A program made the translations under genes and the position numbers. A DNA stretch of 64,000 bases, taken from NCBI GenBank assembly GCA_035764005.1, contig DASTZZ010000003.1, positions 1 to 64,000 of the forward strand, read 5' to 3'. Under the pieces are notes generated by a model. That model was not told the DNA's origin and made no database searches. It was given only the letters and a program-made list of their open reading frames with translations. This stretch comes from Terriglobales bacterium. GTDB taxonomy: Bacteria; Acidobacteriota; Terriglobia; Terriglobales; Acidobacteriaceae. Positions 1 to 64,000 of the stretch are shown here, one piece after another; positions within the stretch are counted from its first letter, which is position 1; each line of letters begins with the position of its first letter.

Positions 1-1678
<1,678 letters not shown>

Positions 1679-1692
<14 letters not shown>

Positions 1693-2974
1693 CTACAAGT
1701 CCTTTTCTGTCCTTCCACCTGAGGGTTTGGCGCAGGCGGGATATTTGGGTGGCGCGTTCGGGATCGAGTTGGACGCGGGCTACGGCTTCGCTTATCAGCG
1801 CGGAGACGCAGCCGATCATGAGTCCGCAGATGGCGCACAGGGCGATGATGAGCAGGCGCTTGGGGCTCGATTTGCGGTCGGGCTCGGTGGCCTGGTCTAG
1901 TACCTGGATTACGGCGGCTTCGCGCGATTCGTCGATCTTGGCGGCTTCGTACTGTTTGGCCAGCAGCTCGAAGATGGTCTCGTAGTACTTGACGTCGCGC
2001 AGCTTGCGGACGTACTCGAGGCCGGCGCTGGGAATTTTGCCGGTGCTGACGATTGGGTCGCCGTCTCCGCCGCTGGCTTGGCCTTCGAGTTTGTGGAGCT
2101 GGTCGCGGAGTCCGGCTACCTGTTGCTCGACGATGATGCGCTGCGGGTTTTGCTCGGTCGCGAACGAGCGCATGGCCTGGAGTTGCACTTCTTTGGCCGC
2201 GACCTGCGCGCGAAGGTTTCCGATGGCCTCGATGACGGCTTTGGCCTGGCTGTCGAGCTGGATCATGCCGGTCTTCTGCTGCGTTTCTTTGAGCGCGACT
2301 TCGGCGTTGCTGAGGTCTTCCTTGGCCTGCTGGACTTGCTGCTCGAAGAAGAGGCGTCGCTGCGAGGCTTCGCCGATGGCCAGATGCTGCGTGACTTTGC
2401 GGAGCTCTTCGACGTAGGCGTTGGCCATGGCGGCGGCGCGCTTGGGATCTTTATCTTCGACCGAGATGGAGATTAGCCCTTCTTTTTCGGCGACTATGTC
2501 GCTGTATCCGGAGAGGTCTTTGCGCGTGTCGGAAAGACGCTTATCGCGGTAGGCGCTCATCAGATTGAATTGCTGGATGAGCGCGTCCTGGATGCTGCGG
2601 CTCTTGAGGATGCCTATATAGATGTCGCTGGGATTCTTCAGGCCGAGGCTGCTGCCGGCTAATGCGGCTAGCGGTCCCATGCCTCCGCCGGCTAGCTGGT
2701 TGAGGATCATTGATGATGCGGACTGCGACTGCTGTGGCGGCAGAATCTTCGTCGTCGCCGTGTAGCGGTTCGGCAGCAGCAGCGAGACGATCGCGGCAAG
2801 CACCGCCGCACCGAGAGTGACAGCAGCGATCAGGCGCTTGCGCTTCGCTAGGACGATGAGGAGATCGAGCAGGTCGATTTCGTCGTCGACCGGCGCGGGC
2901 ATTGGGCGCGGCTCGGCGATGCTCGTAGTGCGAGCCTCGTCGAGCAGTGGGTCGTGATGGAGTTGCGTTCCCAT
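1679..2974 (-). CDS. Wzz/GumC-type polysaccharide chain-length determinant
   Basis: A 431-residue inner-membrane polysaccharide co-polymerase. A cytoplasmic N-terminus (DDEIDLLDLLIVLAKRKR) precedes a membrane helix at about residues 50-70. A long periplasmic coiled-coil region follows (about 150-300, with FFEQQVQQAKEDLSNAEVALKE), then a proline-containing segment and a second membrane helix at about 375-395. No Walker motifs follow, so there is no fused tyrosine kinase. It should set chain length or couple export through the SLBB protein encoded just upstream. It lies between that exporter gene and the sugar-nucleotide genes, in the same orientation. Confidence 0.85.
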
Positions 2975-3017
2975 TATTAGTTACCGGCTTCTGGCTGCTG
3001 GCTTCCGGCTAAAGTTC

Positions 3018-5456
3018 TCATTTCAGCACGCTGATGGCTGCCGATCCTAATGCCAGTTGCGAAAAGATTTGCGTCCAGTCGCGGATCTGCAGCAGGCCGT
3101 TGCCGGTTTTGATCTTCTGCGGCATTACGATCGTATCTCCGGGCATCAGCTTGATCGATTCGAAGTTGCCGAAGAAGAGGCCGTGGTGCATCTGCTTGCT
3201 TTCGACTGAGCCGTCGGCACGCACGACGAACAGACGGCTCTTGTCGGCATCGCGAGTGCCGCCGCCGGCTTCGCTGAGGTAATCGTTGAGGCTGCGTCCG
3301 TCTTTGTAGATAAACGAATTCTGGTTGTAGACCGCGCCCAGCACTTCGACAGTCGCAGGTTTCGCCGGAATCGTGAGCTTGTCGCCGTCTTCGAGCGACA
3401 GCTCGGGCAAAGACGCGGCATTGTTGTCCCCCGGCTTAAGTCCCAAAACGATACGTCCGGTGGCTTGTGTCTCGCGCAGCTTTGCGAGCACGTTCTGTTG
3501 TGCCATGAGCTGCTGCTGGAATGCCATCTGTTCTTCCGGGCTGGCTTTGGCACTTTCTTGAGCCGCACGGTTGCGCAGTTGTTTGTCGAACTCGTCGCTC
3601 ACGCGCTGGAGTTCCTTCTGCTGCGCGACCCGCGTGGACTCGCGGCGGAAGTCGGAGGCGAATAAATAAGCGTTTGGTGTTAGCCCGCCGGCGCGCTCGA
3701 CCAGGTCACGAAGGTTCTCTCCGGGACCAACTCGATACACGCCTGCACGCTTTACCTCGCCTTCAAGCCAAACGAACTTCGTGCGCTTAGCGACGGGCAC
3801 AGCAAGATCATTTTGGGAAAAGATGGTGATCACGTCGCCGGCAACGAGCTGAAGATCGTCGGGAGACTGGCAGTCGGAGATCGCATGTCCCAGATTGAAA
3901 GGCAGCAGATGCGCCGTGAGATCTTCATGGTTCAACCGCTGCACGACTGCATAATCCCAATTCACTTCGGCTGGATTGCGCAGGAATTGCGTGCGGCGTT
4001 CATCGGTACTGTTTGACCAGCTGATCGGAGTGAGTGCGAGCGAGTTCTGCCGCATCCAGTAATCACGCTTGATGATCGCATCACGCGAGGGAATCAAATC
4101 GCAGACGCGCATGCCTTCGCGCCACGGATAACGACCAGGCTGCGCTACGTTCCCGCGCAGCGTGACAGCGTTCTCGAATCGCGGCGAGACAGAGAAGACT
4201 CGCAACACATCGCCGTCGTGCAGTTCACGTGTGGTTCCGTTTTTGTCGAGAGCGAACTCTTCCACCTTGCGGGTGGTGCGGTTCTCGATGCGTTCCAAAA
4301 CGGCACGGCTGCTATCCGCCGTGGTGTTCAGACCGCCGGCAATTTCCAGTTCTTCGGCAACGCTCGTCTTGTCCTTAATTTCGTAAATGGCCGGCATGTT
4401 CACGCTGCCTGCGATGGCGACTAGCTGTCCAACCGGCGGGATGTAGATCACGTCCCCGGGAAGCAGCGCGACGTCTTTCGATTTATCGCCGTTCAGCAGC
4501 AGGTCGTAAAGATCGAACTCGGAGACGACTTGATTCTTGCGCTTGAGTTGAATGTGGCGCATCGAGCCGGTTGCGTCTGGACCGCCTGAGGCGAACAGCG
4601 CGTTGACGAGCGTGCTCAATGAGCTGACCGTGTACGTGCCCGGATGCTTGGCTTGGCCGACAACGAAAACTTGAATGGAGCGTAGCTGACCCAGATTTAC
4701 ATTGAGGTCGAAGTTCTTGAAGATGCGCCCGACAGCGGTCTTGAGATACGGATTTACCTGCTCGTATTTCAAACCGGCAACCGTCACGCTGCCCACGCGC
4801 GGGAGGTAGATTTGTCCATTGCGATCGACGACGACGCGAGCGTCGAGATCGATCTGTCCCCATGCGCGAATGAGCAGTTCATCGCCAGGCCCGACGACGT
4901 AATCTGCCGGAACGGGAATGCGATCGACCGGAGCGAACGTGCTGGGCACGTTGTCGAAGAGATTGCGTCCGTAAATGGGAAGCCGTTGCCCGGTCGAGCT
5001 GTAAACAAACTTTTGAAATTCAGTTTGCGCTTCACGCGCCGGCTGCGAATTGCGGGGAGGGTACGTCAGCGAAAGGTCGAGAGGCTCGCTGGCGCTATTC
5101 GGAACTCCGTTCTCTTGTCCTTGTTGGAGATCGTCGTTGCGCTCGCCGGGAACCCGATAAGTGGGAATATTCTGCGTGTAGGTTCCGTAGTGACCGTTCT
5201 GATCAGCGCTGCGCGACGGATATCCCTGCGCCGATCGACGCCCGTATTGGGAAGCCTGATCCTGCGCCGAATCCTGGTCCTGCATAGACTGATCGTTCGC
5301 GTCCATGTCATCCGTCGAACCCGTGCTCTGCGAATTGATGGTGCAGTTTGGGCCATCGCACTGATTTGCGCTGCCGGAAGGAACACGCAGCGTTGTTTGT
5401 GCCGCGGCAAAACCGGTAAGGACTGCGGAGAGTACTAAGATTCGCTTCACAACCAT
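3018..5456 (-). CDS. SLBB-domain polysaccharide export protein (Wza-like)
   Basis: A large outer-membrane/periplasmic export protein. From the ATG at 5456 it has 812 residues and begins with a clear signal peptide (MVVKRILVLSAVLTGFAAAQ). That start is preferred over the ATG at 5492 (12 residues longer), which directly abuts the TetR stop and has no visible ribosome site. After a Gln/Asp/Ser-rich spacer comes the Poly_export domain (VPADYVVGPGDELLIRAWGQID). Repeated SLBB/soluble-ligand-binding units follow, e.g. FVVGQAKHPGTYTVS, VAIAGSVNMPAIYEI, VTLRGNVAQPGRYPW and VWLEGEVKRAGVYRV. It is much longer than E. coli Wza (about 380 residues) because of the extra SLBB copies. It probably forms the export channel with the downstream Wzz protein. 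Confidence 0.88.
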   Translation of the reverse strand: MVVKRILVLSAVLTGFAAAQTTLRVPSGSANQCDGPNCTINSQSTGSTDDMDANDQSMQDQDSAQDQASQYGRRSAQGYPSRSADQNGHYGTYTQNIPTYRVPGERNDDLQQGQENGVPNSASEPLDLSLTYPPRNSQPAREAQTEFQKFVYSSTGQRLPIYGRNLFDNVPSTFAPVDRIPVPADYVVGPGDELLIRAWGQIDLDARVVVDRNGQIYLPRVGSVTVAGLKYEQVNPYLKTAVGRIFKNFDLNVNLGQLRSIQVFVVGQAKHPGTYTVSSLSTLVNALFASGGPDATGSMRHIQLKRKNQVVSEFDLYDLLLNGDKSKDVALLPGDVIYIPPVGQLVAIAGSVNMPAIYEIKDKTSVAEELEIAGGLNTTADSSRAVLERIENRTTRKVEEFALDKNGTTRELHDGDVLRVFSVSPRFENAVTLRGNVAQPGRYPWREGMRVCDLIPSRDAIIKRDYWMRQNSLALTPISWSNSTDERRTQFLRNPAEVNWDYAVVQRLNHEDLTAHLLPFNLGHAISDCQSPDDLQLVAGDVITIFSQNDLAVPVAKRTKFVWLEGEVKRAGVYRVGPGENLRDLVERAGGLTPNAYLFASDFRRESTRVAQQKELQRVSDEFDKQLRNRAAQESAKASPEEQMAFQQQLMAQQNVLAKLRETQATGRIVLGLKPGDNNAASLPELSLEDGDKLTIPAKPATVEVLGAVYNQNSFIYKDGRSLNDYLSEAGGGTRDADKSRLFVVRADGSVESKQMHHGLFFGNFESIKLMPGDTIVMPQKIKTGNGLLQIRDWTQIFSQLALGSAAISVLK

Positions 5457-5492
5457 ATAAACGCCTTGCCTTGCTTCAAAGCTGGTTTGCAT

Positions 5493-6152
5493 TTAGTCGC
5501 CAATTAGAGAGCCCGCGTCGCTGGCAACCGCTTGCGATTCCATCGAACTGCGCAGCATGTTGAGCCAGAAACTGGAGTATGCGGAACTGGCTTCAGTAGT
5601 GGTCGCAAACGGCAGCTCGCGTCCGACAAAGAGCTGATACAAGCTGGAGTGCGAAATCACGGTGCCAACAAATGCGAGCGTCGCAATGTGAGGATCGATA
5701 CCGGCAATCGCGCCGCGTGCCGTGGCCCGCGTGAGATAGGCACTCACAGAATCGAAGATTCCGCCCAGATGTTTGCGATAGATTTCGTCGCTGCCTGGAA
5801 GTTCCAGAGCGGAGACGCACAGTAGACGCATCAGCTCGGGCTGCCCACAAATCAAATCGACCACAAATTGAAACAATTTGGGAAGAACTTCTGCAGGATC
5901 CTCGTCTCCCGCAAGCACGGCCTGCAGCTCGCGGCTGAGTTTAATCCGCGACAGGCGCGCCTCGAGCGCCGCCCAGAATAGTTCCTTTTTGGTTCCGTAA
6001 TAACGAAAGAGAGTGGTTTCATTCACGTCGGCCAGGTGCGCAATCTCGCGCGTGCTGGTGCCGCTGAATCCATGGCGCGCGAACAACAGCACGGCCGCTT
6101 CGAGGATGCGTACTTCAATTACGCTTTTCTGCTGATTTCGGGGGACGAGCAT
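5493..6152 (-). CDS. TetR/AcrR family transcriptional regulator
   Basis: A DNA-binding repressor of about 219 residues. The N-terminal helix-turn-helix is typical: RILEAAVLLFARHGFSGTSTREIAHLADVNETTLFRYYGTKKELF. The C-terminal ligand/dimer domain is not diagnostic. The frame extends 21 codons upstream to 6215, but this would overlap the NusG-like gene. The ATG at 6152, 7 nt after that gene's stop, is the likelier start. It sits between the antiterminator and the export gene on one strand, so it is probably cotranscribed and may control the polysaccharide operon or an unlinked target. Confidence 0.85.
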   Translation of the reverse strand: MLVPRNQQKSVIEVRILEAAVLLFARHGFSGTSTREIAHLADVNETTLFRYYGTKKELFWAALEARLSRIKLSRELQAVLAGDEDPAEVLPKLFQFVVDLICGQPELMRLLCVSALELPGSDEIYRKHLGGIFDSVSAYLTRATARGAIAGIDPHIATLAFVGTVISHSSLYQLFVGRELPFATTTEASSAYSSFWLNMLRSSMESQAVASDAGSLIGD

Positions 6153-6159
6153 CGAGCTT

Positions 6160-6747
6160 TCAGGCCAGTTTATGGCGGGCAAACGATGGAACGACGGCTT
6201 CGACATTGTCAGCATCCACCTCCACGGCGACGCTTTTCATGATCAGATCGAGAGAGAGCACAACGCGCAGCATTCCTTTTTTTCGCAACAGAATGCCTTC
6301 CATGCCTTCGAGCGTCCCGCTTTTGATCCGCACACGCTCACCCACTTTCAGATATGGATGTGGCTCACACTTGACGAAGGGCAGGGAAGAGCGCAGCGAC
6401 TGAATATCTGCTTCAGGCAGCGGGACCGGCTTGCCGGCCGAGCTGACCAATGAGAGCACTCCGGGGACTTCGAGCACCCGCACCCGTTCCCGCACTGGGA
6501 CACGTACAAAGACGTAGCTGGGGAAGAGCGGTAACTCGAGATTCATCTTGCAGCCGTTCTTCCAGAGGCGCTGTGTCTTATACAGCGGCAAAAACGCTTC
6601 GATGCTGCGCGTAGCGAAGTGCTCGGCGACGGCTTTCTCATGCCGCGTGGTCGTGTAGGCAGCGAACCACTGCGGGACGAGATGCAGCGCTTCGGAATTT
6701 TCACCGCCCGCTGTGGCCGTTCTAACGTTTTCGCCGATTTTGGACAT
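6160..6747 (-). CDS. NusG-like transcription antiterminator (RfaH/UpxY type)
   Basis: A specialised NusG paralogue, about 195 residues from the ATG at 6747 (a TTG at 6810 would add 21 residues). The NGN domain contains WFAAYTTTRHEKAVAEHF, FLPLYKTQRLWKNG and LELPLFPSYVFVRV. The C-terminal KOW motif reads VGERVRIKSGTLEGMEGILLRKKG. Such proteins travel with RNA polymerase through long surface-polysaccharide operons. Its place as the first gene of the exopolysaccharide cluster fits that role. The housekeeping nusG normally sits beside secE and ribosomal genes, which are absent here. Confidence 0.88.
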   Translation of the reverse strand: MSKIGENVRTATAGGENSEALHLVPQWFAAYTTTRHEKAVAEHFATRSIEAFLPLYKTQRLWKNGCKMNLELPLFPSYVFVRVPVRERVRVLEVPGVLSLVSSAGKPVPLPEADIQSLRSSLPFVKCEPHPYLKVGERVRIKSGTLEGMEGILLRKKGMLRVVLSLDLIMKSVAVEVDADNVEAVVPSFARHKLA

Positions 6748-7061
6748 AGCTTCGCTACCGTCACTTAGGACGTGCTTTTTGGAACTGCTGAAAAAATGGG
6801 TAAGGCTCAACCAAGGACTTCGCCGAACGCGGTTCGGCGGTGAGGGCCCAAGGTCGCCCCGGAAGATTAAAGAATTCTTAACGGAGCGAGTGCTTGCTGG
6901 TTATTTCTGACAAGCTGGAAAAAATGTAAGCTGCTGAAAGGTACACTGGCAAGCGAAAAGTGGCCTTTAAAGCTAAATGGATTATTACTTAAGGTATTCT
7001 GCCGGGGAACGTTCACCAATCTGGGAATTTAGATTCGAACAGGCGGAGAAGAACTGGTGCC
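6748..7061. other. Divergent intergenic region with hairpin
   Basis: A 314-base gap between the minus-strand NusG-like gene and the plus-strand PAP2-Wzi gene. It must hold both divergent promoters and any leader of the polysaccharide operon. The only clear structure is an 8-bp stem with a 3-nt loop at 6821-6839 (CGCCGAAC/GTTCGGCG), in the transcribed leader of the NusG-like gene. It is not followed by a T-run on either strand, so it is not a classical terminator. No convincing ORF is seen. Confidence 0.4.
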
Positions 7062-9599
7062 GTGACGGTGCTAGCCGCCTGTGACACAGCGAGTGCTTAC
7101 TCCGTTTCCTTATCTTCCTTTTTGCTACATGAGAAGGACAATTTGAATCAAGCTTGCAGAAAATTGAGCCGCTTCATTCGGCTTTCACGGGTTGCAATTT
7201 GCGCTCTGTTGATTGCGGCTACGGCAGCCGCGCAATCGCAAACAGCCGATCCGAGTTCGACTGCCGAAAACGAGAATACGGCAACGAACGCCATTGCCGG
7301 GGCTGGCAAGTCTTCCAAACCCAGCGGTCACGGCAGTGTTGCGGATGATGCAAAAAAGACATTCGAGGGATTCGCTTCCGACCAGAAGCGCATCTGGACT
7401 GCTCCGGCGCACCTGAAGATCTCCGACGCCGAATGGCTGGTGCCTACTGCGGGAATTGCTACTGGTCTGTTCATGACAGATCCGACTACCTCGCGCGAGT
7501 TGACCCGCAACAGCCACGTGGATGCGGCGGCAAAATTCTCCGATCTCGGTCTGGGCCTCTTCGTCGCGACCTCAGGCACGATGTATCTTGCCGGGCGGCA
7601 TCTCAACGATGACCATCTTCGCGAATCGGGACTTCTCTCTGCAGAAGCTGCCGCCGACACGTTCGTCGTCACGGACGCGCTCAAATACAGTTTGCGTCGC
7701 GAGCGTCCCGATGTGGATCGCGGCCAGGGAGCATTTTTTCAATCCGGTGGCACTTCATTTCCGTCAGGACATGCCAGCACGTCTTTCGCGATTGCGACTG
7801 TGATCGCGCACGAGTATCCCGGAGCGTTTAGCCAATTTGCCAGCTACGGATTGGCTACGGCGGTCAGCCTGGCTCGCGTGGGTGGGCAAAAACACTTCCC
7901 ATCTGATGTTTTTATCGGCGGCACACTCGGATATCTGATTGGCCGCAGCGTTTATAAGAACCATCACGATCCCGACGTGGACTACGGGACGTTCGAGCGC
8001 GCGTCGCTGCCGATACCGGCCGAGCGCATGAGTTCGACTTATATCGAACTGGATAGCTGGATTTATCCAGCGGTCGAGCAACTCGCGGCACTGAACGTGA
8101 TCGATTCCACCTTCGCCGGCATTCGCCCGTGGACCCGCATGGCAGTGTATTCGATGGTCTCGCGCGCCGAGGAGCCGCCGGAGGGTACCGAGGCCAGCAT
8201 TATTCTGAATGCCCTGCGCTCGGAGTTCCATCGTGAGGCTGAGCTGCGTGGAGGGCAGCCGAATAAGGCGATCTCCATCGATCGCGTGTACACACGCACG
8301 CAGTACATTTCCGGACCGCCATTGAACGATGGGTTCCACTTTGGGCAGACCATCGTCGACGACTTCGGCCGACCATTTGGGGAAGGTCTGCAGCAGATCA
8401 CCGGATTCGAGAGCCGCGCGGAAGCAGGCCGTTTCTCGTTCTTTGTCCGGGGTGAGTATCAGCACGCGCCGTCGGTTCCTGGTTACAGCGCGCAGGTGAA
8501 TCAGACGCTGGCCAGCATTGACGTGATTCCCGGCGAATCATTTAACGGTGTGCCGGAGCAGAATGTCTTTCGGCTGCTGGATACTTATGCTTCCTTCAAT
8601 CTGTTGAGCAACGAAATTTCAGTCGGCAAACAGACGTACTGGTGGGGACCCGACGACAGCACTTCGCTCATGCTGAGCAATAATGCGGCGCCGTTTTACG
8701 GTATCCGGCTGAATCGCACGTTCCCGCTATACATTCCCCTATTTTCGAGGCTATTTGGAACCATTCGCTACGACAACTTCTTTGGGCGTCTGTACGGAAA
8801 CCAATATCCGCCGGATCCATTCACCTTCGGACAGAAGATCATTCTGCAACCGACGAAGAATCTGGAAATCGGTTTTTCACGCAGCTCAATCTTTGCGGGA
8901 AAGGGACTCGAACCGCTGACGCTTGGCACTCTCTGGAAAACCGCCACCAGCGCGAGCAGTGGCACGAATACGGGATTCAATCCGCGCTTCACACCGGGCA
9001 CACGTCACGCCAACTTCGATATCCGCTATCGCCTGCCATTTCTGCGGAATTGGGTGACGGCGTACATCGATTCGTTCGTTCACGACGACGTATCGCCGGC
9101 GGACGCTCCTAATCGCGCTGCTCTTATGCCCGGCATCTATGTGAGCCACTTCCCAAAACTTTCAAATCTCGACCTTCACTTTGAGGGTGGGACGACTGAC
9201 ACGTTTCCTGCTGACCGCGCGGAAGGCGGAAATTTCTACTACTATGAAAGCCTTTATCGGGACAGTTACACCATCGAACGCAATCTGCTGGGCTCATGGA
9301 TCGGTCGCGAAGGCACTGGCGGCAAAGCTTGGGTGAATTACTGGCTGAATCCCGCGAGCAGCATTACGGCAGGTTTTCGAATGGTGAAGGTTTCTCAGTT
9401 CTTCATTCCACAAGGGGAAACCCAGCAGGACGCTTACGCTGCATTCAAGTATCGCTGGCAGAACGGCCTCGACCTGGAATTCATGATGCAGCACGAGCGC
9501 TGGGTAGCGCCCCTGCTGGCGTCAGGCCCGCAAAGCAACTTCACGACACAGGTACAGCTATCGTTCTGGCCTAAAGACTGGAAGCTGCAGAAGCACTGA
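7062..9599 (+). CDS. PAP2 phosphatase fused to Wzi-like outer-membrane barrel
   Basis: An exported protein of up to 845 residues. A signal/membrane segment at about 38-57 (VAICALLIAATAAAQ) is followed by a PAP2 acid-phosphatase domain. All three signature motifs are present: KYSLRRERP near 208, SFPSGH near 232, and RVGGQKHFPSD near 270. The C-terminal ~500 residues resemble the capsule-assembly Wzi barrel, with alternating aromatic strands, YTRTQYISGPPLNDGFHFGQT and a GKQTYWWGPDDSTS segment. It may remove phosphate from a lipid carrier or glycan while anchoring capsule at the surface; this role is inferred. The GTG at 7062 is the longest start. An in-frame TTG at 7143, 4 nt after GAAGGA, gives a more usual signal peptide. 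Confidence 0.8.
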   Translation: MTVLAACDTASAYSVSLSSFLLHEKDNLNQACRKLSRFIRLSRVAICALLIAATAAAQSQTADPSSTAENENTATNAIAGAGKSSKPSGHGSVADDAKKTFEGFASDQKRIWTAPAHLKISDAEWLVPTAGIATGLFMTDPTTSRELTRNSHVDAAAKFSDLGLGLFVATSGTMYLAGRHLNDDHLRESGLLSAEAAADTFVVTDALKYSLRRERPDVDRGQGAFFQSGGTSFPSGHASTSFAIATVIAHEYPGAFSQFASYGLATAVSLARVGGQKHFPSDVFIGGTLGYLIGRSVYKNHHDPDVDYGTFERASLPIPAERMSSTYIELDSWIYPAVEQLAALNVIDSTFAGIRPWTRMAVYSMVSRAEEPPEGTEASIILNALRSEFHREAELRGGQPNKAISIDRVYTRTQYISGPPLNDGFHFGQTIVDDFGRPFGEGLQQITGFESRAEAGRFSFFVRGEYQHAPSVPGYSAQVNQTLASIDVIPGESFNGVPEQNVFRLLDTYASFNLLSNEISVGKQTYWWGPDDSTSLMLSNNAAPFYGIRLNRTFPLYIPLFSRLFGTIRYDNFFGRLYGNQYPPDPFTFGQKIILQPTKNLEIGFSRSSIFAGKGLEPLTLGTLWKTATSASSGTNTGFNPRFTPGTRHANFDIRYRLPFLRNWVTAYIDSFVHDDVSPADAPNRAALMPGIYVSHFPKLSNLDLHFEGGTTDTFPADRAEGGNFYYYESLYRDSYTIERNLLGSWIGREGTGGKAWVNYWLNPASSITAGFRMVKVSQFFIPQGETQQDAYAAFKYRWQNGLDLEFMMQHERWVAPLLASGPQSNFTTQVQLSFWPKDWKLQKH

Positions 9600-9621
9600 T
9601 CGTGCATGAAGAATTCGCACA

Positions 9622-9656
9622 GAAAAAGCCGGTATCGAAGATGTTCGATACCGGCT
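9622..9656 (-). terminator. Intrinsic terminator of receptor gene A
   Basis: A perfect 13-bp stem (9627-9639 with 9644-9656, arm AGCCGGTATCGAA) around a GATG loop. On the minus strand it is followed by TTTTTC, as expected for a Rho-independent terminator 44 nt after the stop of the receptor gene. It lies between convergent genes and could also stop the plus-strand gene. The arm is nearly identical to the terminator at 14110-14142. Confidence 0.85.
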
Positions 9657-9699
9657 GATAAACAGGAGTTCGAAGCGTTCAGGTTCTCGAAAGTTATGG

Positions 9700-12600
9700 C
9701 TAGAAGTTCACGCGCAGCCCGAACTCCATCTGCCGCGGAGTGTTGAACTGCCCCGCCACCGTTCCAAAGGTGGACGAACTGCTTGCGTCCAGGTTTCCGG
9801 TTCCGGTGAAGTATCCGTTTGGATCCTCCGGTTGCATGTGGTTCAGGACATTCGTGAAGATGGTCGAGAACTCAACAGAGAAACGCTCAGAAACTCTGAA
9901 GTTCTTGCGCAAGCTCATGTCGAGGTTCCAATATGGGAATCCGCGGAAGATCCCATATCCGCCATTCTTGGAATCCAGTCCCAAAATAGGCATGCGAATC
10001 TTGCTCCATGCTGCTGCCGGATCACCGAAGAAGTTCAATCCCTTCCCTGAAGTTCCGATCCCATTGCATGAAGCCTTGTTCGATCCAGTGCAGACGTTGT
10101 AATGCAGCGAGCCGGTGCTCTGGCCAAGCGAGCCGTTCAGAATGCCGGTTTCGTTGCTGAAGAAGTTGACGGAATCGCCTTCGCCAAATGCTTCGCCGCC
10201 GCCGTTCGTGGTGTAAACCTGCATGGGCTCACCGCTGCCGGCTGCGAAGATTGGAGCGAACGTCCAACCACCTAGCACGTGGCCGAGGAAGCCAGACTGG
10301 TTTCTATAGAACGGAGGCTGATAGACGAAGAAGACGTTGTAGACGAATTTGCGATCGAACGGCTGCACGCCATACATTGCCGGTATATTGAAGGCATCGT
10401 CGGCGGTGTACTCGCTCGTTGCCTGGTAGACCGCGCCGGTTCCCAGCGCCTTCGACCACGTGAAGTTCTGTTGCATCGTCAATCCGTGCCACTGGTTCAT
10501 GCGCAAAGTAACGAATCCGGCGTTGTAATTACCGTAGCCGACACTGGCGTTGATGCCAACACCAGAGGTCAACTGTCCGTTAGCGCCGCAGGGCGTGGGA
10601 TCTGAGGACCCGGGACACGGTGCGGTTCCCGCCAGCGGCGTATTCAACATACTGCGTGGAAAGTTGAACCCACCGTTGTCCAGATCGCTGTACAGATCCC
10701 AGACATTTTGACCTTCAAAGCCGCTGAGTTCGCTATCCACAACCGCCGCTGTGCAGCTCGAGTATCCAGAGCAGAATCCGGGCTTCATCGCCGCTTCGAA
10801 AAACGCCTGCTTGGGAAGGCTGTTGATAAAGCTGGTGTATGCGGGATTGAGCGAACCATCGGTGAGCTTCTTGGCTGGAACGTTCGAACCGCATGCATCT
10901 ATAGAAACGTTGCATTTCAATGCGACTTCAACGCCTGCATAGGCTTTCGCGAAGCTCTGTCCGCCGAGCGTCATCATGTACGGCACGGCATTGATATTGA
11001 TCGGCAGATACTCGTGTGTGATCTTCCGGCCAATGTAGCCGAGTTCCATGATGAACTTCTGGGAAAGTTGTCGCTGGATGGTGAGTGTAAACGTATCGGT
11101 GACGTTGGGCCGGAAGTTCGGATCGAGTCCTTCTCCCGCACCAGCGGATTGGGCGTTAATTCCCGGAAAATCCGGTTGTACGAGTGTCTGCGAGGGAGCC
11201 GGACCTAGCGGCGCGGAGTTGCCGTCAACCCCAATGCGAAACGCATTCGCGGGATTCGACCCACTGCTGCCGGCACATGTGCCCCCAATTATTGGTCCAA
11301 TGCACTGTACAGGCTGGATCAAGCCGGTACCGAGCAATGGCACGAGGACGAGATCAACACCGTTGAGACGACCATAGATGCGTCCATATCCGCCACGAAT
11401 CACTGTGGCATCCCCACCGAATAGATGCCCGAACATACCGCTGGAGTCGAAGTGAGGGTTCCACGCCACCGCCACTCGAGGACTCCACTCCCCGTAGTAG
11501 GGGTTGTAAGGATACTTTGGATGACCTGCAGTGTTTCCCAATAAAGCGAAACCTACAGTCGGGTTGTAGACCTGCCCCTGCAAAGCTGCATCCGAGCGCG
11601 CTTTTATGTAAGCCTCTGTATCAATGGGCTTACCGCTGGCATCTACGACTTCAATCTGTTTCCCATTCTTCTCGACCGGCGGCAGTTCGAGCGTCCAGCC
11701 TAGACCATAAGTCACAGTCAGATTCGGTTTGATGTGCCAGGCGTCGGCTCCGTAAAAGTTATAGAACGGAATCGTGCTTTGGTCGAATGCGTGGGTGTTT
11801 GGTGGATTCAGCGTCAGATTCGATCCGCTGCGAGTGTATGCGGTCTGGGCGATGGAGACTATGCCAAGCACCGCTGCGTAGTCGCGTCCAAAATTCGTTG
11901 CTTGCGACGAGGTCAAGCAGTTAGGTTGAGGCGTTGAGGTCGGGCAAGGTGGCGGAAGAACAGTTGACATGTCGATTCCCGCTCCTGAACTCGAAGCGAG
12001 CCCGAGCTGGTAAACCGGCTGATAGTTGATACCGCCGCCGTTGTCACTGCGCTGGTGGAAGTCATAGTTGTGCTGATACGTCCCACCGAACTGGATGAGA
12101 TGGTTGCCGTGCAACCAAGTGACGTCATCGCGGAACATGTGATCGAGGCCGTCCCAGAAGCGAGTACGCACATCTTGGGTATCCACGTTGTAAGGAGAGA
12201 GGACGTTTGTTCCGGATTCGCCGAACGGCTCGAGTGCTCCGCCAAGTTGCGAGAACTGAGGCGTGTCTTCCTTGTCCGACCATGACCAGTAGTTGCGCAG
12301 GAAGCTGTAATGGAAGTCATTCGTGATGTTCGAGCTGATGTTCGTAGTTAAAGCGGCAACGTAGTACCACGGCTGCTGCGGTCTACTGGAAACCGACGCT
12401 GGAACTCCGAGCTGATCGCCTTGAAAGAAACCGCCTATATCGATCTGAGAGGTGCTCGCACGAGTCAACTTGTAATAACGATAGCTGCTCATGAGGTGCC
12501 ACTTGGAGCCGAAGTCATGATCTAACCGGGCAACAAAGAAATTGTCTCTCTGGGGAAGGGCGACATTGCCTTTAAATCCCTGGACGTTCGTTCCATCGCA

Positions 12601-13860
12601 ACGGCTCAGAGTGCAACCGGGGTCATTAGCCGCCGGAACATACTTGCTCCACATTTGCGAAATCAGTGGATTAATCCCGATACCGCGAGGGTCAAGGGCG
12701 GGATCCTTTAAGTCGTAGTTTGTTCCGTTAAACGACAAAATTCCATTCCGCATGTTCGCGCTCGGAACGGCTCGCTCATAGGTCTGCGAGTTCGGCCAGC
12801 GGAAGCCCTGATAGTTGCCAAACAGATAGGTCTTGCCGCCCAGAAAGTCCGGAAGCACCGGGCCACCTGCAGCTACCCCAAAACGGCTGTAGTGATAGTC
12901 GGGAATAGGCGTGTGAGTGAAATTGTTCTGCCAGGTGTTTGCGTTGAAGTTGTTATCAAGATAGTACTCGTAGGCAGTCCCGTGGAACCTGTTTGTCCCG
13001 CGCTTGGTCACAACGGCAACTTGAGCGCCTGAAGAGCTGTTGAAGTCGGCTGTCTGATTGGCAGTGTTGACTTTGAATTCCTCGACGCTGTCCGCCGGCG
13101 TCGGCATCACGCCCGTTGGCTGTAGCCCATCGCCAATTCCGCCGGTAGGATCGCCGGCAAATGTCGGCGTATAGACGCTCATGCTGCCGTCCATGTCGTT
13201 GGTGTTGTTGCCGCCGTCGAGTTGGAAGCTGCTGTTGTCAACGGCTGTTCCAGCGACGGAGCCGTCTGGGCTTACTGCGGGTTGGAGTGTAGCGAACGTG
13301 CTGACGTCTCGTCCTAAACTGGGCAACGATGAGAGCGCGATTGTTGACACTGTGTTACCGACGGTTGCATTCAGAGTTTGCAACTCGGTTCCGGTGGTCT
13401 CGACAGTGATTTCCTGCGTTACTGAACCCACTGTGAGCTTTATGTCCTCGGTTAACGCGCTTGCCAGCTGAACTGTCTGGTTTGGAATTATGGCAGTCTG
13501 AAAGCCCTGCTTCGTCACTCTGATGTCGTATGTTCCCGAATTTACGTGCGGGAACGCATAGTGGCCAGCGCTGTTGCTCGTAGTCTTGATCTCTGCATTG
13601 GTGGATTTGTCGATCAACGAGACCGTAGCGTCCGGAACGACTGCGCCCTGCTGGTCGGTGACAGTTCCGATCACTGTTCCAGTCGAAACGGCTTGACTGA
13701 AGACCATTGCGCCGGTCAGCAGGAGAAGCATGAACGCGAGACCATTCGCAACCGCCTTCATTGACTTTAAGTTGTGGGTTTTGTTTAGAAGCCTTGGGGT
13801 GGAGTCACAGCACTTCCGTGCCACAGAGGATGTGTGACACGGCGTCGTTTGCCCTATCAT
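9700..13860 (-). CDS. Oar-like TonB-dependent receptor with carboxypeptidase-regulatory domain (paralogue A)
   Basis: A large outer-membrane receptor, 1386 residues from the ATG at 13860. That start follows GGAGGGACGA and matches the start of paralogue B; the frame runs further upstream to 13932 with no such signal. A hydrophobic export segment at about 37-56 is followed by a CarboxypepD_reg-like beta-sandwich (GTVIGTVTDQQGAVVPDATVSL, GHYAFPHVNSGTYDIRVTKQGF). Next comes the plug (SSLPSLGRDVSTFATLQP, FQLDGGNNTNDMDGS), then a ~1000-residue barrel ending in FGLRVNF with a C-terminal aromatic. Such proteins are expanded in Acidobacteriota and are thought to import oligosaccharides or peptides. 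The substrate is unknown; no SusD partner or TonB/ExbBD gene is nearby. Confidence 0.9.
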   Translation of the reverse strand: MIGQTTPCHTSSVARKCCDSTPRLLNKTHNLKSMKAVANGLAFMLLLLTGAMVFSQAVSTGTVIGTVTDQQGAVVPDATVSLIDKSTNAEIKTTSNSAGHYAFPHVNSGTYDIRVTKQGFQTAIIPNQTVQLASALTEDIKLTVGSVTQEITVETTGTELQTLNATVGNTVSTIALSSLPSLGRDVSTFATLQPAVSPDGSVAGTAVDNSSFQLDGGNNTNDMDGSMSVYTPTFAGDPTGGIGDGLQPTGVMPTPADSVEEFKVNTANQTADFNSSSGAQVAVVTKRGTNRFHGTAYEYYLDNNFNANTWQNNFTHTPIPDYHYSRFGVAAGGPVLPDFLGGKTYLFGNYQGFRWPNSQTYERAVPSANMRNGILSFNGTNYDLKDPALDPRGIGINPLISQMWSKYVPAANDPGCTLSRCDGTNVQGFKGNVALPQRDNFFVARLDHDFGSKWHLMSSYRYYKLTRASTSQIDIGGFFQGDQLGVPASVSSRPQQPWYYVAALTTNISSNITNDFHYSFLRNYWSWSDKEDTPQFSQLGGALEPFGESGTNVLSPYNVDTQDVRTRFWDGLDHMFRDDVTWLHGNHLIQFGGTYQHNYDFHQRSDNGGGINYQPVYQLGLASSSGAGIDMSTVLPPPCPTSTPQPNCLTSSQATNFGRDYAAVLGIVSIAQTAYTRSGSNLTLNPPNTHAFDQSTIPFYNFYGADAWHIKPNLTVTYGLGWTLELPPVEKNGKQIEVVDASGKPIDTEAYIKARSDAALQGQVYNPTVGFALLGNTAGHPKYPYNPYYGEWSPRVAVAWNPHFDSSGMFGHLFGGDATVIRGGYGRIYGRLNGVDLVLVPLLGTGLIQPVQCIGPIIGGTCAGSSGSNPANAFRIGVDGNSAPLGPAPSQTLVQPDFPGINAQSAGAGEGLDPNFRPNVTDTFTLTIQRQLSQKFIMELGYIGRKITHEYLPININAVPYMMTLGGQSFAKAYAGVEVALKCNVSIDACGSNVPAKKLTDGSLNPAYTSFINSLPKQAFFEAAMKPGFCSGYSSCTAAVVDSELSGFEGQNVWDLYSDLDNGGFNFPRSMLNTPLAGTAPCPGSSDPTPCGANGQLTSGVGINASVGYGNYNAGFVTLRMNQWHGLTMQQNFTWSKALGTGAVYQATSEYTADDAFNIPAMYGVQPFDRKFVYNVFFVYQPPFYRNQSGFLGHVLGGWTFAPIFAAGSGEPMQVYTTNGGGEAFGEGDSVNFFSNETGILNGSLGQSTGSLHYNVCTGSNKASCNGIGTSGKGLNFFGDPAAAWSKIRMPILGLDSKNGGYGIFRGFPYWNLDMSLRKNFRVSERFSVEFSTIFTNVLNHMQPEDPNGYFTGTGNLDASSSSTFGTVAGQFNTPRQMEFGLRVNF

Positions 13861-13992
13861 TCGTCCCTCCAGAATTGTCAACGTCAAAAAGACGCTGATT
13901 AAAAATCCAGACGACTTATGAAAACGAGGCACATGGCCGCGGTGGCGGCTCGCGTCAGCAAGGAGCCGACTTCTTATTAGGCCGCGCAGCTT
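13861..13992 (-). promoter_or_regulatory. Conserved 5' leader of receptor gene A
   Basis: This segment closely matches the one upstream of paralogue B (18264-18398). Shared blocks on the minus strand are GCGGCCTAATAAGAAGTCG, CTGACGCGAGCCGCCAC, AGTCGTCTGGATT, CAGCGTCTT and CTGGAGGGACGAATGAT. The last holds the ribosome-binding site and start codon. TAATAA may be part of a promoter -10. The conservation runs into the first ~18 codons (both proteins share CHTSSVAR), beyond which the N-termini diverge. It is a promoter plus leader, possibly with RNA structure; the regulator is unknown. Confidence 0.6.
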
Positions 13993-14109
13993 ACCACATG
14001 ACTGTGAATCTTGTCAGGGATAAAATGCGGGAAAAACGGGATAGATAGCGTAAAGATTTGGATGGAAAGCATAAGAATTGATTATTCAGTTTTGGGTATT
14101 TTGAACAGG

Positions 14110-14142
14110 AAAAAGCCGGTATCGAGGGACTCGATACCGGCT
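14110..14142 (-). terminator. Intrinsic terminator of receptor gene B
   Basis: A perfect 13-bp stem (14114-14126 with 14130-14142) around a GGA loop, followed on the minus strand by TTTTTCC. It sits 18 nt after the stop of receptor gene B. The stem is the same as in the terminator of receptor gene A apart from the closing base pair, so gene body, leader and terminator appear to have duplicated together. Confidence 0.85.
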
Positions 14143-14159
14143 CATTGGGCCGATTTTGG

Positions 14160-17100
14160 CTAGAAGCTGACTCTCAACCCGAACTCCATTTGCCGTGGGT
14201 TGTTACCTTGAGAGGTAAGAACCCCAAATGCGCTCGGAGTTTGCAAGTCGAGCAAGGGATCGAAGAACTGGTTGTGGTTAAGGACGTTCGTGAATACAAC
14301 CTGGAAATCGCTGCTTACGCGTTCTGTGAGCCTGAAGCGCTTCTTCACGCTCAGGTCCATGTTCCAGTAAGGCAAGCCGCGGAATGATCCAGCCCCTCCG
14401 GCCCGCTTATCGATACCCAGAATGGGAGAACGAACCTGACTATAAATTGCGACAGGATCGGCAAACATGTTCAGAGCTGCATTGCCGCTTCCCGCCGTTG
14501 CTGTTCCCACGTTGGTACCGAACGAATCGGCGCCTCCATTGACGTTTTGGTGCACTGAATTGCTGGGGCTCGATTTACCGGTGAAGAGACAGTTTTCAGT
14601 ATCGTTGAAATCAACGTTGTCACCGGCACCGAAACCTTGAGCACCAGACCCGCCCTGGAAGTCGGCTCCAGTCAGCGTGTTGCAGAATAACGGCTCGCCA
14701 CTCCCTGCGGTAAAGATGGTCGCAAGATTCCATCCTCCAAGAAGGTGGCCGATCACTCCCGACTGGTTCTTGAAGAACGGAGGTTGGTAAACCACGAAGG
14801 TGTTGTAAACGAACTTGCGATCAAATCCCTGTACTCCATACATTTTGTCAATGTCGAAGGGGTCATCGACCGTATAGGCACTAGTCGCTTGAACGAATGC
14901 TCCGGTACCCAGTGCTTTGCTGTAAGTGAAGTTTTGTTGAAGCGTGAGTCCACGCCAGTCATTCATACGGAGCGAAACAAATCCAGCATGGTAGTTGCCA
15001 TGGCCGATGCTCGCGTTGACGCCCACACCACTGCTAAGTTGTCCCTGTCCGCCTGTTGCGACTGACGGGCAGTTCAGCATGCTGCATGCAAAGTTGAATC
15101 CAGGATTTGTGGTGGGGGTGACCGCGCCGGTAACTGGATCGACTACTGGCGTGCCTCCGTTGATTCCACCCTGGTCCAAGGCAGACCACAGATCCCAGAC
15201 TGCCTGACTTTGGAAATTGCTGAATTGCTTGTTGACAACAGCCGCAGTGCAATTCGCGAATCCGTTGCAATATCCAGTCCCCGACAGTGCGGCCTCGAAG
15301 AACGGCTGGGTTGCGACGGTCGGCACGCCGGCCGCGCCGCAAGCGCCGGCTGAGACATTGCATTTCATCGCCGTCTCGACATTCGCGTATGCCTGAGCGA
15401 AGCTCTGTCCGCCCAGGGTCATCATGTAGGGCACAGCGTTGATGTTGACGGGCTGATATTCATGATTGATCAGGCGCCCGATGTATCCCAACTCCATAGT
15501 CACACGGTTCGAGAGTTGACGTTGAATTGTCACGTCAAACGAGTCCACCACGTTCGGACGGAAATTCGGATCCAGAGATTCGCCAGCGCCGGCAGCAACA
15601 TCGTTGATACCCGGAAAATCCGGCTGCGGCAGAGTTGGTGAGGCGCTGGCTAACGGAGCCGTGTTGCCATCGATTCCAATTCGGAATGCAGTACTCGCGT
15701 CATATGGCCCTGAACACGTGCCATTTCTGTTCGGAGTCTTGCACTGAACAGGTTGAATCAGACCGGTTCCCAACAGTGGTACCAGAACGAGATCAACGCC
15801 ATTCAGCCGACCATAGATTCGTCCATAACCCGCGCGAAGAACACTCTTGTCTTCACCAAAAATCTTGCCCATCCAACTATCACCGAAGTGTGGATTCCAG
15901 GCGACTGCCAGGCGCGGACTGAACTCGCCATAGAACGGGTTGTACGGATACTTAGGCGAGTTTGCCGTGTTCCCGATGAGAGCGAAGCCGACCGTCGGAT
16001 TGTAGACTTGCCCTTGCAAAGCAGCACGTTCGCGGGACGCCAGATATGACTCTAAGTCGAGTGGTTGATTACTCGAGTCAACGAGCATTACCTGTTTGCC
16101 ATCCTGCTCAGTTGGCGGCATTTCAAGGGTCCAGCCCAGACCATAGTTGAGGGTGAGAGAGGGTTTGATATGCCAGCTATCACTAAAGTAGACGTTGTAA
16201 TAAGGAATCGTGCTTCTATCAGACGCAGGCGTAAGTGGCGGATTCAACGCCAGATTGGCGCCAGACCGCGTGTACGCAATCTGTGAGTCGGTTACGATTC
16301 CCAGAGCTGCGGCCGCAAGTCGGTTGAATGCCGTTGTGGCGGGCCCGATGTCCGGACCACCATTCGAGTCTCCAAGCTGATACACGGGGTAGTAGTTGAT
16401 CCCACCTCCATTGTCCGTGCGCTGGTGATAGTTCCAATTGCGTTGATATTGGCCGCCGAAGGTGAACAGGTGATTCCCATGCAACATAGTGACGTCATCG
16501 CGTAGGAAGTAATCGTGTCCGTCCCAAAATCTGGTGCGGGTGTTTTGAGTGTTTACGTTGTAAGGAGCCAACACGTTGTAATGCTGTTCTCCCAACGGCT
16601 CCAGGGCTCCGCCCAAACCGGCGAACTGTACCGGATCGCCCTGCGAAGACCACGACCAGAAATTTCGCAGATAACTGAAGTGGAAATCATTGGTCGTGGT
16701 GCTGGTGAGGTTGGTGGTGAGTCCGGCAACGTAGTACCAAGGCTGCTGGGGACGATTCGTGTTGGAAGTCGGGACGCCCAGTTTGTCGCCAGGGAAAAAT
16801 CCGCCGATGTCATATTGATCAGCGGTTGCTCGCGTCAATTTGTAAATGCGGTAGCTCGTGTTGAAGTGCAATTTTGAGCTGAAGTCATGGTCAAGGCGAA
16901 CGACTCCGAAGTTGTCGTTCTGCGGCAGCGCCATGTTTGCCTTGAACCCTTGAGTATTAAACCCGTCACAGCGGCTGCCTAGCAATGGCCCGCTGATGGG
17001 TGCGCCGGTGCACTTGGGATCGTTCGGCAGTGGCATGTACTTGCTCCACAACTGCTGAATGGTGGGATTGAGTCCGATGCCGCGCGGGTCGATTGTTTTT

Positions 17101-18263
17101 AGATCATATTGAATACCGGTATCGGCATCCGTGATCAATCCCGCCCTCAGCGCAGCCGTGGGAACAGGGCGTTCGATGGTGATGAAATTGGGCCATCGAA
17201 ATCCCTGATAGTTCCCAAACATGTAGGTCTTGCCGCCGAGGATCTCTTTAGGAATAATCGGGCCGCCTAAAGCTGCGCCGAACCGACTGTAGTGATAGCC
17301 AGGAATCGGCGTTCCGGAAAGATTGTTGTCCCAGGTGTTCGCATTCCAGTTGTTATCAAGGTAGTACTCGTATACCGTGCCGTGAACAGTATTGGTTCCG
17401 CGTTTCGTCACCACCTGCACTTGTGCGCCTGAGGAATTGTTGAAATCGGCAGTTTGATTTGCTGTATTGACCTTGAATTCTTCCACGCTGTCTGCAGGAG
17501 TCGGCATCACGCCCGTTGGAGTTCCAACACCGGTGAGTTGGCTGGCGATGCCGCCGGTTGGATCGCCTCCGAAGCTCGGCGTATAGACATTCATGCTACC
17601 GTCCATGTCGTTAGTGTTGTTCCCGCCGTCGAGTTGGAAACTGGCTTGATCGACGACCGTCCCAGCCACGCTGCCATCCGGACCTACTCCAGGCTGCAAC
17701 GTCACGAACGTACTTACATCGCGACCTAAGCTCGGCAGAGAATCAAGCGCGACGCCGCTCACGGTATTGCCGACCGTGGCATTCATCGTCTGAAGTTCAG
17801 TGCCGGTAGTCTCTACCGTGACCTCCTGTGTTACTGCTCCGAGGGGAAGCGTCACATCTTCGGTGAGCGACTTGCCCACTTCAACTCTCTGATCGCGGAC
17901 AAGGCCGGTTTGGAAACCCTGCTTTGTAATCTTGATGTCATAGAGGCCAGGATTTACGTTCGCGAAAGCGTAATGTCCGGCACTGTTGGTCGTTGTCTTT
18001 GATGTTGAGTTGGTACTCTTCTCGGTGAGCAGTACATCGGCTGACGGCACCACGGCGCCTTGCGGGTCAGTAACCGTCCCGATGATTGCGCCTGTTGCTC
18101 CCGTTTGAGAGAAACTGCTGGGAGCAGCAAATCCGAGCACTACGATGAAAGCAAGGAGTTGAGCGAGGGTTGTAAGTGTCCAATTAACTGTTGGCTTTTC
18201 TGCGTAGCTACGGCTGTTGCGTGCCACAGAGGATGTGTGACACCGCATTTCTTGCCCAATCAT
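14160..18263 (-). CDS. Oar-like TonB-dependent receptor with carboxypeptidase-regulatory domain (paralogue B)
   Basis: 1367 residues, clearly paralogous to the next receptor downstream over its whole length. It has the same regulatory domain (GAIIGTVTDPQGAVVPSADVLL), the same plug (DSLPSLGRDVSTFVTLQP, FQLDGGNNTNDMDGS, TPTGVMPTPADSVEEFKVN) and the same barrel end (QMEFGLRVSF). The ATG at 18263 follows GGAGGGACGA. The export segment is LLAFIVVLGFAAPSSFSQ near residues 37-54. Differences cluster in surface loops, such as an insertion near GGINGGTPVVDPVTG, suggesting different ligands. It has its own leader and terminator, so the pair can be transcribed separately. Confidence 0.9.
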   Translation of the reverse strand: MIGQEMRCHTSSVARNSRSYAEKPTVNWTLTTLAQLLAFIVVLGFAAPSSFSQTGATGAIIGTVTDPQGAVVPSADVLLTEKSTNSTSKTTTNSAGHYAFANVNPGLYDIKITKQGFQTGLVRDQRVEVGKSLTEDVTLPLGAVTQEVTVETTGTELQTMNATVGNTVSGVALDSLPSLGRDVSTFVTLQPGVGPDGSVAGTVVDQASFQLDGGNNTNDMDGSMNVYTPSFGGDPTGGIASQLTGVGTPTGVMPTPADSVEEFKVNTANQTADFNNSSGAQVQVVTKRGTNTVHGTVYEYYLDNNWNANTWDNNLSGTPIPGYHYSRFGAALGGPIIPKEILGGKTYMFGNYQGFRWPNFITIERPVPTAALRAGLITDADTGIQYDLKTIDPRGIGLNPTIQQLWSKYMPLPNDPKCTGAPISGPLLGSRCDGFNTQGFKANMALPQNDNFGVVRLDHDFSSKLHFNTSYRIYKLTRATADQYDIGGFFPGDKLGVPTSNTNRPQQPWYYVAGLTTNLTSTTTNDFHFSYLRNFWSWSSQGDPVQFAGLGGALEPLGEQHYNVLAPYNVNTQNTRTRFWDGHDYFLRDDVTMLHGNHLFTFGGQYQRNWNYHQRTDNGGGINYYPVYQLGDSNGGPDIGPATTAFNRLAAAALGIVTDSQIAYTRSGANLALNPPLTPASDRSTIPYYNVYFSDSWHIKPSLTLNYGLGWTLEMPPTEQDGKQVMLVDSSNQPLDLESYLASRERAALQGQVYNPTVGFALIGNTANSPKYPYNPFYGEFSPRLAVAWNPHFGDSWMGKIFGEDKSVLRAGYGRIYGRLNGVDLVLVPLLGTGLIQPVQCKTPNRNGTCSGPYDASTAFRIGIDGNTAPLASASPTLPQPDFPGINDVAAGAGESLDPNFRPNVVDSFDVTIQRQLSNRVTMELGYIGRLINHEYQPVNINAVPYMMTLGGQSFAQAYANVETAMKCNVSAGACGAAGVPTVATQPFFEAALSGTGYCNGFANCTAAVVNKQFSNFQSQAVWDLWSALDQGGINGGTPVVDPVTGAVTPTTNPGFNFACSMLNCPSVATGGQGQLSSGVGVNASIGHGNYHAGFVSLRMNDWRGLTLQQNFTYSKALGTGAFVQATSAYTVDDPFDIDKMYGVQGFDRKFVYNTFVVYQPPFFKNQSGVIGHLLGGWNLATIFTAGSGEPLFCNTLTGADFQGGSGAQGFGAGDNVDFNDTENCLFTGKSSPSNSVHQNVNGGADSFGTNVGTATAGSGNAALNMFADPVAIYSQVRSPILGIDKRAGGAGSFRGLPYWNMDLSVKKRFRLTERVSSDFQVVFTNVLNHNQFFDPLLDLQTPSAFGVLTSQGNNPRQMEFGLRVSF

Positions 18264-18398
18264 TCGTCCCTCCAGAAATTTTCAACGCCAGAAGACGCTG
18301 ACTAAGAATCCAGACGACTATGAAAGCGAGCACTTCGCCGCGCCGTGGCGGCTCGCGTCAGTGGAGACGCGACTTCTTATTAGGCCGCGCAGCGTAGC
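18264..18398 (-). promoter_or_regulatory. Conserved 5' leader of receptor gene B
   Basis: The counterpart of the leader at 13861-13992, with the same ordered blocks up to the GGAGGGACGA ribosome site. Conservation stops abruptly upstream of the GCGGCC block at about 18398, which marks the likely promoter edge. Between here and asd (18399-18585) no ORF is visible. Confidence 0.6.
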
Positions 18399-18538
18399 AT
18401 GGGCAAATCATCGTTGTCAGGGCCTGAACGAATATTGAGGGGACGAATACCGTAATAATGGTGACGAACCGGAGAAAAATGAATGAGTCCCTGTCCGGCA
18501 TTGCCCGCGCTCGCCTTTTCAGCGTCCGAAGGGGCTTC

Positions 18539-18554
18539 GTGGTGAAATCACCAC
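18539..18554. promoter_or_regulatory. Dyad upstream of asd
   Basis: A 7-bp inverted repeat (GTGGTGA-AA-TCACCAC) ending 31 nt before the asd start codon. Its position suits an operator or leader hairpin. No regulator can be named. Confidence 0.3.
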
Positions 18555-18585
18555 CTGTTCTGCTACTGTAGAAAATTAATCAGAA

Positions 18586-19638
18586 ATGCCGAATAAGATC
18601 CCTATAGGAGTCCTGGGCGCGACCGGCATGGTCGGTCAGCGCTTCGTGCAGTTGCTTGAGCACCATCCGTGGTTTGAGGTCGCGTGGCTCGCGGCTTCCG
18701 AGCGTTCATCAGGCTTGCCATATGCGGAGGCCGCGCGCTGGAAGCTGAACACGCCCATCCCCGAGAAGGTGGCCAAAATGCGTGTGTCAGATGCCACCCC
18801 AGACGGAGCGCCCAAGGTGATCTTTGCTGCCCTGGATGCAGGCATCGCAAAAGAGCTTGAGCCGAAGTTCGCCGAAGCTGGCCATGCGGTGATCACGAAC
18901 TCCAGTGCCTTCCGCATGCATGAAGACGTGCCACTGGTGATTCCCGAAGTGAATGGCGATCACCTCAAGCTGATCGAGAAGCAGCCTACGCGCAAGCGCA
19001 ATGGCGGATTCATCGCCACGAATCCCAACTGTTCGGCAATCGGCTTGGTCATGGCACTCGCACCACTCCATCGCAAATTCGGGATCGAAGCTGTGTTCGT
19101 CGCCACCATGCAGGCTGTCAGCGGCGCGGGATATCCGGGCGTGGCCTCGCTCGACATCCTCGGCAACGTGATCCCGTTCATCTCGAAAGAAGAAGAGAAA
19201 CTCGAAGCCGAAACCAAGAAGCTGCTTGGCGATCTTCACAATGGATCGGTCAAGGCAGCCGGATTCAAAATCAGTGCGCAATGCAATCGCGTGGCTGTGG
19301 AAGATGGACACACGGAATCGGTTTCCATCAAGCTGAAGAAAGCTGCCGAAGAGCAGGAGATCCTAGAGGCGTGGTCGGATTTCCGGTCGCGTCCGCAGGA
19401 AATTTCACTGCCCACTGCTCCGCAGCAACCGGTGATTTACAACAGCGGCACCGATCGTCCACAGCCGCGGCTCGACGTGAATCGTGGAAACGGCATGAGT
19501 GCTGTAGTGGGACGGCTTCGTCCATGCAGCCTGCTCGACTGGAAGTTCACCGTGCTCTCGCACAACACTATCCGCGGCGCCGCCGGCGCAGCCCTGCTGA
19601 ATGCCGAACTGCTCAGGCACGATGGGTATCTCGACTAG
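18586..19638 (+). CDS. asd: Aspartate-semialdehyde dehydrogenase
   Basis: A 350-residue cytoplasmic NADPH enzyme that reduces aspartyl-4-phosphate to aspartate semialdehyde, the branch-point precursor of lysine, threonine and methionine. Evidence: N-terminal GVLGATGMVGQRFVQLL, the catalytic cysteine in ATNPNCSAIGL near residue 146, QAVSGAGYPGV, and an active-site histidine in the DGHTESV segment. The length suits the family form found in archaea and several bacterial phyla. lysC and dapB follow on the same strand, so three steps of the pathway are clustered, although repeat-bearing gaps separate them. Confidence 0.95.
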   Translation: MPNKIPIGVLGATGMVGQRFVQLLEHHPWFEVAWLAASERSSGLPYAEAARWKLNTPIPEKVAKMRVSDATPDGAPKVIFAALDAGIAKELEPKFAEAGHAVITNSSAFRMHEDVPLVIPEVNGDHLKLIEKQPTRKRNGGFIATNPNCSAIGLVMALAPLHRKFGIEAVFVATMQAVSGAGYPGVASLDILGNVIPFISKEEEKLEAETKKLLGDLHNGSVKAAGFKISAQCNRVAVEDGHTESVSIKLKKAAEEQEILEAWSDFRSRPQEISLPTAPQQPVIYNSGTDRPQPRLDVNRGNGMSAVVGRLRPCSLLDWKFTVLSHNTIRGAAGAALLNAELLRHDGYLD

Positions 19639-19646
19639 CCGGATTT

Positions 19647-19835
19647 GAACACGGAGGGCACGGAGGACACAGAGGGGTAAAAAGACAAAAGCTCGAAAAC
19701 AAAGTAGGGCTAGGATTCAAAAACAGACACGTTGTCATCCCGGAGCCTTATTGAGCAACTTCCCGCAGTTTCAGGTTAAACGAAGCCGGCTATCGTCTAC
19801 GGATCACCTCAGCGTCCTCCGTGACCTCCGTGTTC
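19647..19835. repeat. Intergenic inverted repeat, ACGGAGG family (copy 1)
   Basis: Arms at 19647-19675 (starting GAACACGGAGGGCACGGAGG) and 19807-19835 (its imperfect complement) flank the asd-lysC gap. The ~130 bp between them shows no gene. A copy of the same family lies between lysC and dapB. Function unknown; it could form an RNA hairpin. Confidence 0.7.
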
Positions 19836-19851
19836 GATCCTGGGTTTCGCA

Positions 19852-21225
19852 ATGATCGTCATGAAATTCGGCGGGACCTCGGTGGAGGATTCCGCCGCGA
19901 TTGATCGCGCTGCGAAGATCGTTGCCGAACGACGCGAGCGTGCACCCGCCATCGTGGTCAGCGCCATGTCGAAGGTCACCGATCAGCTTCTCGCTGCAGG
20001 CCGCGCGGCCGGCGAAGGCGATCGTGAAAAAGCGCTACAGCTTTCGCGCGGACTGCGCGAGCGGCATTACTCGACTGCGGGCGAACTTCTCGGCAGTGCC
20101 GTTTTTACCCAGTTCCATTCTGAGCTCGAAAGCGACTTCGATGCGCTCGACGAACTGCTGCGCGGTATCGCTGCTGTCGGCGAGCTCACCCCTCGCACTA
20201 CGGATTTGATCGCTTCGTTCGGCGAACGCATCTCCAGCCGCATGGTGACGGCGGCATTTCTCCGCCGCGACCTGCCGGCTGCGCACGTCGATTCGCGCCA
20301 GTGCGTGGTCACCGATTCGAATCACACCAAAGCTGTTCCTCTATTTCCCGAAATTGATGTGCGCCTCGCCCATCATGTCCGCCCCTTGCTTGACCGCAAA
20401 CAGATTCCCATAATGGGAGGTTTTATCGGCAGTACGCGCGAAGGTGTCACCACGACTCTAGGGCGAGGAGGCTCCGACTTCACCGCTGCCATCGTGGGCG
20501 CTGGACTCGATGCTCAGTCGATCGAAATCTGGACCGATGTCGATGGCATGATGACCACCGACCCGCGCATCTGCCCCGACGCGCACCGTATCCGTACCAT
20601 CAGCTTCGAGGAAGCTGCCGAACTGGCTTACTTCGGGGCGAAAGTTCTTCATCCAGCCACGCTGCTTCCTGCCGTGCAGAAAGACATTCCCGTTTTTGTA
20701 CTCAACTCGCGTAATCCCACCTGCGAAGGCACGCGAATCACGGCCCGCGCACCGCAATGCCGCAATTACTTCAAAGCGATCGCGGCCAAGCGACGGATCA
20801 CCATCGTCGACGTGGTCGCCACGCGAATGCTCATGGCCCACGGCTTCCTGAAAAACATCTTCGAAGTCTTCGACCATCATCGATGCCCGGTGGACATGGT
20901 TTCGACTTCGGAGGTGAGCATCTCGCTAACGGTCGATTCCACTGAAGCCATCCCAGCGATTGCAGCCGACCTCGAGAAGCTCGCGGATGTGAAGTACGAA
21001 GGACGCAAAGCGATCGTCTGTCTGGTTGGGGAGAACATTCGCGGCACTCGCGGGATCGCAGCCAAAGTTTTTGGCGCGCTTCCGGAGACTAACGTGCGTA
21101 TGATTTCCCAGGGCGCGTCGGAGATTAACATCAGTTTCGTGATTGAAGAAGACGATGTGGAGGAGACCGTCCGCACGCTGCACAAAGTATTCTTCGCTAA
21201 TCCCGATCCTGGGGTATTTGCTTAA
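19852..21225 (+). CDS. lysC: Aspartate kinase
   Basis: A 457-residue monofunctional aspartokinase that phosphorylates aspartate at the entry to lysine/threonine/methionine synthesis. It begins MIVMKFGGTSVEDS (the kinase KFGGTS motif). Later come FGERISSRM, GFIGSTREGVTTTLGRGGSD (nucleotide loop) and IEIWTDVDGMMTTDPR. Two C-terminal ACT domains follow (about 310-457: ITIVDVVATRMLMAHGFLKNIFEVF and VCLVGENIRGTRGIAAKVFGAL, ending SEINISFVIEEDDVEETV). These normally bind lysine or threonine for feedback control. It lies between asd and dapB in one orientation. Confidence 0.95.
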   Translation: MIVMKFGGTSVEDSAAIDRAAKIVAERRERAPAIVVSAMSKVTDQLLAAGRAAGEGDREKALQLSRGLRERHYSTAGELLGSAVFTQFHSELESDFDALDELLRGIAAVGELTPRTTDLIASFGERISSRMVTAAFLRRDLPAAHVDSRQCVVTDSNHTKAVPLFPEIDVRLAHHVRPLLDRKQIPIMGGFIGSTREGVTTTLGRGGSDFTAAIVGAGLDAQSIEIWTDVDGMMTTDPRICPDAHRIRTISFEEAAELAYFGAKVLHPATLLPAVQKDIPVFVLNSRNPTCEGTRITARAPQCRNYFKAIAAKRRITIVDVVATRMLMAHGFLKNIFEVFDHHRCPVDMVSTSEVSISLTVDSTEAIPAIAADLEKLADVKYEGRKAIVCLVGENIRGTRGIAAKVFGALPETNVRMISQGASEINISFVIEEDDVEETVRTLHKVFFANPDPGVFA

Positions 21226-21230
21226 TTCGT

Positions 21231-21316
21231 TTTCACCACGGAGACACGGAGCCACAGAGAGAATCTTTTCGTTTGCCATTCTGAGAAACTCCGTGTCTCC
21301 GTGACTCCGTGGTGAA
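21231..21316. repeat. Intergenic inverted repeat, ACGGAGACACGG family (copy 2)
   Basis: Arms TTTCACCACGGAGACACGG... (from 21231) and its near-complement ending at the dapB start codon fill the whole lysC-dapB gap. The right arm forms the immediate 5' region of dapB, so a hairpin here would hide its translation start. Related to the repeat at 19647-19835. Confidence 0.75.
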
Positions 21317-22021
21317 ATGATTCTCAAGAGCGGAATGAATCTACTCCTGCTAGGTCATGGAAAAACCGGAGCGTTGGTGGAGGAGGTTGCGCGACAGCGT
21401 GAACACTCCGTTCGTGTGCTCACGTCCAAGGAGAACCCGCACGCCAGCGGGTTGGGAGTGGATCATCTGCACGGTGTCGATGCTCTGATCGATTTCACCA
21501 CGCCGGAAGCGGTCATCGAAAACATCGAAGCCTGCATTCACGCTCGCAAGCCGATCGTCGTCGGCACCACGGGCTGGTATCAGCACATTCCGCGCATGGA
21601 AGAGCAGACCCGCAAAGAACAAGCGGCGGTCCTCTACGGTTCGAACTTCTCCATCGGAGTGAACGTCTTCTTCGAGATCGCCGCCGCTGCGGCTGCGTCC
21701 TGTTCGCAAGGATATGTGCCTACCATCGTCGAACGCCATCACGTCCATAAGAAAGATGCACCCTCAGGCACAGCGGTCTCGATCCAGCGAATCTTTTCCG
21801 ATGTAGCCCACATTGAGCCCGAAATCACCTCGGTGCGCGAAGGCGAAACCGTGGGAACTCACGTAATCCTGCTCGATTCCCCCAATGACACCATGATGCT
21901 GGTGCACGATGCAAAGAACCGTCGCGGCTTCGCCGACGGCGCTGTCCGCGCTGCCGAATGGCTCGTCGGCAAGACTGGGTTCTATGAGTTCAGGAAGATC
22001 TATCGGCAGCTGCCGGCATAA
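21317..22021 (+). CDS. dapB: 4-hydroxy-tetrahydrodipicolinate reductase
   Basis: The enzyme reduces hydroxy-tetrahydrodipicolinate with NAD(P)H in lysine/diaminopimelate synthesis. 234 residues, slightly short for the family. Motifs: LLLGHGKTGALV (nucleotide-binding loop), the VVGTTGW segment, and the catalytic ERHHVHKKDAPSGTA. The ATG at 21317 directly abuts the repeat; an internal ATG at 21335 (MNLLLLGHGKTG) is an alternative start. DAP also feeds peptidoglycan synthesis. Last of the asd-lysC-dapB group. Confidence 0.93.
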   Translation: MILKSGMNLLLLGHGKTGALVEEVARQREHSVRVLTSKENPHASGLGVDHLHGVDALIDFTTPEAVIENIEACIHARKPIVVGTTGWYQHIPRMEEQTRKEQAAVLYGSNFSIGVNVFFEIAAAAAASCSQGYVPTIVERHHVHKKDAPSGTAVSIQRIFSDVAHIEPEITSVREGETVGTHVILLDSPNDTMMLVHDAKNRRGFADGAVRAAEWLVGKTGFYEFRKIYRQLPA

Positions 22022-22055
22022 GCCGCTGATTTCCGTAATGGAAAATGACCCGGGA

Positions 22056-22397
22056 TCAACGAATTCCCAGCAGGACAGCTAGATATTGGCGGGCTTTGGT
22101 GAGAAGGTTGTTCTCAGCTTTAGACTGAAACACTGCCCTGCGTGCTGCCCAGTCGAGGCTCTTGATCTGATCGATTAAGGCTGCACCTTCCACATTGTCT
22201 AACGTAACGGGAAGTGCAAAAGGGTATGGCTTGCGTTGGCTTCTCAAAGGACAAATGATGGCCAGCCCGCTCGCCCTGTTGTAACGCTTGTCGGTGAGGA
22301 CCAGACCGGGACGACGCTTCGCCTGCTCGTGTCCAACTTGCGGATCGAAATCGATACTGACGATATCTCCCGCATCGGGAACATATTCGCCTACCAC
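22056..22397 (-). CDS. MazF/PemK family mRNA interferase toxin
   Basis: A 113-residue toxin of the type II MazEF/PemIK class, predicted to cleave single-stranded mRNA. It has the family N-terminus YVPDAGDIVSIDFDPQVGHEQAKRRPGLVLT, then ICPLRSQRKPYPFALPV and ALIDQIKSLDWAARRAVF. The start overlaps the antitoxin gene by 7 nt (22391-22397), the standard coupled arrangement. All core blocks are present, so it looks intact. Confidence 0.92.
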   Translation of the reverse strand: MVGEYVPDAGDIVSIDFDPQVGHEQAKRRPGLVLTDKRYNRASGLAIICPLRSQRKPYPFALPVTLDNVEGAALIDQIKSLDWAARRAVFQSKAENNLLTKARQYLAVLLGIR

Positions 22398-22642
22398 TCA
22401 ATCCTCTCGCGCCCCACCTCGGGACCAGAGTTCATGTCTGTGTAGCGGTTTTCAGGAGTGATCTGCCTTACGAGATCCTCCAGGCGTAATCGTTTGCTTT
22501 TGCTGGCTCGCCGTAGCTGGATACGCCCTTCACTAGCTTCTATTTCAACGTAATCTCCTTCGCTGATTCGAGCTTCGGCCGTGATCGGCTTCGGAATACG
22601 TATGGCCAAACTATTGCCCCATCTCACCATTTGCGCTTTCAT
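22391..22642 (-). CDS. MazE family antitoxin (AbrB/SpoVT-type)
   Basis: An 83-residue antitoxin. The N-terminal AbrB-fold DNA-binding domain reads MKAQMVRWGNSLAIRIPKPITAEARISEGDYVEIEA. The acidic/flexible C-terminus (LEDLVRQITPENRYTDMNSG) should bind and block the toxin. The ATG at 22642 is chosen over a longer frame to 22696, because the latter would translate through the palindromic operator. It probably autoregulates the pair through the operator at 22658-22676. Confidence 0.92.
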   Translation of the reverse strand: MKAQMVRWGNSLAIRIPKPITAEARISEGDYVEIEASEGRIQLRRASKSKRLRLEDLVRQITPENRYTDMNSGPEVGRERIEW

Positions 22643-22657
22643 TTGGACGCTCCCAGT

Positions 22658-22676
22658 GTATATACAAAGTATATAC
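22658..22676. promoter_or_regulatory. mazEF operator: two palindromes, 11-bp period
   Basis: Two identical self-complementary octamers GTATATAC (22658-22665 and 22669-22676) lie 16 nt upstream of the antitoxin ATG. Their 11-bp centre spacing puts both on the same DNA face. This is the expected architecture for cooperative binding of MazE or the MazEF complex. Confidence 0.65.
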
Positions 22677-22783
22677 CCGAAAATCCTGACACTCAATCAG
22701 CAGAATTCTCCGAGAGTTTCGATATCGATCTGTTGTGGTAGCCGTTGAAGTGCATCGTGCTAACCTGTTTCTGTCCCTCCCGC

Positions 22784-22869
22784 GCCGGGATGGCGGAACT
22801 GGCAGACGCAGCGGACTCAAAATCCGCCGAGGTTTACCCCTCGTGGGGGTTCGACCCCCCCTCCCGGCA
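22784..22869 (+). tRNA. tRNA-Leu (anticodon CAA)
   Basis: A complete class II tRNA. The acceptor arms GCCGGGA (22784) and TCCCGGC (22862-22868) pair over 7 bp, with discriminator A and an encoded CCA to 22872. The anticodon stem GCGGA/TCCGC encloses loop CTCAAAA, giving anticodon CAA for UUG codons. A long variable arm (GAGGTTTACCCCTC region) and the T loop GTTCGACCC are present. Confidence 0.96.
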
Positions 22870-22907
22870 CCATGCGTTTTGCAGTCGCGGATCTCTGGTT
22901 CTACGGC

Positions 22908-23363
22908 TTACTTCTTTAGCGCTGCGAGCACCTCTTCCGCGTGGCCTTCGGGCTTTACTTTGGGAAATATCTTCGAGATTCGGCCTTGTGCGTCGATCAA
23001 GAATGAGGTGCGCTCGATGCCCATCGTCTTGCGGCCATACATGTTCTTTTCTTTCAGCACTCCGAATGCTTCACAGAGCTTCTTGTCCTCGTCTGCGAGC
23101 AGTGTGTAAGGCAGGCTATATTTATCTTTGAACTTCTTTTGAGCGTTCGGTGAGTCTTTCGATATGCCCAGCACGACCGTGCCGGCACGCTGCAGCTTTT
23201 CGAACTGATCGCGAAAGCCGCAGGCCTCAATGGTTCAGCCCGGGGTATCGGCCTTGGGGAAGAAGAAGAGTACGACCGGCTTGCCGCGAAAGTCTTTCAG
23301 GCTTACCGGCTGGCCATCTTGATTGGGTACCGCTGTATCGGGGACCTTGTCGCCAATTTCCAT
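22908..23363 (-). CDS. Bcp/PrxQ-type peroxiredoxin, probable selenoprotein (TGA at catalytic position 43)
   Basis: A thiol/selenol peroxidase of 151 residues if the in-frame TGA at 23235-23237 is read as selenocysteine. The frame reads MEIGDKVPDTAVPNQDGQPVSLKDF, KPVVLFFFPKADTPG, then TGA, then TIEACGFRDQFEKL, continuing to the normal Bcp end VLAALKK. In Bcp/PrxQ proteins the peroxidatic Cys sits in TPGCT, so TGA replaces exactly that codon. The resolving Cys five residues on (position 48) is kept. AAGGA lies 10 nt before the ATG. A gene caller would report only the 88-residue piece after the stop. The start codon overlaps that of a possible plus-strand start. Selenocysteine is inferred; a nonsense mutation is the alternative. 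Confidence 0.85.
23214..23228 (-). promoter_or_regulatory. Possible SECIS hairpin in the Bcp-type gene
   Basis: On the minus strand, 6 nt after the TGA, GAGGCC-TGC-GGCTTT can form a 6-bp stem with two G-U pairs. Bacterial SECIS elements lie just downstream of the UGA, so the position is suitable. The fold is short and was drawn by hand, so it remains tentative. Confidence 0.3.
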
Positions 23364-23376
23364 GAAGGCTTATTCC

Positions 23377-24591
23377 TTGAAGTATCGTTCTGAACATTTA
23401 TATCGCAAGGTCCGATTTTGTGTTGCCGCGCTAGCGGTCGTGACACTTTGGTTTGCATCTCCGATCGTGGTGAAGGCGCAGCGCAAGAAGGACGCTGGGC
23501 CGCGGGCAATCGCAGTTGTAACGTGGAACGGAGATGATCCAGTTCCCACTGCGGGAACATCGGTTCTGACGCCGGTCGCAATTCTCGTCGAAGGCCGCTA
23601 CTACGACGCTGAGCTCTATCAGGCGCAGCCGGAGCCGATGGCCATCGACTCCGGCGTCATCTACGACGTGCTCAAGAGCGGCGATGTTGTCGGTACATTC
23701 ACCGTGGGCGGAGCGCGCGACCAGGACGGCACCTGGTACGGCCTCGGCAAATTCGCGAAAAAAGGAAGCGATGAGCCGAAGGCGAAGAGCGCTCCAAAGC
23801 CGTCGGCGCCTGCCGAGCCGTCTGAAGATGAGCGGCCCAAGCTGCGCCGCGGGGCTCCGCCACCTCCGAGTCCGAAGGAACAGACCGACGAAGTGCTCAA
23901 AAATATCGATCGCGACCCTGAGCGCCCAACGTTGCGCCGTCACAGCGCGACGGAAACGAAGAAACCGGCAGCACCGTCGAAGGAATTCGTCCCTCCGGCA
24001 ATGCACATGATGGTGGCTGTCTCTGATGCAAGTGGACCGGAACCGCGTCCGTTTACTTATCGCACGAAGCCCGGAGAAGCGGATCGGTTTCGCGCATTAA
24101 TGGAGAAGCTCACACAGGCAGAGCTGGAAAAATTGCGTACGCCGTCCGAAGCGCCCAGGCCGAGAACGGCGAACAGGAAGGCGCGGACTCTCGCTCCCAC
24201 TCCTGCCCCGCTGGAACTTAAGAGCGTAAAGTTCGGGATATTCGACGTGAACAGCGACAATGCTCCCATTTTGGTCTATTCCGCGACTGCCATGGTGAAT
24301 GGCGGGAAGAAGTACATCACCACAGCCGCATGGGAGGAGATCGATGGCAGCTTGCGAAAAGTCTTTTCGCAGATCACCGATGATGCGCACCTCGATGTGT
24401 ATCCGCGGCTGGAAATCATTGACGCGGTAGATGCCAGCGGTGATGGCCGTGGCGAGCTATTGTTCCGCGCCTATGGCGATCAGAGCAGCCGCTTTGTCCT
24501 CTACCACGCAGGTCCTGACAGCTTGAACCTGTTGTTCGACAGCGCGCACGGCGAGAGTGCGCGAGTCTACGAGGACAGTGGTACGCAGTAG
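23377..24591 (+). CDS. Secreted protein of unknown function with Pro/Lys-rich linker
   Basis: Not recognised. About 404 residues: a signal segment (VRFCVAALAVVTLWFASPIVVKAQ), a small N-terminal domain with DQDGTWYGLGKFAKKG, and a charged Pro/Lys/Arg-rich linker (about 140-215). The C-terminal domain contains KSVKFGIFDVNSDNAPILVYSATA and IIDAVDASGDGRGELLFRAYGDQSSRFVLYHAG, the latter an Asp/Gly-rich loop like FG-GAP or VCBS calcium sites. A TTG at 23377 has AAGG 8 nt upstream and is preferred. The ATG at 23362 has no ribosome site and overlaps the divergent peroxiredoxin start. Its stop codon lies inside an intergenic repeat arm. Confidence 0.7.
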   Translation: MKYRSEHLYRKVRFCVAALAVVTLWFASPIVVKAQRKKDAGPRAIAVVTWNGDDPVPTAGTSVLTPVAILVEGRYYDAELYQAQPEPMAIDSGVIYDVLKSGDVVGTFTVGGARDQDGTWYGLGKFAKKGSDEPKAKSAPKPSAPAEPSEDERPKLRRGAPPPPSPKEQTDEVLKNIDRDPERPTLRRHSATETKKPAAPSKEFVPPAMHMMVAVSDASGPEPRPFTYRTKPGEADRFRALMEKLTQAELEKLRTPSEAPRPRTANRKARTLAPTPAPLELKSVKFGIFDVNSDNAPILVYSATAMVNGGKKYITTAAWEEIDGSLRKVFSQITDDAHLDVYPRLEIIDAVDASGDGRGELLFRAYGDQSSRFVLYHAGPDSLNLLFDSAHGESARVYEDSGTQ

Positions 24592-24737
24592 GCAATAAGC
24601 AATAGGCAATAGGCCAAAAGCAATAAGGGTTGCCATGAACGGGCTGCTAACCGGCACAGCGAATCTTCTCTTTTTGCGAGTCAGGGTGTAGCAAGCTAGT
24701 TGTGTTAACTACTGCCTATAGCCTACTGCCTATTGCT
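24588..24737. repeat. Intergenic inverted repeat, GGCAATAAGCAATAGGC family (copy 1)
   Basis: Arms at 24588-24615 and 24706-24737 between two convergent genes. Each arm carries CAGTAGGC, which supplies the TAG stop of both flanking genes (the secreted protein on plus, the histidine kinase on minus). A second member of the family lies before the permease gene at 52912-52970. Confidence 0.75.
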
Positions 24738-26237
24738 CACACGCGCTTCCTGTTCCGATTTGGAACTCACGACCGCAGCATGATTCTCGCCGACCGTGAA
24801 GTAAAACGTTGCTCCGCGTTCGGGAGATCCGGTGGCCCAGATTTGGCCGCCGTGCTTTTGGATGATGCGCTGAACGGTTGCGAGACCAACACCGTTGCCG
24901 GAGAACTCGGCCTCAGAGTGCAGCCGTTGGAACGGCTGGAACAGACGACCGGCACGAGCGGGATCGAAGCCCGCTCCATCGTCGCGCACGAAGTACACAT
25001 GAAGGCCGCGCCTCTCTTCTACGCCAAATTCGATTCGCGCCTTCGCATGCCGCGATGTGTATTTCCAGGAATTGCGAAGAAGATTCTCGAGCACGATCTG
25101 CAAGAAGCGAGGATCGCCTCTGACAATTGCGTCAGGCGCGATCACGAATGCGACATCGCGCTCGGGCTCGCGTCGATGCAGATCATCCGCGATGTTGCTC
25201 GCGACGGCGCTCAGATTGATGCGCTCCTGATGCATAGTAGTTGTGGCAACTCGAGAGAGGTTGAGAAGGTCTTCGATCAACTCGCCCATACGCTGCGACG
25301 CCACGCGAACTTGTTTGAGGCATTCACGTCCGCCGGCATCGAGCTTGTTGGCGTGGTCCATCTCGAGCACATAGCTGAAGCCATTGATTACTTCGAGCGG
25401 AGCGCGCAGATCGTGCGACACCGAATATGAAAACGCCTCGAGTTCCTTATTGGCTGCCACCAGCTGGTGCGTTCGATCCTGCACGCGATGCTCGAGTTCG
25501 CCTTGCGCCTCGCGCAACGCCTGATCGCGTGTTTGGATCTGTTCGAGCATTTCGTTGAATGCGGCGATCAGAGTAGCCAGCTCATCGTGCTCGCGGGTTG
25601 GAGAAGCACGAACGGAATAGTTCTTTTCGCGCGAGACGATTCGCGCGGTTTCTGCCAGTCGCATCACCGGTTGGGCGATAGCCCGGCGGAAAATCGACGA
25701 CGCGAGCATCGCAACGACGAAGGCTGTGAGCAGCGCAAGGACAATGATCAGCACATACTGTTGCAGGCGAGCGTAAAGCCGATGCAGGTCCGATCGTATG
25801 TACACATAACCGGTCAGCTTGTCCTGAAAGATGACTGGGTGGATCAGCGACAGTTCGTCGCGCTTGAACCAGTGCTGATCGTCGAAGCCTTGCGGCAGAG
25901 GAGGGATATTGACGGGCGTTCCCGGCTTGGCGTAACGGGCAAACAGCTTGCCGTCCGGCGTGAGCAGGCCGGCGGAGATAATGTTCGCGGAGGTTGAAAG
26001 AGCAGAAAGCGTTTTTTCGGCTGCCTGCGGATCGTTGAACGTGAGTGCGGAGACGCTGTTAAAGCCGACCATCTGCGCCTGCACGCTGAGGTTGCGAACA
26101 ATGGCATCGAAGTAGACATTCAGATCGTAGGCGATGAATGCGGCTGAGCACACCACAAGCGCAATCGCGCTCACCAGGACGTTCATCCAGGTAAGCCGGC
26201 GTGCAATCGATGTGGTCTTTTCGGCCTTCATCTTCAT
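24723..26237 (-). CDS. Sensor histidine kinase (periplasmic sensor-HAMP-HisKA-HATPase)
   Basis: A 504-residue membrane kinase. Transmembrane helices lie at about 17-37 and 155-177. They flank a periplasmic sensor of CHASE8 type (SVQAQMVGFNSVSALTFNDPQAAEKTLSAL). HAMP (about 180-235) and a coiled coil follow, then HisKA with the phospho-acceptor histidine in SVSHDLRAPLEVINGF, and HATPase_c with the N, G1 and G2 boxes (ENLLRNSWKYT, DDGAGFD, GNGVGLATVQ). It overlaps the YfiR gene by 4 nt and follows a TonB receptor. YfiR-type proteins commonly regulate such CHASE8 partners from the periplasm, so the three genes probably form one signalling unit. Confidence 0.9.
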   Translation of the reverse strand: MKMKAEKTTSIARRLTWMNVLVSAIALVVCSAAFIAYDLNVYFDAIVRNLSVQAQMVGFNSVSALTFNDPQAAEKTLSALSTSANIISAGLLTPDGKLFARYAKPGTPVNIPPLPQGFDDQHWFKRDELSLIHPVIFQDKLTGYVYIRSDLHRLYARLQQYVLIIVLALLTAFVVAMLASSIFRRAIAQPVMRLAETARIVSREKNYSVRASPTREHDELATLIAAFNEMLEQIQTRDQALREAQGELEHRVQDRTHQLVAANKELEAFSYSVSHDLRAPLEVINGFSYVLEMDHANKLDAGGRECLKQVRVASQRMGELIEDLLNLSRVATTTMHQERINLSAVASNIADDLHRREPERDVAFVIAPDAIVRGDPRFLQIVLENLLRNSWKYTSRHAKARIEFGVEERRGLHVYFVRDDGAGFDPARAGRLFQPFQRLHSEAEFSGNGVGLATVQRIIQKHGGQIWATGSPERGATFYFTVGENHAAVVSSKSEQEARVSNRQ

Positions 26238-26794
26238 CGCACCTGCGTGTTCCCGACCACTTTAGTCGCAACCTTCAGCAGTTCTGAGCTGAGCGTCAGT
26301 CCGGCTTCCTGGGCGGCAGACAGGTTCACGGCAAAGCGAACGCGATCGCCTTCAAGCACGAACTGGATCATCCCCCCGCGCTCAAGAAAATGAGCATTGT
26401 CGCTCACTGTCAGCACATGGAGTTTGCTGAGTACCGCAAGATCGCTGCCCAGACGCTGTGATTCCGAAGCAGCAATGAAGACGACGCGGCAACTCGCCGC
26501 GTCCTGCGCGCGCCCAATACGTCTCGCGATTACGCGTTTGCCGTTGATGGTTGAATCAGAGACGGTGGCGTCGAGCAGCGGTCCAAAGGGATCTGTGCCC
26601 AAAACACAAACGTCAAACTCGGAGGCGGCGCCTGCATCGGCAGGCCAATTGACGAATTTCCCGAAATTGTACAGGTATGCAGCTTTGACTTGATATTCCG
26701 AAGGACGGTCCGCATGCGCCAGGCCACAGAACGCCAGCAGACAAGTAAACAGAATGCATGCTTTATTCCGAAATGGAATCAAGCTTTCGAACAT
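26234..26794 (-). CDS. YfiR family periplasmic protein
   Basis: A 186-residue exported protein from the ATG at 26794, with signal peptide MFESLIPFRNKACILFTCLLAFCGLAHA. The YfiR/DUF4154 domain shows EYQVKAAYLYNFGKFVNWP at its start, then CVLGTDPFG, CRVVFIAASE, LTVSDNAHFLERGGMIQFVLEGDRVRFAVN. An upstream ATG at 26857 overlaps the receptor stop as ATGA and is an alternative start. In Pseudomonas YfiR represses the inner-membrane partner YfiN in the periplasm. Here the kinase gene overlaps the 3' end by 4 nt, suggesting YfiR gates the kinase. Confidence 0.88.
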   Translation of the reverse strand: MFESLIPFRNKACILFTCLLAFCGLAHADRPSEYQVKAAYLYNFGKFVNWPADAGAASEFDVCVLGTDPFGPLLDATVSDSTINGKRVIARRIGRAQDAASCRVVFIAASESQRLGSDLAVLSKLHVLTVSDNAHFLERGGMIQFVLEGDRVRFAVNLSAAQEAGLTLSSELLKVATKVVGNTQVR

Positions 26795-26853
26795 CCAGCC
26801 AGAATGATAGCGGGTCCGCGTGCGGGAATTTCCGTCGACGGCCGCGGCTGTGC

Positions 26854-28908
26854 TCATCGGCTCCGATTCCACACCACGCTGGCATAAACTGCCCGACGAA
26901 CTCCGATAAGCGCCTGATTCGGGTCGCCGGTGCCCCATTCGAAATGAGACGGTTGAAACAGGTTTTGCCCGGCCAGCGAGAGCTGCAGTTCTCTGTAGTT
27001 GAAGCCGAAGCGCGCGTCCATTGTCTGGTACGCGTTTACATTCTGCGCCGGCAACGCGCTCGCGTAACGATACGTCTGGTCGAATTCAAAATGGAACGGC
27101 AGGTTGAGGAATGAGCGAGCTTCTACCTGATGACGCGGGCTAGAGCCTTCATAGGTCTTGATGGAGCCCGTCGAACTGATGTCCGCGGTGCCGCCGGTCG
27201 CATGCATGCCGGCGGTGACAAACGAGTACGATCCAGCCAGGCGCCATGCATCCCTTACATGCCAATTCGGCGAAATCTCGAAACCGTCTGTGGCTCCGGC
27301 GATTTGGTTCGCATATGGAATATCGATCACCAGGTGCGGCGCGGGCGGAGTATTTTCGAGAAATGTGGATGGCGCTCCGAAGCTCTGTAGATTGTCATAA
27401 TCGTTGTGGAAGACTGCAAGATCCAGGTATACGCGCTGGCCGAAGAGTTGTCGGTATCCGCCTTCGTATCCCAGCAGCGTTTCAGATTGAAACTTTGGGT
27501 TTCCCGACACTCGCAGAAAGATAAGCGGATTCACACTTGCCACTCCGGTCAGGTTGAAATCCTCCTCTAAACGTGAAGGCGTGGTCACCGCGCGTGTAAC
27601 CGCAGCCCAGAAGGTGCGGTGTTCCGAAGGAGTCCACAATGCACGGACGGTCGGCTGTGCGTCGAATCCGGTGAAGTTGTTATGTTGCAGCTTTAAGCCT
27701 CCGGTCAGGGAGAAGCGATTAGGGACGATCTGCAATTCATCTTGCAAGAAAATGCTGTGGACGTGATCCGTGTCTTTATGCGGTTCAATGTCGACGGTTT
27801 GCGAGGTTTGTTCGATGTAAAACGGGCTCCAGCGCAGTCCCGCGCCGTAGGAGAAAAGGTTGCGACTCCCGACCTTGAGGCGGTGCACGAAATCAATGTC
27901 CCACGTATTTCGAGATTCGCCGAGCGAAGGATCGATTCGCTGCGTGCGATCGAAATAGACCTGGAGGTAGATATCGGAACCATTGCCCAGATCGCGTCGC
28001 CAGCGCGCAAGCAGGTCTCCGCCCGAAACAGCCGAATCGACCGCGGTTTGCACCCCCAACGTGGGCGGATTGAGCGTACCGAGGCCGACCATATGCGGAG
28101 AGCTTCCGCGATACATGTCGCCCTGCACTGTGTAGGTATCGGCGCGGTTGTCCCAATCCATGCGGAAGCCGCCGCGCTCCTGATGCCACTGATCGAAATT
28201 GTTGCCGTCCTGATGAAACTCGGGACCCCTGACAAATCCTCGGCCGAAGACGCGATAGTTGAATCCCTGTCCGTTGCCGCCGCCTACGCGCACGGAAGCG
28301 ACGGTTTTATCGACGTTGCCGGCCAGCATCGACACCATTGCGCCGTGGGTATCGGTTGCGTTCTTGGTGATGATGTTGATTACCCCGTTTACCGCATTGG
28401 GGCCCCAGATCGTGCCACCCGGGCCGCGGATGACTTCAATGCGATCGATGTCCTCCAGCGGAAGGTCTTGCACATCCCAAAAAACGCCGGAGAAAAGCGG
28501 AGTGTAGACGCTGCGTCCATCGATGAGGACCAGTACCGATTTCGAAAAATTGCTCTGCAGGCCTCGAATCCCGATCGCCCAAGTGTCGGCATCAATTCTT
28601 CCTACTTCAACACCGGGCGCAAGACGCAGCGCCTCAGGAATGCTCGTCACGCCGGAACGGCGGATGTCTTCCTGAGTTATTACATAGATTGCGGCTGGAG
28701 TTTTCCACAGCGTTTCAGGGGTCTTGGTAGCGGTGGTGACCTCAATCTTGCCCAACTGCTCGAGGCTGAGCTCTTTCAGCGGCGCCTGGCCGCTCTGCGC
28801 GAGCTGAACGTCGGAAGTGGATTGGGCATACCCGATCGACCACACACAAGCCAGTAGCAGAGCAACCGGCACACTGCGGAGTGGTTTTGGAGGTTTGGAA
28901 CAGTCCAT
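26854..28908 (-). CDS. TonB-dependent receptor (classical plug and barrel)
   Basis: About 684 residues from the ATG at 28908, with signal peptide ending at about GYAQ. The plug domain has KTPAAIYVITQEDIRRSGVTSIPEALRLAPGVEV, IRGL, LVLIDGRSVYTPLFSGVFWD and IEVIRGPGGTIWGPNAVNGVINIITK. A 22-strand-type barrel follows, with DGFEISPNWHVRDAWRLAGSYS near the end. A plausible TonB box precedes the plug (LGKIEVTTATK). It differs in type from the Oar-like pair. It heads an operon with yfiR and a histidine kinase, so it may transduce an outer-membrane signal or supply the sensed ligand. Confidence 0.9.
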   Translation of the reverse strand: MDCSKPPKPLRSVPVALLLACVWSIGYAQSTSDVQLAQSGQAPLKELSLEQLGKIEVTTATKTPETLWKTPAAIYVITQEDIRRSGVTSIPEALRLAPGVEVGRIDADTWAIGIRGLQSNFSKSVLVLIDGRSVYTPLFSGVFWDVQDLPLEDIDRIEVIRGPGGTIWGPNAVNGVINIITKNATDTHGAMVSMLAGNVDKTVASVRVGGGNGQGFNYRVFGRGFVRGPEFHQDGNNFDQWHQERGGFRMDWDNRADTYTVQGDMYRGSSPHMVGLGTLNPPTLGVQTAVDSAVSGGDLLARWRRDLGNGSDIYLQVYFDRTQRIDPSLGESRNTWDIDFVHRLKVGSRNLFSYGAGLRWSPFYIEQTSQTVDIEPHKDTDHVHSIFLQDELQIVPNRFSLTGGLKLQHNNFTGFDAQPTVRALWTPSEHRTFWAAVTRAVTTPSRLEEDFNLTGVASVNPLIFLRVSGNPKFQSETLLGYEGGYRQLFGQRVYLDLAVFHNDYDNLQSFGAPSTFLENTPPAPHLVIDIPYANQIAGATDGFEISPNWHVRDAWRLAGSYSFVTAGMHATGGTADISSTGSIKTYEGSSPRHQVEARSFLNLPFHFEFDQTYRYASALPAQNVNAYQTMDARFGFNYRELQLSLAGQNLFQPSHFEWGTGDPNQALIGVRRAVYASVVWNRSR

Positions 28909-29101
28909 TCGCTTCGTTTCAGCCTGCTCCAAACACCGGAGCTAGACGCGATCCCCAAGTGTCAGCCTGGGGCCAAATTTGTGCGAGGGAGAGCTGCTCG
29001 GGGATTGGATGGCGGGTGGGCAGCTCTGGTTGTCTGTACGATTTAGCGTTATCACATAAACCCATTGCGCTGGTTAGTTTGTAACATATACTTTACTTAC
29101 C

Positions 29102-29464
29102 GTGCCCGCCGGCCCCACTGTTCTCCTCATCGACGACAACCCGTCGCACCTGAAGCTGTATGCATGGATTCTGGAGCGGGGAGGCTTTCGTCCTCTCACA
29201 TTGCTCGTGAATCATGACCGACTTGAGTTTCCACGATCGGAGCCCGTGGACATTATCGTGATGGACTACCGCATGGGGGATTCAATCAGTTCTCCGGAAG
29301 TGGCAAGGCTGGCGCAGCAGGCGTTCCCTCAACGGCCTGTTCTGGTGCTCTCGGATATGCAGTGGATGCCCGATGATATTGCTCCCTACGCTGCCGCATT
29401 CGCTCGCAAAGGCGAGCCGGAGCAATTACTGGCAAAACTACGGACTCTAGTCAATGCTGCGTGA
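29102..29464 (+). CDS. Stand-alone response-regulator receiver protein
   Basis: A 120-residue CheY-like protein without an output domain. The GTG at 29102 starts MPAGPTVLLIDDNPSHLKLYAWIL, with the acidic pair at 11-12. The phospho-acceptor Asp near residue 54 is in IIVMDYRM, Ser near 84 is in VLVLSDM, and the conserved Lys near 103 is in AFARKGEPEQLL. It is divergent from the TonB receptor-YfiR-kinase operon and may receive phosphate from that kinase. Confidence 0.85.
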   Translation: MPAGPTVLLIDDNPSHLKLYAWILERGGFRPLTLLVNHDRLEFPRSEPVDIIVMDYRMGDSISSPEVARLAQQAFPQRPVLVLSDMQWMPDDIAPYAAAFARKGEPEQLLAKLRTLVNAA

Positions 29465-29611
29465 AGGCTCGGATTGCTGGCCCCGGCACAGGCTCGCCGA
29501 AAAACGCTTCCACCAGAGTAGTTCGTTGCCTATACTGGCAACGAATAGTAGAGGTTTTAGCTTCCTACTCTCCTTGCCCTTAATTTTTGCCTTTATAGAG
29601 GAATCGTAACC

Positions 29612-29830
29612 GTGGCCAGAGTACTGACGATCCCGGTAACCCCCGCGCCAAAACGGCGTCGCGCGCCACGCATTAGCGACAGGCGCTACATCGAAGGTCA
29701 AAAGCTGCTGGTTGAGGCTATGAAATACCTGGCCCAGAGTGATCCGGACGGCAATCGAGACGCTATCGGACTGCTCTCAGAACACTTCCGTACACAGTTC
29801 CGCATGACCGATCGACCTCCGATGGGTTAG
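29612..29830 (+). CDS. Small basic protein of unknown function
   Basis: Not recognised. 72 residues from the GTG at 29612, with GAGG about 11 nt upstream. The N-terminus is basic (PVTPAPKRRRAPRISDRRYIEGQKLL), followed by a helical part (LLVEAMKYLAQSDPDGNRDAIGLLSEHF). Composition looks like a real protein rather than a shadow, and nothing competes on the other strand. It could bind nucleic acid. Moderate confidence that it is translated. Confidence 0.5.
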   Translation: MARVLTIPVTPAPKRRRAPRISDRRYIEGQKLLVEAMKYLAQSDPDGNRDAIGLLSEHFRTQFRMTDRPPMG

Positions 29831-29842
29831 ACTTTCTTGTTT

Positions 29843-29880
29843 GTCATTCCGAACGCCTGAAGTTGGCGGAGGAATCCCTA
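29843..29880. repeat. Intergenic repeat, GTCATTCCGA...GAGGAATCCCTA family (copy 1)
   Basis: The unit GTCATTCCGAACG...GGCGGAGGAATCCCTA, with a small internal hairpin (CGCC...GGCG). A second, inverted pair of the same unit is at 48448-48534 near hspR. Function unknown. Confidence 0.6.
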
Positions 29881-29960
29881 TCGACCGCCAAATAGCCTTA
29901 ATCATGTGCCAAGTCGCTTCTGCGGATGCGGACGGCAGAATGTGACTTGGCAGGCAACGG

Positions 29961-30470
29961 TCACTTGCTCGCAGGCTGAGCCAATCGCGGGGACAGCTTC
30001 TCCAGGATTTCAAGCACGTCACGATTATCCGGAGCTTCCCCAAGTTCATACAGCTGCGCGAAGGCAATCTTTCCTTCCTTGTCTACTACGTATACCGCTC
30101 GCTCGTTGATTCCCGGAATGGGATCGCCGGTGCGGAAGACATCGTATTTCTGCGCGACCTCTCCGTGCGGATAGAAGTCGCTGGCCAGCGGATACCGCAG
30201 CTTTCCGATTTCTTTCTCCTGCCAGGCGATGTGGCTCCAGGTGGAGTCAACGCTTACGCCCATGACCTGGGCGTCATATGCGGCGAACGTCTCCAGTTCA
30301 TGACTGTACGCCGTCATCTGCTCGCTTCAAGTCGGCGTCCAATCCAGTGGATAGAACGCGAGCACGACGTTCTTCTTTCCCCGGAAGTCGCTCAGGCGTA
30401 CGCGGTGTCGCCGATCACCAGTCACCGCGGGAAGATCGAAATCCGGAGCTACTGCGCCTACTTCGAGCAC
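29961..30470 (-). CDS. AhpE-like peroxiredoxin, probable selenoprotein (TGA at catalytic position 48)
   Basis: 169 residues when the in-frame TGA at 30327-30329 is read through. GTG at 30470 follows GGAGGGA by 5 nt. The frame reads [42 protein letters not shown], then TGA, then [14 protein letters not shown] and on to the family C-terminus ([40 protein letters not shown]). DWTPxC is the peroxidatic-cysteine motif in this family, so TGA takes exactly the catalytic position. There is no other Cys downstream, consistent with a one-Cys/one-Sec enzyme resolved by an external thiol. The post-TGA part alone (117 residues) cannot be catalytic. Together with the Bcp-type gene this supports selenocysteine use. 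Confidence 0.85.
30294..30320 (-). promoter_or_regulatory. Possible SECIS hairpin in the AhpE-like gene
   Basis: On the minus strand, 6 nt after the TGA, CAG-A-TGAC encloses an 8-nt loop (GGCGTACA) and pairs with GTCA-TGAA-CTG. This gives two short stems around an internal loop, with the apical loop 14 nt past the UGA. Position and shape suit a bacterial SECIS, but the fold is a hand prediction. Confidence 0.35.
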
Positions 30471-30672
30471 TTACGTCCCTCCAACTGCACACACCTATAC
30501 CCGCGAGCGCAGGTCTGTCGGAAACAGGAGGTGGGCAGCCATGATTCTAACGAGGTTTGCTCCGGAGCATCAACTCAGGCAGGAATAATTGTGGGAAGAG
30601 TGGAGAGGGCGTACGAGAACGGAGAAGGAGAGAAGGTCAAGGAAAACGGCGGCTTGATGTCGAGTGTTAAGA

Positions 30673-30743
30673 AATTTCGTGATTTCCTGATTTCGCGATT
30701 TCGTGATTGGTACTCAAATCGCGAAATCACGCAATCGCGAAAT
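30673..30743. repeat. Intergenic inverted repeat, ATTTCGCGATTTCG family
   Basis: Arms at 30673-30708 and 30716-30743 built from GATTTCGCGATTTCGTGATT and its complement, just beyond the frr stop. It could act as an RNA hairpin at the end of frr. The rest of 30471-30672, between peroxiredoxin and frr, shows no gene. Confidence 0.65.
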
Positions 30744-30751
30744 GGCATTTC

Positions 30752-31339
30752 TCACACCTGCATGACTTCTTTTTCCTTCGCTTTGCTCATCTCTTCCATT
30801 TTCTTGATCTCGTCATCGGTAAGCTTTTGGATCTCTTCCAAAGCGCGCTTCTCATCGTCTTCAGAGATTTTCTTGTCCTTCAGAGCCTTCTTGATCAGAT
30901 CGTTGCCGTCGCGGCGAACGTTGCGAATCGCAGTGCGATGTTCCTCAAGGACTTTATGCAGGTGCTTCACTAATTCCTTGCGGCGTTCTTCTGTGAGCGG
31001 CGGGATAGGAATACGGATGAGCTTGCCGTCGTTCTGCGGGTTAAATCCCATGTCGGAAGTGCGCAGCGCCTTCTCGATCTCCGCCAGCGAGCTAGGATCG
31101 AACGGCTGCACGGTGATCAACTGTGCCTCCGGCGCGTGTACTTGCGCGATCTGATTCAGCGGCATCTCCGAGCCGTAGTAAGGCACGCGGATGCTGTCGA
31201 CCATATGGACAGACGCGCGCCCCGTCCGGGTCGATAGCAGGCTATTTCGGAAATCCCCGACTGCCTTGTCCATGCGGTTCTTCAGTTGTGTGTGAATGTC
31301 TCGCAGTGCCGGATTGCCGGCCATAACGGAAACAGCCAT
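30752..31339 (-). CDS. frr: Ribosome recycling factor
   Basis: A 195-residue factor that splits post-termination ribosomes together with EF-G. Family signatures: [85 protein letters not shown] and the C-terminal helix [26 protein letters not shown]. The usual length is about 185; the extra residues are at the N-terminus. An internal ATG at residue 6 is possible. pyrH and tsf are not adjacent. It is divergent from murJ. Confidence 0.96.
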
Positions 31340-31458
31340 CGCACGCTCCAGAGTCGGTCCATGCGCAGGACCGGATGTTCAAAGACTCGTAATTATAAAG
31401 GAAGCTCCGAAGCGACTTTGCCGGCTCAGCAGATGCTAGATTGACTGCGGGACCATTC

Positions 31459-33054
31459 ATGCCGTCTTCCACAGAGAGTCCGTCCGTGGCGAAACCATCC
31501 GAGAGTGTTGGACGCTCGGCAACTCTGGTTGCTGCGGGGATATTCCTCAGCAAAATTGTTGGCCTGCTCCGGGAAACGGTATTTGCGCACTATTTTGGCG
31601 GATCCGACGCAGCAGACGTCTTTCGCGCTGCCGTGCGCATACCCAACGTCCTGCAAAATCTGTTTGGCGAAGGCGTACTCTCGGCGTCGTTCATCCCTGT
31701 CTATGTGCGGCTGCGCGCTACTGGTAATGAGGAAGAGGCAAGCGATTTAGCCGACGCCATCGCCGGGTTGCTGGCGATGGTCACCTCAATTCTGGTGCTC
31801 ATCGGCGTGCTCGCTACCCCGTACATCATCGACGCGATCGCTCCTGGGTTCCACGGTGCCAAGCGCGAACTCACGATTCGTCTCGTACGAATCTTTTTTC
31901 CCGGAGCGGGACTGCTGGTGATGTCGGCCTGGTGTCTGGGAATCCTGAACAGCCACCGCAAGTTCTTCCTGTCTTACGCAGCGCCAGTCGCCTGGAACGC
32001 GGTGATGATCGCAACGATGATCACGTTTGGGCGATCGCACACCGAAGACTCGCTGGCAGTGATCACCGCCTGGGGATCGGTGATCGGAAGCGGCTTGCAA
32101 TTTGGCGTGCAACTGCCGGTCACGCTCCGCCTGGTGCGCCGATTACGTGTTCAGCTTGGACTGAAATTGGCGTCAGTTCGCGAGGTGATTCACAATTTTT
32201 TTCCTGTGCTCGTCAGCCGCGGTGTGGTGCAGTTGAGCGCTTACATCGATTCCATGATTGCGACTCTGCTGCCGACCGGTGCTGTGGCCCATTTTGGATA
32301 TGCGCAGGTGTTATACACGCTGCCGATAAGTCTTTTTGGCATGAGCGTCTCGGCCGCTGAGCTACCGACAATGTCAGGTGCCCTTGGAAATGAGAGCGAG
32401 ATTGCCGCGGAGCTTCGTGCTCGACTGGGAAGAGCTTTGCGTCAGATTGCCTTTCTGGTGATTCCTTCCGCGGTGGCTTTTCTCGCCTTAGGCGACATTG
32501 TATCGGCTGCCATCTATCAAAGCGGACGATTCAAGCACTCAGACGCAATCTACGTTTGGGCAGTGCTCGCCGGATCGGCGATCGGATTATTGGCATCGTC
32601 GCTCGGGCGACTTTATTCCTCGACCTACTACGCTCTTCGCGACACGCGCACCCCGCTGCGCTTCGCCATGGTGCGCGTGGGACTCACCACGGTCCTGGGA
32701 CTCTTCTGCGCCCTGCGCTTACCTCAGATGATCGGTATCAGCCGGAGCTGGGGCGTCGCCGGACTGACGGCGTCCGCCGGAATCGCGGGGTGGGTGGAGT
32801 TTCTACTGCTGCGCTGGAAGCTTCATCAGCGGATCGGGACTGTACAGCCAGCGAGCGCCTTTCTCGCCAAGCTCTGGATTGCGGCTGCCATTTCAGCTGC
32901 CGGAGCGTGGGCCATCAAGCTGGGAATCGGGCAGCATCGACCGCGCCTTATGGCCATTGCCATTCTCATCCCGTATGGATTGTTCTATTTTGGCATTACG
33001 TCAATTCTGAAAATTCCTGAAGCGCAGACCGTTCTTAGGCGGTTGAAGCGGTGA
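31459..33054 (+). CDS. murJ: Lipid II flippase MurJ
   Basis: A 531-residue MATE-like/MVF membrane protein with about 14 hydrophobic segments, which flips lipid II for peptidoglycan synthesis. Typical motifs: FLSKIVGLLRETVFAHYFGGSDAADVFRAAVRIPNVLQNLFGEGVLSASFIPVY near the N-terminus, FFPGAGLLVMSAWCLGILNSHRKFFLSYAAPVAWN, and GAVAHFGYAQVLYTLPISLFGMSVSAAELP. The ATG at 31459 is used; a TTG at 31441 would add six residues. It is convergent with polA across a hairpin-bearing gap. Confidence 0.95.
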   Translation: MPSSTESPSVAKPSESVGRSATLVAAGIFLSKIVGLLRETVFAHYFGGSDAADVFRAAVRIPNVLQNLFGEGVLSASFIPVYVRLRATGNEEEASDLADAIAGLLAMVTSILVLIGVLATPYIIDAIAPGFHGAKRELTIRLVRIFFPGAGLLVMSAWCLGILNSHRKFFLSYAAPVAWNAVMIATMITFGRSHTEDSLAVITAWGSVIGSGLQFGVQLPVTLRLVRRLRVQLGLKLASVREVIHNFFPVLVSRGVVQLSAYIDSMIATLLPTGAVAHFGYAQVLYTLPISLFGMSVSAAELPTMSGALGNESEIAAELRARLGRALRQIAFLVIPSAVAFLALGDIVSAAIYQSGRFKHSDAIYVWAVLAGSAIGLLASSLGRLYSSTYYALRDTRTPLRFAMVRVGLTTVLGLFCALRLPQMIGISRSWGVAGLTASAGIAGWVEFLLLRWKLHQRIGTVQPASAFLAKLWIAAAISAAGAWAIKLGIGQHRPRLMAIAILIPYGLFYFGITSILKIPEAQTVLRRLKR

Positions 33055-33055
33055 C

Positions 33056-33189
33056 GGAACCAGCGGTGGTAGCCCGTGGGGCAGCCGCTTCTATTTGCGC
33101 CTGCTTCCTCGGTTCCGCTATCAGCAATGTCTAAGACGTGAGCTGGCCATTCGGCCATCTCCCGCCCACCGGCTACCGCCGGCGGTTCC
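33056..33189. repeat. Intergenic inverted repeat between murJ and polA
   Basis: Imperfect 25-bp arms at 33056-33080 (GGAACCAGCGGTGGTAGCCC...) and 33165-33189 separate the convergent murJ and polA genes. The core GGTAGC resembles the family at 45470 and 49779. It may serve as a bidirectional terminator-like structure. Confidence 0.6.
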
Positions 33190-33210
33190 GTTGTGCATTT
33201 GCCGGAACCG

Positions 33211-35934
33211 TTATTCCAAATCCCGCCAGTTTTGCCCTACGCCAACATCGACCATTAGCGGCACTTTGAATGGGTAGACATTCTGCATGTGCTCACATAC
33301 CAGCTCACGCATAGTATCGATTTCCTTCTCGGGAACTTCGAAGACCAGTTCGTCGTGAACCTGCAGCGTCATGCGAGATCGCAATTTGCGGTGAGTGATA
33401 TCGGCATCGATTTTGATCATCGCCAGTTTGATTACATCGGCAGCCGTTCCTTGCAGAGGCGTGTTTACGGCAGTGCGCTCGGCAAAGCCGCGCATATTGG
33501 CGTTCTTGCTGTTGATGTCAGGAATGGGACGGATCCGACCAAAGAGCGTACGCACGCGCTGCTCACGCCGGGTCTCTTCGAGCACGCGCTCGATGAACGC
33601 GCGCACGCCTTTGTAGCGTTCGAAATAAGTCTCGATGTACTTCTTAGCCTCTTTCTGCTCGATGTTGAGCTGAGCCGCGAGGCCGAAAGGCGAGATGCCG
33701 TACACGATCCCGAAGTTGACGGCTTTGGCCCGACTGCGATGCTCAGCGGTAATCAGCATAGGAGGCACGCCGAACACTTCGCTTGCGGTGAGCTGATGAA
33801 TGTCGTCTTCGCGACGGTAAGCCTCGACAAGCAATGGATCTTCCGAGAAATGCGCGAGTAATCGCAGCTCGATCTGTGAGTAGTCGGCCGAAAGCAAAAC
33901 GTTTCCCGGCTCAGCGATAAAGGCCGAGCGAATCTCACGTCCCAATTCGGTACGAATCGGAATGTTCTGCAGATTGGGATTGGTCGACGAAAGCCGGCCA
34001 GTCGCCGTTCCGGCAGGATTGAACGTCGTGTGGACGCGGCCAGTGCGCGAATCGACGAGTGTCGGCAGCGAATCAACATAAGTGGATTTCAGCTTAGAAA
34101 GCTGACGGAAATCGAGGACCTTGCGCGCGATCTCGTGCTCGACCGCCAAATCTTCAAGCACGTCCACCGCTGTCGAAATGGTTTTGCCTTTGCCGTACTT
34201 CACCGGCTTAGGCAGGCCGAGCTTATTAAAGAGCACGTCCCCGAGCTGGCGTGGAGAGTTGACGTTGAACTCTATGCCCGCAATGGCGTGAATCTCTTTC
34301 GAGCGAGCATCGCACTGCTTTTCCAGTTCGACCGACATCCGGCTCAGAGCACTCGTGTCGATCTTTACTCCTACGCCCTCCATGCGCGCCAGCACCGGCA
34401 TGAGCGGCAGGTCAATAGTGTCGTAAACGTTAACGAGCCCGTCTTCGGCTTCGACTTCCTGACGCAGAGTGCGTGCGAGGCGCAGGGTAACGTCGGCAGC
34501 TTCGGGCGTCGTTCCTGCGAGCTGCAGATTAAAGCGGCGCAATGCGACTTCCGGGAGTGTGTGGCTGCTGTAAGTAGGATTCAGCAGATAGGAAAAGAGC
34601 ATTACGTCGTCGCGAACTCCGGCCAAGGTTGCTTCTCTTTCAGCGAGTAGTCGTAACGCAGACTTGGAGTCGTGTATCGTTTTGGGAATCGACGGATCAC
34701 TGAGCATCTCGTCAATGCTTTTGGAAAGCGCATTATCGATCAGCCGTGTGTTGAAACCGGAATTCTCTTCAACAGAAATACCGATTTCTATAGGGTCGCA
34801 GCCTTGCTGCTTGATATTCAGCAGTGGAAGCTCGGGTTCGTCTTCTGCACTCGGCTCGGCAGCTCCTGGAGCACTCGCGGGAGCGCAGATCGCGAGCCCG
34901 ACTCCTTTATTCGCGTTCTTGAGCAGCCTCTGAAGTTGTTGCGCGCTCTTGAGCTCGCCGTATTCGACGGTGCTGGCGTCCGTTGTTCGTACAAAGTCCT
35001 TCAGTAGCGTCGTGAATTCCAGTTCGCTGAACAACTCGCGGCAGCCTTCGTAATCAGGCTCCTGCGCGCGCATGGTTTCGAGGTTCAGGTGGACGGGAAC
35101 ATTGGTATCGATCGTCACCAGCTCTTTGCTGCGCAGCACCACATTCCGGTTGTTCAGGAGCGATTCGCGATACGTCTTGCGCTCGACTTCATCGGCATGA
35201 TCAAGCGCGTTCTCGACCGAACCAAAGCGCTTGACCAGCTCGACGGAACCCTTGTCGCCAATTCCCGGAGCGCCAGGGATGTTGTCGATGGAATCGCCGC
35301 GCAACGCCATGACGTCGATCACCTGCTGCGGAGGCACGCCGAGGATCTCTTCGACTTTCGCGGCATCGCAGATCAGATTGTCCTTTGTAGGATTGAGCAC
35401 GCAGATGTCTTTGCCCACGAGCTGCAGCATATCCTTATCGCTAGAGACTACGTAAACCGGATATCCGGAAGAGACGGCCTTGTGCGCGAGCGTGCCGATC
35501 ACATCGTCGGCTTCGAATCCAGCCTGTTCCAGAATAGGAATCCGGTAGGCATCGAGCGCGCGGCGAATGTACGGCAACTGCTGCGCCAGATCGTGCGGCA
35601 TCTCCGTACGGTTGGCCTTATACCCGCCATACGCGACTTCCTGGTAGCTCTGGGTCTTGCTGTCGAAGCGCTTAACCGACGAGATTGCCTTCGCTTGCTC
35701 GTCACGGAACGTAGGCGCGGCAACATCGAAGACAGCCGCCAGGTATTGCGGGCTAAAGTCCGCGCGCAGCTTGTTCAGCATGTTGACGAAGACGAACGTA
35801 GCCGCAGTCGGAATGCCGGTGCGGGTCGACATTGGACGCTGCCGCTGCATGGCGTGATACGCGCGGAAGATGAATGACATTGCGTCGATCAGAAAAACGT
35901 GCACACGCGCTTCGGGTTGTGGCTTGGCAGACAA
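33211..35934 (-). CDS. polA: DNA polymerase I
   Basis: A 907-residue family A polymerase for gap filling and primer removal. The 5'-3' exonuclease domain (about 1-300) has VFLIDAMSFIFRAYHAM, FEADDVIGTLAHKA, VVSSDKDMLQLVG and a helix-hairpin-helix at GDSIDNIPGAPGIGDKG. The middle domain (about 315-500) lacks the DTET proofreading motif (it reads GLAICAPASAPG), so 3'-5' exonuclease activity is probably absent. The polymerase domain has SADYSQIELRLLAHFSEDPLLVEAY (motif A), RSRAKAVNFGIVYGISPFGLA (motif B) and LQVHDELVFEVP (motif C). The start is a TTG at 35934; the first ATG would cut into the nuclease core. Confidence 0.96.
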   Translation of the reverse strand: MSAKPQPEARVHVFLIDAMSFIFRAYHAMQRQRPMSTRTGIPTAATFVFVNMLNKLRADFSPQYLAAVFDVAAPTFRDEQAKAISSVKRFDSKTQSYQEVAYGGYKANRTEMPHDLAQQLPYIRRALDAYRIPILEQAGFEADDVIGTLAHKAVSSGYPVYVVSSDKDMLQLVGKDICVLNPTKDNLICDAAKVEEILGVPPQQVIDVMALRGDSIDNIPGAPGIGDKGSVELVKRFGSVENALDHADEVERKTYRESLLNNRNVVLRSKELVTIDTNVPVHLNLETMRAQEPDYEGCRELFSELEFTTLLKDFVRTTDASTVEYGELKSAQQLQRLLKNANKGVGLAICAPASAPGAAEPSAEDEPELPLLNIKQQGCDPIEIGISVEENSGFNTRLIDNALSKSIDEMLSDPSIPKTIHDSKSALRLLAEREATLAGVRDDVMLFSYLLNPTYSSHTLPEVALRRFNLQLAGTTPEAADVTLRLARTLRQEVEAEDGLVNVYDTIDLPLMPVLARMEGVGVKIDTSALSRMSVELEKQCDARSKEIHAIAGIEFNVNSPRQLGDVLFNKLGLPKPVKYGKGKTISTAVDVLEDLAVEHEIARKVLDFRQLSKLKSTYVDSLPTLVDSRTGRVHTTFNPAGTATGRLSSTNPNLQNIPIRTELGREIRSAFIAEPGNVLLSADYSQIELRLLAHFSEDPLLVEAYRREDDIHQLTASEVFGVPPMLITAEHRSRAKAVNFGIVYGISPFGLAAQLNIEQKEAKKYIETYFERYKGVRAFIERVLEETRREQRVRTLFGRIRPIPDINSKNANMRGFAERTAVNTPLQGTAADVIKLAMIKIDADITHRKLRSRMTLQVHDELVFEVPEKEIDTMRELVCEHMQNVYPFKVPLMVDVGVGQNWRDLE

Positions 35935-36038
35935 GGGTTAGAGAAAGTTTAACAGCGGGTCAGCACAGGCGCAGGAACAACTCGGATTGCGAAAGACAGT
36001 TGGAAAGTGGATGCTGCTTCCTGTTTAGGAAGCCATGC

Positions 36039-36602
36039 TCAATATTTCCAGGAACACGTAGTGGAGTTCTTGAACGCCCACGCCCCGTTTTCTTTCGTTG
36101 CGGATATTGCACGGCCTGAACCGCATTGCGGGCCGCATAGATCATTCACTGCGAACAAGGCCTCACTTCCACCGCGGTTAAAGGCCACACGCGAAAACGA
36201 GATCATATGCAGTCCATTGGCGGCGCTAGGCAGATGTCTCACGTTCAGAACCTGATAGGGCCAGGGAAGACGCATTGATGCCGGCGCGGTGTCGATCTCG
36301 TAATCTGCATTGCCCAGCTTGTGCAGTTCATGCATCAGCGAATTCGAAACACCGTCGTTCTGGTGCAGGGTCTTGGCGCAACCCTCCTGCCGCAGCGGAT
36401 CGAAGACAAATGTCTGATCATCCAGGTACAGATGCTCGGGGGCTTTATTGGCGAAGCGCTGTTTCAGCCAATCGCGATAGAGGTCCATCTCTTGCGATGT
36501 GATTTGATTCGGGATTTTCGGTGTGCAGCCAAGCGTTAAAAAGACCAAAGCAGAAATTAACGCTGTGATCAGGAGTTGCAGCAATCGGGGTGATGATCGC
36601 AT
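36039..36602 (-). CDS. Putative lipoprotein of unknown function
   Basis: Not recognised. 187 residues with a lipoprotein signal: LLQLLITALISALVFLTLGC, lipobox ending at Cys 26. The mature part has several Cys (EGCAKT, NDLCGPQCGSG, TTCSWKY) that may form disulfides, and ends in an aromatic-rich segment (NGAWAFKNSTTCSWKY). It was probably exported and attached to a membrane. No partner is evident from its position between polA and a VTT-protein gene. Confidence 0.75.
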   Translation of the reverse strand: MRSSPRLLQLLITALISALVFLTLGCTPKIPNQITSQEMDLYRDWLKQRFANKAPEHLYLDDQTFVFDPLRQEGCAKTLHQNDGVSNSLMHELHKLGNADYEIDTAPASMRLPWPYQVLNVRHLPSAANGLHMISFSRVAFNRGGSEALFAVNDLCGPQCGSGRAISATKENGAWAFKNSTTCSWKY

Positions 36603-36655
36603 TTACGTGAAAGTTGAACCAAATATACATCTACTCAAGCAGCTTCTGGAGGTAC

Positions 36656-37297
36656 TCACGCGGCTTCTGGCGGTTCTTCTTTCCTGGCAGTTCGCGATTT
36701 GCGGAAGTGCAGGTGCGACAAGATAAGCGCAACCAGGACCGCAAGCCCTACCAAGACCCAGGCGAGATGCTTTGCCATTACTGCCGAAACCATGCTCACG
36801 ATCCCTGGACCGAACTTCACGACCAGAAACCCTAAAATGAGAAACCTGATTACGCGGCCCACGAAAATCGACAGAAGGAACAGATAGGGACGCATCTCAA
36901 ACACACCCGCGCCAAGCAGGAACAACTTGAATGGCGTAGGCGGAGGAAGCATGGCGGGAATCATCATGGCGAAGAACTCCTGATTTTCGAAACGATCGCG
37001 CATCCGCTCGAAGCTTTTGCGGTCGATGCGCTTGAGCAGCAGCAACTCGCCTCCTGCTCTGCCGATCCCATATGGAATGAGACTGCCTACGGCCGATCCA
37101 GCCGATGCCATGAAGACGTACAACCAGATTTTCAGCGGATGAGCATACACATAGCCCGCGACCACCGGATCCAACGGAATGCCGAAAGCCGCGGAATCGA
37201 GGATTGCTACAGCGAAAATACCCCAGGACCCAAGCGGTTGCAGCACCGACCAGATGAAATGCGTGTAGCGAGAGAGGATGTGCTTGATCGTGTTCAA
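36656..37297 (-). CDS. DedA/VTT-domain membrane protein (YqaA-like)
   Basis: A 213-residue polytopic membrane protein. The VTT/SNARE-associated core is visible as GSWGIFAVAILDSAAFGIPLDPVVAGYVYAHPLKIWLYVFMASAGSAVGSLIPYGIGRAGG and the proline-rich MMIPAMLPPPTPFKLFLLGAGVFEM. A final helix and a basic tail (HFRKSRTARKEE) follow. Members are implicated in lipid scrambling or membrane homeostasis; the substrate is not predictable here. It may be transcribed with the downstream lipoprotein gene. Confidence 0.85.
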   Translation of the reverse strand: MNTIKHILSRYTHFIWSVLQPLGSWGIFAVAILDSAAFGIPLDPVVAGYVYAHPLKIWLYVFMASAGSAVGSLIPYGIGRAGGELLLLKRIDRKSFERMRDRFENQEFFAMMIPAMLPPPTPFKLFLLGAGVFEMRPYLFLLSIFVGRVIRFLILGFLVVKFGPGIVSMVSAVMAKHLAWVLVGLAVLVALILSHLHFRKSRTARKEEPPEAA

Positions 37298-37454
37298 AAT
37301 CAGGAGAGCTTTTATTGTAAAGGCGGATTACGGTCCGACTGAGAGCGCGAGTTCCCGGTGCGCTTTCTCTGGCTCGGTGCAATTCTGGAGCATCCTCAGC
37401 ACTTGGAGCTGAGGATCCGGTCATCTCCCAGCCGCCAGCCGACGGTTCTCTGGT

Positions 37455-37943
37455 TTAGTGTGCTCCAGAGTGCTCGGTTTTGCCTGCGAGTAGATCGAGG
37501 GCGTGACAGATCAGCGGCAGAACTGTTTTGAGCGACTGCTCTGCTCCAGCAGGATTGCCGGGCAAATTCAAAACCAGAGATGTTCCCAAAGTGGCACAAA
37601 CACCGCGCGAGAGTGCGGCAAAAGGTGTGTGTTTCATTCCTGCGTGCCGCATTACTTCAGCCACGCCGTCGATTATGCGCTCGCAGACGGCGCGAGTGGC
37701 TTCGGGAGTGACGTCGCGAGCAGCAACCCCAGTACCACCGGTAGTAACGATGAAACGGGCTTCGGCGGAGAGTTCTCGTAGCGTGGCGGCGATCCGTTCA
37801 ATGTCATCCGGAATAATTCTGGAACTCTTTACGTCGAAACCCGCATCGGCCAAAACAACACGGAGCCGCGGACCAGAAGCGTCCTGCCGAAGACCTTTAT
37901 GGCAGGAGTCGCTGACGGTAATGATGGCGGCGGGAATCTTCAC
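37455..37943 (-). CDS. mog: Molybdopterin adenylyltransferase-like protein (MogA/MoaB)
   Basis: A 162-residue MoCF-fold protein that adenylylates molybdopterin before metal insertion. Motifs: AAIITVSDSCHKGLRQDASGPRL at the N-terminus, FIVTTGGTGVAARDVTPEAT (substrate-binding TTGGTG), SRGVCATLGTSLVLNLPGNPAGAEQSL. MogA and MoaB are hard to separate by eye. It overlaps a PATAN response-regulator gene by 4 nt and lies near moaC and moeA, forming a cofactor cluster. Confidence 0.9.
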   Translation of the reverse strand: MKIPAAIITVSDSCHKGLRQDASGPRLRVVLADAGFDVKSSRIIPDDIERIAATLRELSAEARFIVTTGGTGVAARDVTPEATRAVCERIIDGVAEVMRHAGMKHTPFAALSRGVCATLGTSLVLNLPGNPAGAEQSLKTVLPLICHALDLLAGKTEHSGAH

Positions 37944-38689
37944 GCGTCGAGAACGTTTTCTTCGGCATCGCGATTGGCTTCATCCAGCAGACGCAGACCT
38001 TCCATCAGTAAGCCCTGCGTGGAACGAGTGGTGCTTTGCTCGTTGCTGCTGCCGGTAAAGTCGATCTCGAACTGTCCTTCGGTCCAGGCGAGGACTTTGA
38101 AGACGGCATCGTCGCCGCGCAGCTTGCCATAAGCCGCATGGTTGATTTGGCCGTCGATGAAGTACAGATCGCAACGCTCGCTTTTGTTGCTCAGAGACAG
38201 ACGACAATTCTTGTGTCCGAGTTCGAGAGACTGGAATAGGTCCATCGTATTCATCTGCTGGAGATTGCCGCGAACGACGGACTCGCCGGGCGCCGCGCGT
38301 GCCATCTTCTCCAGAGAAATCTTATCGACAACGCGCTTGAATCGCGCTGAAACCTCCTTTACGAGAAATGGCTTCTCGATCAGATCTTCCAGCTGATCCT
38401 GCATCGAGCGCAGTTGCTCGTTGATCTCGCTGCGTGTGCCAATCAGGATTGCGGGTAGCCGCGCCGTCTGCGATCGCGTGCGTACTTTTTCGATGAGCTG
38501 TTTACCGTTCAACCCTGGCATGTGGAAGTCGGAAATGACGAGATCCGGCGCCTCCTCGACGATGCGGAGCAAAGCTTCGGCCGAATTCGAGAATGCTTCG
38601 ACGGCAGCGTGCGGAGATACCGCCTGCTTGAGCAGACCAACGATCATCGGATTGTCGTCCACTACCAGGACGCGGATGTTGGAAACCAT
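37940..38689 (-). CDS. Response regulator with C-terminal PATAN (DUF4388) domain
   Basis: 249 residues. The receiver domain (about 1-122) has VLVVDDNPMIVGLL, the phospho-acceptor Asp in LVISDFHMPGLNG, and the conserved Lys in LIEKPFLVKE. A short helical linker precedes the PATAN/DUF4388 domain (ESVVRGNLQQMNTMDLFQSLELGHKNCRLSLSNKSERCDLYFIDGQINHAAYGKLRGDDAVFKVLAWTEGQFEI), a protein-interaction module. Its gene sits between moaC and mog, with 4-nt overlap to mog, although no functional link is obvious. Confidence 0.88.
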   Translation of the reverse strand: MVSNIRVLVVDDNPMIVGLLKQAVSPHAAVEAFSNSAEALLRIVEEAPDLVISDFHMPGLNGKQLIEKVRTRSQTARLPAILIGTRSEINEQLRSMQDQLEDLIEKPFLVKEVSARFKRVVDKISLEKMARAAPGESVVRGNLQQMNTMDLFQSLELGHKNCRLSLSNKSERCDLYFIDGQINHAAYGKLRGDDAVFKVLAWTEGQFEIDFTGSSNEQSTTRSTQGLLMEGLRLLDEANRDAEENVLDA

Positions 38690-38719
38690 GCTTGCCTATC
38701 GGCCTCTCGTTTTGCCCTG

Positions 38720-39184
38720 CTAGCGGGAATATTCTCCGCTCTTGCCCCCGGATTTTCGCTCCAGCTGAACTCGCTCGATAGTAATGCTTTTGCCCAGCGC
38801 CTTGCACATGTCGTAAACCGTGAGTGCCGCGACGCTGGCTGCTACCAGCGCTTCCATTTCAACGCCGGTGTTCGCGGTTGTGTTTACCTTTGCGCGCACA
38901 GCAATTCCATTGTCGCGCACTGTACAACTCACATCCACATAGGTCAGCGGTAGGGGGTGACACATTGGTATCAGCTCCGAAGTGCGCTTTGCAGCCATGA
39001 TTCCGGCCAGCCGGGCGACTTCGAGGGGATTGCCTTTGGGATTGTGCGGCAGCGCGGCGAGAACATCTGCTGACATGCGAACGTAGGCGGAAGCTTCAGC
39101 CTCACGTCTTGTGGGCATCTTCTCTGAGACGTCGACCATGCGCGCTCGGCCCTTCGCATCGTAATGGGACAGTTTGCGAGCCAT
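38720..39184 (-). CDS. moaC: Cyclic pyranopterin monophosphate synthase
   Basis: A 154-residue enzyme for the second step of molybdenum-cofactor synthesis. Signatures: MVDVSEKMPTRREAEASAYV at the start, ELIPMCHPLPLTYVDV and the catalytic KVNTTANTGVEMEALVAASVAALTVYDMCKA. The ATG at 39184 overlaps the moeA stop as TGATG and is preferred over a longer frame. The C-terminal SGEYSR tail is typical. Confidence 0.95.
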   Translation of the reverse strand: MARKLSHYDAKGRARMVDVSEKMPTRREAEASAYVRMSADVLAALPHNPKGNPLEVARLAGIMAAKRTSELIPMCHPLPLTYVDVSCTVRDNGIAVRAKVNTTANTGVEMEALVAASVAALTVYDMCKALGKSITIERVQLERKSGGKSGEYSR

Positions 39185-40461
39185 CAGTTTTCGATGGGTA
39201 TTGTCGTCATCCATTCTCCCGATTTAAAGCTTTCCCGATCGGGCGGAATCACCAGGAGGCAATCAGCTCCAGCGAACGCAGCTACGTCTCCGGATCCCTG
39301 CCAGCTCAGCAGCTCAACTTCAGGATCGTCCCATGCTCCGGAGATCTTGCCGGGCAGAAAGCGCGTTAGTCCCGTTTTGGTCTTTAGGTCTTTTCCCAAC
39401 CGCATCTTTCTTGCGGTAACTGCGGACGCAGAGGCTCCTGCTAGCGCTCGAACGAACAACCTTCCAAAAAGCTGGAATGTCACCATTGTAGAGATCGGAT
39501 TGCCTGGCAGTCCGAAGAAGTAGGTCCAGCGATCGCGATTGGATTGTGGATGTGCGCGTCCGAACACAAGCGGCTTCCCAGGCTGAATCTGCACGCCTGT
39601 AAACAGAAACTCAGCGCCGAACTCGGCGAGTGCGTCCTCCACCAGATCATATTCCCCGGCAGAGACACCGCCGCTGAGCAGCAGCAGATCGCTTTCAAGT
39701 CCCTGAGCAATCAACTCTCGCAGGCGTGCCCGCTCATCCGGAGCGATGGGGAGCTGCACTGCGTCGCCGCCACTCGCGATTACCTGCGCAGCTACAGAAA
39801 AGCTGTTGGAGTTGCGAATCTGATTGGCTGCCGGTTCTGCATCAATAGGGACGATCTCATCTCCCGTAGGCAAGATCGCAATTCGTGGCCGCGAATAAAC
39901 GTTGATCATTGGCTTGCCTGCCGATGCCGCCAATGCGATCTGAGGATGCGAAATCACAGTTCCTGGAGAAACAAGAGAGCTTCCCCGTTTAGCCTCACTG
40001 CCGCGAGGAACAACGTTTTCACCGGCGGCTACGGGCCGAAGAACGCGTACGTGCTCTCCCGCGCGCTCGGTGTATTCAACCATGACCACTGCGTCCGCTC
40101 CGCCGGGAACCGGGGCACCTGTCATGATCGAGATGGCTTCCCCGCTGCCTAACCTTGTGAAACCTGCAGGAAAGTCGCCTCCGGCTCGGATCTCGCCCGC
40201 GAGCTTCAATCCAGCGGGGACGCGGCCCACGTCCTCGCTGCGCACTGCGTACCCATCGCGCGTGGCACGAGGAAACGGCGGGAAGTCACGATCGGCCAAG
40301 ATGGGCTGCGCCAGGACTCGGCCGAGGGAATCCAAAATCGGAACCTGCTCGATTTGTTTTTGCGAGAAGCGAGCTTGATTGGCGTGCGACAAAACCGTTC
40401 GCTGCGCCTCTTCGAAGTTGAGTACGTTATCAATTCGAGATTGTGCTTTTACCTGAGGCAT
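39184..40461 (-). CDS. moeA: Molybdopterin molybdenumtransferase
   Basis: A 425-residue enzyme that inserts molybdate into adenylylated molybdopterin. Evidence: RDFPPFPRATRDGYAV, GGDFPAGFTRLGSGEAISIMTGAPVPGGADAVVMVEYT, VLPRGSEAKRG-like VVPRGSEAKRG, the MPTBD motif LLLSGGVSAGEYDLVEDAL, GKPLVFG and FGLPGNPISTMVTF. It is followed by moaC with overlapping stop/start codons. The ATG at 40461 lies only a few bases after the terminator of the upstream TPR gene and has no evident Shine-Dalgarno sequence, so its own promoter must lie inside or before that hairpin. Confidence 0.94.
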   Translation of the reverse strand: MPQVKAQSRIDNVLNFEEAQRTVLSHANQARFSQKQIEQVPILDSLGRVLAQPILADRDFPPFPRATRDGYAVRSEDVGRVPAGLKLAGEIRAGGDFPAGFTRLGSGEAISIMTGAPVPGGADAVVMVEYTERAGEHVRVLRPVAAGENVVPRGSEAKRGSSLVSPGTVISHPQIALAASAGKPMINVYSRPRIAILPTGDEIVPIDAEPAANQIRNSNSFSVAAQVIASGGDAVQLPIAPDERARLRELIAQGLESDLLLLSGGVSAGEYDLVEDALAEFGAEFLFTGVQIQPGKPLVFGRAHPQSNRDRWTYFFGLPGNPISTMVTFQLFGRLFVRALAGASASAVTARKMRLGKDLKTKTGLTRFLPGKISGAWDDPEVELLSWQGSGDVAAFAGADCLLVIPPDRESFKSGEWMTTIPIEN

Positions 40462-40466
40462 CCATC

Positions 40467-40494
40467 AAAAAAGGCGGCCTCGCGGGCCGCCTTT
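40467..40494 (-). terminator. Terminator of the TPR-protein gene
   Basis: A 10-bp stem (AAAGGCGGCC with GGCCGCCTTT, 5-nt loop at 40480-40484), followed on the minus strand by a run of six T. It lies 18 nt after the TPR gene stop and directly before the moeA start codon. Confidence 0.85.
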
Positions 40495-40511
40495 ACCGGA
40501 TTCGGATTCGA

Positions 40512-41645
40512 CTATTTCTTCTTCCCATACTGCGTGGTGACCTTTGCGCCCAAACTGTCGAGCATCTGCTTGGCACCTTCGGCATACGGACCGGTCGGCT
40601 GCAACTCGAGATACTTGTTGAAGTCGTCAACCGTGCCCGGAGGAGCGACCATCTTCCCGGACTTATCCACCGTTGCTTTCTGCAATGAGTTGATCGCCCG
40701 TTGGTAATACGAATCGGCGTGGTTAGGATCGGCCTGGATCGATTTCGTAAACGCCGCGTTTGCCTCGTCTGTCTTACCGGCGTTGGTTAGAACCGCGCCT
40801 TCGTTGTAGTAGGCCTGCGAAGCGTGCGTGGGATCCTGCTCGACTTCCTTGTTGTAGGCGTCCACCGCTTCCGGAATCTTTCCCGATTTGGCATATGCCT
40901 GGCCGAGGTTGTCGTAGTAGGAAGCGAGCATCGCCTTCGTGTTCGGGGCTGCGGCCGCCGTGCCCGCAGTCGCCAGTTGCACCGCCTTATTGAGTGCGTC
41001 GATCGCTTCGGGATACTTCTTGTCGTTCAGATATGCCGCGCCAAGCACGCCATAGACCTGATGATGCTGGCCATTATCTGCCTGCTCAGCCTGCTGCATC
41101 GTCGTGACTGCCTGGTCGTAGTTCTTGGCCTGCATATCCGCCTGAGCTTCCTTCAGCAGGGTATTGAGATTGCCGATCTTGGCATTCTCTTTCATGATCT
41201 CGGCGTTCTTCTTATTGATCTCCTCGATCTGCTTCTTCTGCTCTTCAGTCAGCTTGGGCTGCTCTTGCTTCATCCCGGGTTGCGGAGGTGGCGGCGCCGC
41301 CGCTTGTCCGGGCTGGGCGGGCGTGAGATCGATATCGAGCTCATTCACGTCCTGAGGTGCATTGAGCGAAGCCTGAAATTGCGTAGTGTAGATGACCTTG
41401 TTGTCCTTGCTCACCGTCACGTCGAATTTTCCCGGGGTGATACCGATACTGAAGAACTTGCCTTTTTTGTCGGTCTTCAGCGTGTACTTGCGACCGGTAT
41501 CGATATCCTTCAGTTGCACTTGCGCGCCAACGACGGGGCCGCTGGGATCTTTCACAAAGCCCTGAATCGTAGTTGTTTGTGCCAGCGCACCGATTGCGCT
41601 TGCCATTAAGAACAGCAGAGCCACGGCTCCTGTTCTGAATCTCAT
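40512..41645 (-). CDS. Secreted TPR protein with carboxypeptidase-regulatory-like domain
   Basis: 377 residues with a signal peptide (MRFRTGAVALLFLMASAIGALAQ). A regulatory-like beta-sandwich (about 24-100: TTIQGFVKDPSGPVVGAQVQLKDIDTGRKYTLKTDKKGKFFSIGITPGKFDVTVSKD) is followed by a Pro/Gln-rich linker and a Lys/Glu coiled coil (EEQKKQIEEINKKNAEIMKENAKI). TPR repeats follow (about 175-365: AQADMQAKNYDQAVTTMQQAEQ, GAAYLNDKKYPEAIDALNKAVQ, GQAYAKSGKIPEAVDAYNKEVEQDP). Probably a periplasmic scaffold; function unknown. The protein type recurs in Acidobacteriota. Confidence 0.85.
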   Translation of the reverse strand: MRFRTGAVALLFLMASAIGALAQTTTIQGFVKDPSGPVVGAQVQLKDIDTGRKYTLKTDKKGKFFSIGITPGKFDVTVSKDNKVIYTTQFQASLNAPQDVNELDIDLTPAQPGQAAAPPPPQPGMKQEQPKLTEEQKKQIEEINKKNAEIMKENAKIGNLNTLLKEAQADMQAKNYDQAVTTMQQAEQADNGQHHQVYGVLGAAYLNDKKYPEAIDALNKAVQLATAGTAAAAPNTKAMLASYYDNLGQAYAKSGKIPEAVDAYNKEVEQDPTHASQAYYNEGAVLTNAGKTDEANAAFTKSIQADPNHADSYYQRAINSLQKATVDKSGKMVAPPGTVDDFNKYLELQPTGPYAEGAKQMLDSLGAKVTTQYGKKK

Positions 41646-41813
41646 AAAGTTCCTCCGATAGTCAGCAATGAGTCAGCCTCAGACAAACGGCAATTTCAAG
41701 GCATGCCCAGATCACAAACTACCAAGGGCAGCAACTCTCGTGCGCTGACAGTCAAACTCGCAGTAAATACAAGGTAAATCGAAGGTCGTACTTACTTCAA
41801 GCTGCGGGAACAT

Positions 41814-42908
41814 TCAGGCGACTCGCAAGCTGCCAGCTCTCACACGCGTGGTCTTGACGACGGTTCGCGCCAGGAGCGGAATGTTTAGACAGGCAACAGC
41901 CGCGGCCCGCAATTTTATCGGCAGGCGCTGCAGAGTTCTCAGGCGTTTCGCGCCATTTAATGCGGGGTGAATCAATCGGCGATACTCGTGATCATAGCGA
42001 GATACCGCATCGTCAAACGTGCAGTTGCCGAGAAGAAAAGGGCCAAGAGCTTCGACCGCCATGCGTCCGCTGTGTAGGGCGATCGAGATACCGTCTCCGG
42101 CAAATGGATCGAGGAACGCGGCTGCATCGCCTACCAACAGCATTCCATCATGCGAGGTCATCGGAGCCCGGAAGACCAGCGGCGCGGTGCTTATGGGATC
42201 GCCAGCAGCTTTCCATCTGCGGGAGCGTTCTTTGAGATCGCGATTTAAAGCAAAGACGGAAGTTAGATGTTGCGCGACGCTCGGCTTTACCATCGCCGCT
42301 GCGTTCACCACGCCATCGCCGACTGGCTGAACGCCGCAATAGCCTCCGTCGAAAAAATAGAGGTCGCAGGATTTGCTGCAGTCTGGCTCGAAAAAATGGC
42401 CCTTTAATCCAATGAATTGCTCATGGGCCGACACCGTCCGCTTCGCGAGATTCGACCAGCGGCCCGTCGCGTTGATCACCGCTCGGGCGAGGATTTCCTC
42501 TGATTCGAGGCGAATCACGAAGCCATTTTGGGACGGCGCTGCACTTTTCGCGCGCGTTCGATCTCGGACCACACAGCCTGGCAACGCGCAAGCTTTGTAC
42601 AGTGCGGCATCGAGCTCGTGGCGCGAAATACTTGCAGCAGGCGGAGCGACGGGCAAAGTCGCGCACGCCTCTTCGACAAAGATCCGTGCTCTGCTGATTC
42701 GCGGTGCATCTGCGAACTGTTCTTCTCCCATGAGGTCGGCGAGAATGTTCAGGGCCTCCCCGGAGACGAATTCGCCGCAGACTTTCTGTCGCGGAAAGCT
42801 GCCCGCTTCGAGCAACAGAACGGTGAAGCCGAGGCGTGCCGCAGTGATTGCTGCCGAGGAACCTGCAGGTCCTCCGCCGATCACCGCGAGATCAAACGTC
42901 TCTTTCAT
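41814..42908 (-). CDS. FAD-dependent oxidoreductase, geranylgeranyl-reductase family
   Basis: A 364-residue flavoprotein. The FAD-binding GxGxxG reads LAVIGGGPAGSSAAITAARLG. Family blocks follow: FPRQKVCGEFVSGEAL, a DAALY substrate region, and the second FAD motif MLLVGDAAAFLDPFAGDGISIALHSGRMAVEAL. The ATG at 42908 overlaps the methyltransferase stop as ATGA and has GGAAGGGG upstream. Family members reduce isoprenoid or polyketide chains. The oxidoreductase-methyltransferase pairing often accompanies type III polyketide synthases, but none is visible here, so the product is unknown. Confidence 0.85.
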   Translation of the reverse strand: MKETFDLAVIGGGPAGSSAAITAARLGFTVLLLEAGSFPRQKVCGEFVSGEALNILADLMGEEQFADAPRISRARIFVEEACATLPVAPPAASISRHELDAALYKACALPGCVVRDRTRAKSAAPSQNGFVIRLESEEILARAVINATGRWSNLAKRTVSAHEQFIGLKGHFFEPDCSKSCDLYFFDGGYCGVQPVGDGVVNAAAMVKPSVAQHLTSVFALNRDLKERSRRWKAAGDPISTAPLVFRAPMTSHDGMLLVGDAAAFLDPFAGDGISIALHSGRMAVEALGPFLLGNCTFDDAVSRYDHEYRRLIHPALNGAKRLRTLQRLPIKLRAAAVACLNIPLLARTVVKTTRVRAGSLRVA

Positions 42909-43579
42909 TTTGGCCCCTTCCACAGGATCAGCCCAAAACGCTGAAAGTAATGAGGCTGGACGAGGAAGGAACTTGCCTTGGAGTTCCGTGCCATCGCGCG
43001 AGCTTCAGCGATCGTGTAAGCGCGGCGAATCGAGACGGGAGCGTCATGACGCGTCAGCCGGCTCCGATATTTGAGCTTCCCAATATGGGCAGCAATCCAG
43101 TGAAACCGATTTCTTCTGATATCGCTGGCAATCACCGCCAGACGCGCGACTCGCAGTGCCTCATTGAAGAAAACCGCAATCTGTTCGGGCTCTAAGTGGT
43201 GGAGGAAAAGATTGCACGAGACGATATCGAAACTACCAGAAGCAAACGGCAATGAAAGCGCGTCGCCGGCGACTCGGGTGAACTTCTCGCGAATGCCGTT
43301 CATGTGAGTCAGAGCGCGGTCAAGGATGGTCACCCGAAGCTGTATTCCATTGAGAGCTTGGGAAACATTCGAGACTACGTCGCCGGTGCCTCCGGCCACG
43401 TCCAATAGCTCCAGCGAGCTCCTGTGATATTTCCGAGCAACACTTTTGATGAGATGACGGAAGCTTGTGAATCCTCCGAACTTCTGGTTGATCCCGCGCA
43501 GGTCGAGGAGGCTATCGCGAACCTCGTCGGGCGTGCCCAGATCATCATCAAGCAACTCGGGTATTACGACACGCTTCAT
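42905..43579 (-). CDS. Class I SAM-dependent methyltransferase
   Basis: About 224 residues from the ATG at 43579. The Rossmann SAM motif LLDVAGGTGDVVSNVS is followed by LRVTILDRALTHM, VAGDALSLPFASGSFDIVSCNLFLHHLEPEQIAVFF and a C-terminal region with AHIGKLKYRSRLTRHDAPVSIRRAYT. It is coupled by a 4-nt overlap to the FAD oxidoreductase, so the two probably modify the same small molecule or lipid. The substrate cannot be deduced. Confidence 0.85.
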   Translation of the reverse strand: MKRVVIPELLDDDLGTPDEVRDSLLDLRGINQKFGGFTSFRHLIKSVARKYHRSSLELLDVAGGTGDVVSNVSQALNGIQLRVTILDRALTHMNGIREKFTRVAGDALSLPFASGSFDIVSCNLFLHHLEPEQIAVFFNEALRVARLAVIASDIRRNRFHWIAAHIGKLKYRSRLTRHDAPVSIRRAYTIAEARAMARNSKASSFLVQPHYFQRFGLILWKGPK

Positions 43580-43677
43580 TTTGGCTGACGTGGATCCGCC
43601 GACAGCGGCCGGAGCCACGTTTACTCGTTCGTATCCATATTATTGTGAGGGACTAATTTTCAGGGCCAGAGCGAATG

Positions 43678-45432
43678 CTATTGCACGCTCTCCAACTCTT
43701 CTTCGAGGAGTTGCTTGTTGTACAGATCGGCGTAGTAGCCATCGCGCGCGATCAGTTCGTCGTGTGTCCCTAGTTCGACAATCGATCCTCCGTACAGCAC
43801 CGCGATTTGATCGGCTGCACGTACCGTGGAAACGCGATGTGAAATGAAGATCGTTGTGCGTCCGCGCATGATCTCGCGCAGGTGAGTCAAGATGCGCTCT
43901 TCGGTGTAGGTGTCGACGCTGGCCAGCGCGTCGTCGAGGATGAGGATTCGAGGATTGCGGATGATCGCGCGCGCAATTGCGGTGCGCTGCTTTTGTCCGC
44001 CGGATAGTGTAAGTCCGCGCTCGCCGACAATGGTTGCGTACTTCTGGGGGAAGCCCTCGATATCCTGCGCAAAGCTCGCCGCTTCTGCTGCGTGTTCGAC
44101 ATCCGCGTCAAAAGCGTTCTCCACGCCAAAAGCGATGTTCTCGCGAATACTCGTGCTGAAAAGGAAGGTCTCCTGCGGGACGAAGCCGATATTTCTGCGC
44201 AGAGTCTCCAAAGGAAATTCGCTGATCTCACGAGCATCGAGCAGAAATGTCCCGCGCGGCGCATCATAGATGCGCGGAATCAGGCTGACGAGCGTGCTCT
44301 TTCCCGATCCGGTCGGACCGACGATCGCAAGGCTCGTCCCTGCAGGAATGTGCAGGTTGATATTCTTGAGAACTTTGCCGCCGGCCGGATATGAGAAGTT
44401 CAGATTTCTAAATTCGAGGTCGCCTCGCGTTTCAGAGACATGTCTCAAATCGGGAGCAACAGCCGCATCAGTGATGGTTGGCTTTTCGGAAAAGATTTCG
44501 TTGATGCGGCCTAGCGAAGCGGTACCGCGCTGAAACAGATTAATGACCCAGCCCAGCGCGATCACCGGCCAGGTGAGCTGGACCATATACGTGTTGTAGG
44601 CGACGAACTGGCCAACGTTCATGCGGCCCAGCAGCACTTCGCGTCCGCCAAGCCAGAGAACGAGGATGATGGCGAGGCCGAGCAGAGTCTCCAGAGTCGG
44701 CCAGAGCATGCCGATCAGGCGAACGAGTTTCAGGCTGCGTGAGATGTATTCCTGGTTCGCATTCTCGAAGAGTTCGATCTCGGCCTCTTCTTGGACGTAC
44801 GCGCGCACCAGCCGCGCACCCGAGAAGTTCTCCTGCGCTCGCGCTGAAATATCCGAGAAGGTTGCCTGAATTCTTTCGAAGCGTTCGTGAATGCGGCGCC
44901 CGAAGTACTGAACCAAAATGCTCGCTGCAGGAAGCGGCAAGAACGCAAAGAGTGTCAGCCGTGGGCTGATGTTCAGCATGAACGCCAGTGCGCCGGCCGT
45001 GAAGATGATCGTATTGGCCGTGTACATGATCGCCGGACCAAGGAGCATGCGTACGGCGTTCAGATCGTTTGTGGCGCGAGCCATGATGTCGCCCACTCGC
45101 GTGCGCTGGTAGTACGAATATGAGAGCGATTCGAGATGCTTGAAGAGATCATTGCGCAGATCGAACTCAATCTCGCGCGAGATGCCGATCAGGATCCAGC
45201 GCATCAGAAACTGGAAAATGCCCTTGCTGACAGCAATACCGATCAAAGCCAAGGAGTAAGTAACGATCTTGTGTTGAGTGACGCCGACATTCAGATCGTT
45301 AATTGCTCGTCCGATGACCTGAGGGAAAAGAATCCAGATCGCGTTGTTGAGCAGCAGGGCGACGCCACCCCAGAAGAACTTAACGCGGTAGCGATACAGA
45401 TATGGCTTGAGAGGATTGAGTCTTTTGAACAT
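43678..45432 (-). CDS. ABC exporter, fused permease and ATPase (MsbA-like)
   Basis: A 584-residue half-transporter that acts as a dimer. The membrane domain has six helices (about 20-310) with the coupling segment DLFKHLESLSYSYYQRTRVGDIMARATNDLNAVR. The nucleotide-binding domain has Walker A VGPTGSGKSTL, Q-loop FVPQETFLFSTSIRENIAFG, signature LSGGQKQR, Walker B ILILDDALASVD and the switch histidine in IFISHRVST. Substrate could be lipid A/LPS or a drug. LptFG lies just upstream on the same strand, which makes an envelope-lipid role plausible but not proven. Confidence 0.92.
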   Translation of the reverse strand: MFKRLNPLKPYLYRYRVKFFWGGVALLLNNAIWILFPQVIGRAINDLNVGVTQHKIVTYSLALIGIAVSKGIFQFLMRWILIGISREIEFDLRNDLFKHLESLSYSYYQRTRVGDIMARATNDLNAVRMLLGPAIMYTANTIIFTAGALAFMLNISPRLTLFAFLPLPAASILVQYFGRRIHERFERIQATFSDISARAQENFSGARLVRAYVQEEAEIELFENANQEYISRSLKLVRLIGMLWPTLETLLGLAIILVLWLGGREVLLGRMNVGQFVAYNTYMVQLTWPVIALGWVINLFQRGTASLGRINEIFSEKPTITDAAVAPDLRHVSETRGDLEFRNLNFSYPAGGKVLKNINLHIPAGTSLAIVGPTGSGKSTLVSLIPRIYDAPRGTFLLDAREISEFPLETLRRNIGFVPQETFLFSTSIRENIAFGVENAFDADVEHAAEAASFAQDIEGFPQKYATIVGERGLTLSGGQKQRTAIARAIIRNPRILILDDALASVDTYTEERILTHLREIMRGRTTIFISHRVSTVRAADQIAVLYGGSIVELGTHDELIARDGYYADLYNKQLLEEELESVQ

Positions 45433-45469
45433 CGAGATCTGAGGATGCGAGGGTGCAGATATCTAAACT

Positions 45470-45545
45470 GGAGTCAGTACCGCCTGCGGTAGCAGGTGGG
45501 TGTGTACGCAATCACCCATCCGCTACCGCGGACGGTACTGACTCC
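45470..45545. repeat. Intergenic inverted repeat, GTCAGTACCG-GCGGTAGC family (copy 1)
   Basis: Near-perfect 33-bp arms (45470-45502 and 45513-45545) around a 10-nt loop between lptFG and the ABC exporter gene. The first arm begins GGAGTCAGTACCGCCTGCGG. A related copy lies at 49779-49857. As RNA it would be a very stable hairpin. Confidence 0.85.
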
Positions 45546-45558
45546 GTCTCGTTCCATC

Positions 45559-47865
45559 TTACGTCGGCACCTTCAGCATGAAGTAGCCGCCGGCCAGCGC
45601 GAAGATCACATCTGGGGACCAGGCGGCGAGAGCTGCTGGTAGTTGGTTCACGTTGCCCATCGCTTCGAACAATCCACTCGTGATCCAGTACACCACCGCA
45701 ATCCCGATAGCGGTGGCAACACCACGCAACGCACCTTGCCGTCCAGCGGACAGTGCAAACGGAATCGCCAAAATGGACATCACGAGCGTGATCAGCGGGA
45801 ATGAGAGCTTCTTATAGAGCTGCACCTTGAGCCGCACCACTTCAAAGCCACCCTGCTCCAGCTCGCGGATGTAGGATCTCAGCTCGTCGAAGTTCATCTC
45901 CGAGGACTGCTTCACCTCTTTCTTGAAGTAGCTCGGCGGCTCGTCGATGTCGGAGAACGTAGTCACGTCAAAGGTGCGGTAATCCTTAACGTTCGTGGGT
46001 GCGAGAGTGCGCACCCAACCACGCTCGAAGATCCATTTGCGCAGCGAATCGTTCCAGAAGACGCGCGTGGCAAACGTGCGCTCGGTAAGCGCGAATGCTT
46101 TGGGATCGAGATCGAAGACTGAAAGGTTGGCAAACTGATTTCGCTCGCTGTCGAAGAATTCGTAGTAGTAGATTTCGTGATGCTGACCGAAGATCCACTT
46201 GTGTTGCGGATTTAAGTAGGTCTGCGCCGGTTTTCCCTTGATCTCGTTGCGGAGCGCGTCCTGCCGCTTATTCGCGTGCGGAAGATAAAACTGGTCGAAG
46301 AGAAAGAGTGCCGCCGACAGCATTCCTGCCAGCACCAGCACAGGAACGATCAGCCGATAGAGGCTGATGCCCGTCGCCTTCATGGCCGTCAGCTCGTTTG
46401 ATTTTTGCAGCAATCCGAAGGTTACAAGCACGGCAATGAGCACGCTGAGCGGCGTCATAAGGTAGAGCATCGAGGGGATCACATTGACGAGGTACTCGCC
46501 AACGGTAATCAGCGCGATGCGATTGCGCACGATATCGCCCAGCAGCTCGAAGAAGCTGAAGACCAACGTGAGCACGACGAACGTCGCCAGCACCAGTCCG
46601 AGATATTCCAGGAACTGCCGCAATACATAATCGTCAAGAATGAGCGGAAACCGCGAACCTCCCTTTCGCAGCAGTGACGTGCTCTCAGCGGTCTGCGCCT
46701 TCGGACCACCGCGCCAGAACCTCTGAACGAATTCCTTCCAAACAGCTCGGAATGAAATTACGTCGAGGCTGGAGCGTTGCACGCGGAACAGCAAAATCAG
46801 ACCTGCGATGGCGAAGGCAATATCCGCACCCCACACACCCAGTGGAGGCGAAACCTTTCCCTGACGCGCGAAAGCGATGCCGGCGCTCAGCGCGAAGTAA
46901 TAGAGAAAAACCAGCAGGATCGTGAGAATAAATCCGGTCGATTTCCCGCCCTTCTTCGACGAGAGTCCCAATGGGATTCCCACGAACATCAGCACCAGGC
47001 ACGAGGCCGCCAGCGCGAACCTGCGATGGAATTCAATCCAGTACCAACGCGATTTCGCGCGGTCGCTGTGCTCGGCTCGCGACAGAACTTCGCTGGTTGT
47101 AAGTTCTGCTGCCGGCACGAGGTCGCGAGAGGGCGGAGGAACAGCCGGCGGCAGAGCAATCGGAATATCCGTCTGATCGAAGGTCGAGATGGTGTACTGA
47201 TTCGGGTTGTTAGGATCGGTCTCCTGCTGGCTGCCGTTCTCAAGGTGCATGCGCAGCGTGTCATTTTCGGTAACGACGGTTGCGCGCTCAGCCAGCGTAA
47301 TCTTCGGCGCTGAAGGGTTTGCGATGTCCGCCAGAAAAACGTTCTTCCACAGCGCTGCGCCGGAAGCGGGTTCCACGTCCTGCACATACAGCACGTAGCC
47401 TTTGAGATCTTCATAAAAAACTCGCGGTTGGATCTCAAATGAAATCTGCGAAGTCTTCAGCGAATTCTGCAAATCCGCAAGCGCTGCTGCGGATCGTGGA
47501 GCAATGATGATGTTGTTCAGCAGCGCAATACCCAGCGCACCTGTGGCAAAGATGCTGATGATTCCGACAAACCGCCACGCGCCAATGCCGCTGGCGCGCA
47601 GAGCCGTGACTTCGCTGTCGGCGGCCATGCGTGAGAGGCCAATGAGAATTCCCACGAGCACGCCCATTGGCAAGGTAAACGTGAGTGCCGTGGGAACGGT
47701 GAGGAAAAAGATCTCAGCCACGCTCGGAATCGGCGCGCTGTTGCGCACAACCAACTCGAGGATGCGGCTCACATCGCGCATGAAAATCACAAACGTGAAC
47801 AGCGCCGCGCCGATTAACCCGTGGGAGAAGACCTCCCAGAGAATGTAGCGAGTGAGAATCCGCAT
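45559..47865 (-). CDS. Fused LptF-LptG lipopolysaccharide export permease
   Basis: 768 residues, about twice the length of a single LptF or LptG (roughly 360), with two YjgP/YjgQ domains in tandem. Domain 1 (about 1-365) starts MRILTRYILWEVFSHGL and has TFTLPMGVLVGILIGLSRMAADSEVTALRASGIG. Domain 2 (about 400-768) starts FPLILDDYVLRQFLEYLGLVLATF and has YLMTPLSVLIAVLVTFGLLQKSNELTAMKATGISLYRL. Each shows the N-terminal helix pair, a periplasmic jellyroll and C-terminal helices. LptF and LptG normally pair as a heterodimer with LptB2 to extract LPS; here the fusion would supply both halves. lptB is not in the window. Confidence 0.92.
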   Translation of the reverse strand: MRILTRYILWEVFSHGLIGAALFTFVIFMRDVSRILELVVRNSAPIPSVAEIFFLTVPTALTFTLPMGVLVGILIGLSRMAADSEVTALRASGIGAWRFVGIISIFATGALGIALLNNIIIAPRSAAALADLQNSLKTSQISFEIQPRVFYEDLKGYVLYVQDVEPASGAALWKNVFLADIANPSAPKITLAERATVVTENDTLRMHLENGSQQETDPNNPNQYTISTFDQTDIPIALPPAVPPPSRDLVPAAELTTSEVLSRAEHSDRAKSRWYWIEFHRRFALAASCLVLMFVGIPLGLSSKKGGKSTGFILTILLVFLYYFALSAGIAFARQGKVSPPLGVWGADIAFAIAGLILLFRVQRSSLDVISFRAVWKEFVQRFWRGGPKAQTAESTSLLRKGGSRFPLILDDYVLRQFLEYLGLVLATFVVLTLVFSFFELLGDIVRNRIALITVGEYLVNVIPSMLYLMTPLSVLIAVLVTFGLLQKSNELTAMKATGISLYRLIVPVLVLAGMLSAALFLFDQFYLPHANKRQDALRNEIKGKPAQTYLNPQHKWIFGQHHEIYYYEFFDSERNQFANLSVFDLDPKAFALTERTFATRVFWNDSLRKWIFERGWVRTLAPTNVKDYRTFDVTTFSDIDEPPSYFKKEVKQSSEMNFDELRSYIRELEQGGFEVVRLKVQLYKKLSFPLITLVMSILAIPFALSAGRQGALRGVATAIGIAVVYWITSGLFEAMGNVNQLPAALAAWSPDVIFALAGGYFMLKVPT

Positions 47866-48031
47866 AGTTGCAGGATGATTTCAGTCTAGAGCATTTTTGC
47901 TGAAACGGTGCTGGTGGACCCTAGACACGAAGTCGATATTATGGACGGATCCATCGCGTCGAGAACGGACAGACTGCGTCGTCGGGATGCCTAATAGGAA
48001 ACACGAGGGTTTAGCTCAAGACCAAGTGTCG

Positions 48032-48433
48032 TTAGCGCTTCCGCTCTCTTACATTGGGCAGGACAGGGCGATGAAGAGGGATTATCGCGCCCTTACTTGG
48101 ATCGGAGTGCGCTGCCGCAGCACGCGAGAAGACTTCGCTCTGCACAAACTTCACGAACTCCTGCATCTGCCGCTGCATCTCTTCCATGCGTTCGCGCATG
48201 TTGAGGATGATCGCAATGCCGGAGATGTTCACGCCCAGGTCGCGGGCGAGGCTGAGAATAAATTCCAGACGCTCAAGATCTGCATCCGTGTAGAGACGCG
48301 TGTTGCCTTCCGTCCGCGAAGGTTTGAGCAGACCTTCGCGCTCATAGAGCCGAAGCGTCTGCGGATGAATACCGTACATCTCAGCGACAGCCGAGATCAT
48401 GTACGCACCTTGTTTACGTCGTTTGGTTGGCAT
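48032..48433 (-). CDS. hspR: MerR-family heat-shock repressor HspR
   Basis: A 133-residue regulator. The MerR-type winged helix reads AYMISAVAEMYGIHPQTLRLYEREGLLKPSRTEGNTRLYTDADLERLEFILSLARDLGVNISGIAIILNMRERMEEMQRQMQ, which is the HspR signature. The C-terminus is short, ending in a basic tail. HspR represses dnaK operons, usually with DnaK as co-repressor, by binding HAIR inverted repeats. It follows dnaJ, and a HAIR-like site is present upstream of dnaK at 52794-52814. Confidence 0.93.
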   Translation of the reverse strand: MPTKRRKQGAYMISAVAEMYGIHPQTLRLYEREGLLKPSRTEGNTRLYTDADLERLEFILSLARDLGVNISGIAIILNMRERMEEMQRQMQEFVKFVQSEVFSRAAAAHSDPSKGAIIPLHRPVLPNVRERKR

Positions 48434-48447
48434 GAACTTTTTGTGGT

Positions 48448-48534
48448 GTCATTCCGAAGCCGCGTTGTTTGCGGCTGAGGAATCCCTAACGTTATAGAAA
48501 CTCTACAGGGATTGCTCACTTCATTCGGAATGAC
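48448..48534. repeat. Intergenic repeat, GTCATTCCGA...GAGGAATCCCTA family (inverted pair)
   Basis: Two facing copies (48448-48488 and 48495-48534) fill the hspR-dnaJ gap. The left contains an extra internal stem (GCCGC...GCGGC). A single unit of the same family is at 29843-29880. Confidence 0.75.
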
Positions 48535-48543
48535 AACAACAGA

Positions 48544-49767
48544 CTAGTAGCTCGTCTTTCCCCACAGCTCCGCCCGGGGATCTTCCGCATTCAGCCGCGC
48601 CAATTCTCGCATAAGCTCCCGCGAGCGCTCATCGCGCAATTGGGGCACGGCAATCTTGACTTCGACGATCTCGTCTCCGCGCACGCCTTCTTTCGTTGCT
48701 GAAGGCACACCTTTTTCTCTCATGCGCAGCTTTTGTCCGCTCTGCGTCCCGGGCGGAATCTTTAGCTGCGCTCGTCCGTCGATCGTGGGTACCTCGATCT
48801 TTGCGCCTAACGCGGCCTCGCTGATCGAGATAGGCACGGTGACGTGAATGTCATCACCATCACGGTGAAAAACCGAGTGCTGTTCGATACGAATGATGAT
48901 AAACAGATCGCCTGCAGGGCCGCCGCCGCGTCCGGCGTTGCCTTTGCCCGCGATACGGATACGCTGACCGTCGCGCGTGCCCGGCTTAATGCGCACTTCG
49001 AGCGGCTCGGTCACACTAATCAGGCCCTGCCCATGGCAGTTCGGGCACTCGTTCATGATCTGTCCACTTCCGTGACAACGCGGGCAGGCCATGTTGAACT
49101 TCATGCGTCCACTGGTCTGCGTGACCTGACCTGTGCCTTTGCAGTCCGGACACGTCTTGCCTGAGCCGACCGTTGCGGTGCCTTTGCACATCGGGCAGAC
49201 GTCTTGTCTCGTGATGTTCAGGCGCATGACCGTGCCGCGAATTGCCTGCCAGAATCCAACGGTGACCTGATATTCAAGTTCTGTTCCCGGCTCGGGAGCT
49301 TGCGGTTCGGGGCGAGCGCCGCCTCCAGAAAAAATACTGGAGAAGATATCGCGGAAACCTCCTCCGCCAGCTCCGGACTGCGCCCGCCCAGCTCCGCTGG
49401 CGAAATCGGAAAAATCGAAACCGCCGAAATCAAAGGGAACTCCCTGCGCGCCGCCTCCGCTTCGCGTGTAGGCTGCGCCGGGAAAGCCTCCTGCTCCGCC
49501 TGCGCGCGCGTAGGCTTCGGCCGTTGCGGGATCGATGTTGTCGGAGTAGAAGCCGACCTGGTCGTAGATCTTGCGTTTCTTGGGATCGCTGAGAACGTCG
49601 TTGGCTTCAGAGATCTCTTTGAACTTTTCTTCTGCCTTCTTGTCTCCGGGATTGACGTCAGGATGGTATTTGCGCGCAAGCTTCCTGAATGCCTTGCGGA
49701 TCTCGTCTTCCGAGGCGGTCTTCTTGACACCGAGCGTGGCGTAATAATCTTTGGTTTGCGTTGCCAT
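48544..49767 (-). CDS. dnaJ: Chaperone protein DnaJ
   Basis: A 407-residue type I J-protein, co-chaperone of DnaK. J domain (5-70): [45 protein letters not shown] with HPD. The Gly/Phe/Ala-rich linker (80-150) contains [22 protein letters not shown]. The zinc-binding domain has four CxxCxGxG repeats ([32 protein letters not shown]). The C-terminal substrate domain has [18 protein letters not shown] and [19 protein letters not shown]. It lies between dnaK and hspR, but no grpE is seen in the cluster. Confidence 0.95.
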
Positions 49768-49778
49768 TGGTTGCGAGG

Positions 49779-49857
49779 TCAGTACCGTCCGCGGTAGCGG
49801 ATGGGTAATACTCGGTTGTGTCTACTCACCCATTCGCTACCGCGAAACGGTGCTGAC
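49779..49857. repeat. Intergenic inverted repeat, GTCAGTACCG-GCGGTAGC family (copy 2)
   Basis: Arms at 49779-49808 and 49827-49857 upstream of dnaJ. The second arm reaches into the end of the DUF4440 gene and supplies its TAG stop codon. Same family as 45470-45545. Confidence 0.8.
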
Positions 49858-50394
49858 GCGAACTTCTCGACGAACTACTTCTTTCTGCTCAATCGGCGTC
49901 GCCTGCCAGGCAACTGCCTGCCATTTGTCGTCGCGCCTCATGAGTGTTCCGGTGTTGCGGAATGTGCGCGTCACCGGCTTGTTGTCCTCGGTCGCGTGCA
50001 TCACCAGACGAAAGTTCACGACGGCGAAAGGTCCGTACCAGTGAACTTGAAAATCTTCTCCTTCATATGTTGCATTCGCACGTGGCACAGTGGAGTTGCC
50101 GGTGTCAGCCAGGATGTCTTTCTTTGTGATCACCTGTCCTGTGCCGCGCGTGTAGATCACGTCATCAGCAAAGAAAAGATCAAACGTTTCACGCTCGTTC
50201 TTAGGAACCTCTTTTAGAAAATGCTGAATGGTTGTAATCAGTTTCTGTTTTTCCGTCGTGTCGCTCTTTGTAGCAGGTTTTGAATTGGCAATTGCGGAGT
50301 AAAAAGAACCTCGGCCACATCCAAGCATTCCCAAAACGAGAACGATCCCGCACAGCGGGATCGTTTTTCGTGCAACGCCTTGTTTTCGGCTCAC
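49837..50394 (-). CDS. DUF4440/SnoaL-like putative lipoprotein
   Basis: About 185 residues from a GTG at 50394, which has CGGAG five bases upstream. A TTG at 50436 gives a longer frame without a ribosome site. The lipoprotein signal is VARKTIPLCGIVLVLGMLGC. The NTF2-like domain has TIQHFLKEVPKNERETFDLFFADDVIYTRGTGQVITKKDILAD, YEGEDFQVHWYGPFAVVNFRLVM and RNTGTLMRRDDKWQAVAWQATPI. The role is unknown. Its position between dnaK and dnaJ is unusual, and the last residues (RVSTVSR) are encoded within an intergenic repeat arm. Confidence 0.8.
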   Translation of the reverse strand: MSRKQGVARKTIPLCGIVLVLGMLGCGRGSFYSAIANSKPATKSDTTEKQKLITTIQHFLKEVPKNERETFDLFFADDVIYTRGTGQVITKKDILADTGNSTVPRANATYEGEDFQVHWYGPFAVVNFRLVMHATEDNKPVTRTFRNTGTLMRRDDKWQAVAWQATPIEQKEVVRREVRVSTVSR

Positions 50395-50442
50395 TCGAGC
50401 TCCGTTGAGAGACGCGTCATGTCGCGCCTCTGCCAATGGGGT

Positions 50443-50613
50443 TTATGCGTTTCCAACCTGCTGAATTAAGAATAATGTCCCGGGCTCATTGGCCGTCGCA
50501 TTGCGTACGAACTGTTCGGCGGCTTCGAGCGGAAATAGTCCGGCAACGGGGATCGCTTCCATTGCCAGCGCTCCCAATCGCTTTGCGATTTTCACCACCA
50601 AATATTGTTTCAT
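50443..50613 (-). CDS. Small 56-residue ORF, unknown function
   Basis: A short frame in the dnaK-DUF4440 gap, from ATG at 50613 to TAA at 50443. It begins MKQYLVVKIAKRLGALAM and continues through EAIPVAGLFPLEAAEQFVRNATANEP to the end LIQQVGNA. Composition (Ala, Leu, Val, few rare residues) and orientation with its neighbours suggest a real gene, but the nearest GGAG is too far upstream to be a normal ribosome site. No function suggested. Confidence 0.45.
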   Translation of the reverse strand: MKQYLVVKIAKRLGALAMEAIPVAGLFPLEAAEQFVRNATANEPGTLFLIQQVGNA

Positions 50614-50687
50614 GTCGTTTATTACGGAGATCTGTGCTCCTGGTTCCCTTCTACCTCTATAAACCCTGAATTTGCTCGTGCGTTCCG

Positions 50688-50772
50688 TGGACGAAGTGGA
50701 CTTGGTGGACTAAGTGGACAACGCGATTCCGTCCACAAAGTCCACTGACGTCCACAAGGTCCACTTAGTCCA
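50688..50772. repeat. Intergenic inverted repeat, GTGGACTNNGTGGAC family
   Basis: Arms at 50688-50719 (units of TGGACNNAGTGGAC) and 50731-50772 (complementary GTCCAC units) just past the dnaK stop. Each arm is itself a short tandem array of a ~10-bp unit. It could form a long hairpin ending the dnaK transcript. Confidence 0.8.
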
Positions 50773-50777
50773 TTGCG

Positions 50778-52697
<1,920 letters not shown>

Positions 52698-52784
52698 TGC
52701 CGCCTTCTCCTAAACTTGCTGACTTCTGAGTTGCTGATTGCTAAGTGAATGAAAATTCTAAGATGCTGAATTTATAACAGCCGT

Positions 52785-52814
52785 ATTATCAGAGTTGAGT
52801 CAGTTATTGTCAAC
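52785..52814 (-). promoter_or_regulatory. dnaK promoter with HAIR-like HspR operator
   Basis: On the minus strand, TTGACA (52808-52813), a 17-bp spacer and GATAAT (52785-52790) form a near-consensus vegetative promoter about 90 bp before dnaK. GTTGA-N11-TCAAC (52794-52814) overlaps the -35 and spacer. The known HAIR site is CTTGAGT-N7-ACTCAAG, i.e. CTTGA-N11-TCAAG, so half-site and spacing match. Confidence 0.7.
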
Positions 52815-52911
52815 TGTCAGATAGATGCTGGAAACCGGACTCACGATTCTTTGGAACTCACTTTTATTTTCAAGAGGATAGGTGCTGGTGTTAGAATCCG
52901 TGATTTTTGAT

Positions 52912-52970
52912 GGCAATAGACAATAAGCGATATGCAGCTTCATCGCGCCTATTGCGTATTGCTTATTGCC
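52912..52970. repeat. Intergenic inverted repeat, GGCAATAAGC family (copy 2)
   Basis: Arms at 52912-52937 and 52944-52970 just before the permease start. Related to the repeat at 24588-24737. The rest of the dnaK-permease gap holds the dnaK promoter and no gene. Confidence 0.65.
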
Positions 52971-52982
52971 TAACGCCCACAG

Positions 52983-54329
52983 ATGACCCTCAGCACCTCA
53001 CAACCCGCTCATAAAAAAGGCATTACCCTCTGGCCGCTCATCGCCGCCACCTATTTCATGGCTTCCGGCGGACCGTATGGACTGGAGGAGGCGGTCAGCT
53101 CGGCTGGATACTCCGGAGCTATTCTGCTGATCCTGGTCACGCCGCTCATCTGGAGCCTTCCTACCGGGCTCATGATTGCCGAGCTGGCAAGTGCGATTCC
53201 GGCCGAGGGCGGCTACTACGTCTGGGTGCGGCGAGCGATGGGTCCGTTCTGGGGATTCCAAGAAGCTTGGCTCTCTCTGGCCTCCAGCATCTTCGACCTG
53301 GCGATCTATCCGACCCTCTTCGTGGCATACCTCGGCCGGATATTGCCCGGAGCCGACCAAGGCTGGCATGGTGTCGCGATCGGCGCGCTCGTAATTGTCG
53401 TGTGCCTGATCTGGAACCTCGCTGGCGGCCGAGCAGTAGGCGAAGGCTCGCTCGGCATGCTCATCCTCATGATTGGACCGTTCGCCGTCCTCATCACCGC
53501 CGCCTTTCTGCACTGGGGAAAGATGGGAGGTGTTGCCGGCTCGCAGCCGATCACCCACTCTGGTCTGATTGCCGGGCTGCTGGTCTGCATGTGGAACTAC
53601 ATGGGATACGACAACGCGGCGACCGTTGCGGGAGAAGTTGAGAATCCGCAGCGAACGTATCCCGTCGGCATCATTTTGACGATGCTTCTGGTCGCGATCG
53701 ATTACTCCACGCCAGTCTTCGCGATGTCTCGAAGCGGAATTGGTCCCGAGCAATGGAGCACCGGATCATGGGCGTCTCTCGGCGGAATGCTCGGCGGCTC
53801 CGGCTTGCGGGTCGCGCTGGTTGTTGGTGGCATGGTGAGTTCATTTGGACAATTCAATGCGCTCCTGATGAGCTACTCGCGTCTGCCGTTAGCGATGGCG
53901 GAAGACGGATTTCTGCCGCGCGTGTTCGCCCGAGTGCAGCAGCGCACGGGTGCCCCCTATGTTGCGATCATCGCGTGTGCTGTGCTGTACGGAGCATGCC
54001 TGGGCTTCGGATTCGATCGCCTCGTCACCCTCGACGTACTGCTTTGGGGCGCAAGCCTGGTGCTGGAATTTCTGGCGTTAATATTCCTGCGTTTGCAGCA
54101 GCCGCAACTGGACCGTCCATTCCGCGTGCCGGGAGGCCTGCCAGGAGCAATATTGGTTGCCACTCTCCCGACAGCCTTGCTGATCGTCGCCGGCTTGTAT
54201 GCCGGTGAAGAACAGATCGCAGGAATGAGCGTATGGCTATTTGGGTTACTGGTGATAAGCGGGGGCGTGCTGGCATATGCACTCTCTCGCGCAACGGCAC
54301 GGCTGCGCTTCGCTCCGGCGGGCCGCTGA
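52983..54329 (+). CDS. APC-family amino-acid permease
   Basis: A 448-residue inner-membrane transporter with about 12 hydrophobic segments. The N-terminal APC signature is ITLWPLIAATYFMASGGPYGLEEAVSSAGYSGAILLILVTPLIWSLPTGLMIAELASAIPAEGGYYVWVRRAMGPFWGFQEAW, including the helix-1 Gly-rich break. GYDNAATVAGEVENPQRTYPVG follows in the helix 6 region. It probably takes up amino acids or polyamines by proton symport; the substrate is not predictable. It is divergent from dnaK. Confidence 0.88.
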   Translation: MTLSTSQPAHKKGITLWPLIAATYFMASGGPYGLEEAVSSAGYSGAILLILVTPLIWSLPTGLMIAELASAIPAEGGYYVWVRRAMGPFWGFQEAWLSLASSIFDLAIYPTLFVAYLGRILPGADQGWHGVAIGALVIVVCLIWNLAGGRAVGEGSLGMLILMIGPFAVLITAAFLHWGKMGGVAGSQPITHSGLIAGLLVCMWNYMGYDNAATVAGEVENPQRTYPVGIILTMLLVAIDYSTPVFAMSRSGIGPEQWSTGSWASLGGMLGGSGLRVALVVGGMVSSFGQFNALLMSYSRLPLAMAEDGFLPRVFARVQQRTGAPYVAIIACAVLYGACLGFGFDRLVTLDVLLWGASLVLEFLALIFLRLQQPQLDRPFRVPGGLPGAILVATLPTALLIVAGLYAGEEQIAGMSVWLFGLLVISGGVLAYALSRATARLRFAPAGR

Positions 54330-54459
54330 TTCAAACCTAGGGCGCAGCTGCGGCTGACTGAATGCAATGCAGTCGGCAGGCAAAAGAAAATGCGTTCACT
54401 TACATCGGTTCTGTCGTATCTCTTTGTGAGGACGTAATCAAGGCCGGAAGGTTTGCCGG

Positions 54460-54966
54460 GTGAAGCTAAGCGCAGCGGCGTTTGCCGATCTGGTTCGGGA
54501 GCATCAGGCGATGGTGTTCAGCATCGCCTATCGCTTCCTCCGCGACGCCGCCGCCGCCGAGGAGCTTGCGCAGGATGTCTTCCTGAAGCTCTATCACGAG
54601 CTGCCGCGGCTGGAATCGGCAGACCACGTGAAGTTCTGGCTGCGCAAGGTGATCACGCACCGCTCGCTCGATTATGCCCGATCAGCGTATCGACGACATG
54701 CTGTAGCTCTCGACGACATTCCGGAGCCCGCCGTCGCTTCTGCAGATTCCGATCCTCTGTTGGCAGCGGCGCTGCGCAAGATGGTGGCGTCGCTTCCGCC
54801 TCAAGCACGGATGATTGTGGTCCTGCGTTACGAGGAAGAGATGGAGCCGCACGAAATCGCGGAGATGCTGGCCATACCAGTTGCGACGGTGAAAAGCCGG
54901 TTGCGCAGAAGCCTCGCGCTGTTGCGCGGCAAAGCCCAACGCTTGATGGGAGAAACAGTTCGATGA
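54460..54966 (+). CDS. ECF-type RNA polymerase sigma factor
   Basis: A 168-residue sigma-70 family protein with only regions 2 and 4. Region 2: FADLVREHQAMVFSIAYRFLRDAAAAEELAQDVFLKLYHELPRLESADHVKFWLRKVITHRSLDYARSAYRR. Region 4: ALRKMVASLPPQARMIVVLRYEEEMEPHEIAEMLAIPVATVKSRLRRSLALLRGK. The start is a GTG. The stop overlaps the next gene's start as ATGA, and that gene encodes a membrane protein resembling an anti-sigma factor. Confidence 0.92.
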   Translation: MKLSAAAFADLVREHQAMVFSIAYRFLRDAAAAEELAQDVFLKLYHELPRLESADHVKFWLRKVITHRSLDYARSAYRRHAVALDDIPEPAVASADSDPLLAAALRKMVASLPPQARMIVVLRYEEEMEPHEIAEMLAIPVATVKSRLRRSLALLRGKAQRLMGETVR

Positions 54967-55322
54967 GCGATTTGGAAAAACAACTTCGAAGCGCGTTGCG
55001 CCGCTGCGATCCTCCTGCGGGATTTGCGGAGCGCGTGATGGCACATGTCGATCGCGACGCCGCTCGCGATTCTCAGCGAAGCACCGCTTCGTGGAACTGG
55101 TGGCTGAAACTCCGCTGGGCGGCTATCCCGGCGCTTGCGGCGATCCTGGTATTCGGCTTCTGGTTGCGAGGCTATGAACAGCGGCAGCAGGAGAAAGAAG
55201 CGCTTGCGGCCAAGCAGCAAATCATGCTGGCGCTGCGAATTACTGGAAGCAAGCTGCGCATGGCAAAGGCCAAGGTAAAGGCAGTGGAAGGCGAACGCCT
55301 GAAGACGGAGAACACGCTATGA
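54963..55322 (+). CDS. Putative anti-sigma factor (single-pass membrane protein)
   Basis: 119 residues: a cytoplasmic N-terminus (MSDLEKQLRSALRRCDPPAGFAERVMAHVDRD), a membrane helix at about 49-68 (LRWAAIPALAAILVFGFWL), and a charged coiled-coil tail (RGYEQRQQEKEALAAKQQIMLALRITGSKLRMAKAKVKAVEGERLKTENTL). It has no zinc motif. Size, topology and 4-nt overlap with the sigma gene support an anti-sigma role by context only. A larger out-of-frame ORF across this region is a shadow. Confidence 0.75.
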   Translation: MSDLEKQLRSALRRCDPPAGFAERVMAHVDRDAARDSQRSTASWNWWLKLRWAAIPALAAILVFGFWLRGYEQRQQEKEALAAKQQIMLALRITGSKLRMAKAKVKAVEGERLKTENTL

Positions 55323-55864
55323 GACGTATTGCGATTTTTATCCTGCTCGCGGGCACGATCGGGTTCGCGCAGGAGATAAAAATGCCTGTCGATCTCGACA
55401 AGCTCGCGGCCAAGGCAAGTGAAACGACCGAGGTAACGCTTAACGGCCGGACTCTGCAGCTTGCGGCGAAGTTCATGAACGATGAAGGCGATGAAGAAGC
55501 TCGCAACATCGTGAAGAAGCTGAAGGGAATCTACGTGCGCAGTTTCGAGTTCGATTCACCGGGCCAATATTCCGAGGCAGACGTGGAATCCGTTCGTTCG
55601 CAACTGAAGTCTCCAGTATGGGAGAAAGTTGTGAATGTACACAGCAAGCGCGAGGGTGAGAACGCGGAGATCTACTTCAAGACGGATTCCAGCGATCAGA
55701 TCGCGGGCCTGGTAGTGATTGCCGCCGATCCGAAAGAACTCACGATCGTGCACATCGATGGGCCACTCGATCCCAGCGACCTCGACAAGATCGGCGGTGA
55801 TTTTGGTGTCCCACGGCTTGAGACGCGTCCGCAGACGAAGCCGACGAAAGCAGGTACACGATGA
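55319..55864 (+). CDS. DUF4252-type exported protein
   Basis: 181 residues with signal peptide MRRIAIFILLAGTIGFAQ. The mature part resembles DUF4252 proteins: MPVDLDKLAAKASETTEVTLNGRTLQLAAKFMNDEGDEEARNIVKKLKGIYVRSFEFDSPGQYSEADVESVRSQL, then VVIAADPKELTIVHIDGPLDPSDLDKIGG. It overlaps the anti-sigma gene by 4 nt and the next gene by 4 nt, so four genes form one operon under the sigma factor. Molecular role unknown. Confidence 0.8.
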   Translation: MRRIAIFILLAGTIGFAQEIKMPVDLDKLAAKASETTEVTLNGRTLQLAAKFMNDEGDEEARNIVKKLKGIYVRSFEFDSPGQYSEADVESVRSQLKSPVWEKVVNVHSKREGENAEIYFKTDSSDQIAGLVVIAADPKELTIVHIDGPLDPSDLDKIGGDFGVPRLETRPQTKPTKAGTR

Positions 55865-56322
55865 AACGCCCGATGATGGTGTTGGCTATCCTCTTCGTCG
55901 CTGCGTCCACTCTATCTCATGCATCTGAAATGGACCGCGTTGCGGGTGCCGTCGGAGCGCAACTGGGTGTACGGCGAACCCATATCCCGATGCTTGGATT
56001 AGCCATGTTCGTCGGCAAAGTAGCCACCGCCTTCCAGATGCCTGGTGCGAAGCTGGCAATCTTCGAAGATGAACGACTCTCAAATTGCACGCTGCAGCAA
56101 CTTGAAAGCGCGGTTTCGAGTGCCCTCGGGCCGGAATGGAGTCCGTTTGTGAAATCTATTTCGAATCATGGCGGAGAGCAGACTTGGATTTATCTTCGTG
56201 CACAGGGCAAGGGCATCCAGATGTTTATCGCGACTGCGGAACCAGGTGAGATCTCATTAATTGAAGTGAAAGCCAACGAGCGCCAGATGCAGCGCTGGAT
56301 CAAAGACAAGGACATGGAGTAG
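55861..56322 (+). CDS. Exported protein, DUF4252-like
   Basis: 153 residues with signal peptide MKRPMMVLAILFVAASTLSHA. The central hydrophobic stretch IPMLGLAMFVGKVATAFQMPGAKLAIFED and the ending FIATAEPGEISLIEVKANERQMQRWI parallel the neighbouring DUF4252 protein, suggesting a diverged paralogue. Last gene of the sigma-factor operon. Function unknown. Confidence 0.75.
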   Translation: MKRPMMVLAILFVAASTLSHASEMDRVAGAVGAQLGVRRTHIPMLGLAMFVGKVATAFQMPGAKLAIFEDERLSNCTLQQLESAVSSALGPEWSPFVKSISNHGGEQTWIYLRAQGKGIQMFIATAEPGEISLIEVKANERQMQRWIKDKDME

Positions 56323-56458
56323 CCCATTTCTACCCGGGGCTGTGCACTCCGGCCGCTTCGTCCCCGGATGCTATTTCGCGCGAAATTTTGTACCTCAAAG
56401 TACAATGTCCGGCATCTCTGACTGAGCACGTATTTCACATCCCTTTTCAGGAGACTTC

Positions 56459-57043
56459 ATGAGACGTCGTGTATTCCCGTTTTTAGCCGCTGTTCTGTTT
56501 GCAACCGCCGCCTGGGCACAAGGTTCGGAGTGGCAAATCGACCCGGCACACACCACGGTTGGCTTTACCGTGCGCCACATGGGCATCAGCAACGTCCACG
56601 GACGGTTCACGAAAGTAAGCGGCACGGCTAACATCGACGACAGCGACATCACCAAATCGAGCGTGAATGCGACCATGGACATCGCCTCGATCACCACTGG
56701 CAACGACAGCCGTGACAACGATCTTCGCAGCCCGAACTACTTCGACGCCGCCCAGTTCCCGACTATGACGTTCAAATCCAAGAGCGTGACTAAGAATGGC
56801 GACAACAAGCTCAAAATTGTTGGCGACCTGACGATCAAGGGCGTAACGAAAGAAGTCACTCTGGACGTGGACGGTCCGTCATCTCCGATCAAGATGGGCC
56901 CCAATCAGCGACGTGGACTCTCGGCTAGTACTTCCATCAACCGCAAGGATTTTGGTGTAGGCGCCAAGACACCATCGGCAATGGTTGGTGAAGAGATCAA
57001 GATCCAAATTGATGCAGAACTAACGCAGAAGGCTGGGCAGTAG
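56459..57043 (+). CDS. YceI family periplasmic protein
   Basis: 194 residues with a signal peptide ending at about AAWAQ. The lipocalin-like YceI fold is clear: SEWQIDPAHTTVGFTVRHMGISNVHGRFTKVSGTANID, SRDNDLRSPNYFDAAQFPTMTFKSKSV, VGDLTIKGVTKEVTLDV and NRKDFGVGA. Members bind polyisoprenoid or other hydrophobic ligands; the ligand is unknown. The ribosome site is CAGGAGAC 5 nt before the ATG. Convergent with the M24 peptidase gene. Confidence 0.93.
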   Translation: MRRRVFPFLAAVLFATAAWAQGSEWQIDPAHTTVGFTVRHMGISNVHGRFTKVSGTANIDDSDITKSSVNATMDIASITTGNDSRDNDLRSPNYFDAAQFPTMTFKSKSVTKNGDNKLKIVGDLTIKGVTKEVTLDVDGPSSPIKMGPNQRRGLSASTSINRKDFGVGAKTPSAMVGEEIKIQIDAELTQKAGQ

Positions 57044-57047
57044 GAAC

Positions 57048-57081
57048 ATCGGGTGATCTGAAGATGGCCCGATCACCCGAT
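57048..57081. terminator. Bidirectional hairpin between yceI-type and M24 genes
   Basis: An 11-bp perfect stem ATCGGGTGATC/GATCACCCGAT (57048-57058 and 57071-57081) lies between two convergent stop codons. There is no long T-run on either side. The arm sequence also occurs in the repeat at 58400-58673, so it may be a repeat element working as a terminator. Confidence 0.55.
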
Positions 57082-57087
57082 TGCTCG

Positions 57088-58371
57088 TCAATTCCCAAAC
57101 GGATCCTCCAGCGATGGGCTCTGCGGCGTGAATAGCTCAGCGCCGTCTTCAGTGATGTGCATGTCGTCCTCGAGGCGCACGCCGAATTCTCCACGGATAT
57201 AAATTCCCGGCTCATCGCTGAATGTCATTCCAGGATGTAACGCCAGAGTGTCGCCATGAACGAGGTATGGCCACTCGTGTCCATCCATACCGATGCCATG
57301 GCCGAGGCGATGCGTGAAGTACTTGTAGCCAGGGCCGTAGCCCGCATCGGTAATGACTTTCCTTGCTGCGGCATCTACTGATTGAGCTTCGACTCCTGGC
57401 TTGGCTTGCTTCAGCGCCGCACTCTGGGCCCGGTGAACGATGTCAAAGACCGACCGCATTTTGTCGGTCGGCTTTCCCAGAACGAACGTGCGGCTGATGT
57501 CAGATTGATAGCCTTCGACGGTGCATCCGTCGTCAATCAGCACGATCGTTCCTTCGCGAATGACCTGCGGCTTGGCTGAGCCGTGGGGGAGCGCAGACCA
57601 TTCTCCAACGTTCACGCTGGCATCGCCCCGAAATCCCAGTTTGCCGTAAGCCTCAGAGATCAGGTTGGCAAAATCGTACTGTGTCATGCCGGGCTGGAGG
57701 GCTTTGTACACAGCTTCGTACGCCTGCAGCGTTACCTGATTCGCCAGTCGCATCAGCTCGAGTTCATGTGCAGTCTTGATCATGCGACAGCCGGCGGTTA
57801 CTGGGGTGGCGCTGGTAATCGTCACCTGCGGCGCAGCCTTGGCCACACCGTCGCTGAAGACGAACGTCGTTCGTTCTTCAATCCCCAGCCGTCCAGCACC
57901 AATCCCGCGATCCTTCAGCCCTGCCGCTACTAAGCGATAGGGATCTTGATCTTCCTGCCAGGTACGCACGTCGGCGTTGTTGCCGCCGGGACCGTTCGCG
58001 ATCTGCTCGCGCGCACGATCTTCCTCGAAGGCCGGACAAACGTAGAACGGGTCGCCTTTCGCCGGAATGATCGCCGCAAACAGCCGCTCACTGTTCCACC
58101 AGCGGATATTGGTGAAGTACAGCAGCGAGGTGCCGCCGATCATGAAGATCGCGTCCAGCTTGTTGTCGCGCATAAGTTGTCGCGCGCGTTCGAGCCGCTC
58201 ACGCCGTTCTTCTACCGTGATTGGCCTGGCTTCACTCTTTCGCGACTGAAGTTCGGCAATTGATGGGGGCAGAGCCGTAGCTTTGGGTTCTTGTGCGTGT
58301 GCAATTTCGGGAATGAGAGCCGCTGCACCGGATAGTCCTGCGAGCTTGGAAAATTCGCGACGAGTAATCAT
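57088..58371 (-). CDS. M24 family Xaa-Pro peptidase, Tat-exported
   Basis: A 427-residue metallopeptidase. A twin-arginine signal (MITRREFSKLAGLSGAAALIPEIAHA) is followed by a creatinase-like N-terminal domain (RRERLERARQLMRDNKLDAIFMIGGTSLLYFTNIRWW). The pita-bread catalytic domain has VLIDDGCTVEGYQSDISRTFVLG (two metal Asp), HRLGHGIGMDGHEWPYLVHGD, MTFSDEPGIYIRGEFGVRLEDDMHI (metal Glu). It probably cleaves Xaa-Pro bonds of peptides in the periplasm. Confidence 0.92.
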   Translation of the reverse strand: MITRREFSKLAGLSGAAALIPEIAHAQEPKATALPPSIAELQSRKSEARPITVEERRERLERARQLMRDNKLDAIFMIGGTSLLYFTNIRWWNSERLFAAIIPAKGDPFYVCPAFEEDRAREQIANGPGGNNADVRTWQEDQDPYRLVAAGLKDRGIGAGRLGIEERTTFVFSDGVAKAAPQVTITSATPVTAGCRMIKTAHELELMRLANQVTLQAYEAVYKALQPGMTQYDFANLISEAYGKLGFRGDASVNVGEWSALPHGSAKPQVIREGTIVLIDDGCTVEGYQSDISRTFVLGKPTDKMRSVFDIVHRAQSAALKQAKPGVEAQSVDAAARKVITDAGYGPGYKYFTHRLGHGIGMDGHEWPYLVHGDTLALHPGMTFSDEPGIYIRGEFGVRLEDDMHITEDGAELFTPQSPSLEDPFGN

Positions 58372-58399
58372 GAGCGAGCGAATTATATCGGGTCAATGG

Positions 58400-58673
58400 A
58401 TCGGGTGATCGGGCCATCGGGTAAAGTGAAAGCAACACCAAAGGCAAAACAGGACGCGGATTGCGCGGATGCTTCGCCCGCGGATTCACGCGGAAGTGGG
58501 ACGGTGTTATTTTGTTGCTACTTCAACGGTCCTGCACGATAAAAGAAGCCGCGGTCCGCCTATGGGTTGAAAGGGAAATGTTTCTCAAAATTCCGCGTTA
58601 ATCCGCGTCCCATCCGCGAAATCCGCGTCAGGTTTTGGTCCTTCACTTCTCCCGATCACCCGATGGCCCGATC
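58400..58673. repeat. Nested intergenic inverted repeats (TCGGGTGATCGGGCCATCGG and ACGCGGATT families)
   Basis: The outer arms 58400-58429 and 58642-58673 are complementary (TCGGGTGATCGGGCCATCGG type). Nested inside are arms 58445-58494 and 58590-58635 built from GGACGCGGATTNCGCGGAT units. The whole element occupies most of the 520-base gap (58372-58891) and shows no convincing gene. Confidence 0.75.
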
Positions 58674-58891
58674 TGGACCTCAGGCAACCATTTTGATTGC
58701 ATCATCGAACTCGCTAGTAACACTTGCATTTCTTCCAGTGCAGGTAGGAATTTCCCGTAACGCGAGAACATGACCTACTGCGCGTTACCAGGCGTAAGTT
58801 GCTGAAAATACAACCTGCTGCTCTGAATTCAGCATCTACTCTGGATATGGCACAGCGTCTGCAATTCGTCTCCTGTTCACCAGGAGGCGCC

Positions 58892-59329
58892 ATGAAGTCG
58901 CTATTCGCAGTTTGCATTTTGCTCATTTTGGGTTCATTTGCGTTCGCCAAATCCAAAGATGAGCCTGTCTTCCATCAGACCGGAACGATTACCAACATGG
59001 ACGCAGTGGCATGCGGCGTCGATGAAAACAGCGGCAAGAGCTTTGCCGGAGAGATCCTTGGCACAGACGGCGCGCACAAGAAGTCGCGCGAAATGCTGTG
59101 CCAGGAGTACGTACTCAAGACCGACCGCGTGATGTATCGCATTCGTCCGCGCGACGACAAGCATCCTGTTCTGCTGCCTGTGGGCGAGCGCGCTGAGTTC
59201 CGCATTAAGAAAGACAAGCTTTTGCTTGCCGTACCGGAACTCGACGGAAAAGAGCGCGAGTACTCGGTGACGTCGATGCAGATGATCAACACCGACTCGC
59301 GCAGTACCAGCGACCGGGCAGCCAGGTAA
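58892..59329 (+). CDS. Small exported protein of unknown function
   Basis: Not recognised. 145 residues from the ATG at 58892, which follows CCAGGAGG by 4 nt. An upstream in-frame extension to 58799 lacks a signal. Signal peptide MKSLFAVCILLILGSFAFA. The mature part has FHQTGTITNMDAVACGVDENSGKSFAGEILGTDGAHKKSREMLCQEYVLKTDRVMYRIRPRDDKHPVLLPVGERAEFRIKKDKLLLAVPELDGKEREYSVTSM, an all-beta look with two Cys. It resembles small acidobacterial periplasmic proteins only in general terms. Confidence 0.75.
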   Translation: MKSLFAVCILLILGSFAFAKSKDEPVFHQTGTITNMDAVACGVDENSGKSFAGEILGTDGAHKKSREMLCQEYVLKTDRVMYRIRPRDDKHPVLLPVGERAEFRIKKDKLLLAVPELDGKEREYSVTSMQMINTDSRSTSDRAAR

Positions 59330-59426
59330 TCCTTGGGCGCAGCGCGATTCATCTTGAAATCCATTGCGCAACGACATTCGATTTTCAGCTTTAGTTTCGA
59401 TTCGGGAGTTAAAGGAGAGAGAAAGT

Positions 59427-60383
59427 ATGAAGCAGTTCTTGATTGCAGTTGCGACGGCAAGTCTCTTGAGTTTGGGAGCATCCGCCCAGACTGGCGCAGA
59501 AGCTAGTGGCTCAGCCAATACCAACACCAGCGTTCAGGCTGGACAGACAAACGCGAATGTGAATTCCAGCATCTCCGTCGATGCCGGGGTGAATGCTCAC
59601 CGGCATGGATCAAATGCGAACGCCGGCGGTGAAAGTTCCAGCGCGGCTTCGGTAAACGGCGCAGCCGTAAACACGAATAGCGCCGGATCACTCGCCGCGG
59701 GCACAACCATTCCCGCAACGCTGAGCAAACCAATTGACGCCCGCAAAGCGAAGTCCGGAGATCAGGTCGTCGCCAAGACGACGCAGGACGTCCGTTCCGA
59801 TTCGGGAGTAGTCCTTCCCCGAGGTTCGCGCCTGATGGGTCATGTCACCGACGCCAAAGCAAAAGCCAAGGGGGATTCGGAATCCGCGCTCGGAATTGCG
59901 TTCGACCAAGCGGTATTGAAGAACGGGCAGCAGATTCCGTTAAACGCGAGCATCCGCGCGCTGGCTGCATCGGCCAACAGCGCCTCGGCCAGCATGGGTG
60001 ACGACAACTTCGGATCGGCGAGCAACTCCTCGCTCGGCAGCGATGTTTCGGGGTCTGCTCCTCGCGCTGGTGGCGGCCTACTCGGCGGAGCGGGCAATGT
60101 AGCGGGCGGAGCTACCAGTGCGGTCGGGAGTACGGCTGGCGGCGCCGTGAACGGCGTAGGCAACACTGCAGCGGGCGTTGGAGCCAATGCCGGCGGCACA
60201 CTCAGCGGAGCTACGCGCGGAGCTGCGGGCCAGCTCACCTCGCAGAGTCAGGGTGTGGTCGGCCTGCGCGGTCTGTCACTCAGCAGCGCTGCCTCGAACA
60301 GCGCCAGCGGATCCGTCATCACATCGACGGGGAAAAATGTAAAGCTCGACAGCGGAACGCAGATGTTGCTGCAGGTGAAGTAA
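59427..60383 (+). CDS. Exported Gly/Ala/Ser-rich protein of unknown function
   Basis: 318 residues from the ATG at 59427 with AAAGGAG upstream. Signal peptide MKQFLIAVATASLLSLGASAQ. A low-complexity Asn/Ser/Ala region follows, then a compact beta domain (about 95-185: LAAGTTIPATLSKPIDARKAKSGDQVVAKTTQDVRSDSGVVLPRGSRLMGHVTDA...ALGIAFDQAVLKNGQQIPLNASI) that looks like the TrbI/VirB10 beta-barrel type. After it comes a Gly/Ala repeat region (about 225-290, GGAGNVAGGATSAVGSTAGGAVNG). Probably a cell-surface or periplasmic protein; no secretion-system genes are nearby. Confidence 0.8.
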   Translation: MKQFLIAVATASLLSLGASAQTGAEASGSANTNTSVQAGQTNANVNSSISVDAGVNAHRHGSNANAGGESSSAASVNGAAVNTNSAGSLAAGTTIPATLSKPIDARKAKSGDQVVAKTTQDVRSDSGVVLPRGSRLMGHVTDAKAKAKGDSESALGIAFDQAVLKNGQQIPLNASIRALAASANSASASMGDDNFGSASNSSLGSDVSGSAPRAGGGLLGGAGNVAGGATSAVGSTAGGAVNGVGNTAAGVGANAGGTLSGATRGAAGQLTSQSQGVVGLRGLSLSSAASNSASGSVITSTGKNVKLDSGTQMLLQVK

Positions 60384-60394
60384 TAGGTATTTGC

Positions 60395-60423
60395 GGGAAC
60401 GTAATCGTAAGTCATTGCGTTCC
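60395..60423 (+). terminator. Hairpin after the Gly/Ala-rich protein gene
   Basis: An 11-bp stem with one mismatch (GGGAACGTAAT with ATTGCGTTCCC, 7-nt loop), 12 nt after the stop. It is followed by CCTAAACC rather than T-residues, so it is a weak or Rho-assisted terminator at best. Confidence 0.4.
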
Positions 60424-60554
60424 CCTAAACCTTTCCTTCGTTCTGAATCTCCTCCCAAACTGCCTTCCCAAGACGTAACACCCGGGCGAGGGCGCCCGGC
60501 TCCACGTTTCTTGGCCAGGCCACTCAATCCCGAGTAGCATCCATCTCACTGGCT

Positions 60555-60830
60555 ATGGAAGGAAAGCTCAGCAGACTCATCGCTGCAGGTACTCTGGCGG
60601 CAGCCCTCACTTTTTCAGTGGCATGCAATTACTCGGCAGCTCCGGAGAAGAATGCCTCTATGTCGGAGCAGGAAACATCGCATGAGCGTACGCCGGCGGA
60701 TGGTGGCACGCAGACCACCAACAAACGCAGCGTTCCGGTGAAGCCTCCTGCGCCTGAAAACCTCAAGCAAGGCAGCGCAGTGCCGCCGGCGGCCGCAGAC
60801 CAGACTCGTCCCCATCCGCAGCAGCAATAG
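60555..60830 (+). CDS. Small putative lipoprotein
   Basis: 91 residues. N-terminal signal LSRLIAAGTLAAALTFSVAC with lipobox ending at Cys 24. The remainder is a disordered, Pro/Gln/Thr-rich tail (NYSAAPEKNASMSEQETSHERTPADGGTQTT...PHPQQQ). No function apparent. AAGGAAAG overlaps the start region; the ATG at 60555 is the only reasonable start. Confidence 0.6.
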   Translation: MEGKLSRLIAAGTLAAALTFSVACNYSAAPEKNASMSEQETSHERTPADGGTQTTNKRSVPVKPPAPENLKQGSAVPPAAADQTRPHPQQQ

Positions 60831-60857
60831 CTGGGCGCGCTCGTTGCCGACGAGCGC

Positions 60858-61466
60858 CTAAGCGGCGTGAGCACTGATCGCGACAGCCTTGGAGTTCTTC
60901 ACGATCGCTGCCGCAACCAGGCCGATGCACACGTATCCCATGATTTCTGTGAACGCATAACCTGCGGTGTAGCTGCCGGGGAATCCATACCACGTCCAAT
61001 AAGAAATGTTGGTGGTGATTCCCGCCATCACGCCCGCAAGGGCGACGAAGCCTACGCGCGCTCCATAACTCCGCAATCCGGCAAAGGCGAGCAAGATCGC
61101 CGCGAGCAGCGCCTGGACAACATTCGTGCCGAGTTCCATCAAAAGTTGACCGGCGCTGATCGCCTTTTGCCCGCTCGAGTGATACACAAGAATTCCGCTC
61201 GGGCCGTTGGCGACCTTCTGCTGATACACGTTCATCGCGGCATTCCGTTCCGTGCGGGAAGCGCCGGGAGCGACTCCCAATCCGGGAAAGAAGTAAAAGC
61301 CGGACTGCTGCGGGAGATTGCTCTTCATTGCTCCCATCATTGCCTGTTCATTGGGGATGTCCTGAATTCCGAGCGAGCCGAGTCCAAGAGCCATGTGGGC
61401 GATCGAAGACCAGAGAAACATCGCCAGCCCGCCCAGAACGGCGGCCAGCACTATACGTTTTGCCAT
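60858..61466 (-). CDS. Four-helix membrane protein of unknown function
   Basis: Not recognised. 202 residues. An N-terminal helix (IVLAAVLGGLAMFLWSSIAHMAL) is followed by an extra-membrane part with FYFFPGLGVAPGASRTERNAAMNVYQQKVANGPSGILVYHSSGQ. Then come three or four C-terminal helices (LGTNVVQALLAAILLAFAGL, VGFVALAGVMAGITTNISYWTWYGFP, TEIMGYVCIGLVAAAIVK). Layout recalls small DUF1761-like membrane proteins, but no firm match can be claimed. Confidence 0.75.
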   Translation of the reverse strand: MAKRIVLAAVLGGLAMFLWSSIAHMALGLGSLGIQDIPNEQAMMGAMKSNLPQQSGFYFFPGLGVAPGASRTERNAAMNVYQQKVANGPSGILVYHSSGQKAISAGQLLMELGTNVVQALLAAILLAFAGLRSYGARVGFVALAGVMAGITTNISYWTWYGFPGSYTAGYAFTEIMGYVCIGLVAAAIVKNSKAVAISAHAA

Positions 61467-61571
61467 TGAATCTCTCCTGTGGGTTCGGCGGATTATGCCT
61501 CAGAAAGTCCATGCAGGAAAGACTTTTGTACACAGATGCTTCCGCGATGGGATCAGTACCGACGCATTCAC

Positions 61572-63191
61572 CTATCGCTTGGCAGCTTTGGCTTTGCGCC
61601 ATTCCACGCTGAAGCAACGCACAGGCTTTGTTTTGCCCTTCAGTCGGAGCGGTTCCAGGGCGCGCAGGGGGAACTTCTCAGGCGAGAGTTCCGCCGCGGT
61701 ATGTTGAGAAATGATGATCTTCCCCGAGGAGGCGCTCGCCATCAATCTTGATGCAGTATTCACCGTGTCCCCGATTACCGTGTAGTCGATTCGTTTTGGC
61801 GAGCCAATGTTCCCAGCGGTGACAATTCCCGTATTGACACCGACGCCGACGCGAATCTCGGGCCACTCACGCTCTGCGGCGTCACGATTCAATTCCGCCA
61901 CAAGCCGCTGAATCGCTTGCGCGGCGCGTACCGAGTTCTCCGCATCATTGCCCTTGCTGACGGGCGCGCCGAAAACGGCCATCACGCCGTCGCCCAGAAA
62001 CTTATCCAGCGTGCCACCGTGATCGAAGATGATCTCAGTAAAGTGGGTGAAATAGTGATTCAAGATTTCGACCACCTTCTCCGGCTTCATCTTTTCGCTC
62101 AGAGTAGTGAAGTCGCGGATGTCGGCAAAGAGGACGCTGACCTTTTGATTTATGCCGCCGAGGCGCACGTCCTGCGGATTTTTTGCCACCATCTCCACCA
62201 CTTCGGGTGCAAGAAATCGTTCCAAAGCGGTACGCTGGGTAACTTGCTGCGCAATTTGTTCATGCGCTGTGAGCGTGTCGATGGCTGCTCCCGCTTGCGT
62301 TGCTAATAAGGCGAACACGTTCCACTCATCCTGCGTGAATGCATGAGGACGAGCGAGATTGTCGACGTAAAGAATTCCGAACAACTTTCCTCGTCCCAGC
62401 AGAGGAGCGCACATGGCCGAGCGCAGACCTGCAATCCGCATGCTTTCGCTGCCGGTAAAGCGCTCGTCGGTGTCAGCATCGGTTACCAGAATGGGCTTCT
62501 GTTCCTCGCGAATGCGTTCCAGAATGGCACGACTCAGTATGATGTGCGGTTGCGTGCCTCCATTTGTGATGGGCTGGCGATACCGAACTTCGCTCTGGCG
62601 AGCAACCTCGCCGTTTTCATCGAAGAGCATCATGAATCCGCGCTCCACACCTTCAATGCGGAATGCGAAGTTCATCACCTGCTCAGAGATTTCGTCGAGC
62701 GCGAGCCTGGAGCTGAGCGCGATTCCGGCGTCGTAGACCATGCTCAGCAGTTGATTCTCGCGCTCCAACCGTTCGATCTGGTGAGTCAGCTCTGACGACA
62801 CTTGTCCCGCGACCTTCGTCGCAATGTCCTCAGCCCGGTTGCGGCGCAGGACTTTATTCAGCGTGGAAAGCAGATCGGAGCTTTTGATCAGAATTCCGGA
62901 ATCGCGTACTTCCTCGTAGCGCAGCTCGTAACATCCGAGTTTGGCGACATCGCTGTCTTGCAGTTGCCATTCATCCACACGCTGTCCGCCGACAATGATC
63001 CCGTTTGTACTGTCCCGGTCGGCAATGAACGCTTTCCCGTTTTGGACCTTGATGACCGCGTGAAAGCGGCTGACGCTACTGTCTTGCAGCACAAGATCAT
63101 TGGCTGATCCGCGGCCGATGCTGACCACAGGCTTGGTTAATTCGAGGACGCCGCGCTTGCCATCTGGGCCTGAGATGATAATGCGGCTCAT
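61572..63191 (-). CDS. FHA-GAF-adenylate/guanylate cyclase
   Basis: A 539-residue class III nucleotide cyclase. The FHA domain (about 1-95: VVSIGRGSANDLVLQDSSVSRFHAVIKVQNGKAFIADRDSTNGIIVGGQRV) should bind phosphothreonine. A coiled segment precedes a GAF domain (about 150-315). The catalytic domain (about 345-530) has VSVLFADIRDFTTLSEKM (first metal Asp), GGTLDKFLGDGVMAVFGAP (second metal Asp), RVGVGVNTGIVTAGNIGSPKRIDYTVIGDTVNTASRL. It sits 3 nt downstream of the PEGA-protein gene, so the two are cotranscribed. A Ser/Thr kinase input is suggested by the FHA domain. Confidence 0.92.
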   Translation of the reverse strand: MSRIIISGPDGKRGVLELTKPVVSIGRGSANDLVLQDSSVSRFHAVIKVQNGKAFIADRDSTNGIIVGGQRVDEWQLQDSDVAKLGCYELRYEEVRDSGILIKSSDLLSTLNKVLRRNRAEDIATKVAGQVSSELTHQIERLERENQLLSMVYDAGIALSSRLALDEISEQVMNFAFRIEGVERGFMMLFDENGEVARQSEVRYRQPITNGGTQPHIILSRAILERIREEQKPILVTDADTDERFTGSESMRIAGLRSAMCAPLLGRGKLFGILYVDNLARPHAFTQDEWNVFALLATQAGAAIDTLTAHEQIAQQVTQRTALERFLAPEVVEMVAKNPQDVRLGGINQKVSVLFADIRDFTTLSEKMKPEKVVEILNHYFTHFTEIIFDHGGTLDKFLGDGVMAVFGAPVSKGNDAENSVRAAQAIQRLVAELNRDAAEREWPEIRVGVGVNTGIVTAGNIGSPKRIDYTVIGDTVNTASRLMASASSGKIIISQHTAAELSPEKFPLRALEPLRLKGKTKPVRCFSVEWRKAKAAKR

Positions 63192-63194
63192 AGA

Positions 63195-64000
63195 CTATTG
63201 TTGCGGTTCGAGCAATGCTTCGACTTTGCTGATCTTCCCTGGTTCCACGTGAACAATCTGCTTAACGGGCTTATATCCCTGCTCGCGGAGTTCGATCGCG
63301 TAATCGCCGGGCGCAAACGCGTCGTGCGCCGGAGTCGCGATTTGTGCGGCACGTCCGTGGATGAAAATGCGCGCACCCGGAGGGCTGCTGACGAAATCAA
63401 TCACGCCTTTGGCGCGAAAGCCGCCGCCGAAAAGCTTCGACAGTCGTGAGGCACTACCCGCCTGCGGCGCACCTGCAGGATTCAGCATCGGATGAAATTG
63501 GTAGATCTGGCCTTTTTTTACATCGGCATTCAATTCTGCGCTGCGGAAGCCTTCCAAACGGACCAGAACGTTGTGCTCGCCTTCGGCGACCGGAATCTGC
63601 GCTGGGGTCGCACGAGTGGTATCGTGGCCGTCGATCTCAATCTCTGCTCCCGGCGGCTCGCTGGTGATCGCGATCGCCGTAGTAATCGGCACAAGGTTGA
63701 CCCTGTAAGAAGAACTCTTTGACCCGATTTCAAATGTACGTGTCTCTGGCGAGTAGCCAACCTTCGTGAAGACTACTTCGTGCGAGCCTGGAGTGATATC
63801 GGAGGTTGTGAACGGCGTCACCCACGCTTCACTGGACTGGCCGTCAATCTGGATGAACGCACCTTCAGGATTGGAACGGAATCTGACTTCCCGCTTCCCA
63901 TTCTGAGGCTTAGTTTCTTTCACCTCAGCTTCTTCCAAATGTGGTTGATCGGCCTTTACTTCGCTCTTTGGAGCCGTCACTGGCGTACTCGCAGCTGCAT
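63195..64000 (-). CDS. PEGA-domain protein (5' end outside window)
   Basis: At least 268 residues; the frame is open through base 64000, so the true start lies beyond the window (a GTG at 63980 is internal or fortuitous). Three PEGA repeats are visible: VRFRSNPEGAFIQIDGQSSEAWVTPFTTSDITPGSHEVVFTKVGY, IAITSEPPGAEIEIDGHDTTRATPAQIPVAEGEHNVLVRLEGF and IDFVSSPPGARIFIHGRAAQIATPAHDAFAPGDYAIELREQGY. PEGA modules are often extracytoplasmic tails of Ser/Thr kinases, which would fit the adjoining FHA-cyclase gene. The N-terminal part is unknown. Confidence 0.85.
   Translation of the reverse strand, partial: AAASTPVTAPKSEVKADQPHLEEAEVKETKPQNGKREVRFRSNPEGAFIQIDGQSSEAWVTPFTTSDITPGSHEVVFTKVGYSPETRTFEIGSKSSSYRVNLVPITTAIAITSEPPGAEIEIDGHDTTRATPAQIPVAEGEHNVLVRLEGFRSAELNADVKKGQIYQFHPMLNPAGAPQAGSASRLSKLFGGGFRAKGVIDFVSSPPGARIFIHGRAAQIATPAHDAFAPGDYAIELREQGYKPVKQIVHVEPGKISKVEALLEPQQ

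Follow-up and report, generated by a model that had tools for sequence, protein, structure and literature searches.

A predicted selenocysteine-encoding AhpE-type peroxiredoxin gene in a Terriglobales bacterium and a candidate two-hairpin SECIS element

Selenocysteine (Sec) peroxiredoxins are listed among the known selenoprotein families in the available text of several surveys (PMC1794560, PMC13188914, PMC5029168), and the accessible part of one of them gives three Prx selenoproteins for Anaeromyxobacter dehalogenans (PMC1794560). Such proteins (Prx, TxxU; for example PrxU, NF040737) share with the gene described here a common fold, the PxxxTxxU motif and a UGA in place of the codon for the peroxidatic Cys. 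Earlier surveys that counted Prx as one family may include copies of the lineage of this gene, its Anaeromyxobacter relative being our locus L177. The enzyme is a new Sec peroxiredoxin of a kind already known. Among one-Cys enzymes, AhpE of Mycobacterium tuberculosis (Rv2238c) has a like fold, the same Pro, Cys and Arg positions and likewise Tyr at residue 40, but has Cys where the present enzyme has Sec. AhpE is reduced by the mycothiol/mycoredoxin system.

In eukaryotes, elements near the UGA act beside the SECIS, as does the SRE of SEPN1. According to the portions of the bacterial literature available to us, most bacterial SECIS elements have 16–37 nt between the UGA and the loop, with a subset that misfits (PMC13188914), the bases of the E. 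coli fdhF SECIS are highly variable except for U17, G23 and U24 (PMC8659212), and some bacterial selenoprotein genes lack a consensus SECIS, implying distinct classes (PMC9312934, PMC13188914).

The gene that we analysed occupies positions 29961..30470 on the minus strand of a 64,000-nt stretch of DNA (the window) from a soil acidobacterium of the order Terriglobales; the strand had not been specified in the original prediction. Its frame, 30470..29961, begins with a GTG at 30470, preceded at a distance of 6 nt by a Shine-Dalgarno-like GGAGGG (30482..30477) read directly from the sequence, and closes with an ordinary TGA terminator (29963..29961). The sole internal stop is a TGA at 30329..30327, at the peroxidatic position of the PxxxTxxU motif. 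When this TGA is read through, the product has 169 residues, with Sec at position 48 (U48) within PLDWTPTU and not a single Cys. The original prediction of a complete, GTG-initiated frame with a Shine-Dalgarno sequence, interrupted only at the catalytic codon and leaving the enzyme without a fallback Cys, is thus borne out at each of these points. It had also drawn attention to a second TGA-containing peroxiredoxin nearby, and indeed a Bcp/PrxQ-type gene (22911..23363, minus strand) lies about 6.6 kb away and has a single TGA (23237..23235), also at the peroxidatic position, in the context DTPG-TGA-TIEAC. Since TGA serves as terminator in 11 of the 20 genes listed around the locus, the AhpE-like gene included, a Sec reading must depend on context.

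The predicted protein matches the AhpC-TSA family (PF00578) at 1.1e-32, and structures of M. tuberculosis AhpE are among its best sequence matches to solved structures (about 2e-23). Foldseek placed its AF2 model (mean pLDDT 95.1) closest to 2-Cys peroxiredoxins (5zte), with AhpE (4x0x) at rank 9 (TM 0.84/0.92, the higher value being that to the target; 37% identity). None of the NCBIfam models reaches its cut-off with this product; the PrxU equivalog NF040737 scores 84.4 against a cut-off of 270 bits, and the window copy further differs from PrxU in having no second Cys. P41, residue 48 (Cys or Sec) and R124 are invariant across 20 aligned sequences, and T45 was read in the window copy; we take P41, T45, U48 and R124 to be the catalytic residues of a PxxxTxx(C/U) peroxiredoxin. 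The catalytic residues of the peroxiredoxin motif are covered in part by the text available of PMC13188914. Residue 40, Tyr in the window copy and His in several homologues, separates AhpE-type (Tyr) from Prx6-type (His) enzymes according to the accessible part of PMC12697902. A resolving Cys is absent from the window copy, and many homologues have one to three Cys downstream. The activity would be that of a 1-Sec peroxidase using an external reductant.

The genome is equipped for Sec insertion. It contains a SelA match (3.1e-133, in a 477-aa frame), one tRNA-Sec above cut-off (65 bits, anticodon UCA), a SelB wing domain inside an unbroken 637-aa frame and a selD that carries its own in-frame TGA, so the absence of Sec machinery, named at the outset as a finding that would speak against the Sec reading, is not what we see. 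PF00578 matches number 17 in this genome; five have an internal stop, in every case a TGA and in every case at the catalytic or CxxC position, in agreement with the argument that a chance nonsense mutation is an unlikely explanation. These five are the AhpE-like gene, the Bcp-type gene, an FTGG-U paralogue with an N-terminal extension that by eye resembles a signal peptide, and two UxxC proteins. Together with selD, these Prx/thioredoxin-fold genes (loci L014, L015, L017, L019, L027 and L011) give the genome at least six candidate genes for selenoproteins. One of the UxxC genes, AhpC-like (L019, 1501–1869), has a perfect proximal hairpin with the loop GAGUUC at +27, at textbook spacing.

The AhpE-like gene with its TGA is present in all six genomes of the genus, and TGA also stands in the six FTGG-U paralogues of the genus; a TAA counted in one genus genome (G004) is the terminator of the gene. 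At the level of the order, a match at 1e-25 was obtained in 122 of the 397 genomes. We examined 110 homologues (30 loci from the searches and 80 that were fetched), a set that leaves out 40 further listed rows without a tabulated TGA and unlisted weaker rows, and found the catalytic codon to be TGA in 66, Cys in 22 and Ser in 22. A wider set, made up of the best 80 of at least 560 relatives from GTDB species genomes, has 56 copies with TGA at this codon and 24 with Cys; 11 of the former and one of the latter are also in the order-level set. The TGA thus aligns with a Cys codon and is kept in related strains, two comparisons that the original prediction had proposed. TAA and TAG, which would have spoken against the Sec reading, do not occur at the catalytic codon in the 196 copies that were read. 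Some order-level rows (L030–L144) have an extra TAG or TAA or a second TGA, outside the match or at its end, and two loci (L096 and L114) have two TGA within the match. The 66 TGA copies come from 64 genomes, 60 of which have a SelB wing-domain match and the other four SelA; SelB was found in 168 of the 397 order-level genomes overall. Within the genus, dN/dS is 0.040–0.147 before the TGA (nine finite values from 10 pairs) and 0.046–0.124 after it (15 pairs); by this measure the frame downstream of the TGA is under protein-level purifying selection, with dN/dS as low as upstream. Taken from such comparisons of sequences, the selenocysteine reading of this TGA is very strongly supported.

We placed 185 rows (117 Sec, 46 Cys and 22 Ser) in a quick maximum-likelihood tree with the catalytic column masked; 12 state changes are needed on it. 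Several Cys copies are nested in Sec clades in this tree, which is unrooted and has many weak branches, and this suggests repeated change from Sec to Cys, the root not being inferred. Sec copies are related by descent, and counts of them here and below are not counts of independent events. The Ser copies (AGC, AGT, TCA or TCG; order-level loci L111, L112, L116–L128, L130, L132–L135, L139 and L140) form a paralogue group of 22, mostly with Glu, Asp or Gln in place of the catalytic Thr. In 21 of the 22 genomes that have a Ser copy, the copies read also include one with Sec (18 genomes) or Cys (3), and the Ser paralogue may be an inactive partner subunit. A fixed gene neighbourhood was considered and discarded: among loci with flanks, the frr- and murJ-like flanks (named by eye) recur at just one other, L032. 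Plasmid records hold no close copy (best row 46.9% identity).

We then considered the RNA downstream of the UGA, numbering nucleotides from the T of the TGA as 0. Hairpin 1 (+15..+49; 30280..30314, minus strand) has a conserved outer stem, in which +15..+23 pairs with +41..+49, and a variable apical part. Across 66 Sec copies (65 distinct) 81.2% of the cells of this stem are paired, compared with at most 48.1% when slid by 1–3 columns and at most 53% within six columns. Changes on both sides of a pair occur in 22 cells against 5.7 in shuffles, none of 500 shuffles being as high. Pairing amounts to 47.1% in 13 of the 22 Cys homologues at order level, which is no higher than in shuffles, to 41% when all 22 are taken, and to 56% in the 22 Ser copies. 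Synonymous recoding of +12..+53 gives a mean z of −2.14 for Sec copies (−2.89 for the window copy), +0.31 for the 13 Cys copies and +0.27 for Ser copies. Scanned along the gene in Sec copies, the signal peaks at +12 (−2.42), is weaker at +54 (−0.96) and lies between −0.32 and +0.06 elsewhere. In the window copy, the hairpin-1 region folded alone is only a little more stable than dinucleotide shuffles (z −1.20), 25 of 200 being as good. No invariant or near-invariant column is found in the apical sequence between alignment columns 20 and 42. Hairpin 1 fits the 16–37 nt spacing in several copies, the apical loop starting for example at +30 in L031.

Hairpin 2 (+55..+73; 30256..30274, minus strand) has a nearly invariant stem, formed by +55..+61 and +67..+73, and a GGUNN loop (+62..+66); in the window copy it is a 7-bp stem with the 5-nt loop GGUCA, a probable SelB-binding SECIS core. 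In GGUNC variants, one more pair may close the loop. Its loop starts with GGU like that of fdhF, which is GGUC, and both its loop (consensus 3–9 nt, with G in the first two positions) and its stem (4–16 bp) lie within the consensus ranges. Its spacing does not: 59 nt separate the UGA from the loop, against a consensus of 16–37 nt, and the loop is at +62 rather than at +21 as in fdhF, with an extra conserved hairpin in between. All 66 order-level Sec copies have the GGU loop, as do 48 of 56 wider ones and all six FTGG-U paralogues; outside Sec copies it is found in 7 of 22 (order) and 6 of 24 (wider) Cys copies and in 5 of 22 Ser copies. Once repeats of the order-level set are removed, 45 wider Sec copies are left, with GGU (37) or AGU (8), and by record titles GGU among them extends over seven phyla (Acidobacteriota, Nitrospirota, Bacillota, Myxococcota, Chloroflexota, Vulcanimicrobiota and Actinomycetota). 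A scan of codon choice brought out this block in Sec copies, where codons +19, +20, +22 and +23 are GCC in 64 of 64, CAG in 66 of 66, GTG in 34 of 34 (Val) and GGC in 42 of 44 (Gly), with little such bias in the Cys set.

Mean pairing of hairpin 2 is 0.89–0.92 in Sec, 0.68–0.70 in Cys and 0.62 in Ser copies, and when slid by six it is still 0.52–0.64 in Sec. Some of this pairing is imposed by the protein motif, so that bare pairing separates the groups less well than the recoding test, which allows for it. By that test, GGU together with the five inner pairs occurs in 82 of 111 distinct Sec sequences against 12.0 expected, and in one of 46 Cys sequences (45 distinct) against 2.4 expected. The fit is not uniform: a C·A mismatch occurs in 21 of the 66 order-level copies, and of 12 single folds of 84 nt the minimum-energy structure lacks hairpin 2 in three (L091, L108 and L161). 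Pair 56–72 is U-A in most copies and C-G in the window copy. In 34 of the 66 Sec sequences hairpin 2 alone is 99.2% paired, and the two-hairpin structure as a whole 95.1% (at most 41.8% when slid).

Considered together, hairpins 1 and 2 give recoding z-scores of −2.48 and −2.50 in the 66 order-level Sec copies and of −2.84 and −2.20 in the 45 further Sec copies, the Cys and Ser sets giving −0.23 to +0.07. On these comparisons, both hairpins are under synonymous constraint in Sec copies and not in Cys or Ser homologues, an observation that is new here and has no counterpart in the original prediction. When mutual information was computed, unsupervised, for 111 Sec sequences (effective number about 44), the first of the pairing-enriched pairs was 17–47 of hairpin 1 and the second 56–72 of hairpin 2; the third, 66–92, belongs to neither. 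Since RNAalifold returned no consensus structure on the Sec alignment, we turned to counting pairs explicitly, to recoding nulls and to mutual information. A closing helix (+3..+16 with +70..+94) that would make a three-way junction, seen in some single folds, lacks covariation support and was dropped. Farther downstream, at +96..+158, order-level Sec copies show a further weak folding bias (mean z −0.59), and the wider ones show none (−0.07). Rfam has no match to the two-hairpin element at E up to 1, and a two-hairpin bacterial SECIS was not found in the literature searched, which was available in part and whose silence is no proof.

Readings of the TGA that do without selenocysteine fare poorly against these data. 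Were the gene a nonsense pseudogene, Table 11 would rightly end its frame at the TGA, and a 118-aa ATG frame does begin four codons later; this is nonetheless extremely improbable given the same TGA in six of six genus genomes and 66 of 110 homologues, the downstream dN/dS of about 0.05–0.12 and the Sec-specific RNA constraint. The ATG frame (29961..30317) might instead be used for a restart that yields a truncated, non-catalytic protein, a reading to which we give only marginally more credence, its Met being replaced by Val, Leu, Ile or Thr in other Sec copies and the segment before the TGA being under the same purifying selection. That the frame is open once the TGA is read would also be explained by a genome-wide sense meaning of TGA (an alternative code) or by unspecific readthrough; with TGA ending 11 of the 20 listed genes, this one included, aligning with Cys at the catalytic codon and occurring in genomes that have Sec genes, such readings are as improbable as a pseudogene.

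A more serious contender accepts that Sec is inserted and takes hairpin 1 alone to be a conventional SECIS, with hairpin 2 accessory or serving another role. Hairpin 1 is at the textbook place, its apical loop in several copies within the 16–37 nt of the UGA that the available text of PMC13188914 gives as the rule, and its constraint is equally strong. Its loop is unconserved, however, whereas E. coli SelB reads the loop bases G23 and U24 (PMC8659212, as far as its accessible text goes), and it is hairpin 2 that has GGU in 66 of 66 copies. We regard this alternative as unlikely, though well ahead of those above.

The reading that we prefer, and consider probable on the strength of these sequence patterns, is a one-Sec AhpE-type peroxiredoxin whose Sec is inserted through docking of SelB on hairpin 2 with the assistance of hairpin 1. 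Hairpin 2 shares the GGU of fdhF, though it lies 59 nt from the UGA, and is therefore proposed as the SelB site, with hairpin 1 as an element that shortens the spacer or causes pausing. In this scheme SelB-GTP-Sec-tRNA would dock on hairpin 2 via the GGU loop, and hairpin 1 would either shorten the path from there to the A site or delay the ribosome at this codon, with insertion of Sec in place of termination as the outcome. The mRNA entry site of the ribosome is expected about 12 nt past the UGA, where hairpin 1 starts. The enzyme would use its selenolate to reduce peroxides or peroxynitrite and, since it has no Cys of its own, the resulting selenenic acid would have to be reduced by an external reductant, a thiol or hydrosulfide. 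The arrangement resembles the SRE of SEPN1 in placing a hairpin just past the UGA in addition to a separate SECIS, but is bacterial and within the coding sequence, with the second hairpin about 60 nt away.

The same layout does not extend to Sec genes in general. For the Bcp-type gene, whose TGA is kept in six of six genus genomes, a 7-bp hairpin with GGUC lies at +52..+69 in the six genus copies. In a comparison of 30 Bcp loci, drawn from many more matches, a GGU loop at the distal hairpin is found in 7 of 14 Sec copies (six being the genus copies, so that only one of the eight more distant ones has it) against 4 of 16 Cys copies, and the five inner pairs in 10 of 14 Sec and 6 of 16 Cys copies. 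The distal hairpin is thus no general rule, failing in Bcp beyond the genus. As the hairpin of the UxxC gene L019 is at textbook spacing, a single genome may use both layouts of SECIS.

The SECIS of the AhpE-like gene looks like a distinct two-part class. We lean, by a smaller margin than for the mechanism at this locus, towards a bipartite class of bacterial SECIS in which SelB would act on a GGU hairpin about 59 nt downstream and an intervening hairpin would restore reach or pause the ribosome; such a SECIS would be ancient in a 1-Sec peroxiredoxin family that mostly encodes Sec and is present in several phyla, and would be lost when UGA changes to Cys. Acidobacteriota have been credited with few selenoproteins, namely four in the available text of PMC1794560, and three known selenoprotein genes are given for Occallatibacter riparius in that of PMC12013277. 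The accessible part of PMC5029168 defines a selenoprotein-rich organism as one with six or more selenoproteins, and the at least six UGA-interrupted genes of the present genome would satisfy that definition. The AhpE-like Sec family is a concrete, covariation-supported candidate for a distinct SECIS class and predicts where SelB would bind, at a hairpin that a fixed search window of 16–37 nt would miss.
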